The notes below the pieces were generated by a model that did no database searches, was not told the DNA's origin, and saw only the letters and a program-made list of their open reading frames with translations. The translations under genes and the position numbers were made by a program. Source: Lumbricus rubellus (Eukaryota; Annelida; Clitellata; Crassiclitellata; Lumbricidae). Taken from it: 64,000 nucleotides of DNA. How positions within the stretch are numbered: position 1 is the stretch's first letter; the number at the start of each line of letters is the position of its first letter. Positions 1 through 64,000 of this stretch are shown piece by piece. The stretch lies in NCBI GenBank assembly GCA_945859605.1, contig OX243825.1, forward strand, positions 3,247,174 to 3,311,173, in the 5' to 3' direction.

Positions 1-414
1 TTGGTTGATTGACTGAATTATTGATTGATTGATTTTCTTGTTGAGTGATTGACTTATTTTTGTATAAACTCAATCTGACTGATACCATCCTCTTGCGGGC
101 CTAGACTGGCTCCAACCCATTTATTTGAGGGAGCTCTGTGTCTAGTGTCTACTTGCCATGTCTAGTCGTAGAGCACACACGGATGTGGCTGAAACAAAGA
201 TGCGGGATTGATTAATGAATGAGCATCTGTCATCCTGTTTGTAGGTCAAAGTCACTCTGCCCTAACATACTGCCCTGTAACGTCCGCATACATACATAAA
301 TAGAATCCATATATGCATGCGTACAGTGGCATAGACAGGGTGGGGTTAAAAAGGTTATTTGTCCACCTAATAAGAAAAGAAAAATATTATTATTTATATT
401 CATTACTTCATGTT

Positions 415-478
415 TACAAAATTTATGTAGCACCCCTTCAGGAAACCTATACAGAGGCGCTCCCAGCCATGGAAAAAG
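415..478 (-). repeat. SINE tail fragment
   Basis: On the - strand this reads as a block with GGGAGCGCCTCTG and AAGGGGTGCT. The same block ends the SINEs near 9360, 14340, 37370 and 42980. Only the tail is present. Confidence 0.5.
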
Positions 479-1309
479 AGAAAGATGTCATATGGTTGCA
501 TGCATGCATATGCATACATTCAATGCATACATATTACATACACATATACGTACGTACATATTATTATTTTTAATTATCATGGATCAATTTCATTTAACGA
601 TCTCTAGAGTCATAATGCTGATCTACAGCCATTTGACATGATTTACGAAAATACCCAGCGCACATGCATGAGGCTTATTACCATTATTAATTAATTATTA
701 AACATTTAATTAAATTTGTAACGCACGCGAGGTCTCGCAGAACTCTGAATCTGAGGCGCAGTATATTTAGCCGTGTCTGTTATATTTAGACGTTAGTTGT
801 TAATGTGGTCTTTATGTCTGGCTGTTTGTTTGTGAACGGGGAGGGGGAGCGGAAGTGCTTGTGTGCTTCGAGGGATCTTATCTTATCCGGGGCCTGGGAA
901 GGGGAAGGGAAAAGAGGGAGAGGCGTCTGAAAATGACTTCCCATTGCCAGGTCATTCATCCATCCATCCATCCGTCCGTCCGTCCGTCTTGTGAGGTATG
1001 TGAAGCATGATAGGAATTCCATCGGCATAGGCTGTACCTTGTCGGGCGTGCATTTCCTGGGAAACTGGAGAGGGTTGTTGCTATTGCTTGGGTGGAGTGG
1101 AATGTCAGAGGGTTTGGCTGGGAAGGGGTGTACACATGGGAGTAGCCAGGAGAAAATTGTGTGGGGGGGGGATTTTCCGTTTCGGATTTTTTTCAATGGG
1201 CAGGATTTGTTTCTGTTTAAATTGGGAAATAATTTTATCTCCAGGGGTTATGACCCCCAACTACGCCAATGGGTGTGCACTGTGCCGGGTGATGTTTGGG
1301 TGGTGATGA

Positions 1310-1865
1310 TTCGAATTCTCACTTCGACCTTTTCTTCTCTTATTTTTTATGTTTTTATCCTTTTTCTTCCTTCTCATGTGTTTCTTCTCACTTCTTCTCT
1401 GTTCCAACCTTCTCTCCTCCTCTGCTTCCTTCTCTTTCCCGTTGTATACCTCCCGCTTTCTTCTCTGCCTTATTCTCATTTTCCATCTTTCCTCCATGAC
1501 AATAATCATTGTTCCCTCTGCTTGTCTCTTTCTTCCTGCATCTGATATTTTATATTCTTCCTTCTGGTGCCATATCCTCCTTCCTTCTTCACTTCCTCAT
1601 CCTCTCTCTTTTTTCCATTTCTCTTTTCCATTTCCAATTTCTCTTTTCCATTTCCATTTTCCATTTCCTCATTTTCCATTTCCCCTAATTCCGTTTTCAA
1701 CTTCTTCCTCCTTATTCTCTTCCATTCCTACTCCTTGCCTTCCTCCTTCTCCTCCTTCTCCTCTTTCTCCTCCTTCTCCTTCTATTCATCCTCTTCTTCA
1801 TCCTCCTCTTCTTCTTCTTCTTCTTCCTGCCTCCTCCATAACACTCTGCTCCACTTCTTGAGTTC
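1310..1865. repeat. Polypyrimidine (TTC/TCC-rich) tract
   Basis: About 550 bases are almost purely C and T on the + strand, with TTCTTCC, CTCCTT and TTTCCATT sub-repeats. Long open frames here (Ser/Leu/Phe/Pro on +, Glu/Arg/Lys on -) are composition artefacts. Such mirror-rich purine/pyrimidine DNA can form triplex structures. Confidence 0.8.
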
Positions 1866-2149
1866 CTATGGCTTCCCACTTCTCTTCCTAACTCGATAAC
1901 GCGCTGCTGCCGACCGCCTTAATCATCATCAACGGGCCCCGGTAGGCTCAGCAGGGCTCACCGCTGACTCACGGGCGAAATGGCGCAGCACCATCAATAG
2001 TCTAGGCTTGGAATTTCAAAAGGGCTCTAGAAATCACTGTTAGAAGCAAATCATGTAACAATTTGCTAACCGGTGTTTTTAGACTAATTTGACCCTCCTG
2101 AAAACGAAAATCGCGGTTAGCAAGCTGGATTTTTGGCCGTTCAATGGGA

Positions 2150-2965
2150 AAACAAGATGGCGGACAAAATGGCTGCCAATTGCTTCAAATGGCTATAAGT
2201 AAAATATTGTATGTGATAGGAACACGGTTTTAGACTCTAAATTAAGACTATAAGGTTCAAGGAATGCAATGGAATCAAAGACATATATGTAGCACTGCAC
2301 AAAAACCAAAATGGCGGACAAAATGGCGGCCAGAATCTTAAAATGGCTATAAATGAAGCTATGAATGCAATAGAAATATGATTTCAGAGTCTAAATCAAC
2401 ATTTTAGAGGTCAAGGAATGCGATGAAAGCAAGATCACACATCTAGCACTGCACTAAAAACCAAAATGGCGGACAAAATGGCTGCCAGAATCTTAAAATG
2501 GCTATAGGTGAAGTCATGTATGCAATGGAATCATAATTTTAGGGTCTAAGTCAACATTTTCGAGGTCAAGGAATATGATGGAACCAAAGTTACATATGTA
2601 GCACTGCACGAAAACCAAAATGGCGGACAAAATGGCGGTCAGAAGCTTAAATGGCTGCAAATGGAGTTATGTATGCAGTAGAAATATGATTTCAGAGTAT
2701 AAATCAACATTTTCGAGGTCAAGGAATGCGATGGAAGCAAGGTAACATAAGTAGCACCGCACTGAAAACCAAAATGGCGGATATAATGACCGGCCATAAT
2801 TTTACAATGGATATGGGTGAAGTCATGTATTCAATGGAATCATGATTTTAGGGTCTAAGTCAACATTTTCGAGCTGAAAGAATGCGACGGAATCAATGTC
2901 ACATATTAATTATGTAGCAATGCAAGTAAGCCAAAGTGGTGGACAAAATGGCGGCCAGATCCTTG
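2150..2965 (+). repeat. Left-arm tandem modules with YY1-like motifs
   Basis: About six modules of roughly 155 bp start near 2152, 2307, 2462, 2616, 2768 and 2940. Each carries AANATGGCGGAC, usually followed by AAAATGGCKGCC, then a spacer containing ATTTTCGAGGTCAAGGAATG. The core ATGGCGGC (reverse CCGCCAT) matches the known YY1 recognition core. The modules reappear inverted at about 4760-5260. Confidence 0.8.
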
Positions 2966-4129
2966 AATTGGCTATTAGTGAAGTTCTGTATATTTAATAG
3001 AAATATGAATCCGGAATGTAATTAAAAAATATTCGTGTCAAGGATTGTGATTTAATTAAAGGCACATAGGCCTAATATAATTTATTATTTTGTGACACTG
3101 CCACAAAACTAAAATAGTGGGCGAAAGCTTTGACTGGCTATAGATGATGTATTGAATGTATGTGATAGAGATATGATTTTAGATTGGATTGGTGTTTTCT
3201 TGGTCATATAATCCCAAGAAAGTTACATCATATCTTCTATATACATACCATTGAGCTTAATGTAGTGAAATTGTCTAGTGGAAATATTTTAGTAGCTTAT
3301 GATTGCACTGCACATTAACTATTGCTGGCACATTATTCATGCTTCAATTTTCATTACATGTCCTATCAATTGTTACAATGTTTCATGGCTTTACTGTGCT
3401 AAACAGTATACATGCAGGGTAGAGTTAATTCAGTAATTGTTGCTGTTCATGCAATTGTACGTAAGTGTACATGGCAAGATCACATTTCCATAGCAATAGG
3501 GCTCGATGCTACGCTTGTAAACTTCGCATGATTTGCAGTTGACAAACTCTATAATTGTATGACTGTGACGCAGGACCAATGCCAGGCCACACTGGTAAAG
3601 ACTACTTTCTTCTTCTACCGCACGCCCATGAATGGGCCGGAATGAAGCTAGATCAGCTTCGCTTTCAGGCATACCAAGAACATTCAGCCAATTTTCCGAC
3701 AAAGGAGTAGGCCCTACCGCTATTTCAAGACTCTACACAGTGACGAAGTTGTGGTCGTACTCGACCATTTCTGAATGGTTCCACTTTTTTATAAGCAATG
3801 TCCAAGTTCAGAACCTATCCAAGACAATAATTATTGGCACTCTTGTAGCCAATCGAAAGTACCTTTACATGGGCAGCCATTGTATCTGCCAGGTCACACA
3901 TGTCTTTGCCTTTGGAGGGTCCCTATTGCTTGTACCATTGCTTGTCCATCAATAATTTACCTGGAACGGATCATAAGTATTGCGACACGATTTATTGGGC
4001 ATATCGCAATTTTTGTCATGTCTCATATTATATGCAGATGTCTTGCATTGACTCCATTTCCCGAGGCATATTGCCTACAGGGTCCGTGTCTTTGGTTAGG
4101 CGGTGCTTTTATGGACTAGCCCAACTATG

Positions 4130-4425
4130 TCTGCAAGAACACTATTATCCAACACGGGTGTCCAGCGTTAATCCACTATTCGGCTGGCGGATCAAGCTGA
4201 GCTTCTGCTATTCGACAGCAGCGTTCATTCTCTGTGGCTGGTTGGAACCACATTCCACAACCTGAAATGTCCACCCATTTCACAGCAATTATTGTCCGTG
4301 GGTCACTCCACTCCGTTCCTTGAGAATCTAAAAACTGTCCTATTTAGTCGTGGTTAGGTCAGGAGTTATACCGAGTAGCCTACCTTGAAGAAGCCCTAAA
4401 TAAAGTATTCTAAATAAATAGATGC
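4130..4425 (+). mobile_element. LINE 3' end fragment inside the TIR element loop
   Basis: The stretch around GTGGGTCACTCCACTCCGTT CCTTGAGAATC and ACCTTGAAGAAGCCCTAAAT is recognisably the same family as the reverse-strand copy at 14085-14300. It reads as the extreme C-terminus plus 3'UTR of a non-LTR retrotransposon, with in-frame stops. It suggests that the TIR element loop holds acquired DNA. The rest of the loop (3110-4130, 4430-4735) has short open frames that I do not recognise. Confidence 0.55.
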
Positions 4426-5414
4426 TACGCCTTTGTTAAAACGTTACTGACTGGACAAATTACTTTACAGAAAGCATACAATGCACTGGTTTTGAGAGAA
4501 GCTCATGGCACGATATTGATGCCAAATCCATGGTACGCTGTGATAAGGTGCTGCATGATAACTTCGTCTGTGTTCTTTTGAAGAACGCTCCTTGGTTTAA
4601 GACTTACTGACGGAATTGTGATAATTTGAATGATCACATGTGGCCATATAAGGGAACATTGTAGATAAATTTCACAGCACAGGCCCCAGATGCCATCTGG
4701 CAAAGACCTGATCAACTGGAATCAAATTCCGATTGCATATGTGACTTCAATCGAGGCCATTTTAGGATTCTGGTCGCCATTTTGTCCGCCATTTTGGTTT
4801 TCATGCAGTGCTACATATGTAACCTTGGTTCCATCATATTCCTTGACCTCGAAAATGTTGACTTAGACCCTAAAATTATGATTCCATTGCATACATGACT
4901 TCACCTATAGCCATTTTAAGATTCTGGCCGCCATTTTGTCCGCCATATTGGTTTTTAGTGCAGTGCTAGATGTGTGATCTTGCTTCCATCGCATTCCTTG
5001 ACCTCGAAAATGTTGATTTAGACTCTGAAATCATATTTCTATTGCATTCATAGCTTCATTTATAGCCATTTTAAGATTCTGGCCGCCATTTTGTCCGCCA
5101 TTTTGGTTTTCGTGCAGTGCTACATATATGTCTTTGATTCCATTGCATTCCTTGAACCTTATAGTCTTAATTTAGAGTCTAAAACCGTGTTCCTATCACA
5201 TACAATATTTTACTTATAGCCATTTGAAGCAATTGGCAGCCATTTTGTCCGCCATCTTGTTTTCCCATTGAACGGCCAAAAATCCAGCTTGCTAACCGCG
5301 ATTTTCGTTTTCAGGAGGGTCAAATTAGTCTAAAAACACTGGTTAGCAAATTGTTACATGATTTGCTTCTAACAGTGAAATTTTCAGATCCCAAGCCTAG
5401 ACTACAACGGCTGA

Positions 5415-5702
5415 AGGCAAACGCCAACCTCTGCAACCAAAACATCATCACCACCATCAGCATCACCACCATCATCATCAGCAGCAGCAGCAGCATCATC
5501 AGCTCAAATGGTCGCTACACGCATGTCTAACCTCTGACCTATGACGTAAATAATCTTTACGCACCACTTCTTATTACATGAAATATTTCGTATATATATA
5601 CACATATATATATATATATAATGTACTTGTATATCGTTGTACATATTGTATATATATAATTATATCGTATGTGCATATATATACAGTGTATATATCGTTG
5701 TG

Positions 5703-5748
<46 letters not shown>

Positions 5749-5900
5749 TTGTACATTAAATTATGTTGTATATAATATTATGTCGTATATAAATGTATAT
5801 ATGTACACACACTTGTTTGTACGTGTGTATATATGCGTTAGTGTATGCTTCGATACATATATGTATGTGTGAGTTGTCGTGTTTACTTTCTGTCCGTCCG
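5415..5900. repeat. CAT/CAG triplet run and TA-rich microsatellite
   Basis: CATCACCAC and CAGCAG repeats at about 5445-5500 are followed at 5588-5860 by (TA)n, with an uninterrupted run near 5704-5746. I see no gene. Confidence 0.85.
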
Positions 5901-5919
5901 TCTGTTTGTCTTCATAATA

Positions 5920-6371
5920 TTAATAAGGCTGTGACTAGCGGACCTCCAAGCGGCCGTCGAATCTCAAATACTAGCGGACCGCCAAGTCACGTGTAACCTG
6001 TCACATGACTGGCGGCCGTCCAATACTGAATACTAGCAAGCCGCCAGGCTTTCTATTTACACCAATCCACAAGAGTTTCTAATGGCTAAACAAACCCTAA
6101 AACTAACCCTAACCGACCCTCACGACGCCTAACCTGAACCTAACCAACACTCACGAAAAAAATTGGTTGCTTACTCTGTTTCTAGTAATTTTCTAAGTCA
6201 TTAAAACAAGAAAACTTTTGTCCGACATAAAACCAACTATCGGTAACTGCCGCCATTGTAACAATATTCAAGAATCAAGACTCGTCATGTGACAGGTTAC
6301 ACGTGACTGGGGGTCCGCTAGTATTTGAGATTCGACGGCCGCTTGGAGGTCCGCTAGTCACTTCGTATTAA
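5920..6371. mobile_element. MITE with about 80-bp inverted arms
   Basis: Left arm (about 5930-6010, GTGACTAGCGGACCTCCAAG onward) and right arm (about 6283-6361) are inverted copies, including AATCTCAAATACTAGCGGAC and CACGTGTAACCTGTCACATG. TTAATA at both outer ends and TAATA beyond them (5915-5919, 6372-6376) give a tentative 5-bp duplication. The loop holds degenerate CCCTAA words. No coding capacity. Confidence 0.7.
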
Positions 6372-6639
6372 TAATAGTCAGCTTCAATCAGATCAGATGT
6401 TTCCAATGCCCTTCTCAGTCTTGACGTTGTACGTATAATAGATCGTAGTCGTACATGTCTAATAATATACATTGTATATATACGTGGTCCAATTACAAAC
6501 AACCGTAGCAGCAGCGGCATCAACATCAGTATCGCCCTCTTGCGGTCGGGGAAATCGTTCGGAGCAAAGACGGTCAAGTTGTCCTTACTCTAAATATCGA
6601 TCCGACATCGCGATACGCTGATGAAACGCTTCAGACGTT

Positions 6640-7045
6640 TTTATGACGCTTTCCTGGTGTGTTCCGCCTCGTGACGTGCGTCATCTGACGCGGTTCCGCC
6701 CCATGACGTGCGTCATGTGATGCAGTTCCACCCTTGACGTGTGTCATGTGATGCAATTCCACCCCTTTACGTACGCCATGTTATGCGGTTCCGCCCCTTG
6801 ACGTGTGTCATGTGATGCAGTTCCGCCCAATGACGTGCGTCATGTGATGCAGTTCCGCCCCTTAACATGTGTCATGTGTTGCAGTTTCTCCCCATGGCGT
6901 GCAATGTGCATCATGTGATACAATTTCGCCCCTTAACGAGCGTCGTGTGATGCAGTTCCTACCCGTGACGTGCGTCATGTGACGCCGTTACACTCCATGA
7001 CGTACGTCATGTGACGCCTTATGACGTGCGTCGTGACATGACGTC
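6640..7045 (+). repeat. Degenerate tandem array of TGACGTGCGTCA-like sites
   Basis: About 12 units of roughly 33 bp follow the pattern TTCCGCCCC-TGACGTGCGTCATGTGATGCAG, with substitutions. Each unit has an imperfect palindrome resembling a doubled CRE/ATF half site (TGACG). The array lies 4.3 kb upstream of the first visible CYRI exon. Whether it regulates anything is unknown. Confidence 0.8.
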
Positions 7046-7415
7046 ATGTCCGCCGACGAATGAACGTCGTCCATTCTGTTGTTGACGACGACGATGTTTT
7101 GTTTGTTGTCGATTGAAAATTGTTGTCGGAAACAGTCGACAGGTGGATGAATGCTTGTGAGTCGAATGAATCGGTTTGTTTATAGTGACATGTAAACACG
7201 GATCAGTATATATCGATGAAACACAATAGAAGACGGGAAACAATGATTGGTGGTTTGGGTGGGGAGGGTGTGTGTGGGTATTGTTGGTTCCTGTTCGGTG
7301 AGGAACGGGTGCCGGGTTGTAGCGAAGCACCTTAGTGAGTGGGAGGCACTTTGCGTTTGTCGTGTGGATGTGCACTTTAAAATTATATACGTACGTCGTA
7401 CTCGTACACACATGT

Positions 7416-7418
<3 letters not shown>

Positions 7419-7471
<53 letters not shown>
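7419..7471. repeat. (CA)n microsatellite
   Basis: About 26 uninterrupted CA units. The Cys/Val-rich and His/Thr-rich open frames over it are artefacts. Confidence 0.95.
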
Positions 7472-7476
<5 letters not shown>

Positions 7477-7799
7477 CCTGATTGTTTACATGCACTTACA
7501 TAGATGCGTAACATGATCTTTGTGTGTTTTTAAAAAATGAGACAACTCCGGGTGACACACCACCGCAACCAGTTACATGTCGAGACACATTGAATAGAAG
7601 CAATTGAAATTAATGTGAACAGAACAATGTCGTTGACGACCGACAAATATGGTCCTCAGAATAAAGTGTGGTCTTCTAGGGCGTAAGTTATAACTTAAGT
7701 GGTTTTTATTAGAAGTGCGAAGAGGCTTCTCAGGATGTGACTGGCATTTCGTATTACAGCAGGAAGCAGCCCAGCATTTTTATGCATTTTTACAGGCAT

Positions 7800-7924
7800 A
7801 TATGTGCATACATACATACATGTGCATACATACATGTACATACATACATACATACATACATACATACATACATACATACATACATACATACATACATACA
7901 TACATACATACATACATACATACA
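7800..7924. repeat. (TACA)n microsatellite
   Basis: A long TACA run, interrupted only at its 5' end. The surrounding 7475-8360 shows nothing I can name. Confidence 0.95.
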
Positions 7925-8364
7925 AGGACATACACTCAATTTTCCTAAATTGACACTCTGATATAAACGTTTCGGATGATGTAGAAAGAAATTCAGGCTT
8001 TTCTTATGCCTAAAATGCAGCTTTTAAGATTCACTTTTGTTATAAAAATTCTGGGGAGGTCTCACCTAGACTCCTACCACATTTTCCCTGGGGCTTTCGG
8101 CACCATGGCTGGCCACTTGCCAGAAAATATGACCACTGACTAGCCATTAAAAGCCATAGACACCTCGGCTCAACAGCTTTCCATCCATTCATGTTATCCA
8201 TCCATCCATGATATCATCCATCCATGATATCCTTCATCCATGTGAGATCGTAGCAAAACAGAACGTGGCGTTGCGAATGTGGAATGACTCTGGAGAATTG
8301 CGAACCCGTGAGCTTTCTCTCCATTGGCAGGTCGGACGTACGTCTGGCATATTCATTAGCTTGC

Positions 8365-8600
8365 TTTGCACACTGTATGTCTGTCTATCTGTATATCTGT
8401 CTATGTATGTATGTATGTCTGTGTTTCTCTCTGAGTCTGTCTGTCTCTCTATCTTTCTGTCTTTGTCTGTGTCTCGGTCTGTATATGTCACTCTCTGTCT
8501 CCATGTGTCTGTATGTATGCCTGTCTATCTGTATGTCTGTGTGTGTTTGTCTCTGTATCTGTCTGTATGTCTCTCTCAGTATGTATCTTTCTCCGTCCCT
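8365..8600. repeat. (TCTG)n-derived microsatellite
   Basis: Degenerate CTGT/TCTG repeats, similar to those at 15480-15910 and 49551-49682. A (GGT)n run follows at 8670-8691. Confidence 0.9.
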
Positions 8601-8779
8601 CCGTTAATCATGAATTCGGTTTAATAATAAGGGGCGGCTTTTACTTCCTACTCACCAGCTGTATGCACGTGGTGGTGGTGGTGGTGGTGGTTGTGGGGCC
8701 ATGTGTACTTGCACAGAAACTAAAGTCCCTTTGGTCGGACATGACTCACCCAGTTTCTCTGTTTGTGCCTATACTTATT

Positions 8780-9250
8780 CATTGTATGTATATAATGATG
8801 AATATATATATGCAAGTATATGCATGATTATTATATATGTATATGTGAACCACATAATTTATGTATATGGGTGTGTATGGATTCATTCGTGGATATTATG
8901 TATATTTTAGGGATGTATATATTTATCTTTGTGTATCTGTATATGCGTTTGTGATTGCATATATATATATTTATATGTGTATATATATATTTCTATTTAT
9001 GGATGTGTGTATATATATATATTCACATGTTTTATGGTACATGGTTATTGGTTAATTATTATATAGATAAGCGGGGCCCTTGTCCGTTCTGGGTCTTTCT
9101 GTTGTTTCTCTGTTTGATGTGTAATTGTCATATGCCCATTGTTTGAACTGGGAACAATAAGCCAATTGAAAATATATATATATATATATATGTGTGTGTG
9201 AATAATACGTATATGTGTATATATATAAAATTATATATATATAAATAAAG
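8780..9250. repeat. TA-rich low-complexity stretch
   Basis: Repeated TATATATG and GTATAT blocks. No gene seen. A similar block lies at 9550-9660 after the SINE. Confidence 0.8.
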
Positions 9251-9262
9251 ATATATTAAATG

Positions 9263-9395
9263 CCGCCTAGAGACCCTGAGCAAGTCCTTCACTCCCAATT
9301 GCGCGTGCGATTCGGCGTGAAACTCCGATTCAGTGTCCTGCTGTAGACGGGAGCGCCTCAGAGTAGAAATCTTGAAGAGGCGCTATATCATGCAT
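9263..9395 (+). repeat. tRNA-derived SINE, 3' part
   Basis: Contains CAAGTCCTTCACTCCCAATT, a TCGGCGTGAAACTCCGATTC-type block and ends with GGGAGCGCC and GAGGCGCTATATCA. It shares its body with the fuller SINEs at 12473 and 14293. The 5' tRNA-like head is missing. Confidence 0.75.
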
Positions 9396-9734
9396 GCATG
9401 AAATTGTAATTTGCATTTTGTTGATCTTTTCTACTCATTTTCACAGGATGATGAGTCTTTGTAGTTGCATGCATATAAAATTATATTCATGAGAAAGTGT
9501 AGTGCTATGTATTTATTTACATTTGCTTAATTGTGTGTATATATTTTATAAGTGCATATATATATATATATATATATATGTGTGTATTATATATGTGTGT
9601 ATATATATATATATATATGCATCATATATATACATTATATATAAATGCATAATATATATAATGTGCGTGAGTGTGTGTGAGTTTGCATATGAACCATTTC
9701 TATTTGAGAGTATTTGTTATGGATGATTTATAAT

Positions 9735-9858
9735 ATCTGTGGTGTCAATGATTATCTGTGGTGTCAATGATTATCTGTGGTGTCAATGATTATCTGTGGT
9801 GTCAATGATTATCTGTGGTGTTAATGATTATCTGTGGTGTTAATGATTATCTGTGGTG
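9735..9858 (+). repeat. 19-bp tandem repeat
   Basis: Seven near-identical copies of ATTATCTGTGGTGTCAATG, the last ones with a C-to-T change, followed by GTGGTGTGAT repeats to about 9915. Confidence 0.95.
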
Positions 9859-10149
9859 TTGTGGTGTCAGAGTCGGTTGTTGTTGGTGTGGTGTGATGTG
9901 GTGTGATGTGGTGTGGTCCATTAGCTGAGGTGTTTCTTAGCTGTTGCTTGCGCTATCACCATTACACTAGATCTTTAAGGCGATGTCCATAGTGTTTCCG
10001 GATAGATGTGTATAATACCCGGGACCAATGGACTGCTCCAAAGAGGGGCTGCATAGCAAGCTGGACTGTGATGTGGCAGGGTTTGTATTGAGAGTGGAGG
10101 GGAAGGCATTTCAGTATGATTGATAGAGTGGAGGGAAATGCTGTGGAAA

Positions 10150-10480
10150 AGAGAGGGAGGGAGGGAGGGAGGGAGGGAGGGAGGGAGGGAGGGAGGGAGG
10201 GAGGGAGGGAGGGAGGGAGGGAGGGAGGGAGGGAGGGAGGGAGGGAGGGAGGGAGGGAGGGAGGGAGGGAGGGAGGGAGGGAGGGTGAGGAAGACGGACG
10301 AGATAGAGACAGACAGACAGACAGAGAGACAGAGAAACAGTGATGCAAGGAGAGCGACAGACAGACAGAGAGAAACAGGGAGAGAGACAGACAGACAGAC
10401 AGAAACAGGGAGAGAGACGGACACAGAGAGAAACAGGGAGAGACCCACACACAGACACACACACACAGACACACACACAC
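10150..10480. repeat. (GGGA)n then (ACAG)n/(AC)n microsatellites
   Basis: About 135 bp of nearly pure GGGA runs from 10150 to 10285. GACA/AGAGAG repeats follow to about 10440, then an AC run. The open frames over it (Glu-Gly-Arg or Pro-Ser-Leu repeats) are artefacts. An ACAG run recurs at 10579-10610. Confidence 0.95.
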
Positions 10481-10909
10481 ACTATGCTGGATGAGCAATT
10501 AGAATAAGTCTCAAGTTGAGATAGCCACTCAGCGCCGCGGAGCAGGACAGACACACTGACATGCACATATACATCAAGAGACAGACAGACAGACAGACAG
10601 ACACAGACAGACGAAGGTGGATAAGCTGGTTAATTGCTAATTAAATGCCTTTCCCATCCATCCTCCTCATCCTCCTCCATCCTTACGATGCCAAAGTGGA
10701 AAGGATTATCTGGACGACTTGTGTAGGTAGAGAGAGATGGTTGGCCGTTCTTTGGCAATTGTGGAAGTGGGAAAGGGAAAGTAGGGGGATGGGTGTGGGA
10801 GGGACGGGGGTTGGGTGTGTTGCTTGCTGTGGGATGATCGCTGCTTGCAAGTCGATAAATAATGCAGATTGGCGGCCCCGTTCTACTCAAGCGTAGGCGA
10901 TTGACCGTT

Positions 10910-10944
10910 TGTTTTTGTGTGTGTGTGTGTTTGTTTGTGTGTGG

Positions 10945-10976
<32 letters not shown>

Positions 10977-11115
10977 TTGTATGTTTGTTTCTGTGTGTGT
11001 TTGTTCGTGTGTGAATGTGTGTGAGCGTACACTTGTGTGTTTCTCTGTGTGATAGTTTGTTTGCGTGTTTGATAGTGTGTTTGTGCGTGTGTGTGTGTGT
11101 GTGTGTGCTTCTGTG
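10910..11115. repeat. (GT)n microsatellite
   Basis: Imperfect GT/GTTT repeats. It lies about 200 bp before the first recognised CYRI exon and has no coding content. Confidence 0.9.
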
Positions 11116-11324
11116 TTTAATAGATTGTGTATGCGGTTTGTTTGTGCATGTCTACCTTCCTGTCTGCCTAGCTCCCTTTCTGTGTGTCATTCTTTGTCAT
11201 TTTCTATGTGCGTTTCTTTGTTGATGACGTTCTGCTAAAATATCATATTTTGTGGGTGCGGTTTTCTGTCGACGACGATATCGGACCATGTCGGTGTGCA
11301 GCAATGGGTGCGTTTTTGTTGCAG

Positions 11325-14300
11325 GCGATTTCCAATCCGAAAGCGGAGAACTTCCAGGAGAAGGCGTGGGGAACAGTCGTGCCGCTGGTATCACAACTCA
11401 AGAAATATTACGAGTATTCCATAGCTCTAGGTAAGGGAATTTTGCATTTCGTTTTTTTTTAGCAATAGCACTTGCTTTGTGGTCAGCACTCAGCAATGCC
11501 ATTGTGAGTGGTGCTCAGTGCTAAGCGTGTAAAAAAGAAGTGCCTGGACGCCCCTTACCTTTCCAAAAGACGCCAGGACGCCCCGTACATTTTCAGGTGT
11601 GCTGGCCAAATAAGTGGCAGGACGGCATAGAGATTTGAAAATAAGTGCCTGGACTCCGTCCATGACCGTCCTGACACACTTTAAGCCCTGGTGGTGCTAC
11701 ATATTTTTACGTTCGCGTAATGTGATGTAATTACTGCTGATTAGTCACTTCTATAGCGCCGCTCACAGTCATGCCGCTCACAGTCATGGCGCTCTCAGTG
11801 CAAGAACCCCGAAAGAAAAAAATGGGTCTAAACAGGAGAGAGATTTGTAGAAAGGAGAGTCCGACGCATAGTGGAGGGAAGAGAATTCCGTAAGAAGGAC
11901 CCAATGATGGTAAGGGATTGAGTTTGAGCAATGGTGGTCCTAGCTTGTGCAACAAACAAGTCAGCCCTGTTCAGAGAATGGAGAGAGCGATGAAAATATG
12001 CAGAAAGAGGAGAACTAATGAGATCACTGAGATATTTTGGGCCAAGACCTGGTACTTTAAATTGGATGTGGGCAGAGAGAGAGAGAGAGGCAGAGAGACA
12101 GGAAGCCAGTGCATTTGGTTGACCATAAACGATGATATATGAGAGTATTTAGGAAGGCGAGCAAACAATCGAGTAGCAGCAGCAGCATTAGCGATAGATT
12201 GAATAGGTGATAGATTGAATAAGTGATAGATTGAATAGGTGATAGATTGAATAGGTGATAGACCCCGGGAAGACCAATAAGAAAAGACTTGCAACAATTC
12301 ATCAATTCTGGATGTTCAGACAAACGCGTGGATTATGGACGTCATGCATAGAAAGAGGAGACAGATCTTAGAGAATGAATAACTCCGCCATTGTTTGCAC
12401 TCTGCCAGTGCCAGTCCCAAGCCTGGATAAAAGAGGGGGGACGCCGCTAATGATCTTTGTTATTGTGGGACGCGGGGGTGGTGTAGTGGGTATGTTTGTT
12501 GCCTAGCAGCCGAAGGGTTGCAGATTTGAATCCACCTCAAGCCGCTGCGTATAGGGGCCTTGCAAGTCCTTCACTCGCAATTGCTCAGCGCTTCGGTGTC
12601 AAACTCTGATGCAGTGTCCGCGCTGTAGTCGGGAGTAGAAAGCTTGAAGGGGCGCTTATAACAAGTGCACATACAAACAAAGATACATACATACATACAA
12701 ACAAACATACACACACACACACACACATACATACATACATACAAATATACATACATACAAACATATATACATACATACATACAAACATACATACATACAT
12801 AAATACAAACAAACATACATACATACAAACATACATACATACATACATACATACATACATACATACATACATACATACATACATACATACATACAAGCAT
12901 ACATACAAGCATACATACAAGCATACATATACCTCTGAACGGTTCACCCTACTAGAGGCGCTTTATAAATGTTTAAATACAATACAATATACGCAGTGTT
13001 GTTAATCTGAAGCTACCACTAGAAAACGAATGAGATCCATGAGTTGTTTCATAACATGAAACATAACATAAAATGTTTTCTTATCAGTGTATGAATGTAG
13101 CGTTAAATTATATCGTTCGTTGTTTTCTTTTCGTGTATTACTTGAACACAGAAACGACCGTACCGAATCTGTTGAGCGTTCTCTGTTCGAACGATATGAC
13201 ACCGCGTCAACATCTCGAAACACAGCAGGCGCTCTTCAAACAGTTCGCTGAGATTCTCGATTTTACGCTTAAGTTCGACGATCTCAAAGTTAGTCTCGAC
13301 CTCTTTATTCTGAATTGTTGACTCATAGTTGACTCTTCCACTTATATTGTAGGACTGATATCAAACTTAGGGATCAGACTGATATCAAACTTAGGGATCA
13401 GTTTTGCTTTTAAAAAAAACACCCTCACTCTCTCATTCTCTGTTTAATTTAATAACTTGTATGCTTCAATGATCTAAATAGTTGAGGCCTATCAATGTAG
13501 GCAGTTGCATGTATGCCGGACATCGGGGCCCAACCCTGTTACGCTGTTGCTTTTGTAATAATAATAATAATAATAATAATAAGTCCCTGAGGGATCCTAA
13601 ATACCTCGGGGCGCTTTAAAAAAAAATAAATAAAATAAAATAAATAAATAAAATAATAATAATAATAATAATAATGAATAATGATAATATAAATGCAACA
13701 GAATGATGAAACTAAGATGTCATACTATTGCTATAGTGTATTAGTTATAATTAACAATTCATTAATGATGATGTTGTCTGTGTTTTTTTTGCTCAGATGA
13801 CCAATCCAGCCATTCAGAATGACTTCAGTTACTACCGCAGGACTTTGAGTCGGATGAAGATGTCTGGCGAGGTGATGATGACACGTTGTCTTTTCAACGC
13901 TTTCTGTCTTACAACTATTTTGCCATTATTATTTTTTTTGCCCCGAGGTATTTAGGATCCTCAGGGACTTATCTCTTAACTACTGTTATAAAACCAGTCC
14001 GAAATTGTCAGGCCTCGTCTTCAGGGTTTGAAGAGAAAGTTCCTTTAAAGGGCACCAAATAATACAATATTTCTATTGTATTATTATTATTATTTAGGAG
14101 ATTTTATATAGCTTCTTTTCAAGGTAGACTACTCAGAAGCACACTTTCAGTCCAACCACAGCTAAATAGGTCAGTTTTGGGATTCTCAAGGAACTGAGTG
14201 GACTGACCCATGGGTAATAAGTGCAGCATAACAAGGAGGCCATTCCAGGTTGTAAGACCAGCAACCGAGAATGAATGTCTCTTTGTTTGTATGTGCACTT

Positions 14301-15608
14301 GTTATAGCGCCCCTTCAAGCTCTCTCTACTCAGAGGCGCTCCCGAATGCAGAGCGGACACTGCATCAGAGTTTCACCCCGAGGCACTGAGCAATTGTGAG
14401 TGAAGGACTGGCCCAAGGTCCTTATGCGGCGAGTTGGATTCGAACCTAGAACCTTCCGGCTCTAAGGCAACGACTACATCACCGCGCCCCACGCTGTCTA
14501 ATAGCAGTGCCGAGCGGGGAACCAGACGTTTTCATCCAGCCATCTGCCGGAAGGATGATCTGTGTGCTCACTTCTAAATTTTATTCTGTTATTAGATGAA
14601 GGACGCTTCCTATTGGTTGGTGGCATGCATATTAATGACGCTTGACCTAGATTGTGCCAGAACTCTCACTCGTTCTTCTACTTCTATTGTATTTCTCGTT
14701 GTATTGTTTCGCGTTGGCAGGATATCCATCAGACGAACTTCGACGTGAGCGACGCGATGGCCAATCGTATGTCGCTGTTCTACGCAGACGCGACGCCGAT
14801 GTTGAAGGTGCTCAGCGACACAACGTGCAAATTTGTTACGGAGGTTCGTTGGTCTTAATAATAATAATAATAATATCTTTTCTTTATTGAAACGCCTGCA
14901 AGACTCACTGCGCTTTACATTTACAAGTTATGCAGTAATCTTAATTAAACTTAACTACCAACTGAGCAGACAGCTTTGCAATTGCTCAGCGCTAATAGCA
15001 GCCTGCAAATCAAATCCGCCCAACGGGGGCTCGAACCTGCTACCTCTCGCACTCTTGGCCAGCGTGTTAACCATTACTCTGCCGGACCCCCCCAAAGAAA
15101 TCTTAGCTTACAATAGAATCGCTTACTAAACTTTTTTTCATAATCATAATCTTGAATTTTTTTATTTCTCAATTTCTTTTGCGTCTCTTCAATCTTTAAA
15201 CTCAGAGGCGCTCCCGACTACAGAGTGGACACTGCATCAGAGTTTTACGCCGAAGCGCCCAAACAATTGTGCATGTGCGCGTGCGTGTGTGATTTGTCTA
15301 GAAGACTGCTATTACTGAGTTTGTTTCTTTTGTTTGCGTAGAACAAAGAACTTCCGATTGAGAATACGACGGATTGTCTTAGTACAATGGCATCCATCTG
15401 CCGCGTCATGATAGAAAATCCGTAAGCATTACGCAGCCTTGTTTGTCTGTCTTCTGTGTTTTGCTTTAAGTCTTCTGTTTGCTCTTCTTCATCTGCCTGT
15501 CTGTCTTTCTTTCTGTCTCTATGTCTGTCTGTCCCTATACAGGGTCATTCTGTCTCTTTGTCTGTCTGTCTGTCTGTCTGTCTGTTCATCTGCCTCTCTG
15601 TCTGTGTA

Positions 15609-15647
<39 letters not shown>

Positions 15648-17524
15648 TCTCTATATTTCTATATCTGCTTCAATGTGATCCCGTCTATTTCTGTCTGCTT
15701 TTATATGTGTCTGTGTTTCTCTGTGGATGTGTCTGCCTGTCTGTCGCTCTGTCTTTCACTCCCTCTCCATTACGTTGTCTCTCACTCTCTGTCACTTCCA
15801 CTTTCTGCTCTGCCTTTATGAGTGTTTGCATAAGTGTCTCTTTCTTTGTGTGTGCAGCAGTGTCTTTGTCATGCTATCTGCTTCTGTCTGTTCGTTTGTC
15901 TGTCTGTCTGTCCATCTCTGTTTGTATTTTTCGTTTCTAACCATCTTCCCAATGTTGTTTTTGTTCTCTTCGTAGGAATTACCGTTCAAAAATTGGTTCC
16001 GAAGAGACGGCCATGTTCTGCCTACGTGTTATGGTCGGTGTCATCATACTCTACGACCACGTTCATCCCGTTGGAGCCTTCGTCAAGACCTCGAACATAG
16101 ACGTACGTGTACCGTTCCCGATGCCAATCTATCGCTTTAGTGTTTTAAATTGTCGTTGGCGCGGTTTTGGCGATAGTTGTAAGAAGCAGGGTTTTTCTCT
16201 CTTTTTTTTTCTCTGACAAATTTCGGGTTTTGGGGTTTTTTGTCTCTTTTTCATGTTTTTCTCTATTTTATTTTTTGACTGTCCATAATTTCTTTAATAA
16301 TTTTTAAAAATCAAATCAATCAATTTATTGGTCCGTTTGTAACAACAACAAGCACACCAAGTCAGGAACAAAAATTACACAAAGCATCTCAAGTATCACC
16401 AAGTTGTTAGACATTAATCAATCCAATAACTTGATTAGTTAATATAAATTATTCCGTATCAATGATGACAAATGTTGTTGTCTGGTATCCCGTACATTGT
16501 CTCTGTACTTTCAAGGAGTTGGCTAATTTACGTCACAATTTAACCTTTGGCTTAAATTTGCGGCTAGATTGCTGAAAAATAATTCAAAATTTGAAGTTGG
16601 ATTGATGACAAATGATTCTGATTCAAATAGAAGTTGGATGGCCATTCCAGACCAATGGGTAAAGCACAGAGAAGGCTCAATTTTCATGGATTGATTCTGA
16701 TTCAAAGTTCAAAATTAATAATTCTTATTTAAATAGAAGTTGGATTGATGGAAAATTTTGTTAGGTGATTGAAGACTTGTTTAAATCTATTTTCAGATGA
16801 AGAATTCAATCAAAGTTTTGAAGGAAAAGTCGGGAAAAGTGGAATGCCTTGTGAATGCATTGCGGTAAGAGCATTTTCATTTCTTTACTTTACATTTTTA
16901 CAGCTATTCATTTGATTTCAGTTTTTAATTTACACATTTTCAGCCACACATTTGATTACATTTTTTATGTACACATTTACAGCTGCACAATTAATTACAG
17001 TTTGCACATTTACACATTGACGGCTAAGAATTGAATTACAATCTTATGTTTACACATTTAGAACTACTCATTTAATTTCATTTTTGCACTTACACTTCTA
17101 CGGCTTATAATTTAATTACAATCTTACGCTTACGTTCACACATTTACAGCTACATATTTAATTACATTTTTGCATTTACACATTTACAGCTGCACATTTA
17201 TTTACAATCTTATGCTTACATTCACACATTTACAGCTACACATTTAATTTCATTTTTGCATTTACACATTTACAGCTGCACATTTATTTACAATCTTATG
17301 CTTACATTCACACATTTACAGCTACACATTTAATTTCATTTTTGCATTTACACATTTACAGCTACACATTTAATTACAATTAGCTCAATTTAATTTACTT
17401 TTAATTAATTATATTTAATTACAAGATCTTACATGTTTACGTTGTTGTGTTCGATCATAGATACACGACGAAGCATCTGAACGACGACACGACGCCAAAG
17501 GCAATCAAGAATCTGCTCGCTTGA
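11325..17524 (+). CDS. CYRI: CYRI (FAM49) homologue, 3' eight coding exons
   Basis: Family knowledge: CYRI binds active Rac1 and opposes Scar/WAVE-Arp2/3 activation, limiting lamellipodia; it belongs to the CYRIA/CYRIB family (DUF1394). Seen here: exons 11325-11430, 13152-13288, 13797-13871, 14721-14843, 15342-15421, 15976-16102, 16797-16864 and 17461-17524, all with AG acceptors and GT donors and with phases that join without a break to TGA at 17522. Diagnostic segments include [84 protein letters not shown] and YTTKHLND. The YYRRTLSR segment contains the arginine pair known to be needed for Rac1 binding, and it is intact. The first exon seen begins at about residue 68 of the vertebrate protein, so upstream exons lie outside or were not recognised. 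Introns carry a hAT MITE, SINEs and microsatellites. Confidence 0.96.
11516..11690. mobile_element. hAT MITE, 175 bp, in a CYRI intron
   Basis: An exact 8-bp target duplication, GTGGTGCT, lies at 11508-11515 and 11691-11698. The termini CAGTGCTAAGCGTGT and ACACTTTAAGCCCTG are inverted and fit the hAT CAG/CTG rule. Related CAGTGCTTAAAGTGT sequence occurs inside the hAT element at 44824. Confidence 0.9.
12180..12262 (+). repeat. 16-bp tandem repeat in a CYRI intron
   Basis: About five copies of GATAGATTGAATAGGT, one with AAGT at its end. Confidence 0.9.
12470..12668 (+). repeat. tRNA-derived SINE
   Basis: The head has a pol III A-box-like TGGTGTAGTGGGT and a B-box-like GGTTGCAGATTTGAATCC. The body holds AAGTCCTTCACTCGCAATTG and GATGCAGTGTCCGCGCTGTA. 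The tail ends AAGGGGCGCTTATA. A (TACA)n run at about 12670-12935 directly follows, then another tail piece (GAGGCGCTTTATAAATG). Confidence 0.85.
12670..12935. repeat. (TACA)n microsatellite
   Basis: Imperfect TACA repeats with CA and CAAA interruptions. The Met-Tyr-Val-Cys open frames on the - strand are artefacts. Confidence 0.95.
13556..13680 (+). repeat. (TAA)n with very short tail of the TAA-targeted retrotransposon
   Basis: Between two TAA runs lies AAGTCCCTGAGGGATCCTAA then ATACCTCGGGG and an A-rich tract. The same about 35-bp block precedes the A/TAA tail of the fuller copy at 29972-30312, so this is probably a severely 5'-truncated insertion. Confidence 0.65.
13930..13985 (-). repeat. 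Short tail copy of the TAA-targeted retrotransposon
   Basis: The reverse complement reads AAGTCCCTGAGGATCCTAAA then TACCTCGGGGCAAAAAAAAT AATAATGG, the same block as at 13577 and 30250. Confidence 0.6.
14085..14290 (-). mobile_element. LINE 3' fragment in a CYRI intron
   Basis: On the - strand it runs from a GGTTGCTGGTCTTACAACCT-type segment through GGGTCAGTCCACTCAGTTCC TTGAGAATCCC to GTCTACCTTGAAAAGAAGC. The order of blocks matches the + strand copy at 4130-4425. Confidence 0.6.
14293..14510 (-). repeat. tRNA-derived SINE, near full length
   Basis: On the - strand it begins with GGCGCGGTGATGTAGTCGTT (A box), then AGGTTCGAATCCAACTC (B box), the CAGTCCTTCACTCACAATTG body, and ends AAGGGGCGCTATAACAAGT. 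Confidence 0.85.
14920..15105 (-). repeat. Second tRNA-derived SINE type
   Basis: The - strand shows GGCAGAGTAATGGTTAACAC and AGGTTCGAGCCCCCGTTGG, a tRNA-like A/B box pair distinct from the SINE at 12470. A tail fragment of the common SINE follows at 15205-15275. Confidence 0.75.
15485..15915. repeat. (CTGT)n-derived microsatellite in a CYRI intron
   Basis: Long imperfect CTGT/TCTG repeats. The Cys-Leu-Ser-Val open frames are artefacts. Confidence 0.95.
16880..17400 (+). repeat. About 84-bp imperfect tandem repeat in the last CYRI intron
   Basis: Units contain CACATTTACAGCTACACATT, TAATTTCATTTTTGCATTTA and CAATCTTATGCTTACATTC in order. The clearest copies are at 17145-17365; earlier ones are degenerate. 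Confidence 0.85.
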
Positions 17525-18110
17525 TTACTCGCCACTCGACTGCTCGCTCGTTCGGTGCTCCTCGACTTTCCAATTCTTCGTCGCTCGCTTTGGACTCCCC
17601 TCGTTTCCTACTCATCTTCCTGCTCCCGCACACACCCTCCCCCATCTCCCTGATGCGTAATCGAACAATTCGGCACAATTTCTGCGTCTGTGTCATGGAA
17701 TCAGGACTCGATGTTTACGTGATAGAGGCAATTGGGAAAACGTGTGTTGTGCGGCACTCTCATGCACGTAGAACCTTGAGAATCGTTTTATATATATATA
17801 TGTTAATGCCGTGTGAACAATGAACCTGAACATATGCATATATATCGTACATATATATAGAATATAATTATATATATTATATATATTATACATGCATATA
17901 TACATATATGTATGTATGTATGTGGACTAGCATATATATTTATATGTGCTGCGAATACATAAATGAACTAGCATATTTATATTGGTGTGTGTTTGTGTGT
18001 GTGCACATGTGTTTGCGCACATGTGTTTGCATATGTGTGTGTGTGTAACGTATGGGATATAAATTAGGTAGCTGTTAAACGGTGCTATATAAATGTGTTT
18101 GACTGGCCGC
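17525..18110 (+). other. Probable CYRI 3'UTR and TA-rich flank
   Basis: Pyrimidine-rich sequence follows the stop codon, then a TA-rich block at 17785-17945. No clear AATAAA placed by context, so the transcript end is not defined. Confidence 0.4.
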
Positions 18111-18114
18111 TGTT

Positions 18115-18358
18115 TTGTTACATTACTCTGTCTCGGATGTTGAAGCATACCACCCTCTTCGCTCTGCCATGATGGGGCAACTCCTTGTAATTTCACGGGT
18201 TTGCTTAGCGGCCAGAGAACGCCGAGCTTCCTCTGTTGTAGGGCCGTCCATCTGGAATAAAACTCGTCTTTTTTGCTTTTCCCGTGGCTGGGCTGGGAGT
18301 GCTCCTGAGTGGACTTTTTGAAGGAGCACTATATAAGTCCATAGAATGAATGAACGAA
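18115..18358 (+). mobile_element. LINE 3' end fragment
   Basis: An open frame contains the typical LINE ORF2 C-terminal style SSVVGPSIWNKTRLF, followed by CGTGGCTGGGCTGGGAGTGC and AAGGAGCACTATATAAGT. The tail resembles the SINE tails, as expected when SINEs borrow a LINE 3' end. Confidence 0.7.
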
Positions 18359-18359
18359 T

Positions 18360-21300
18360 AATATTTGCCAATGGCATTGCAGAGTAAATTCGTGTAATTT
18401 TGAGACTAGTGTACTTACAAGGTAAATTTGCTTACAGCATCGTCTTGTATTACAAGAAATATTGTAAATTGATGTAATCAGTGGGTTACTGCATGACATT
18501 TGTACAAGGTGAAATCATGTATGGACTTTACTTGTAATACTGAAAAATACTGAATGGAACGCTCGCTAAATTACATGTAGTGTTTACGTCTTACATTGAT
18601 AAGTAATTCTTTTATATGAGTTGGTTGGGCTATAAGTAAAGTCACAATGGGAGCATCCATTTACAAGAGAGTACCAGATGGGCTGCAGGGCACCATATGG
18701 GGCTACAGAGCTCGAGATTGGGCTAAAAGGCACCATGTGGGCTACAGGGCACCTAATGGGGCTACAGGGTATTAGATGGGGCTTCAGGGCTACATAAGGT
18801 GCAATTTAAGGCGCTATATAAATGTCCATATACATACATAGCTGATGCAGGAGCCAGCTGTTCCTCTCTCAGAACTTGTAGAGTTGTGGCGAAGACTAAA
18901 TTGCAACAAGTTTTCTTTGTCTGCATTTAACGTCGCATTAACGCTTGATCGCTATTGTTCTGTCGCCTATGTTGGTTAAAATGCTCGTTCTAGGAGCTAT
19001 GCTGTCGTAGCACACTATGGTAAGGTTGGGTTATAGGCCTAATGTCATCCTGTTATGTTATGGTCCTTTAATTATGAGGTCTTGTTACAATGGGGTCTTG
19101 TTATTATGAGGTCTTGTTATAATGGGGTCTTGTTATAATATGGTCTTGTTATTATGGGGTCTTGTTATGTTACGATCATCTTGTTATTATGAGGTCTTGT
19201 TATAATGGGTCTTGTTAGTGAGTTCTTTCTATGATGAGGTCGTGTTACAATGTAGTAATATTCATCAAAACAAAAAAAATCATTTTATTGCCATTAAGCA
19301 CACAATGTCAAAAAAGACAATGTCGATAAACACAGCAGCGCCTCCAAGATTTTATTATTGTATGCAAAACTTGCAAGCCGTAATTCGATGGTGATGAAAG
19401 CTAGCAATTGGTGATAACGAGGATATATTGGCCTTTATATTTTTGTATTATCTTCTTCAAATCTTTTTATTAGTTAAAATTTCATGACTCTATACTATTT
19501 CACTTTTCATTTGTATTTTTTAATTTCTTTTTCTTTCAGCGCTGGAGGGGCCGCTGGGTTGACAGCACAATGTCAATAAACAAAATATCAAAAACAAAAT
19601 GCCAATAAACAAAGCATCAAAAACAAAATGTCAATAAATACGATGCCAATAAATACGATGCCAATAAATACAATGCCAATAAATATGAATAACACAGTGT
19701 TCCGATAAAGGCAAAAGTGTATAAAGATAATTTTATACAGGTAATTTGAGCACAAAGTCTAACTGCTTAATTGCATTCATACAGTTGTGCACTAGTTGCA
19801 TAACGGTGTGTATGTGTGTATAGATATACAATTATACATATAATTGATATACATATAATATATATGTGTATATATATATGAACGTGTGGTGTAGATTATA
19901 TATATATATATATAAGGTTTGTATAATGAATATATAGAGCGTATATAAAAATATGTGACTGTGTCTCGGGCCAAGTGGTTGTAAATACGGTTCGTCACTG
20001 TCCTTGTTATTGGGCTTTTATATACCCCCCCTCTACACATTGCCGTCTTGATCTGGAGTTGTCATGGTTACCGTGGTGCGTAATGATTATGCATGCTTTC
20101 ATTATTATGGCTATTGTGTGTCATCAGGATTAGTCTGATTGTTATCGATGTAATCAGGATTAACATCTTCCGAGTGCGCTGGTTATCGTATGATCATGAT
20201 TAAGGTTTGATTAACGTTATGATTAATGTTATGTATGATCATGATTAGAATTATGATTCACATTATGATTAATGTCTTGATTGGCGTAATGATTAATGAA
20301 GTTGCTGCTGTCAGAGGGATTAGTGTCCGCAGTGTCATTCACGATTAACATGTTATTTTGTGTCATCGTTGGCAAAACACACATCTGCTATTGACATCGT
20401 GAATAGAATCATGTTAAATGGCGATCACGTGAGTTTGAATTGCACCAGTAATCATGTGCTGTCCGTTGCATTCGTCTCGATTGCGTTTGCTTACGTGAGT
20501 TTTCCTGGACTTTGATGCAACCGCTTTGTTGCAACGTGTTAAATTGTTGCTGTTGCTACTCTGTCACATGTCTGTTGCATCTTTGTCACATGTGCTGCAC
20601 AGGTCTATTGCACACATGTTGCACCTCTTTCATGTGTTTTTGATGGCTATCTTTGTCACATATGTTACACCTCTGTCATGTGTATTGAACTTTTGCATGT
20701 TATGCTTCCACTACATGTGATTTTGCATCCGTATAGCTTGTATTGGATCGATATCACACATGTTGCACCTCTGTCACACATGATGCACTTCTGTCACATG
20801 TTGCACCTATGTCACACGTGTTGCACCTCTGTCGCACGTGTTGCACCTGTTTTACAATTGCACCACATTTGGCAAGGTTACTTTTGTCACATGTTGCACC
20901 TATGTCACATATGTTGCAACTGTTTTTTTATCGTTCCATTTTCGGCATGGTCACTTTTGAAGCATTTACAGCTAAGTTTTCTTGATCGATTTCAAACTTT
21001 CAATGCAACAGAGAGAGACAGAGAATTCGGTTTTTCTTTCTAAGACAGATTTTTCTATGATTCTGCCCTTTTTTCTACAGTGGCGATTTCGTAACGATGA
21101 TAATTGATTAATGATTTCAACTGTTTTCAAATCAGTGACTGACTGATATACGTTTAGTCGGAAATTCCACCACTGTGAAATTCCCATTTATGATTTGTGA
21201 ACACTGTTTCTACGTGGATGGAGAGAAGGAGTTGCGGGGACTGATTAATTATAATTATAATATCGATACGGAATGAAAATTATTGTGGATTAATTTAATA

Positions 21301-21730
21301 TTAATTTAGTAAGTTATATACTTCAATGAGCCGCCTGCAAACGCACTGCGGGAATAACAATCAGCTATGAAAAAACAGTGAATATATATATATATATAAT
21401 ATTGTAGGCCTATTCGTATATATATATAAAGCTAAATAATCAATAGGCCCAATAAAGTGATTGAAAAAGCAATCAATTTTGGTGCTAGGCCTACATAAAG
21501 AAGGCTAAATAATTAAAGCGATAATCATTTACATTATAATACGTGTAATGAAACATTTCCTAGTTAATTTATCATCAGGTGGCGAAGGACAATTAATTTG
21601 AGCCAGTGGTCAACGTAACTAATTAGAACATGATGGTCTTCTCTAATATTAGGAAACAGTAATCTCGAACCTCAACGAAAATTAGACCGAAAAATGTTTC
21701 TTACTTTAACAAAGCGCTACATTTCATGCG
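18360..21730. other. Intergenic DNA with several local repeats
   Basis: No exon recognised. It holds GGGCTACAGGGCACC repeats (18690-18800), TGGGGTCTTGTTATAAT repeats (19065-19250), AAATGCCAATAAA repeats (19560-19690), a TA-rich block (19820-19925), GATTAATGTTATGATTAA words (20200-20300) and an ATGTTGCACCTCTGTCACA repeat (20560-20930). It separates CYRI from the convergent FReD copy 1. Confidence 0.6.
20560..20935 (+). repeat. Short repeat of CACATGTTGCACCTCTGTCA
   Basis: About ten degenerate copies of roughly 20-24 bp. His/Val/Ala/Pro open frames over it follow the repeat. Confidence 0.75.
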
Positions 21731-21870
21731 TGCAAACAGTATGCTGACAAGTCATCGTGCTGACAGAGTAGAGTGGAACGTTATGTGCGTATTTTGTGCT
21801 AATTAGATAATCCTTTAAAAACTAAAACTGCCGCACTATGCGAAATGACCGTACAGAAAGAATCGCTGCT

Positions 21871-32276
<10,406 letters not shown>

Positions 32277-32311
32277 GACTCTTCAGAAGGCACCGAGAGT
32301 TGAAATGACCG

Positions 32312-32376
32312 AATGGCGAAAGGCAAGCTGATATATGGCGAAAGGCAAGCTGATATATGGCGAAAGGCAAGCTTAT
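32312..32376 (-). repeat. Three 21-bp repeats in the FReD copy 1 upstream region
   Basis: GGCGAAAGGCAAGCTGATAT is repeated three times just upstream of the start codon. The 22-bp CGCATCGATTCCAGAGCTAA block also occurs twice (about 32390 and 32480). Confidence 0.85.
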
Positions 32377-32380
32377 ATAA
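32374..32380 (-). promoter_or_regulatory. Candidate TATA box for FReD copy 1
   Basis: On the - strand this reads TTATATA within GTTTATATAAGC, about 100-130 bp upstream of the two candidate ATGs. A TATA box here would put the start site near 32345. Position and motif only. Confidence 0.4.
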
Positions 32381-32576
32381 ACGCAGTGCGTATCGATTCC
32401 AGAGCTAAACACTCAACGGGAATTCTTTTCAGCTGCAGTATCGAAATTGCATTGTGACTGTCATGCTATGAGCTCAGCGCGCATCGATTCCAGAGCTAAA
32501 CAGTCAACGGAAATTCTTGGCTGACGCTTTTCAGTTGCAGAATCGAAATTGCAACTACGCTTCATCGATTCATGTC

Positions 32577-33452
32577 CAGTGCCGGCGCTATAGGTACCGG
32601 GGCCCCTCCAAAATAAAACTTGAGGCCCCCCCATACGCAGGTTTTATTTTGGAGCCTCATCCAATTAGCAATTATAATAAGTTACAATTTATACACGTTG
32701 TGTTTGAGAAAGTGGACGAAACTGCCTGAGTAACATGTAGTTTAAAATGGCTTTACTTACGCTCAAAATCAGTATGGCTGGTATGATGTTTGCATTAGGT
32801 CTGCTATGCCAGTGCCATATCATGGTTAGTTGAGGCATGCACCAGACCGGATCTGGAGCCTCAAATAAATGCGCCAGCTTAAGAAATAAACAGTCACAAA
32901 TTGGCATAATGACTAGATAAATTTGGGGCCCCCTGGGGCCCCTTCAAACTCGGAACCCCCCCAAATGGGAGGCATGGGGGTGCTAGCGCCGGTGTCATGA
33001 AAAGGATTATCCCCCCTGAAAGCTATCCGGGGGGATGAATTAATCTATCCCCCCGGATGGAATTAACCGGTCTAGACTATCCGGGGGGATAAACCATTCT
33101 ATCCCATTTTGTTGAAAAATGCGTATAATTAAAAAAATTTACTCTAATAAAAATATAAAGTCACTCTAATTGTTTTAAGTGACCTAAGCAATGCTCAGAG
33201 AAAGGCAACTCGAAAGAATTTAGTGTCTCCGAGTGTTTTTAAGCGTTTTAAATGTTGTAAGTGCTATCAAACCAAAGCAAAACAAATTATCTAGTAGGAA
33301 TAAACATACATGTTAGTGTCATTGTTCAAAACAGAGCAGATGAAAATTAATTTGCAAAAATAAATGCACGTGGAAGTGTTATTTTTGACTTTTCCTCATT
33401 TTGGGGGATACTATTAATATGGGGGATACTCTATTTCGTGACACCGGCACTG
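32577..33452. mobile_element. hAT element, 876 bp
   Basis: Ends CAGTGCCGGCGC and GTGACACCGGCACTG. The 8-bp duplication is TTCATGTC (32569-32576) and TTCATGTA (33453-33460). An inner TAGCGCCGGTGTCATG at 32982-32998 looks like another end of the same family, so the element may be composite. No transposase seen. Confidence 0.8.
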
Positions 33453-34014
33453 TTCATGTAGTCGCAAAGACGAATGTATAACCTGCTTTGCGGCTCTTCA
33501 CTTAGAAGTTAGAAGGCAGAAATAAGGGCAAGAAGCAAGACCGTAGCCAGGATTTGATTTCGGGGGTGTTTCGTCGGCGGAGAATTTCTGACGACCTTCT
33601 TTTTAGTCGTCGGAAACGACTTTCTTACCATTTTCGCCTAATTTCATGTTTTTTCCTTACGTGCTAGTGAATGCATTCTATTATTTGTACAGTTTTTTTT
33701 ATATCGGGGGGGTGTTTCATGGTTTTATTTAACACATTCGCTGCCACGTACGTATATATACGTACTTCATTAAGCGCACGGCTAGTGCCACGTACGTATA
33801 TATACGTACTTCAGTAGACGCAATACAACGGTTATCTGGCACACCGCGACGTCAAATTGTGTTTGTTTTGGCACACTAGAAACGTAATTGGAGTGGAGTA
33901 TGACTGAAAATGTTTGATGGTAATGGAATTTTTCAGATTTTGTGCTATATTAGCCTACACCTATATTTTTTGGGTGAAATACTATATTTTTCGAAAGATC
34001 TTGTTGGTCTAGAT

Positions 34015-34907
34015 CAGGGGTTCTCAAACTGTGGTACGCGTACCCCAAGGGGTACGCCAGGCGCCGGTAGGGGTACGCGAAATTTTTCAAAAATAAAAAT
34101 TTTTCCTTGGGTTTATGGACTTTGTGTCCATTTTTCCTTGATTAGCAATGATTTTTAACATTGCTTCATGTAACAGCATCATCATTTTATTTTCTTTCAC
34201 AACATGTGATTAGACACACATAGGCTACTAAGCTTATTATATTATAGTGCACGCAACATGTGTATGTTTAGGCCTGCCACAATAAATTTGAAACAAAATA
34301 ATGTATAAATAGTTGAAAGAACCGAAGCCAGAAATTCTCAGCGTAGGCTATTATAGAGCTACAAAAAATTAGCTGCATTGTTCTAAGTACCGGTATTAAT
34401 TTAGCCTATCGTCGAGCTTTAAAATTTATGATTCCTTTCATCACGTCATATAATTATATACGACTAGGCTATCTGTCTGAAACTAGTTTTTAAACTATAT
34501 ATTCCTGTTATCAAAAATAAATATGGGATAAATTTGAGTTTGAAATTGACAAATATTAAACCAGATAATTTTTTATTTTAAATATGTGCTAGTCAAAACA
34601 AGCACACAACAATATAGCGCAACATGTTAGCTCTTTCTTGCATGTAGGCTATTATAGACCAATTTCCCCTTTTTGTTGATAGGCCTATAATTGCATGATT
34701 GAAACTTTGCATATTTTAAATTTTGCTCCCTGTAGGCTATATGACTCTAATAGGCTACACCGTATACAATGATTAAAAGGACTTTTTAGTTGTCACTGCA
34801 ATGGTGACTAAGCAATGGGAATTTGTTTATTGTTTGACTTTGGGGGTACGCCACCATTCGATTTCTTTACTTGGGGGTACAATAAAAATAAAGTTTGAGA
34901 ACCCCTG
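34015..34907. mobile_element. hAT-Charlie-like element, innermost of the nest
   Basis: Exact 8-bp duplication GTCTAGAT (34007-34014, 34908-34915). Ends CAGGGGTTCTCAAACTGTGG and AGTTTGAGAACCCCTG; CAGGGGTTCTCAAAC is the known start of many Charlie-type hAT elements. No open transposase. Confidence 0.93.
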
Positions 34908-34915
34908 GTCTAGAT

Positions 34916-35222
34916 CTAATAAATAATAATAAATAAATAATAAATAAATAATAAATAAATAATAAATAAATAATAAAGAATAATAAATAATAAATAAATA
35001 ATAAAAAATAAAAGTAAAATAATATTAAATAATAAATAATAATAATTTAAAAAAATAATAAATAATAAATAAATAAATAATAAAATAATAAATAAATAAT
35101 AAATAAATAATAAATAATAAATAAATAATAATGAATAACAAATAATAAATAAATAAATAATAAATAGATAAAAAAAAAATAAATAATAATAAAAAATAAT
35201 AAATAAATAATAAAAAAAATAA
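34916..35222. repeat. (AATA)n/(AAT)n low-complexity tract
   Basis: About 300 bp of AAT and AATA units in the piggyBac-like element. Leu/Ile/Tyr/Phe open frames on the - strand are artefacts. Confidence 0.95.
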
Positions 35223-35409
35223 TTTTTTTACCCCTCGTTTTACATTGGCACACGAGGCTGTTAACATCTCACCCTGTTCTGGCAGCGAATGTGTTAATGG
35301 TTTTTACATCAAGTGCTAGTAAATGTATTACATTATTTATTGCATTTCCCATTTCGGGGGGGGGGTTCAAACACCCAAAACACCCCCTAGCTACGGCCTT
35401 GGCAAGAAG

Positions 35410-36300
35410 AACCAAGAGTCCATTGAACCATAGTTTTTTAAAACGTTTTCCGTTTTTATTCTCTCCCCCAAAAAGTCGCTTTTCTCGTTTAATGTTTTTT
35501 GCCTCAAAGGGATGGTCAGAAATTGTACTCGACAACCTACTCCCCCTACGGTCTTCGCCTCTTCCACATTGTATTCCCCCTAACCGGGTAGGATCTCCGA
35601 ATTCGCTTCCCGTTAATGAATCAACGACTCTGCGTGACAACAAAGATCATTGGCGTCGCCCTCCTTCATCATCCGGGCTTGGGACTGGCACTGACTGAGT
35701 ACTAACAATGGCGCAGTCAGCCAGACACGGAAACCATATAAACCATTTATGATATTAAGCCCTTTTCAGATACGTATTCAACGTCAACGTCGAACATGAT
35801 TCGCGAAGCCGAGTAGGCCTACAGACTGCTTTCGTCTGTCAGCAATTATAAGCCTTATGCATATCATGTCCTACGGAGTTCGTTCCCATAATTATACAAA
35901 ATACAATACAATTTGTCATTATTTTATATCGCGCTTTAACAAAAAGCAAGTCTTGCACACCAGCGCGCTTCACTGCAAATCTAGTTATAATGCATTGAAA
36001 ACAAACGAGTTTTTAATTTTGATTTAAACACTGCAATAGATGACTCGAGCTCTGGCGAATGGAGGTCGGAAGACTGTTCCATTCTTTAGGTCCTGCCATT
36101 GAGAAGGAACGACTCCCAAACTTCCGGTTTGTGCGAAGCACAGCAAAATCACTTCGCGATTCCCACCTGTGTTCAAGCGTCGTTGGGGACTTCGCACGAA
36201 AACCAATAACTTAGAATTGGCAACTAAGTATGATAAGAACTTCAAACATATAATGCTCTACAAGAGCTTACTAAATACAAAAATAATTAAGTAAAGCAAA
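35410..36300. other. Intergenic, open frame at 35291-35698 not recognised
   Basis: An open frame crosses the hAT boundary and so is not one ancestral gene. 35890-35975 (ATCGCGCTTTAACAAAAAGC, CAGCGCGCTTCACTG) is a retroposon tail also seen at 31460. 36050-36240 reads on the - strand like a LINE-type 3' segment with stops. A (TA)n run lies at 36330-36377. Confidence 0.4.
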
Positions 36301-36338
36301 TAATTAAATAATAATAACTCGTGAATAATATATATACA

Positions 36339-36384
<46 letters not shown>

Positions 36385-36387
36385 ATA

Positions 36388-36973
36388 TACGGTGAACGGA
36401 AAAACCGAACCCCTCCTATTGCTTTGATAATTTGTGTAGTCATTCGTATATTTTAATAAAATTTAGAGAAAATTCAGCTTAAAAGACAAGAATCAGATAA
36501 CTATCATTTGTTAGTTATAATTTGTGTTCAAAGTATCCTCCTTCGACCTCAAAACACGCACATAGACCGCTAGATCGGCACTGACTAGTTGCTGAATCAA
36601 TTACAGCTTGATCAGATTCGTCCCATGCCTATATCATACGCTGACGCAGTTCCTCGACATCACGTACCTTTTCTTGTAAAATGTTTCTTGCATCACAGAC
36701 CAGATTTTATAGTCCACGGGTCAAGGCTATTTGAAATGAATCAAGTTGGCAGGATAGCGCATCGACAACTGCCTTGATCACTCAAGCCATGCCTGCTTGT
36801 TGACCTCCGTTAGTCCAGCTAGACTTCAAGTTTTAGCTGGATTAGCGTATAATTATTAAAACATGTTAAGTTTATAGTTGGGAATAATATAGTTCTATTC
36901 TCAATTATATTTTTCATGATTGGTGTTAATTTCTTTATTTATTGTTGAGGTTCGGATTTTTCCGTTCACCGTG
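36388..36973 (-). mobile_element. Mariner-type element, 586 bp
   Basis: Inverted ends ACGGTGAACGGAAAAA / TTTTTCCGTTCACCGT, with TA at both sides (36386-36387, 36974-36975). The interior carries the C-terminal part of a transposase on the - strand, so it is an internally deleted derivative. Confidence 0.88.
36515..36765 (-). pseudogene. Mariner transposase remnant
   Basis: Reading the - strand and allowing frame changes, the segments VDYKIWSVMQETFYK, VRDVEELRQRM and VEGGYFEHKL appear in order. VDYKIW normally follows the third catalytic region (SPDLNPVD) of Tc1/mariner transposases, and EGGYFEH is the usual C-terminus. A stop and at least two frameshifts break it. Confidence 0.75.
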
Positions 36974-37324
36974 TATATAAATATATATTATACAATAAGC
37001 TTATACATCACATGCAGGCGCAACAACATGGCGCATGACATAATTATGCAAATGAGGCAGTTACGTCACTCTGCAGTAGCCCTAAACAAATAATAATAAA
37101 TAATTATTATGAATAAGGTTAAAAACTTTTCTTAAGTGCTGTAATATGCCAAGCAAATTTCTGTCCGGGGTAACGGCCTCTGTTGTCATAGACCCTGGTC
37201 AAATCGGATCCATCCATCTTACTTCCTTAGTATTTGTTATTTTACTAGGTATCCGAGCAACGCTTCATTATATAACAATCAATACAATGTCATGCATGGG
37301 CTTGTTCATTCATTCATTCATTCA

Positions 37325-37450
37325 GAGCGTTTAGGTTATAAGCTTATAGTGCCCCTTCAAGAAACTACTCAGAGGCGCTCCCAGCCCAATCACGAACAAA
37401 GAAACAAGACTTGAAGGACTTGTAGAACCCAGCCGGATGGACCACAAGTA
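37325..37450 (-). repeat. SINE/LINE tail
   Basis: The reverse complement matches 42890-43015: ACTTGTGGTCCATCCGGCTG, TTGTTTCTTTGTTCGTGATT, GGGAGCGCCTCTGAGTAG, AAGGGGCACTATAAGC. The two pieces are the same family in opposite orientation. Confidence 0.8.
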
Positions 37451-37644
37451 GAGAGCGAAGCGGAACCGGAAGGTCAATAATAAGCTTATTGACGGCGCAG
37501 TTTGCCCATCATAGCAACGCTACATCTTATGCACGCATTTGGACTTGCAGACAATGCAGAGGCTTCTATGATTTCATCGTGTAGTTTGTGCATCATTGAC
37601 TGATACAGCGTGCACTCAGTTAGCGCTTTCAGTGTGGAAATCTA

Positions 37645-38166
37645 CACTGTGTCCCAATAAATCGGGACCCCTTTTTTATAATTTGAATAAAACAGACAAT
37701 TCTTAATCGATTTTCAAAATTTTAAAACTGTTTTTATCCTGAAATAATTATCTTACAATGATTCAAATATTCATATATTAAGTACTGAAAAAGTTGTGTT
37801 AGGTACTTAACATATGAATTCTCTGATGCAAATAACGTAATTGTGACGTCAATATTTATGCCAGAAACTTCATATTTGAATCAATACAAGATAATTATCT
37901 TACTTTTGGTCAAGATATTCGCCCGAATAATTGAATTGATTTTTAAAAACTTTTTGTTGCGTCGGGTTTTTGAATCGTCAAAAAACGGTGGGTGGCTTCA
38001 CTTAGAGTTGTATAACTTTTGTTCCGTTTGAAATATTTTAATGAAATCTGGCCATATGGTGTAAATATGAATTGTCTTTAAGAATGTAAAGTTTCATTAC
38101 GAAATTTTTACTTTTGGTCAAGATATTGGCAAAAATCTTAGGGGGATCTTTTTTTGGCCCACCCTG
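37645..38166. mobile_element. Mariner-like MITE, 522 bp
   Basis: Ends CACTGTGTCCCAATAAATCG and TTTTTTTGGCCCACCCTG are imperfect inverted repeats between TA dinucleotides. CAGGGTGGSCCA is a typical mariner start. TIR identity is moderate, so the call is less sure. Confidence 0.5.
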
Positions 38167-38189
38167 TAGGACGAGTAGTAGGTCTTATA

Positions 38190-38335
38190 CCCCGCAGTCG
38201 ATCGAGTTGTGGGCTACGATCGACTTGGCTCGGCCGACGATCGACTTGATCGACTTCGTCGACTCGCCGACCTTTTCACGACTTGATCGACTTGGCTCGG
38301 TCGACGATCGACTCGATCGACTTCGTCGACTTGAC
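38190..38335 (+). repeat. CGATCGACTTGG-type tandem repeat
   Basis: Two to three copies of a roughly 55-bp unit rich in CGATCGACTT and GGCTCGGCCGACGATCGACT. Confidence 0.8.
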
Positions 38336-38389
38336 CTAGTTTTATCTCTTGCTGCCTTTTACAGCAGTTTTAGGCTTAGTTATGTGTTC

Positions 38390-38990
38390 TCAAAATGAAA
38401 TTATATGTTAGTAGATCTGTTTCATAATCAGTGAGACGTCACGCTAAGCCTAATTTTGTATTTTCAATGAACTTAAAATCTTCTTCTTCTTTGGTTCTCT
38501 GCCGTCGGGCAGGTTCATATGTCCAATGACGCCACGCATATCTGTTCTGTGCATCCATCTTTAGCCCTCTGTAACCGTCCTTTGTCATCATCCAGTCCAG
38601 TAGCATTGTTCTTGGTCTTCCTCTTGTCTTTTTCCCCTCCATTCTTCCTTCGATGATATCTCGTACTATGGTGTCACTCCTCATGATGTGGCCAATCCAG
38701 TTTTGTGGCCAATCCAGTTTGATTATTTTAACATAATAAAATATATAATTATAATAGTAGATTTACACTGTAATCGTAGTGACGACACAATGTGCTGCAT
38801 TTTTTAATTCCCAAAATGAACTTCTATAATAGTAGAATCTATGTAATATTTGAAGTTACGTCACAATAGGCTTTGTTTTTACTCTCGAAATGTACTTCTA
38901 TACGCCCTAATAGTAATTCTGTATCATAATCTAAAATAGTTACAATAGGCCTAGTTCTATAGGCTACTCAAAATTAACTTCTTGAATAGT
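38390..38990 (+). repeat. About 100-bp satellite-like repeat, resuming at 42711-42880
   Basis: Units share TTCTCAAAATGAA, GTAGATCTG, ATAATC-GTGACGTCAC and AATAGGCCTAGTTTT. The array is broken by a LINE fragment (38480-38712) and by the LTR retrotransposon at 38996, and continues after 42710. Confidence 0.7.
38478..38714 (-). pseudogene. LINE reverse transcriptase C-terminal fragment
   Basis: The - strand reads [20 protein letters not shown] followed by [19 protein letters not shown] and [17 protein letters not shown]. This NWIGHxxR...IxEGRxxGxRxRGRPR...W tail is the standard C-terminus of many animal endonuclease-reverse transcriptases. The rest of the element is absent. Confidence 0.85.
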
Positions 38991-38995
38991 AGGTC

Positions 38996-39544
38996 TGTCG
39001 CGGTCGCCTCACCAGGACCAGCCGCGACATCTGGTCGTCGTCGATGCCGTTATCAACCAAACGACTTTGACGACTTCAAAGTACGACACCTGCTGCGAGA
39101 ACGCCGACGACCCCGAAGATAGGGGTACCCGGCGGATTCGACGGGGGTCTACAATCGGGGAAGGGGAACATTTGGCCGACCATCGAAGTCGGCCGCCACG
39201 GACCCAGCGGTCCGCCCGATCGGCTTCAAAGGGGGCAATCAGCCTTTAACTGTGCCCCGTAACGAATCGGACCGAGGGTGCTACCCCACCACGCTGGGGT
39301 ATATAATCGCAGCGCCACCTACAGTCGGGGCGCTCTCGGTGTGATGACAGACACTTAACATCGTCGGAGATTGAATGAACGATCGTAAATCGACCAAGAG
39401 AGAGAGCGGCCAGAGGACTGGAAATTGATTATATATAATAACCGTCTTATATGAATTATTAATAAACGTACAAAACCTCTTCTTTTCGTGGAATTCGAAC
39501 CTCGTGGCGCGATTCTGAACACAAGCTTAGAGTCGGCCGCGACA
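38996..39544 (+). repeat. 5' LTR
   Basis: TGTCGCGGTCGCC...GGCCGCGACA, 549 bp. It contains a TATATAATCGC TATA-like motif at about 39300, about 60 bp before the GTGTGATGACAGACACTTAA stretch, and AATAAA at 39462. Confidence 0.95.
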
Positions 39545-39599
39545 TTCTGGTGGCAGCGGTGGTACGAAGAAGAAGAGGATTCTGACACCAGCGAACAGG

Positions 39600-40140
39600 A
39601 CGGAACGATCAGTCGGTCAAGCGGAGGAACAACCGACGGACGCGGTGATCAACACGAACGTCACCAGGGACCAAGGAATCCAGGACGGAACGATCAGCCG
39701 GTCAAGCGGGGGAACAACCGACGGACGCGGTGATCGACACGCACGTCATCAGGGACCAAGGGATCCAGGACGGAGCGATCAGCCGGTCAATCGGAGGAAC
39801 AACCGACGGACGCGGTGATCGACACGCACGTCATCAGGGACCAAGGGATCCAGGACGGAACGATCAGCCGGTCAATCGGAGGAACAACCGACGGACGCGG
39901 TGATCGACACGCACGTCATCAGGGACCAAGGAATCCAGGACGGAACGATCAGCCGGTCAAGCGGAGGAACAACCGACGGACGCGGTGATCAACACGCACG
40001 TCATCAGGGACCAAGGGATCCAGGACGGAACGATCAGCCGGTCAAGCGGAGGAACAACCGACGGACGCGGTGATCAACACGCACGTCATCAGGGACCAAG
40101 GGATCCAGGACGGAACGATCAGCCGGTCAAGCGGGAGTAG
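39600..40140 (+). repeat. 85-bp tandem repeat in the LTR element leader
   Basis: About 6.4 copies; each has GGAACGATCAGCCGGTCAAG, GACGGACGCGGTGATC and CACGTCATCAGGGACCAAGG. Copies differ by only a few bases. Confidence 0.95.
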
Positions 40141-40542
40141 CCGACGGAGCAACCAATCAACCGGAACCAGCGCAGCAGATGACCAGAGGATCCAGCATCG
40201 AAGCAGGCACAGGTAAGACCTTCGTTCGTTGGCTGTGTTCAATTGCTTGGTCAGGTGTGTCAATCGCGGGGCAGGATTGGCTGCGAAGAAACTGTTTTCT
40301 GTTGATTCCGAATGAACTCGTGATTTTATGCTTTTGAATAACTGTCTGGGTGTACGCGAGAATTGTTCTCTATTGATGCTGTCTTAACCTTTGACTTTGT
40401 ATTCCTAAGTGACTATCATGGTTGATTGCCAATGAGATTGATTTTGATTTATATCTGGAGATTTGTGTTTTCTGAGCAACGGTCTGGTTGAAGTCCACTC
40501 TATCTTTTTTTTATTTGAGCACACCCCTTTTCTTCTGTTCTC

Positions 40543-41043
40543 ATGGAGAAGATAACGCCTGATCAACAGGCGGACATTAGAAAGATGTCGACGGATCGAT
40601 TAAGGCGACACGTACTTAAGGATAAACTGGATATGGCTGTTCTGAAAATGAACAAGTCTGAATTGTTGGAAGAATTGGCGCATATGGTAGCGAAGTGGTA
40701 TAAAGCTGATGCGATGACAACAGAAGTGCCAGAAGGACCATCACCCAAGTCCACAACAAGTGATACGGAGTTCCTTCTGCAGAGACATAGATTTGAATTT
40801 GAAGTAAGAAAGTATAAAGAAGAGAAGTGGGCAAGAGAAGATGAAGAGGAGGTTGCGAGAGAAGAACGGGAAGAGATGGAGAGAATCGAGAGATTGAGAG
40901 AAGAGAAGATTGCAAGAGAAAAAAGAGAAGAGGTGGAGAGAATCGAGAGAGAGAGGAAGGCAAGAAAGCGAGAGACAAAGAGAAACAGGCACGAGTCAGC
41001 GCATGCGCGGTTGACGTCGGTAAGAATAGTCAGAACAGAATAG
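40543..41043 (+). CDS. Gag-like ORF of the LTR element
   Basis: 166 codons from ATG 40543 to TAG 41043. The N-terminal half has small helical blocks (DRLRRHVLKDKLDMAVLKM, ELLEELAHM) seen in the N-terminus of gypsy-type gag proteins. The second half is an Arg/Glu coiled coil (repeats of EERERIERL type). It lacks a capsid C-terminal half and zinc knuckle. The pol-like ORF downstream is in another frame, so either a frameshift is used or a deletion separates them. Confidence 0.6.
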   Translation: MEKITPDQQADIRKMSTDRLRRHVLKDKLDMAVLKMNKSELLEELAHMVAKWYKADAMTTEVPEGPSPKSTTSDTEFLLQRHRFEFEVRKYKEEKWAREDEEEVAREEREEMERIERLREEKIAREKREEVERIERERKARKRETKRNRHESAHARLTSVRIVRTE

Positions 41044-41096
41044 TCTATCGCACCAGTCGGGGGACCGGTGACCAGCAGCGGGGCGTCACAGATCAT

Positions 41097-41978
41097 ATGC
41101 AGGTAGACGCGGAGCATAGCTTTGATCCAGAGGTAGGGAAAGGTGAAATAAATGACAACGACAGAGAGACAGACGAACCATTCATAGACATAGACGAATT
41201 TCATGTGCGATCTTATCTAGATGTACAGATTGATGGTTTGCCTAACCAGCAGGCGTTACTGGATGGAGGCGCGGAACTGTGCTGTATCAATAGCTCATTA
41301 GTACAACACCCAGATCTGCCTGTCCATAAACGAGTAGGACTGCCCGGCATACAGGGTGGGGCTGGCATGGTGGACGTCGTCAGGGTGCGCCTGAAGCCGG
41401 GGGTCAATAAAGAAGACGAGATCGTAGGCATCTCCCCCGCCATGCGAGTGTGGGACACAGTGGATCCTAATCTCAACGAGGCAGTCATTATCTCCCCAAC
41501 CGTGGCTAATCTGTTAAGGGAAGTCTCCAAGTACAACGCGCTATCTGTTGGAAGAACGGAGGCAGACAAACATGTAACCAAACGACCAGAGGGAGAAACA
41601 CACGCTCCCACAATAGCCGAAGCAGAGGAACAAAGAGATAAGTTGATTAGCAACCTTAGCGCTCAGGAACAATCATTAGAAATTGGAGATGAGGAAGAAT
41701 TAGGCGAGAAAGAAGGAGAAAATCAGGATGCTGACATCCCTAACTTCTTAAATCCGGAAGTGAAACGTCCTATTCATGAAATGGTGGAGCTGCGGATTAT
41801 CCAACCATTTAATATTGACATTGTCAGTCCCGTAGTAACCTATAGGCACTCAAAGGACACAAAATGGTTAGAACGACTTTTCGACTGGCCATCGAATAAA
41901 CCCGTGTCAAACGCCACTCCTAGGGATTTTGTTGACCGGCACTGGAAGATCGCAGCCGATTTCCTGTCCCGGATATGA
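41097..41978 (+). CDS. Protease-like ORF fused by deletion to an RNase H-like end
   Basis: 293 codons from ATG 41097 to TGA 41978. Residues about 45-65 carry QALLDGGAELCCINSSLV, an aspartic-protease-like active-site region with DGG where DSG or DTG is usual. Around residues 230-248, ELRIIQPFNIDIVSPVV matches the segment just before the reverse transcriptase palm. The C-terminus WKIAADFLSRI matches the end of gypsy RNase H (ADxLSR). The catalytic reverse transcriptase core (FxDD) between them is missing, so this is an internal deletion derivative. Confidence 0.65.
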   Translation: MQVDAEHSFDPEVGKGEINDNDRETDEPFIDIDEFHVRSYLDVQIDGLPNQQALLDGGAELCCINSSLVQHPDLPVHKRVGLPGIQGGAGMVDVVRVRLKPGVNKEDEIVGISPAMRVWDTVDPNLNEAVIISPTVANLLREVSKYNALSVGRTEADKHVTKRPEGETHAPTIAEAEEQRDKLISNLSAQEQSLEIGDEEELGEKEGENQDADIPNFLNPEVKRPIHEMVELRIIQPFNIDIVSPVVTYRHSKDTKWLERLFDWPSNKPVSNATPRDFVDRHWKIAADFLSRI

Positions 41979-42156
41979 ATGAGGAGTAAGAAGGTGAACC
42001 AGTCACAACGAGGGTCGAACCTCGTACGCTTGTATATAACATGTAACTTACAAAATGTTTCTTCTGTTTGTGTCTCCTCAACATGATCAACGATGCTGAG
42101 GACCGATTAATGACGATGATCTCGGATATGCGTCATTATCTTGCGAGGGGAGGTAA

Positions 42157-42705
42157 TGTCGCGGTCGCCTCACCAGGACCAGCCGCGACATCTGGTCGTC
42201 GTCGATGCCGTTATCAACCAAACGACTTTGACGACTTCAAAGTACGACACCTGCTGCGAGAACGCCGACGACCCCGAAGATAGGGGTACCCGGCGGATTC
42301 GACGGGGGTCTACAATCGGGGAAGGGGAACATTTGGCCGACCATCGAAGTCGGCCGCCACGGACCCAGCGGTCCGCCCGATCGGCTTCAAAGGGGGCAAT
42401 CAGCCTTTAACTGTGCCCCGTAACGAATCGGACCGAGGGTGCTACCCCACCACGCTGGGGTATATAATCGCAGCGCCACCTACAGTCGGGGCGCTCTCGG
42501 TGTGATGACAGACACTTAACATCGTCGGAGATTGAATGAACGATCGTAAATCGACCAAGAGAGAGAGCGGCCAGAGGACTGGAAATTGATTATATATAAT
42601 AACCGTCTTATATGAATTATTAATAAACGTACAAAACCTCTTCTTTTCGTGGAATTCGAACCTCGTGGCGCGATTCTGAACACAAGCTTAGAGTCGGCCG
42701 CGACA
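42157..42705 (+). repeat. 3' LTR
   Basis: 549 bp; I found no difference from the 5' LTR. Confidence 0.95.
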
Positions 42706-42884
42706 AGGTCTGCATCATAATCGTAGTGACGTCATAATAAGCCTAGTTTTATATTCTCAAAATGAACGTTTAATAAAGATTTTCTCCATAATCAGAATGA
42801 CGTTACGTTAAAATAGCCCTATAGTATTGTATTCTCAAAATGAAATAATTATGACAGTAGATCTGTAGGCCTATCATTGTCGAA

Positions 42885-43018
42885 ATGGTTGCTCACTACT
42901 TGTGGTCCATCCGGCTGCGTTCTACAAGTCCCTCAAGTCTTTTTTTCTTTGTTCGTGGTTGGGCTGGGAGCGCCTCTGAGTAGTTTCTTGAAGGGGCGCT
43001 ATATAAATGCTCTGAATG
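42885..43018 (+). repeat. SINE/LINE tail
   Basis: Runs from ACTTGTGGTCCATCCGGCTG to AAGGGGCGCTATATAAATGC; forward-strand copy of the piece at 37325-37450. Confidence 0.8.
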
Positions 43019-43020
43019 AA

Positions 43021-43241
43021 TGTGTCAGGACAGTGCTTACTGATTAATCGCTGACAGTGTATCAGTATATAGTTAAAGCGTATATGTATATTAGGGAGAC
43101 AGTAGATGTCTCGTTCTTGTTCTAGTTCTTGTGCTTGACTGTGAAGGAAGAAACACAACGAGAAGATTGATAGTATATATTCATTTTTAAACGAATTCAA
43201 TTTGTTTTACTTATGAGTTACGACAAAACAAGTTCTTCACA
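43021..43241 (+). repeat. 5' LTR, about 220 bp
   Basis: From TGTGTCAGGACAG (or TGTCAGG at 43023) to TTCTTCACA, followed by TAA and TGGTGCCGTGACCAGGAT at 43245, a typical retrotransposon primer-binding sequence. Confidence 0.75.
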
Positions 43242-43384
43242 TAATGGTGCCGTGACCAGGATCGTCATCAATTATTCCGGCCGACGAAAAGGTTTTTTTT
43301 CTGACATTTTGTCGGGACGTTGACGCGGAAGCTATTGGGGCGTGGCGTGGGTGGAAGGACGGTGAAGGTCATTCCTGTACTCGT

Positions 43385-43995
43385 CAACTCAGCAGTGTTT
43401 TGGCTGAACTGTTTCTGCTGGTGAATTTGTTGCCGATGAACGTTGGAACAGTGGTCTACCGTGCAGTGCAGGAATAATTTCAATTCAGCAGTGTTTTGGC
43501 TGAACTGTTTCTGCTGGTGAATGTGTTGCCGATGAACGTTGGAACAGTGGTCTACCGTGCAGTGCAGGAATAATTTCAACTCAGCAGTGTTTTGGCTGAA
43601 CTGTTTCTGCTGGTGAATTTGTTGCCGATGAACGTTGGAACAGTGGTCTACCGTGCAATGCAGGAATAATTTCAACTCAGCAGTGTTTTGGCTGAACTGT
43701 TTCTGCTGGTGAATTTGTTGCCGATGAACGTTGGAACAGTGGTCTACCGTGCAGTGCAGGAATAATTTCAACTCAGCAGTGTTTTGGCTGAACTGTTTCT
43801 GCTGGTGAATTTGTTGCCGATGAACGTTGGAACAGTGGTCTACCGTGCGGTGCAGGAATAATTTCAACTCAGCTGTGATTTGGCTGAACTTTTTCTGCGG
43901 GTGAATCTGTTGCCGATGAACGTTGGAACAGTGGACTATCGTGCAGTGCAGGAATAATTTCCACTCAGCAGTGTTTTGGCTGAACTTTTTCTGCG
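43385..43995 (+). repeat. 97-bp tandem repeat in the leader
   Basis: About six copies with CAGCAGTGTTTTGGCTGAAC, TGTTGCCGATGAACGTTGGA and CAGTGGTCTACCGTGCAGTG. A 310-codon open frame on the - strand across it is a product of the repeat (97 is 1 mod 3, yet no stops occur in the used frames). Confidence 0.92.
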
Positions 43996-44823
43996 GGTGA
44001 ACTTGTTGCCGATCACCGTTGGAGCCAGAGAAGTCTGTACTGGTCAGGACTGGAGACAGGACAGGGACAATTGCAACTCTACAGGGGTTTGGATTGTATT
44101 GTTTTCTCTTACTTAATTGTATGGTTTGTTGGGTGTTTGTGTAGGTTAACAAACATGGAAGAAGAGAAGGAAAAATTAAAGTTCTTTGGTGTTGATGCAC
44201 TAGTTGGTTTGCTTGTTAAGGCAGGGGCGGATGTTGATGCTGTTCTGGCTTTGAATAAGGAACAACTTATTGACTTGTGTTTGGTAGCAAAGGGTTTAAA
44301 GGCGAAAGTTTTACCTAAGAAAGTGGTAAAAGAGATGACAATGGTTGAAATGATGCAAATGATGATGGAACGAGAGGATAAGATGCGGAGGGAACAGATG
44401 GAAATTATGATGGAACGCGAGGAAAAGGTGAGGGAAGAACAGATGGAAATTATGATGCAACGTCAGTAAATGAAGAGGAAAAAGCGGAAGAAAGGAGGCA
44501 GGAGCAAAGAGAGTGGCAGGCAAAATTGTTGGGTAGCCAAAATCTTAGTCAAGAGAAGGCTAGAGATGAGGCGAAGAAAGAACGAGAAAGGAAGACTAAG
44601 GAAGAAGAGTCTACAGGGGCTAGGATCAAAAAATTTGGGGACATACTGAAAAACGTATTACCTAAAATGCCCACTGAAGATATTGAGTTGCCGCTGTATC
44701 TAGAATCAATAGAGAGCTTGTTTGCTATGTATTTGGTTCCAGAGGATTTAAAATGTGCTTTATTGATGCCTTTCTTGTCTGAAAAAGCTAAAAAGTTGAT
44801 TCGTAGGTTACCAGTGGATCAAC

Positions 44824-45716
44824 CAGGGACGTAACTAGGATTTTTCGTTTGGGGGGGGCTTAAGCCTTAAGTATATGACCAGTGCTTAAAGTGTAAAAAA
44901 GAAGTGCCAGGACGCTGTATTGTAATTGGTCGGGAGTGGCGGCGCGAAGTTGCGAGTGCCGAAGGCTCGAAGCCCGTTCCGACTAGGGGGTCTGGGGGAG
45001 CGTCGTAAGCTCCCCCAGCGGGGTCTGGGGCGGAGCCCCAGCGACCAGCGCATTTTGGGCTGCGTCGACCTCAAATGGAGCCATTTTTAAGCTCTTGTTT
45101 GCCAGCTATTTGTGAACGGAAAAGTCGCGAAAACTTTAAGAATAAGTCGTTTTTCAGTGTTGCAAGGCTCAAGCTACCAAGATAACAATAAAAAATAAAA
45201 CTGCTACTGTAAAAGAGAAAGGTTTTGTCTTCACCGTAAGCTCCCCAGCGGGGTCTGGGGCGGAGCCCCAGCGACCAGCGCATTTTTGGCTGTGTCGACC
45301 TCAAATGGAGCCATTTTTAAGCTCTTGTTTGCCAGCTATTTGTGAACGGAAAAGTCGCGAAAACTTTAAGAATAAGTCGTTTTTCAGTGTTGCAAGGCTC
45401 AAGCTACCAAGATAACAATAAAAAATAAAACTGCTACTGTAAAAGAGAAAGGTTTTGTCTTCACCGTAAGCTCCCCAGCGGGGTCTGGGGCGGAGCCCCA
45501 GCGACCAGCGCATTTTTGGCTGTGTCGACCTCAAATGGAGCCATTTTTAGGCAGTCATGGCCGGTCGTCCGTAACTGCATGTACGCCGTCCATGCGGTAG
45601 TCTATTTAAATTAGCCGTAAGCATACAACGGCTTGATTTCATTTGGGGGGGGGCTTCAGCTTCGTTTGGGGGGGGCTTAAGCCCCCCCCCCAAGCCCAAC
45701 GCTAGTTACGTCACTG
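44824..45716. mobile_element. hAT element inside gag, 893 bp
   Basis: Exact 8-bp duplication GGATCAAC (44816-44823, 45717-45724). Ends CAGGGACGTAACTAG and CTAGTTACGTCACTG. Poly-G/poly-C blocks lie near both ends. No transposase. Confidence 0.95.
45071..45530 (+). repeat. Two 230-bp tandem copies in the hAT element
   Basis: Units start TCAAATGGAGCCATTTTTAA at 45301 and at 45071 and contain AAAAGTCGCGAAAACTTTAA and CCAGCGGGGTCTGGGGCGGA. I see no difference between the two over the 230 bp. Part of a further copy flanks each side. Confidence 0.92.
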
Positions 45717-47431
45717 GGATCAACTAAATACATATGTAAAATTGAAGGTTGCTTTACTGCGTGAATTTAGGTTGACGCCACAACAGTACAAGGGCCAGTT
45801 CATGAAAGCTGAAAAGCTACCTAGCGAGTCATGGATGCAGTTCGCAACCCGGTTGCGAACATATCTCAGATTTTACCTTGAGTCTAGGGAGGTAGACAAT
45901 TTCCAGAAGTTACAAGATCTGTGGGTATCTGACAAGATGAAAGAATGCATGCCATATGTGATTCGATCGAATGTGATTGCCAAAGAAAGCGATGCTTGGC
46001 TAGAGCCAATCAAATTAGCAGAAATCACCGACATTTTTTCGATTAATCTGTCTGAATACCACAATCTGAAGGACACTGAATTCAAATTTGCATCAAAATC
46101 TGGGGATGGAAAATCATTTCAGAAAAATCCGAAAGATTTCAAGGAGTTTGAAAAGAAGCCCAATTTCTCTAAATTCAATGTCAAAGGAACAGGTGATTCT
46201 TTTGGGGGGTTCAAGGGGAATGTATCGGGAAAATCTGAGAAGCCCAAATGTTACATTTGTTTATCTGAACAACATCTTAAGGCTGCTTGCCCAAGGAATA
46301 AAGCTAAGTCAAAACCATTTGAAGCAAAGGTTAACTATGTAGATGTCGAAGGTGAGGTAAGGGAAGCCAATGTGTGTTTGGTCAAGATTGACGAGGTCAG
46401 TAAGGATGAAGAGTGGTATGAACGTGAAGGTTTTTGTAATTCATGGGAGGTTAAGTATGGACCTTATGATTACTGTAAAGAACCAGAGTATGGTCTAGAA
46501 GACCTTGATATTGAGCTCAAAAGGATGAGAGCAGAGAAGAAGCAGGAAGAAGTGGTTGAGATAGATTTAAACTCATTGTTTGAATATAACACATTGAATG
46601 TTTCTACTGAAAATGTTGTTTCTGCTGAAAATGTTGTTGCAGTTAATTCATGTGTGACTCTATCAAGCATACCACGAGTACGTTTACAAATTGGTAAGGT
46701 GACATGTACTGCTATTTTAGATTCTGGCAGTGAAATTGCGGTTGTAAACAAAAGGATGTTACCTGAGGGGACGATGGCAGTCAACCTGTGGGGAAGGTAA
46801 AATTGCGGGGTGCTTTTGGGGTTCAAAGTGAAGCTGACCTAATGCATTTACCTTGTATGCTAACATCTGATGAAGGACATAACAACAAGTTGTCAGTACT
46901 GCTCACATGTGCAGTTACTGATGAATTAATGTCCGATATGGAATGTTTGTTGACTTTAGATGATTATAAAGCATTAAAGCAGAGTCAGGAATTCGATGAC
47001 AGTGTAATCGAAATTGACAAAGGACAGACATCAGACATATTGACTGACACTGAATTGTGTAAAGGGAGATCTGATGATTTGTGTGTGAAAAATGTGTTAC
47101 AGGTTGAAGGTACGAGTGATAATGAAACGTCAACAGTGGAAGATGATACTGGAGGTTTGCCTATGACGGATATGTCTGGTGCAAATGAGGTTGATCAAAC
47201 AACAGTAGTGTCTGATGATTTAGATGAAACACCACAGTTAGTAAAGGCAGCTGAGCAGTTGAGGATGGAACAACTTGCTGATTGCGTGCGTGCAGACAGC
47301 ATGCTGACAAAATTACTGTACATGCTGACAGCGTAGAGTGAAACACTGAGTATTTTGTGCTAATTAGAGAATCCTTTTAAAAGTAAAACTGCCGTACTAT
47401 GCGAAATGACCGTGCAGAAAGAATCGCTGCT

Positions 47432-49627
47432 TCATTTGCTCTTAATCATCATTCGCGCTGCTCGAAGTCCGCCGCTTGTCACCCAGCCACCGGTGTGATG
47501 AGCCCATGCAAACAATTCGCCAGTGTATGCGCAGGCGAAACAGCATTGGTAACATGCGTTGAACCACCATCCTCCGCTGCGGAGCTGGGCGCAATTACCT
47601 GACGATGTGTCGTGATCGGCATCATAAGTTGAGAATTTCATTCCATTGTTGCGGTATTGGGATGGCACTGAACTATCCAGAAGCGAATCTCCTGCATTTC
47701 CACTGTATCCTGATACACGAAGGACGTATCCGTTGCTTTCAGAACCGATTGTGAAGGTGGAATATTCCGCGTAGAACCATTTACCGCTTTTATCGGGTTG
47801 TACCTGCAAGAAAGATGTATAAAATCTTACATGATTGTGCCAAAACCAGCCCGGAACCATAATGGGTGTTAAGCTCCTTAGCGTTAACCCCGAGTAAAAC
47901 TCGGGCCGGGAATTCGATGTAAAAACGGTTAACCCCCGAGCCACACTCGGTATGCATATATATACACTAGCATACCCGACCACGCGTTGCTGTGGCTGAA
48001 AAAGCATCAAACCATCCGTCCCCACCTCCCCTCCTCCTCCACTTTTAGATGTGGATATGGAGAAGGATAGCCTATATGGGAGATGTGAGCTGGACGGAGC
48101 GAGTGACGAGTGAAGATATGGGAGATGTGAGCTGGACGGAGCGAGTGACGAGTGAAGAGTACGTGCCGCAAAGAGTAGGAGAAAAAAGATAACTGCAGAT
48201 GACAACTGACAAGGGAGATTGGAGGGGGGAAAAGAAAGAGATGAAGACCGAGACAGATGATGCTGGGATGGATGATGACTGACGGATACAACGAACTGAA
48301 GAGAAAAGCACAGCGAAGAGAAGAATGGCGTCATTGGAATTTGAAACCTACTGAGGGGCAGAGAACTTAAAGAAGAGAAGAAGGCCTATGTGCTTCAAAT
48401 TCAATCTTCAATTTCTTCGACCTGCCAAAAAGTTCCCATGACTCCGACGCGACCTGCCGAAATTTTAGAGCTGGCGCCGCCACTGGCTAGGACAAAGTCT
48501 TATCTCGAAAAAAGTGATCATGGTGTCGGTTAAGATAAGATAAGATAAGAATATTCTTTAATATACCAATTGCTATCCGCATTTTGGTGTACAGACATGG
48601 TATAATAAACAAACGCACATAATTTCTATATCCAATCAATGTCAAAATGTTTTCAAATAGCACAAAATCCTAGGTCCAAAATCCAATATAAATTTTTCTT
48701 TAAAATAATAATTGTCTTTTATAATGACCAACAATTTATGCTGCACCTTGGTTTATAAATATGGTATTACATTCAAATATGATAGAGCATTCTCATCAAA
48801 AACCATTTCCTAGTTACCGTCGCGTTTCAAACCAAGCATCTACCCATCAGTCCAGGGATCGAAGCGTGGCCATTATAGTTCATTATTGTACGTACAATAT
48901 TGTTCTACATTATTATTATAATATATACCTGGTACATGAATATTTTTAATAAATCAAGACGGGAGTTATTGTCCTGGTTATTCTAGGGGTTATTGTCCGG
49001 ATGTTTTTTTCTCATGGGTTGTTGTTCTAGCCTATAACCGCCTTTCAGGAAGCGATAAAAGATAAATAAAATTTACTTAGTCCAACTTAAACAATAATCA
49101 TTCTTCAGCTCTGAACCTTAATCGTTAAATTCAAAAAAATAATCTAAAGCTAAGCGAAGGGAACCATATTAATCACTAGCGTCGCGTAGTTTTGAGTCAA
49201 GTGATGCGAGTAGTATAGGAGATCATTTTCTAAACCAGTCAAAACAGCAATTAAGGTAATTGAAAGTGACAGGTCTGTATGTTATGGTCCAGGAAAATGA
49301 TTAATTACTTCTTTGATCTATAGAGGAAACAGGCTGGTCTAGGAAAATGGCTAATTACTTCTTTGATGTATATAGGAAACTGCCTGGTCTAGGAAAATGA
49401 TTAATTACTTCATTCATGTCACTGGTCCAGGAAATAATGCAATAGCAAACCCATAATTATTGTTTTGATTTACGCCCTTTGATGATGACGAATAACATTT
49501 CTTTCATCTACTCTGATGGCTGCGTTTCCCTTACAGGCAAACCAACATTCCTGTCTGTCTGTCTGTCTGTCTGCCTACCCGTCTGTCTGTCTGTCTGTCT
49601 GTCTGTCTGTGTGTCTGTCTGTCTGCC

Positions 49628-49682
<55 letters not shown>

Positions 49683-52600
49683 GTGACCTCTTTGTATACA
49701 GCAGACGTGTACAATAAATTATTATTCCTTCACAAGGCATTGTGCCCCCATAGCTCCACATTAGGCAACGCCTGCACTCTTGGACACTGTGTAATAAATG
49801 AAAATATGTGTCTGTCTGTAACAACAATAATTCTGCATTTCTTAACATTTGTAAAAAATCAGCCAAAATTTCGACATTTTTAAAAATCCCACAAATTCAA
49901 ACATTTATTATACACCAGTTCATGTATGCGACACCGCTCTGTCTTTGCAAGCACAGCGAAAATCTTTCTCATAGCCAATATCATTATACTAGTACACACA
50001 TATTGTGCATTTTTGAAGTCTTTATACTTCACTACAATATTTTCTGCTTGACAGAGTAGTTGAAATTTATATTTCCACACATACTGGACTCTGACTTTAC
50101 ATTCGCATTTGTACGTCTATGAAGTCTTTATACTTCACTGCAGTATTTTCTACTTAACAGATGCAATGTACTATGGTGCGCATAACTCTATAGCAACAAT
50201 AAGCGAGATATTGGACAATTCTATACTCCCGCAATCTTTAAAAATCGAATAATTTCAAACATTTATTATACAACTTTCCATGTGTACGACATTCGGAAGC
50301 ACCACGGCGTCAGCGGGAGCAGCAGTGACAACAGCGGTGGCAGCGACAGCGCACCGACCTCCTCTTCTTCCTTCAAGTCTTCCACTCCTCCTCGATTTGC
50401 AGTGTGTTGGACTTAGAAAATCTCGCCCTTGCAGAGCATTCGGACTTAGAAAATATCAGAAAATTTCGATCTCGCAGCATGTCAGACTTAGAAAAATTTT
50501 GATTTTGCCATGTGTTGGACTTAGAAATCTCGTCCTTGCGGAAAATTTGGACTTAGAAAATTTCGATCTTGCAGTGCGAACTTAGAAAAATTTTGATTTT
50601 GCCATGTGTTGGACTTAGAAATCTCGTCCTTGCGGAGCATTTGGACTTATAGTCTAAGCGGTACAAACCAGATTCTGGTTAGTAAACTGCACTTTTTGAA
50701 CACGGGTTGCCGCTTGGCACAGTTGTAGCTGGGACCCAGGAGATCATTTTAAGAAGGGGAGGCAATCGAAATTTCTCTTAGAATTCAAGATGGCGGCCTT
50801 TTTCAAAATTGCCGCCTGAGGCTGAGAAATTCTTATAAATCATCGTATCATCTCGTGTATGGTATCGTTTCTACATATTTCTGACTCGAATAACATGAAT
50901 CTAAGGTCAAAATCAACATTAGACATCAAAATTAAGCCAAAACAGGTGTTTTTACATTTAAAAACAGCAAAATTGCTATTAAAAATTAACAAATAGTTCT
51001 TCATTTCCATTGCTTGTTTTCCATTTTTCCTGTGGCATAGATCTATTCCCAGTGATGTAGTCCTAAAAAATGAAGTGGGGGGAACGCTCTTTATGAAGTG
51101 GGGGGACGCTCTTTATAATAATAATATTAATAGTAGTATTACTATTAATATTCCATTATCCCTGAAAAAAAGTGGGAGGACGGCGTCCCCCCGCGTCCCC
51201 CCCACTACACCACTGTCTATTCCCTTCTACATCTGGATGGTTTATCACAGTTTTGATTATTATGCATCGGAACCATTGGAATTGTCCTTAGAATTCAAAA
51301 TGGCGGCTTCATAAAAATGGCGTCCTGCGTCAAAGATATTCATACAAATTGTCAAGACATGTCGCGTTTAGTGTTGTTTGCATATATAATTTTTGACTCG
51401 AAGAACACCAAACTAAGGTCAAAATCATCATAGGACATCAATATAAAGCCAATACAGTCAAAGTTTTGCAAAACAGCAAAACTATTTCTATAAAAACAAA
51501 AATTTCGTTTGTTTTCGTTGCTTTTCTTCTGTTTTTCGTGACATTTTTCCTCATTAATCTGGGTGGTTTTTGCGATTATGATTATGACGACAACAACGAC
51601 GTCATCATCCGATTCGATCCATCTCCCTTGACAACAGCATCCGGTCCTGCACCGTTACGGATGAGGGATTCGTTGATGACGAGATAGAAGAAGGCTTGCG
51701 TCTGACGAACAGTTGGACCGTGATCACGGACCGTGACCTCCACGAACAACGTCAGATTTAGACATGCTGGTGGTGGTAGTGGTGGTGGTGGTGGTGGTGA
51801 TGGTGGTAGTGTTGATGGAGATGACAAGTGGTATCTGGTCGATCTGAAGGAGGGTGCGGTGGCGGTGGTCAGCGGCGTCTACAAGATGCTGAGAGATGTA
51901 ACAGGAGAGACGAGCATTGTCTTCTGCATCAGCATCTCTTACAATGACTGTCATCAGTCGACCATGACTATTCCTCCTCCTCCAGATCTCCTCCGTCATG
52001 CATGAAGGCCACTGTCTCCGTTGTCTTTGATTTTGGACAGATAACCTGGGGTCATTGTCATTCATGTCGATCACGTACGTGAAGCGTCACAATCACCGAT
52101 GACGTCACTTTCGGCGGCGACCAAGAACATGACCTTCGAAATGGGATTCAGACGGTCGTGCCAAGAACCACCTCGCGAGCATGCGCCATAACCCAGTAAA
52201 TCGACATATATTCAGGGTCGAGCGATTCGCCCTTGTAGATGAATCCGGTTGTGGCATTGTTGCTAAACGTAGCAGAATCGTTGAAACCATTGTTCCTCTT
52301 TGAGTCCTGGCTTGATATGCAATAGACGACGCCTGCGTACTCAATCGTATCCGCATAAGTTGCCATGATGTATCATACCTGCATTCCGATTGCTGGTTTT
52401 CGCGGACACCGAAGCTGTAGCTGAACTCAGTGAACCGTGGAATCTCGTCGTCAATGTCTTTGATGGTCAACAAAAGCAGTGCTGATGACATGACGTCAGG
52501 GATGGCGTCTCAAGGCCAAAGGCCAAGATGGCTACTTTGACCCTGGGCGTGACCTCCCGATCTAGACTGTCCTTGGCCGTGACGATGTACTGATCGTAGT

Positions 52601-55600
52601 CGATTGGGTCCAGCAAAAAGACCCCGTCACCGTCCAGTGAACACGTTGTGTGTCCGTTAGCCTACAGTCATTGACTCTGAGATGAGCGATGAAGGTTCCA
52701 TTGAGAGCATCCTCAGACACCTCGGCCACTCTAGACTCTGTCAAGACATTGACCGTCACAATTGGTCTATTGTCATTGACGTCGGTGACGTGTATGATGA
52801 CGCTCGCTTCGTCAGTCAATCGGACGTCATGACTTGAGTCAACGGCAAGCATCTGCAATTGATGAAGAGGTGCAGATTCAAAGTCCAGCCTCCTAAGCAG
52901 CTCATTTGCCCGGTTTCGTTATTTATGCTCTCGTCTCTCCTATTATAACATCTCTCAGCGTTTTGTAGACGCCGCTGACCACCACCACCGCACCCTCCTT
53001 CAGATCGACCAGATACCACTTGTCATCTCCATCAACACTACCACCATCACCACCACCACCACCACTACCACCACCAGCATGTCTAAATCTGACGTTGTTC
53101 GTGGAGGTCACGGTCCGTGATCACGGTCCAACTGTTCGTCAGACGTAAGCCTTCTTCTATCTCGTCATCAACGAATCCCTCATCCGTAACGGTGCAGGAC
53201 CGGATGCTGTTGTCAAGGGAGATGGATCGAATCGGATGATGACGTCGTTGTTGTCGTCATCATCATAATCGCAAAAACCACCCAGATTAATGAGGAAAAA
53301 TGTCACGAAAAACAGAAGAAAAGCAACGAAAACAAACGAAATTTTTGTTTTTATAGAAATAGTTTTGCTGTTTTGCAAAACTTTGACTGTATTGGCTTTA
53401 TATTGATGTCCTATGATGATTTTGACCTTAGTTTGGTGTTCTTCGAGTCAAAAATCATATATGCAAACAACACTAAACGCGACATGTCTTGACAATTTGT
53501 ATGAATATCTTTGACGCAGGACGCCATTTTTATGAAGCCGCCATTTTGAATTCTAAGGACAATTCCAATGGTTCCGATGCATAATAATCAAAACTGTGAT
53601 AAACCATCCAGATGTAGAAGGGAATAGATCTATGCCACAGGAAAAATGGAAAACAAGCAATGGAAATGAAGAACTATTTGTTAATTTTTAATAGCAATTT
53701 TGCTGTTTTTAAATGTAAAAACACCTGTTTTGGCTTAATTTTGATGTCTAATGTTGATTTTGACCTTAGATTCATGTTATTCGAGTCAGAAATATGTAGA
53801 AACGATACCATACACGAGATGATACGATGATTTATAAGAATTTCTCAGCCTCAGGCGGCAATTTTGAAAAAGGCCGCCATCTTGAATTCTAAGGGAAATT
53901 TCGATTGCCTCCCCTTCTTAAAATGATCTCCTGGGTCCCAGCTACAACTGTGCCAAGCGGCAACCCGTGTTCAAAAAGTGCAGTTTACTTTTGTGTACCG
54001 CCTGGACTATTAGAAAATTTCGATCTTGCAGTGCGAACTTAGAAAAATTTTGATTTTGACATGTGTTGGACTTAGAAAAATTCGAAATTTCATGGCGTTC
54101 GGACTTAGAATATTTCGACCTTGCAGAGCATTCGGACTTAGATATTTTTACTCTTGTAGTGTGTGGGACTTAGAAATTTTGCGAACTAAAATCTTGCTGA
54201 ACTTAGAAAATTTTACTCTTGCAGTGTGTTGGACTTAGAAAATTTCGACCTTGCAGTGAATTTGGACTTAGAAAAAATCGGACTTAGAAAAATTCGACCT
54301 TGCAGAGCATTCGGACATTGAAAATTTCCATCTTGCAGTGCGAACTTAGAAAGTTTTGTAAACTAAAATCTTGTTGGACTTAGAAAATTTTACTCTTGTA
54401 GTGTGTTGGACTTAGAAAATTTCAACATTGCAGGGAATTTGGACTTAGAAAAATTTGGTCTTATAAAAAAATTCGACCTTGCAGAGCATTCGGACATAGA
54501 AAATTTTGATCTTGCAGTGCGAACTTAGAAAGTTTGTGAACTAAAATCTTGTTGGACTTAGAAATTTTTACTCTTGTAGCGTTTGGCACTTAGAAAATTT
54601 TACTCTTGAGAAAATCTCGTCCTTGCAGAGCATTCGGACTTAGAAAATATCAGAAAATTTCGATCTCGCAGCATGTCAGACTTAGAAAAATTTTGATTTT
54701 GCCATGTGTTGGACTTAGAAAATCTCGACCTTGCAGAGCATTTGGACTTAGAAAATTTCGATATTGTAGTGTGTCGGACTTAGAAACATTTTGATTTTTG
54801 TCGTATGTTGGACTTAGAAATCTCGTCCTTGCGGAGCATTTGGACTTAGAAAATTTCGATCTTGCAGTGCGGACTTAGAAAGTTTTTGCTCCTGTAGTGT
54901 GTCGGACTTAGAAAAATTCGAAATTTCATGGCGTTCGGACTTAGAATATTTCGACCTTGCAAAGCATTCGGACTTAGATATTTTTACTCTTGTAGTGTGT
55001 GGGACTTAGAAATTTTGCGAACTAAAATCTTGCTGAACTTAGAAAATTTTACTCTTGTAGTGTGTTGGACTTAGAAAATTTCGACCTTGCAGTGAATTTG
55101 GACTTAGAAAAAATCGGACTTAGAAAAATTCGACCTTGCAGAGCATTCGGACATTGAAAATTTCCATCTTGCAGTGCGAACTTAGAAAGTTTGTGAACTA
55201 AAATCTTGTTGGATTTAGAAATTTTTACTCTTGCAGCATTTGGGACTTAGAAAATTTTACTCTTGTAGTGTGTTGAACTTAGAGAATTTCGACCTTGCAG
55301 TGAATTTGAACTTATAAAAATTCGGTCTTGCAGAGCATTCGGACTTAGAAATTTTTACTCTTGTAGCGTTTGGGACTTAGAAATTTTGCGAACTAAAATC
55401 TTGCTGAACTTAGAAAATTTTACTCTTGTAGTGTGTTGAACTTAGAGAATTTCGACCTTGCAGTGAATTTGAACTTATAAAAATTCGACCTTGCAAAGCA
55501 TTCGGACTTAGATATTTTTACTCTTGTAGTGTGTGGGACTTAGAAATTTTGCGAACTAAAATCTTGCTGAACTTAGAAAATTTTACTCTTGTAGTGTGTT

Positions 55601-58600
55601 GGACTTAGAAAATTTCGACCTTGCAGTGAATTTGGACTTAGAAAAAATCGGACTTAGAAAAATTCGATCTTGCAGAGCATTCGGACATTGAAAATTTCCA
55701 TCTTGCAGTGCGAACTTAGAAAGTTTGTGAACTAAAATCTTGTTGGACTTAGAAATTTTTACTCTTGCAGCATTTGGGACTTAGAAAATTTTACTCTTGT
55801 AGTGTGTTGAACTTAGAGAATTTCGACCTTGCAGTGAATTTGAACTTATAAAAATTCGGTCTTGCAGAGCATTCGGACTTAGAAATTTTTACTCTTGTAG
55901 CGTTTGGGACTTAGAAAATTTTACTCTTGTAGTGTGTTGAACTTAGAGAATTTCAACCTTGCAATGAATTTGGACTTAGAAAATATTGGCCTTTCAATGT
56001 AAGACACGAACTTTTGCCATTGCACGAAGTCAAACTTGTAATTTACGAAGTATAAACACAGAAAATGTATGTAGAATGTGTTAAGTTGGAGAAATATGGA
56101 GTGGGCGAAGCGCATATTCTTAGATTTGTGGAAACAATGTCGTACATTATTTGCAACATGGTAACAATTTTGGTAAATTACGAACTTAGAGAGCGAAGAA
56201 ATACAACTTAGCATTACAAACAGCAAATTGCAAGACTTTTAAGGGTTGAGAGTGTTCAGTTGGTGAAGTAAAGGAGTGGGGAGAGTGTTCCACTCTTAAG
56301 TTTGTGGAAAACAAGACTCTTCATTATTTGTGCCATGTCAGCAATTTTGATAAATTACGAACTTAGAGAGCGGAGAAACGCAACTTAGGGTTACAAGCAG
56401 CAAATTACAAGTCATTTTTAGAGTTGAGAGCGTTAAGTTGGTGAAGTAAAGTGGTGAGGAGGGTGTGTCATTCTTAAGGTTTGGGCAAACAAAGGTGTTC
56501 AATATATGTAACATGTCATCAATTTTGACAAAATACGAAAATATTGTACGAAGAAACACGAATTAGGGTTACAAGTGGCAACTTGCAAGACGTTTAGGGT
56601 TAGCAGGCGTGCACAACTTAGCAGAAATCTACATTCGTCAGCTCTGAAAACGCTAAGTCCGAAATGACATGTTACATATATTGAACACCTTTGTTTGCCC
56701 AAACCTTAACCTTTATTGCCCCAACGTTCCCAAAGTGGAACATATTATTAAAAAAATTGCAGAGACGGTAAAACCTACTGTAAGTCATCTTATTGATATT
56801 CATTCACCTGGCCAGTGATGGGTGCATGTTTATTTACTTTTGTTTCAAGTATTTTGCGGCTAATAAAATAGTTATTTTGATGCAAATTTGGCAAAAAATG
56901 ACGTTTTTGCAAAAAAATATTGAAAATTATTTTTTGGAGCAAATGCATGATAATTAATTGCTTTTATTGTACATTTGGATTGAACTGTGTCTATTCTGTC
57001 TAGTTATGGTCAATTTTTTAAATAGTAGTGCTCCACGAGTGAGCAACGCAGCTGATTTTAGATATGTTCCACTTTGGGAACGTTGGGTCACTTTCACTAG
57101 TTGAAACAATACTTTTACGTTCTATTGAAATTTGCCCTGCTCGCTACAAAATTTACGTTGATTGTAGTTTTCATTCTAATATGAACATGAATATTATTAT
57201 TATTAATTATAGTATCATTATTATTTGATCCATTATTATTATTTTAGGCCTTTTAAAAATTATTTTATTATATAGTAGCCTACTGGGTTTTTTCGGGATT
57301 TGAGGAGCTTGAAAAGTTGCGTTAGGCCTTCTGCAGCGCGATGTTTTCAACGTAAGCTATATTTAAATTCTGATTAGCCTATATAATTAGGCCTACTCCG
57401 TTTTCCCGCAGGGTGGGTTGTGTGGGGACAGGGTATGGCGGGGTGGGGTGAGGATTTTGGGATGGTAGGGTGCGGTGCGGTGAGACCAAAGGTGAAAACC
57501 AAGTGAAACATTATTTTTTGCTATGAATTTCATGTGTTGAGCCTTTCGCGGAGTGGAGTCATGGAGGGGTGGGAGATGGGGTGGTTAGGCCTGAATTAGA
57601 GTGGAGGTGGGTGGGGTCGGACGGTTGTGGTATGGGGTTGTAGTGTGCTGGGTGGGGTCAAAGTGGGAAGGAAGGGCCAAGGTGAAAAACAAAGTAAAGA
57701 ATTGTTTTTTATGAATTTCCTATGTTGCGCATTTTAAGAGGTGGGTCGGAGTGGAGGGTGGGAATGGGGTGGAGTGGGCCGGAGTAGGGTGGAGGTGGGT
57801 TATAGATGGACGGTTGGAGTATGTGGTTGAAGTGGGCCGTGTGCGTTCGAAGTGAAGAGGAGGTTTGACCGAGAAACCTTACTCCAGACATGTGGGACTG
57901 TGTGGGGGCAAATTTGGGGGAGGTGGATTAGGGTTAGGTTGGGTGGGTGGGGTGGGTGGGGATTGCTGTGGGACTTTGTGGGATACGGTTAGCGTAGTGG
58001 TTCGTTGGGACCGGTATGAAAACAATTTGAAACATTATTTTTCATAAATTTCATATGTGAGCATTTCATGGGGTTTGGTGGGGTGGAAGGGTGGGGCGGA
58101 GTGGAATTTTGAGGATGGGGTGTGTAAAATTTGGGGTAGAGGTGGAGTATTAACCTTTGTGATTCACACCTTTTAAAAAAATGTATATATGCATCATTTG
58201 GAAAAAGTCATACTTTTACTATCGCTTGATGCCTATACTAGTCAAAGTGACCCAACGTTCCACTTTGGGAACATATATATAATTTTTATATGAACAGAAT
58301 TTTTTTTTTTTAACTAATTGCCTCTATCTAGGTGGTAAACTGTATAATAACAAAGTTCAGAAGTGATAGAATGACTATTTCTGTGTCTGGGAAGATAAAG
58401 GTTAAGAATGACACACCCTCCTCACCACTTTACTTCACCAACTTAACGCTCTCAACTCTAAAAATGACTTGTAATTTGCTGCTTGTAACCCTAAGTTGCG
58501 TTTCTCCGCTCTCTAAGTTCGTAATTTATCAAAATTGCTGACATGGCACAAATAATGAAGAGTCTTGTTTTCCACAAACTTAAGAGTGGAACACTCTCCC

Positions 58601-61415
58601 CACTCCTTTACTTCACCAACTGAACACTCTCAACCCTTAAAAGTCTTGCAATTTGCTGTTTGTAATGCTAAGTTGTATTTCTTCGCTCTCTAAGTTCGTA
58701 ATTTACCAAAATTGTTACCATGTTGCAAATAATGTACGACATTGTTTCCACAAATCTAAGAATATGCGCTTCGCCCACTCCATATTTCTCCAACTTAACA
58801 CATTCTACATACATTTTCTGTGTTTATACTTCGTAAATTACAAGTTTGACTTCGTGCAATGGCAAAAGTTCGTGTCTTACATTGAAAGGCCAATATTTTC
58901 TAAGTCCAAATTCATTGCAAGGTTGAAATTCTCTAAGTTCAACACACTACAAGAGTAAAATTTTCTAAGTCCCAAACGCTACAAGAGTAAAAATTTCTAA
59001 GTCCGAATGCTCTGCAAGACCGAATTTTTATAAGTTCATATTCACTGCAAGGTCGAAATTCTCTAAGTTCAACACACTACAAGAGTAAAATTTTCTAAGT
59101 CCCAAATGCTGCAAGAGTAAAAATTTCTAAGTCCAACAAGATTTTAGTTCACAAACTTTCTAAGTTCGCACTGCAAGATCAAAATTTTCTATGTCCGAAT
59201 GCTCTGCAAGGTCGAATTTTTTCTAAGCCCAAATTTTTCTAAGTCCAAATTCACTGCAAGGTTGAAATTTTCTAAGTCCAACACACTACAAGAGTAACAT
59301 TTTCTAAGTCCAACAAGATTTTAGTTCACAAAACTTTCTAAGTTCGCACTGCAAGATGGAAATTTTCAATGTCCGAGTGCTCTGCAAGGTCGAATTTTTC
59401 TAAGTCCGATTTTTTCTAAGTCCAAATTCACTGCAAGGTCGAAATTTTCTAAGTCCAACACACTACAAGAGTAAAATTTTCTAAGTTCAGCAAGATTTTA
59501 GTTCGCAAAATTTCTAAGTCCCACACACTACAAGAGTAAAAATATCTAAGTCCGAATGCTTTGCAAGGTCGAAATATTCTAAGTCCGAACGCCATGAAAT
59601 TTCGAATTTTTCTAAGTCCGACACACTACAGGAGCAAAAACTTTCTAAGTCCGCACTGCAAGATCGAAATTTTCTAAGTCCAAATGCTCCGCAAGGACGA
59701 GATTTCTAAGTCCAACATACGACAAAAATCAAAATGTTTCTAAGTCCGACACACTACAATATCGAAATTTTCTAAGTCCAAATGCTCTGCAAGGTCGAGA
59801 TTTTCTAAGTCCAACACATGGCAAAATCAAAATTTTTCTAAGTCTGACATGCTGCGAGATCGAAATTTTCTGATATTTTCTAAGTCCGAATGCTCTGCAA
59901 GGACGAGATTTTCTCAAGAGTAAAATTTTCTAAGTGCCAAACGCTACAAGAGTAAAAATTTCTAAGTCCAACAAGATTTTAGTTCACAAACTTTCTAAGT
60001 TCGCACTGCAAGATCAAAATTTTCTATGTCCGAATGCTCTGCAAGGTCGAATTTTTTTATAAGACCAAATTTTTCTAAGTCCAAATTCCCTGCAATGTTG
60101 AAATTTTCTAAGTCCAACACACTACAAGAGTAAAATTTTCTAAGTCCAACAAGATTTTAGTTTACAAAACTTTCTAAGTTCGCACTGCAAGATGGAAATT
60201 TTCAATGTCCGAATGCTCTGCAAGGTCGAATTTTTCTAAGTCCGATTTTTTCTAAGTCCAAATTCACTGCAAGGTCGAAATTTTCTAAGTCCAACACACT
60301 GCAAGAGTAAAATTTTCTAAGTTCAGCAAGATTTTAGTTCGCAAAATTTCTAAGTCCCACACACTACAAGAGTAAAAATATCTAAGTCCGAATGCTCTGC
60401 AAGGTCGAAATATTCTAAGTCCGAACGCCATGAAATTTCGAATTTTTCTAAGTCCAACACATGTCAAAATCAAAATTTTTCTAAGTTCGCACTGCAAGAT
60501 CGAAATTTTCTAAGTCCAAATGCTCCGCAAGGACGAGATTTCTAAGTCCAACACATGGCAAAATCAAAATTTTTCTAAGTCTGACATGCTGCGAGATCGA
60601 AATTTTCTGATATTTTCTAAGTCCGAATGCTCTGCAAGGGCGAGATTTTCTAAGTCCAACACACTGCAAATCGAGGAGGAGTGGAAGACTTGAAGGAAGA
60701 AGAGGAGGTCGGTGCGCTGTCGCTGCCACCGCTGTTGTCACTGCTGCTCCCGCTGACGCCGTGGTGCTTCCGAATGTCGTACACATGGAAAGTTGTATAA
60801 TAAATGTTTGAAATTATTCGATTTTTAAAGATTGCGGGAGTATAGAATTGTCCAATATCTCGCTTATTGTTGCTATAGAGTTATGCGCACCATAGTACAT
60901 TGCATCTGTTAAGCAGAAAATACTGCAGTGAAGTATAAAGACTTCATAGACGTACAAATGCGAATGTAAAGTCAGAGTCCAGTATGTGTGGAAATATAAA
61001 TTTCAACTACTCTGTCAAGCAGAAAATATTGTAGTGAAGTATAAAGACTTCAAAAATGCACAATATGTGTGTACTAGTATAATGATATTGGCTATGAGAA
61101 AGATTTTCGCTGTGCTTGCAAAGACAGAGCGGTGTCGCATACATGAACTGGTGTATAATAAATGTTTGAATTTGTGGGATTTTTAAAAATGTCGAAATTT
61201 TGGCTGATTTTTTACAAATGTTAAGAAATGCAGAATTATTGTTGTTACAGACAGACACATATTTTCATTTATTACACAGTGTCCAAGAGTGCAGGCGTTG
61301 CCTAATGTGGAGCTATGGGGGCACAATGCCTTGTGAAGGAATAATAATTTATTGTACACGTCTGCTGTATACAAAGAGGTCACACACACAGACAGACAGA
61401 CAGACAGACAGACAC

Positions 61416-61469
<54 letters not shown>

Positions 61470-62603
61470 GGGCAGGCAGACAGACAGACAGACAGACAGG
61501 AATGTTGGTTTGCCTGTAAGGGAAACGCAGCCATCAGAGTAGATGAAAGAAATGTTATTCGTCATCATCAAAGGGCGTAAATCAAAACAATAATTATGGG
61601 TTTGCTATTGCATTATTTCCTGGACCAGTGACATGAAAGAAGTAATTAATCATTTTCCTAGACCAGGCAGTTTCCTATATACATCAAAGAAGTAATTAGC
61701 CATTTTCCTAGACCAGCCTGTTTCCTATATAGATCAAAGAAGTAATTAATCATTTTCCTGGACCATAACATACAGACCTGTCACTTTCAATTAGCTTAAT
61801 TGCTGTTTTGACTGGTTTAGAAAATGATCTCCTATACTACTGATGCGGGTGATGGACAATAAAGCAACTGCCATTCATTGGCGGAGACCTAGGGGGACAG
61901 AGAGGACAGTCCCCCCAATAAAAGTGTTGGGGACGGCCCATGCATTGGTCCTTCCCACCAATCGTTGAGCGTCAAGACTAAAAATTGTTCAAAAATTTTA
62001 GGCAGTGAAAATATACTTATTTTGACTTTTTTTTGTCAGAAGACTTTAAAAAGGTTAACTTTCAACTTTTTGGCAGTGAAAATGTACATTTTCTTGACTT
62101 TTGGGCCAGACGACTAAAAAAGTTCATCAACTTTTTTGGCGGTGAAAATAAATAGAAATCTTTCTCGATTTTTGTCCAGATGACTAAAACAAGCTCATCA
62201 ACTTTTTTGGGCGGTGCAGAAAGTTTAAAAATTCTCCTTAGAAAAAGATTGTCAGAAATTTTCGTCCGTCAAAACATCTCGCGTCTTTCTTTCGGCCACT
62301 CGTTCGCCCCCCCTCCCAATCTCCGCCCAGGTCTCCACCCATGCTACCATTCTTCTACTGTAATTATTAAGCAAGTTCAAAAACTCCATTATTGAGGTAT
62401 AATTTTTATAAATACCTCCACGCGAAGAGAATAGGTGGCGCTCGTAGTCAGAAGATGGACTTTCTCATTTCCGAGCCAAACTTCGTCTCCTTCAGCATCT
62501 CCAAATCCATTCTTGTATTCGGTCCAGTTTCGGTTGAAGTTCTCAGACTTGTCAAAACGTTTCAGTATGGTTATCCAGTCGGTTACAGTTGAGAGAGAAG
62601 CTC
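47432..62603 (-). CDS. Fibrinogen-related domain protein, copy 2 (partial)
   Basis: Exons 62603-62416 and 47803-47432 (stop TGA 47434-47432), with AG/GT borders and phase 0 between them at the same place as copy 1. Shows [32 protein letters not shown], then [45 protein letters not shown] and [12 protein letters not shown]. The upstream exons (leader, PAN domain, linker) would lie beyond 62603; I do not find them before the window end. Exon and intron sequence aligns with copy 1 from about 47296 to 49209 and from 61841 to about 63100, so the pair is a tandem duplication. The intron is inflated from about 2.3 kb to 14.6 kb by a fold-back element. Both exons remain open, so the gene may still work if the palindrome is tolerated. 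Confidence 0.82.
47960..48060. repeat. Copy of the CTAGC(G/A)TACCCG motif next to (TA)n
   Basis: ACTAGCATACCCGACCACGC follows TATATACAC and is the counterpart of 22856 in copy 1, an older insertion shared by both paralogues. Confidence 0.6.
48533..48812 (-). mobile_element. SINE-like insertion with (TTATC)n tail
   Basis: Absent from copy 1 (at 23527, GTGTCGGTTACCGTCGCG is continuous). Starts AGATAAGATAAGATAAG on +, i.e. a TTATC tail on the - strand, with GTTA repeated at both sides (48529-48532, 48813-48816). Confidence 0.75.
49551..49682. repeat. (CTGT)n inside the left arm
   Basis: Pure CTGT units with a few substitutions. The right arm has the shorter inverted counterpart at 61388-61500. 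Confidence 0.95.
50400..50649 (+). repeat. 33-bp array, first part of left arm
   Basis: Units of GGACTTAGAAAATTTCGACC then TTGCAGAGCATTC. The array is split by the 50650-54009 insertion and resumes at 54010. Confidence 0.92.
51050..51215. mobile_element. hAT MITE, 166 bp, in the arm of the TIR element
   Basis: Exact 8-bp duplication TCTATTCC (51042-51049, 51216-51223). Ends CAGTGATGTAGT / ACTACACCACTG. The opposite arm has the empty site (reverse complement of about 53615-53635: GATCTATTCCCTTCTAC). Confidence 0.95.
51500..52885 (-). pseudogene. Captured (proto)cadherin ectodomain fragment
   Basis: Reading the - strand with several frame changes gives cadherin-repeat signatures in order: [96 protein letters not shown] and [20 protein letters not shown]. 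DxNDNxP and DADxxxN are the known calcium-binding linker motifs. It is continuous without introns, like many large-exon protocadherins. Frameshifts and a (CCA)n tract disrupt it, so no intact protein is predicted. Part is duplicated, inverted, at 52926-53400. Confidence 0.85.
52926..53400 (+). pseudogene. Inverted duplicate of part of the cadherin fragment (right arm)
   Basis: Matches the reverse complement of about 51470-51920, with small differences (e.g. one fewer GGT unit and GTTACATC against TATAACATC). Confidence 0.88.
54010..55985 (+). repeat. 33-bp array, left arm continued
   Basis: About 60 degenerate units of the GGACTTAGAAAATTTCGACC type, with higher-order blocks of about 290-480 bp (e.g. 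54960-55320 against 55490-55880). Confidence 0.92.
55985..56475 (-). repeat. About 180-bp modules near the palindrome centre, left arm
   Basis: Two to three repeats containing AATTACGAACTTAGAGAGCG, AGTTGGTGAAGTAAAG and CACTCTTAAG. Inverted counterpart at 58405-58900. Open frames of 70-100 codons occur but repeat with the module. Confidence 0.85.
56710..58401. mobile_element. piggyBac-like element in the right arm, 1.69 kb
   Basis: TTAA on both sides (56706-56709, 58402-58405), ends CCTTTA / TAAAGG. The left arm keeps a single TTAA at the mirror position (56474-56477, CATTCTTAAGGTTTGGG). The palindromic block GTTCCCAAAGTGGAAC occurs three times (56727, 57067, 58255), the last two together with GTGACCCAACG in opposite orientation. 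A GGGTGG-rich block fills 57400-58160. No transposase. Confidence 0.8.
58860..60665 (-). repeat. 33-bp array, right arm
   Basis: Reverse complement of the left array; about 180 bp or more shorter because higher-order blocks differ in number. Confidence 0.92.
61388..61500. repeat. (ACAG)n inside the right arm
   Basis: Counterpart of 49551-49682, shorter and with different interruptions. Confidence 0.95.
61876..62343. mobile_element. Non-autonomous TIR element, 468 bp
   Basis: Absent from copy 1. 8-bp duplication CTGCCATT (61868-61875) and CTACCATT (62344-62351). Ends CATTGGCGGAGACCT and AGGTCTCCACCCATG. An 8-bp TSD allows hAT or P-type; the CAT start is atypical for hAT. It lies 36 bp from the fold-back element. 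Confidence 0.8.
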
Positions 62604-63660
62604 CTGTGCAAGAAGAGGACCGTAAAAGAAAGTGATTGTGTTGCAATAATAATCCAACGTCGTGGATTCAGATTCTAGCGAACATGATATCATGATATGG
62701 AGAGAAACTCTTCAAGAAGAAAGTCGAACTCACCCCTAAGTCCCTAACCACTCCACATAAATGTTACGGTGTTAGAAAGTCACATGCATAATTAAGGTGG
62801 AGTGAAAAAAGAAAAAAATTTGATTCTGAACGGAATAGAACCAATTCACTGCCTTTTGGTATAGTTAGTTATCATGCAAAATATTTCTTTAAAATTCGCT
62901 CTTGAAGATGTGCCCCCAATGAGCTTTAAAATTTGAAAATTGTTAAGAAATTTAAGAAATTAAAAAATTCATAAATTTATAAAATATTGCAGGTCATCCT
63001 TGCCAGATTGAAGTCATGAAGACTAATGTCTTTCTTCAATACCAAAGCAAAATCTCAGTCGGAGCCTTAAAATCATAAAATTCGCTTTAACCTATTTAAT
63101 GGGGATAACTGATCAAAAATGTGCATAGTTTTGGACTGCTGGCCTGTGCTGGGATACGCATGTTTAATTTTTTTAAATTTTTTTAAATATTTTTTACAAT
63201 TTTAAAATAACGAAACATTTTCAAACAAATTGCAATGTAAAAAATTACATTTTCACTCCACTCTATTGGAGATGTGGCTTGAGAAGGAGAGATGTGGATC
63301 AAAGCTAGCACCGAGATTGCGGAAAGTGACGTCAGAAGCAAAGTATGCTTATTAGATGAAGCATTAATGGATAGACGCATTGAAGGGTCATGGATTTTCT
63401 TGATTTGGTCTGGAAGGCATAAGATCATAAATTAGGCCTACCTTTTGGAGAGATTGAGGCAACTACAACTACAACTACTACAACTACAACCACAAATACT
63501 TCTACTACTTATAGGCTACTACTACAAGGTCTACTACATGAATTACCTTTTTATATGACATCATTATCTAAGACCCAGTGCATAAACGCTTCTGAATTTG
63601 TTTGACTTTTGTGAGCCGTCGTATTTTTGCAGTTTAGATATAGGCCTAATAATAATAATG
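62604..63660. other. FReD copy 2 intron, upstream part
   Basis: Aligns with copy 1 to about 63100 (e.g. CATGCATAATTAAGGTGGAG against 24959). I see no PAN or linker exon. A CTACAACTACAACTA run lies at 63460-63500. Confidence 0.5.
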
Positions 63661-63667
63661 AGAATAA

Positions 63668-63719
63668 TGATGATGATGATGATGATAATGATGATGATTT
63701 AATTTAATTAAAAACTATA

Positions 63720-63798
<79 letters not shown>

Positions 63799-63845
63799 CG
63801 ATGACGACGACGACGATGATGACGATGAAGATGACGGTGACGATA
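63668..63845. repeat. (GAT)n microsatellite, then TAA runs
   Basis: About 40 GAT units with GAC variants, followed by TAATAATAA and TATAATA to 63960. Confidence 0.95.
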
Positions 63846-63961
63846 ATAATACTACTACTAATAATAATAATAATAAACAATAATAATAATAATAATTAAC
63901 AATAACAATAATAATAATAATATAATAATATAATATATTATAATATAATATAATATAATAA

Positions 63962-64000
63962 TGACGAGTTTGTGCCCATCGCTATTGAAACGTTGGGCCC
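63962..64000 (+). pseudogene. TAA-targeted retrotransposon, copy at window end
   Basis: Directly after a TAATATAATAATGAC run the sequence encodes EFVPIAIETLGP, the same C-terminal motif at which copies B and C read FVPVALETLGP and FVPLAFETMGP. The window ends inside it. Confidence 0.6.

What the first reader, a model, noticed from the sequence alone, without database searches (positions are those of the whole stretch)
49210..61840. A 12.6-kb palindromic fold-back element with its own built-in empty sites
Both arms, the 8-bp target duplication and the uninterrupted target in the paralogous intron can be read directly. Two later insertions (50650-54009 in the left arm, 56710-58401 in the right arm) each have an intact empty site at the mirror position, so the order of events is fixed: palindrome first, then the TIR element and the piggyBac-like element. 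The arms total about 3.5-3.9 kb each with a loop of only about 150 bp, which should give a very long hairpin RNA if the FReD copy 2 intron is transcribed.
Basis: seen in the sequence. Interest (0 to 1): 0.88.

Follow-up and report, generated by a model that had tools for sequence, protein, structure and literature searches.

The report
Giant fold-back transposon inside an intron
A 12.6-kb mirror-image piece of mobile DNA has jumped into an intron of one copy of a duplicated animal gene, and two other mobile elements landed in its arms; it is a long and well-preserved example of a known kind of jumping DNA called a foldback element.

Summary
Window 49209/49210-61840/61841 is a palindrome with a 144-bp loop (56520-56663). 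Over 3480 aligned arm columns, 3462 are identical (99.48%). The arms differ in length by 16, 94 and 358 bp, all in repeats, and by two nested insertions. Each insertion has a single-copy target at the mirror position: TTA for 50650-54009, TTAA for 56710-58401. The paralogous fibrinogen-domain gene intron has the uninterrupted site.

Correction: the 8-bp duplication is imperfect (TGATGCGA/TGATGCGG). A perfect 7-bp (TGATGCG) or 6-bp (GATGCG) reading is at least as good, so TSD length, and with it superfamily, is open.

The anatomy (outer domain, 32-33-bp tandem arrays, inner domain, tiny loop, no coding seen) is that of a non-autonomous foldback transposon. The arms (3.5-3.95 kb) exceed the longest quoted in the passages I read for Tetris (1,735 bp) and Galileo (1,260 bp). 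The nested TTA element is itself a fold-back carrying a cadherin gene fragment. I could not look for further copies in the host: that search did not complete ten times. Hairpin RNA remains inference. New member of a known kind.

The parts
49209..61841 (.). Whole fold-back element (E1) with its nested inserts; ends AGTAGTATAGGAGATCATTTT inverted at both sides (49210-61840 if the first base is not counted)
49202..49209 (+). Left target-site copy TGATGCGA; perfect with the right copy over GATGCG (49203-49208) or TGATGCG (49202-49208)
61841..61848 (+). Right target-site copy TGATGCGG
24430..24446 (+). Uninterrupted target in the paralogous intron (AGTGATGCGGGTGACGG)
49210..50396 (+). Left arm, outer domain: terminal end, 2.5 copies of a 50-bp repeat near the tip, TCTG microsatellite, further sequence (inner border approximate)
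50397..56000 (+). Left arm, tandem-repeat domain (32-33-bp units in higher-order 65/98/163/177-bp repeats, about 2.2 kb in all), interrupted by E2; borders approximate
56001..56519 (+). Left arm, inner domain (about 178-bp repeats)
56520..56663 (.). Loop, 144 bp
56664..61840 (-). Right arm (mirror of the left), interrupted by E3
54010..55145 (+). Longest uninterrupted perfect duplex: 1136 bp, pairs with 60513-59378
50650..54009 (+). Nested element E2: TTA on both sides, ends TAGTCTAAGCGGTACA / TAGTCCAGGCGGTACA, itself a fold-back (1065 of 1076 aligned arm columns identical)
52562..52918 (-). Cadherin/protocadherin-like fragment inside E2
56710..58401 (+). Nested element E3: TTAA on both sides, ends CCTTTAT; piggyBac-like by TSD and end
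62389..62667 (-). Frame holding the upstream exon of fibrinogen-domain gene copy 2 (Pfam Fibrinogen_C, profile 41-97)
47432..48385 (-). Frame holding the next exon of copy 2 (Fibrinogen_C, profile 99-190)

Best explanation
It is a non-autonomous foldback DNA transposon. A transposase supplied in trans by an unseen partner recognised the inverted ends (A)GTAGTATAGGAGATCATTTT and inserted the palindrome into an intron of one of two paralogous fibrinogen-domain genes, duplicating 6-8 bp of target. Inside each arm a 32-33-bp unit has grown by tandem duplication, which lengthens the arms and makes them differ in length. A TTA-target element and a TTAA-target element inserted into one arm each after the palindrome had formed. 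Shown: palindrome, repeat domains, target duplication, empty site, nested insertions with mirror empty sites. Inferred: mobilisation in trans, and the possibility that pre-mRNA of the host gene folds into a long hairpin.
For: Arms 3462 of 3480 columns identical with a 144-bp loop. Target duplication and uninterrupted site in the paralogous intron. Fibrinogen_C frames on the minus strand either side of the element. Foldback-type domain order and tandem arrays; the 94-bp length difference is an extra repeat (68 of 70 aligned bases match the next copy) and the 358-bp one is array sequence (300 of 349 and 240 of 249 aligned bases match the arrays on its two sides). Mirror single-copy targets for both inserts. 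No Pfam family at E up to 10 in the 3 arm reading frames scanned. The domain order and TSD range resemble those of Tetris and Tm1 in the passages I read.
Against: No second copy of the element was seen: no further terminal 20-mer in the window, and 0 exact matches in viral contigs and genome contigs, which are not animal genomes. The host genome search did not complete. TSD length is ambiguous and no transposase is known, so the superfamily is unassigned.
Confidence: 0.9

Rival explanations
1. Assembly or library artefact: a fold-back chimeric read or mis-joined inverted copy.
For: Fold-back artefacts in long reads exist (PMC12870357, title and start of abstract seen in the listing). The arms are 99.5% identical.
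Against: Arms differ by 18 substitutions in 3480 columns, three repeat-length differences and two different insertions, each with its own target duplication and a single target in the mirror arm. Intron sequence flanks both sides and matches the paralogue across the site.
Confidence: 0.03
2. Local inverted segmental duplication rather than transposition.
For: Inverted duplications with short spacers also give palindromes (general knowledge).
Against: The whole palindrome is absent from the paralogous intron, whose flanks are alike at 232 of 257 aligned bases on the left and 294 of 335 further to the right (that stretch includes exon), and it is bounded by terminal repeats and a short target duplication. 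A local inverted duplication would leave one arm as resident sequence.
Confidence: 0.04
3. The composite (palindrome plus nested E2 and/or E3) transposed into the intron as a unit, so the nested insertions happened elsewhere. This is a variant of the best explanation, not exclusive of it.
For: Mirror empty sites date the inserts only against formation of the palindrome, not against arrival in this intron.
Against: Nothing tested here excludes it; a 12.6-kb load is large for such an element (general knowledge).
Confidence: 0.2
4. Arm identity reflects gene conversion between arms rather than youth (also compatible with the best explanation).
For: A mismatch-free stretch of 1536 columns among 3350 columns with 9 mismatches (p = 0.038 by random placement; the test was chosen afterwards, and 130 columns with 9 further mismatches at an array edge were dropped before it).
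Against: Weak p-value; the length differences and both inserts have not been homogenised.
Confidence: 0.2

Closest known systems
Tetris (foldback element of Drosophila virilis; PMC4079207, passages read)
   Same: Lacks conserved open reading frames, long inverted repeats built of flanking and further domains, 8-10-bp target duplications, autonomous partner not found, internal tandem repeats
   Different: Tetris repeats reach 1,735 bp and its amplified repeat is called TIR-220; here about 3.5-3.95 kb and 32-33-bp units. No sequence link was tested.
Tm1 Mutator/foldback family of root-knot nematodes (PMC3169594, passages read)
   Same: Composite inverted repeats with tandem units of variable number, target duplications, empty paralogous locus, a nested insertion in one element
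   Different: 13-15-bp units, most often 9-bp target duplications (45 of 53 with 8-10 bp), asymmetric terminal motifs, family includes transposase-coding members; the two repeats of an element average 93.15% identity, though 5 of 61 elements have 100%, against 99.5% here. Repeat length was not in the passages I saw.
Galileo (P superfamily; PMC3573991, passages read)
   Same: Foldback-like long inverted repeats with internal tandem repeats, non-autonomous two-repeat forms, 7-bp target duplication (7 bp is one reading here)
   Different: Longest repeats quoted there are 1,260/1,241 bp at 95.2% identity; P-type ends or transposase were not tested here
FB elements of D. melanogaster and TU elements of sea urchin (anatomy recalled; only the mention of fly and sea urchin foldbacks seen)
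   Same: Long inverted repeats with short tandem units and small loop (recalled)
   Different: No sequence comparison was made

Membership tests
Foldback-type DNA transposon (structural class) | Very long terminal inverted repeats with little or no middle | tested here: met
Foldback-type DNA transposon (structural class) | Tandemly repeated units inside the arms, copy number varying between arms | tested here: met
Foldback-type DNA transposon (structural class) | Target-site duplication and empty site | tested here: met
   Perfect at 6 or 7 bp, 7 of 8 at 8 bp; empty site in the paralogous intron
Foldback-type DNA transposon (structural class) | Several copies at different places in the genome | not tested
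   Host genome search did not complete
Mutator superfamily | 8-10-bp target duplication | tested here: inconclusive
   8 bp matches at 7 of 8
Mutator superfamily | Related transposase in an autonomous partner | not testable with these tools
   Host genome search unanswered; no partner seen
P superfamily (Galileo-like) | 7-bp target duplication | tested here: inconclusive
   7 bp is perfect, but then the terminal repeats differ by one base at the tip
P superfamily (Galileo-like) | P-type transposase in a partner | not testable with these tools
   Host genome search unanswered
PIF/Harbinger (nested E2) | 3-bp target duplication, commonly TTA | tested here: met
   TTA on both sides; 3 bp stated in the start of the abstract of PMC2213677 (listing), TTA recalled
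PIF/Harbinger (nested E2) | Related transposase or end sequence | not tested
   Ends not compared with any library
piggyBac (nested E3) | TTAA target duplication and CC terminal bases (recalled) | tested here: met
   TTAA on both sides, both ends CCTTTAT
piggyBac (nested E3) | Related transposase | not tested
   No frame of E3 was scanned

The most novel reading that the evidence does not exclude
The element belongs to a foldback family outside the Mutator and P lineages, with a 6-bp target duplication (GATGCG, perfect, with the longest perfect terminal repeat), and its kb-long perfect duplex in the intron of a transcribed fibrinogen-domain gene makes it a source of long double-stranded RNA.
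Probability: 0.12. Interest if true: 0.6.

Novelty: new member of a known kind. Interest (0 to 1): 0.4.

Why it matters
It is a clean natural record of stacked transposition: a paralogous empty site dates the palindrome against a gene duplication, and the mirror arms serve as empty sites for later elements. Arms of 3.5-3.95 kb at 99.5% identity are about twice the longest quoted in the Tetris and Galileo passages I read, and a perfect 1.1-kb duplex in an intron is a plausible source of long double-stranded RNA and of genome instability.

Tried and rejected
Artefact and local inverted duplication were considered and judged unlikely (see rivals). The terminal 20-mer was sought in viral contigs and genome contigs, and a 26-base array unit in viral contigs: 0 matches each. 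Shorter patterns gave 2 (17 bases of the tip) and 3 (18 bases of the E2 end) viral contigs; BLAST of the window against all five stretches gave 0 hits at E 1e-5, so I take them as chance word matches (expected number not computed).

The protein search with the cadherin fragment gave no hit at E 1e-3 among 11 candidates, although PDB chains match it (93 distinct sequences at E up to 0.1, 60 shown); that tool only compares proteins of similar length. Three other E2 frames had no cadherin match in Pfam (one had weak unrelated matches at E 0.2 and 0.5), and one of them, 51724-52086, had only three chance-level PDB matches, T-cell receptor chains at E 0.43-0.58.

This does not name the host, which stays an unidentified animal. 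Seven paper searches were run and passages of three papers read; I make no claim that this element is absent from print.

Full report
What is there. Self-comparison of the window gives a large inverted repeat between 49209 and 61841. Aligning the two arms base by base, with the two nested inserts left out, gives 3480 aligned columns of which 3462 are identical (99.48%); 472 left-arm and 2 right-arm positions have no partner (from the blocks and the ranges used). The unpaired left positions are 16 bp in a TCTG microsatellite, 94 and 358 bp in the tandem arrays, and 4 bp at the edge of insert E2. The loop is 56520-56663, 144 bp. The longest stretch of perfect uninterrupted duplex is 1136 bp, 54010-55145 with 60513-59378. 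The terminal 20-mer occurs at both ends and nowhere else in the window, against 0.01 expected.

Anatomy. From outside in, each arm has a roughly 1.2-kb outer domain with 2.5 copies of a 50-bp repeat near the tip and the microsatellite, then about 1.8 kb (right) to 2.2 kb (left) of a 32-33-bp unit arranged in higher-order repeats of 65 to 177 bp, then an inner domain of about 178-bp repeats. The 94-bp length difference is an extra repeat (68 of 70 aligned bases like its neighbour), and the 358-bp difference is array sequence too. No Pfam family was found in the three arm reading frames that I scanned; other frames were not scanned.

Setting. On the minus strand, fibrinogen C-terminal domain frames lie on both sides: 62389-62667 matches profile positions 41-97 and 47432-48385 matches 99-190. 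The element therefore lies in the intron between them. A paralogous copy at about 21.7-24.8 kb has the same intron without the element: the left flanks agree at 232 of 257 aligned bases, and a stretch further right that includes exon agrees at 294 of 335. The uninterrupted site reads AGTGATGCGGGTGACGG. So the palindrome arrived after the gene duplication. If introns and arms change at the same rate and arms are not converted, arm divergence (0.5%) is roughly twenty times less than that of the left intron flank (about 10%).

Target duplication. TGATGCG (7 bp) is perfect but leaves the terminal repeats unequal by one base. GATGCG (6 bp) is perfect and adds one matching base to the terminal repeat. 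Joined flanks under the 6- and 7-bp readings give the GTGATGCGGGTGA core of the paralogous site exactly, and under the 8-bp reading with one base different. I lean to 6 or 7 bp on parsimony. The passages I read give 8-10 bp for Tetris, mostly 9 for Tm1 and 7 for Galileo. Only other copies can decide, and the genome search did not answer in ten attempts (last).

Nested insertions. E2 (50650-54009) has TTA on both sides and E3 (56710-58401) has TTAA; the mirror arms hold a single TTA and a single TTAA. The palindrome therefore predates both, unless conversion erased an insert from one arm. This does not show that they landed after the palindrome reached this intron, nor which came first. E2 is itself a fold-back: 1065 of 1076 aligned columns of its arms match, and it carries a minus-strand fragment matching cadherins (Pfam Cadherin E 4.3e-6, 27.5 bits against a cut-off of 28.8; best solved chain CELSR1 at 5.3e-21, then protocadherin-19 at 2.4e-15). 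The large protein search found no relative of that fragment at E 1e-3. By its TTA target E2 resembles PIF/Harbinger elements; by its TTAA target and CC ends E3 resembles piggyBac elements. Neither was tested further.

How it likely works. The anatomy is that of a non-autonomous foldback transposon moved by a transposase made elsewhere, with arms that lengthen by tandem duplication. The host gene's transcript, if made, would contain both arms and could fold into a very long hairpin. No transcript or small-RNA evidence was available, so this stays inference.

Youth or conversion. Of 18 mismatches, 9 fall in 130 columns at an array edge; with those columns dropped, the longest mismatch-free run is 1536 of 3350 columns (p = 0.038, test chosen afterwards). 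This is too weak to claim conversion.

Comparison. In the passages I read, inverted repeats reach 1,735 bp in Tetris and 1,260 bp in Galileo. Tm1 elements average 93.15% identity between their repeats, with 5 of 61 at 100%. This element is longer than the first two and nearly as little diverged as the least diverged Tm1 copies, but not different in kind. Foldback form arises from different transposon lineages, as the Tm1 and Tetris papers say in those passages, so shape alone does not give the superfamily.

Limits. The host is unknown; the protein hits of the fibrinogen-domain gene reach 49% over 98% of the query, or 53% over 72%, and are taxonomically mixed. Copy number, superfamily, transcription and polymorphism are untested.

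Noticed in passing
52562-52918 (minus), within 50650-54009: The nested TTA-target element is a fold-back of its own that carries a cadherin/protocadherin-like gene fragment (best solved match CELSR1, E 5.3e-21): apparent capture of host gene sequence by a DNA transposon, inside the arm of another fold-back.
   Followed up: partly
61876-62343: A 468-bp insert starting 27 bp beyond the palindrome's right target copy, absent from the paralogous intron, with ends CATTGGCGGAGACC/CATGGGTGGAGACC and flanks CTGCCATT/CTACCATT (paralogue CTACCATT): hAT-like by TSD length and CA ends (recalled).
   Followed up: partly
49217-49229, 50738-50750, 53920-53932, 61821-61833: The 13-mer AGGAGATCATTTT is shared exactly by both tips of the outer palindrome and both subterminal parts of nested E2; 4 places (two mirror pairs) against 0.26 expected in shuffles at up to 1 mismatch. 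Common ancestry of ends, a binding motif, or chance.
   Followed up: no
43384-44023 and 39596-40148: Head-to-tail repeats with periods of about 96 and 85 bp, 91-96% alike; the first lies within one 315-codon open frame on the minus strand (43268-44215).
   Followed up: no
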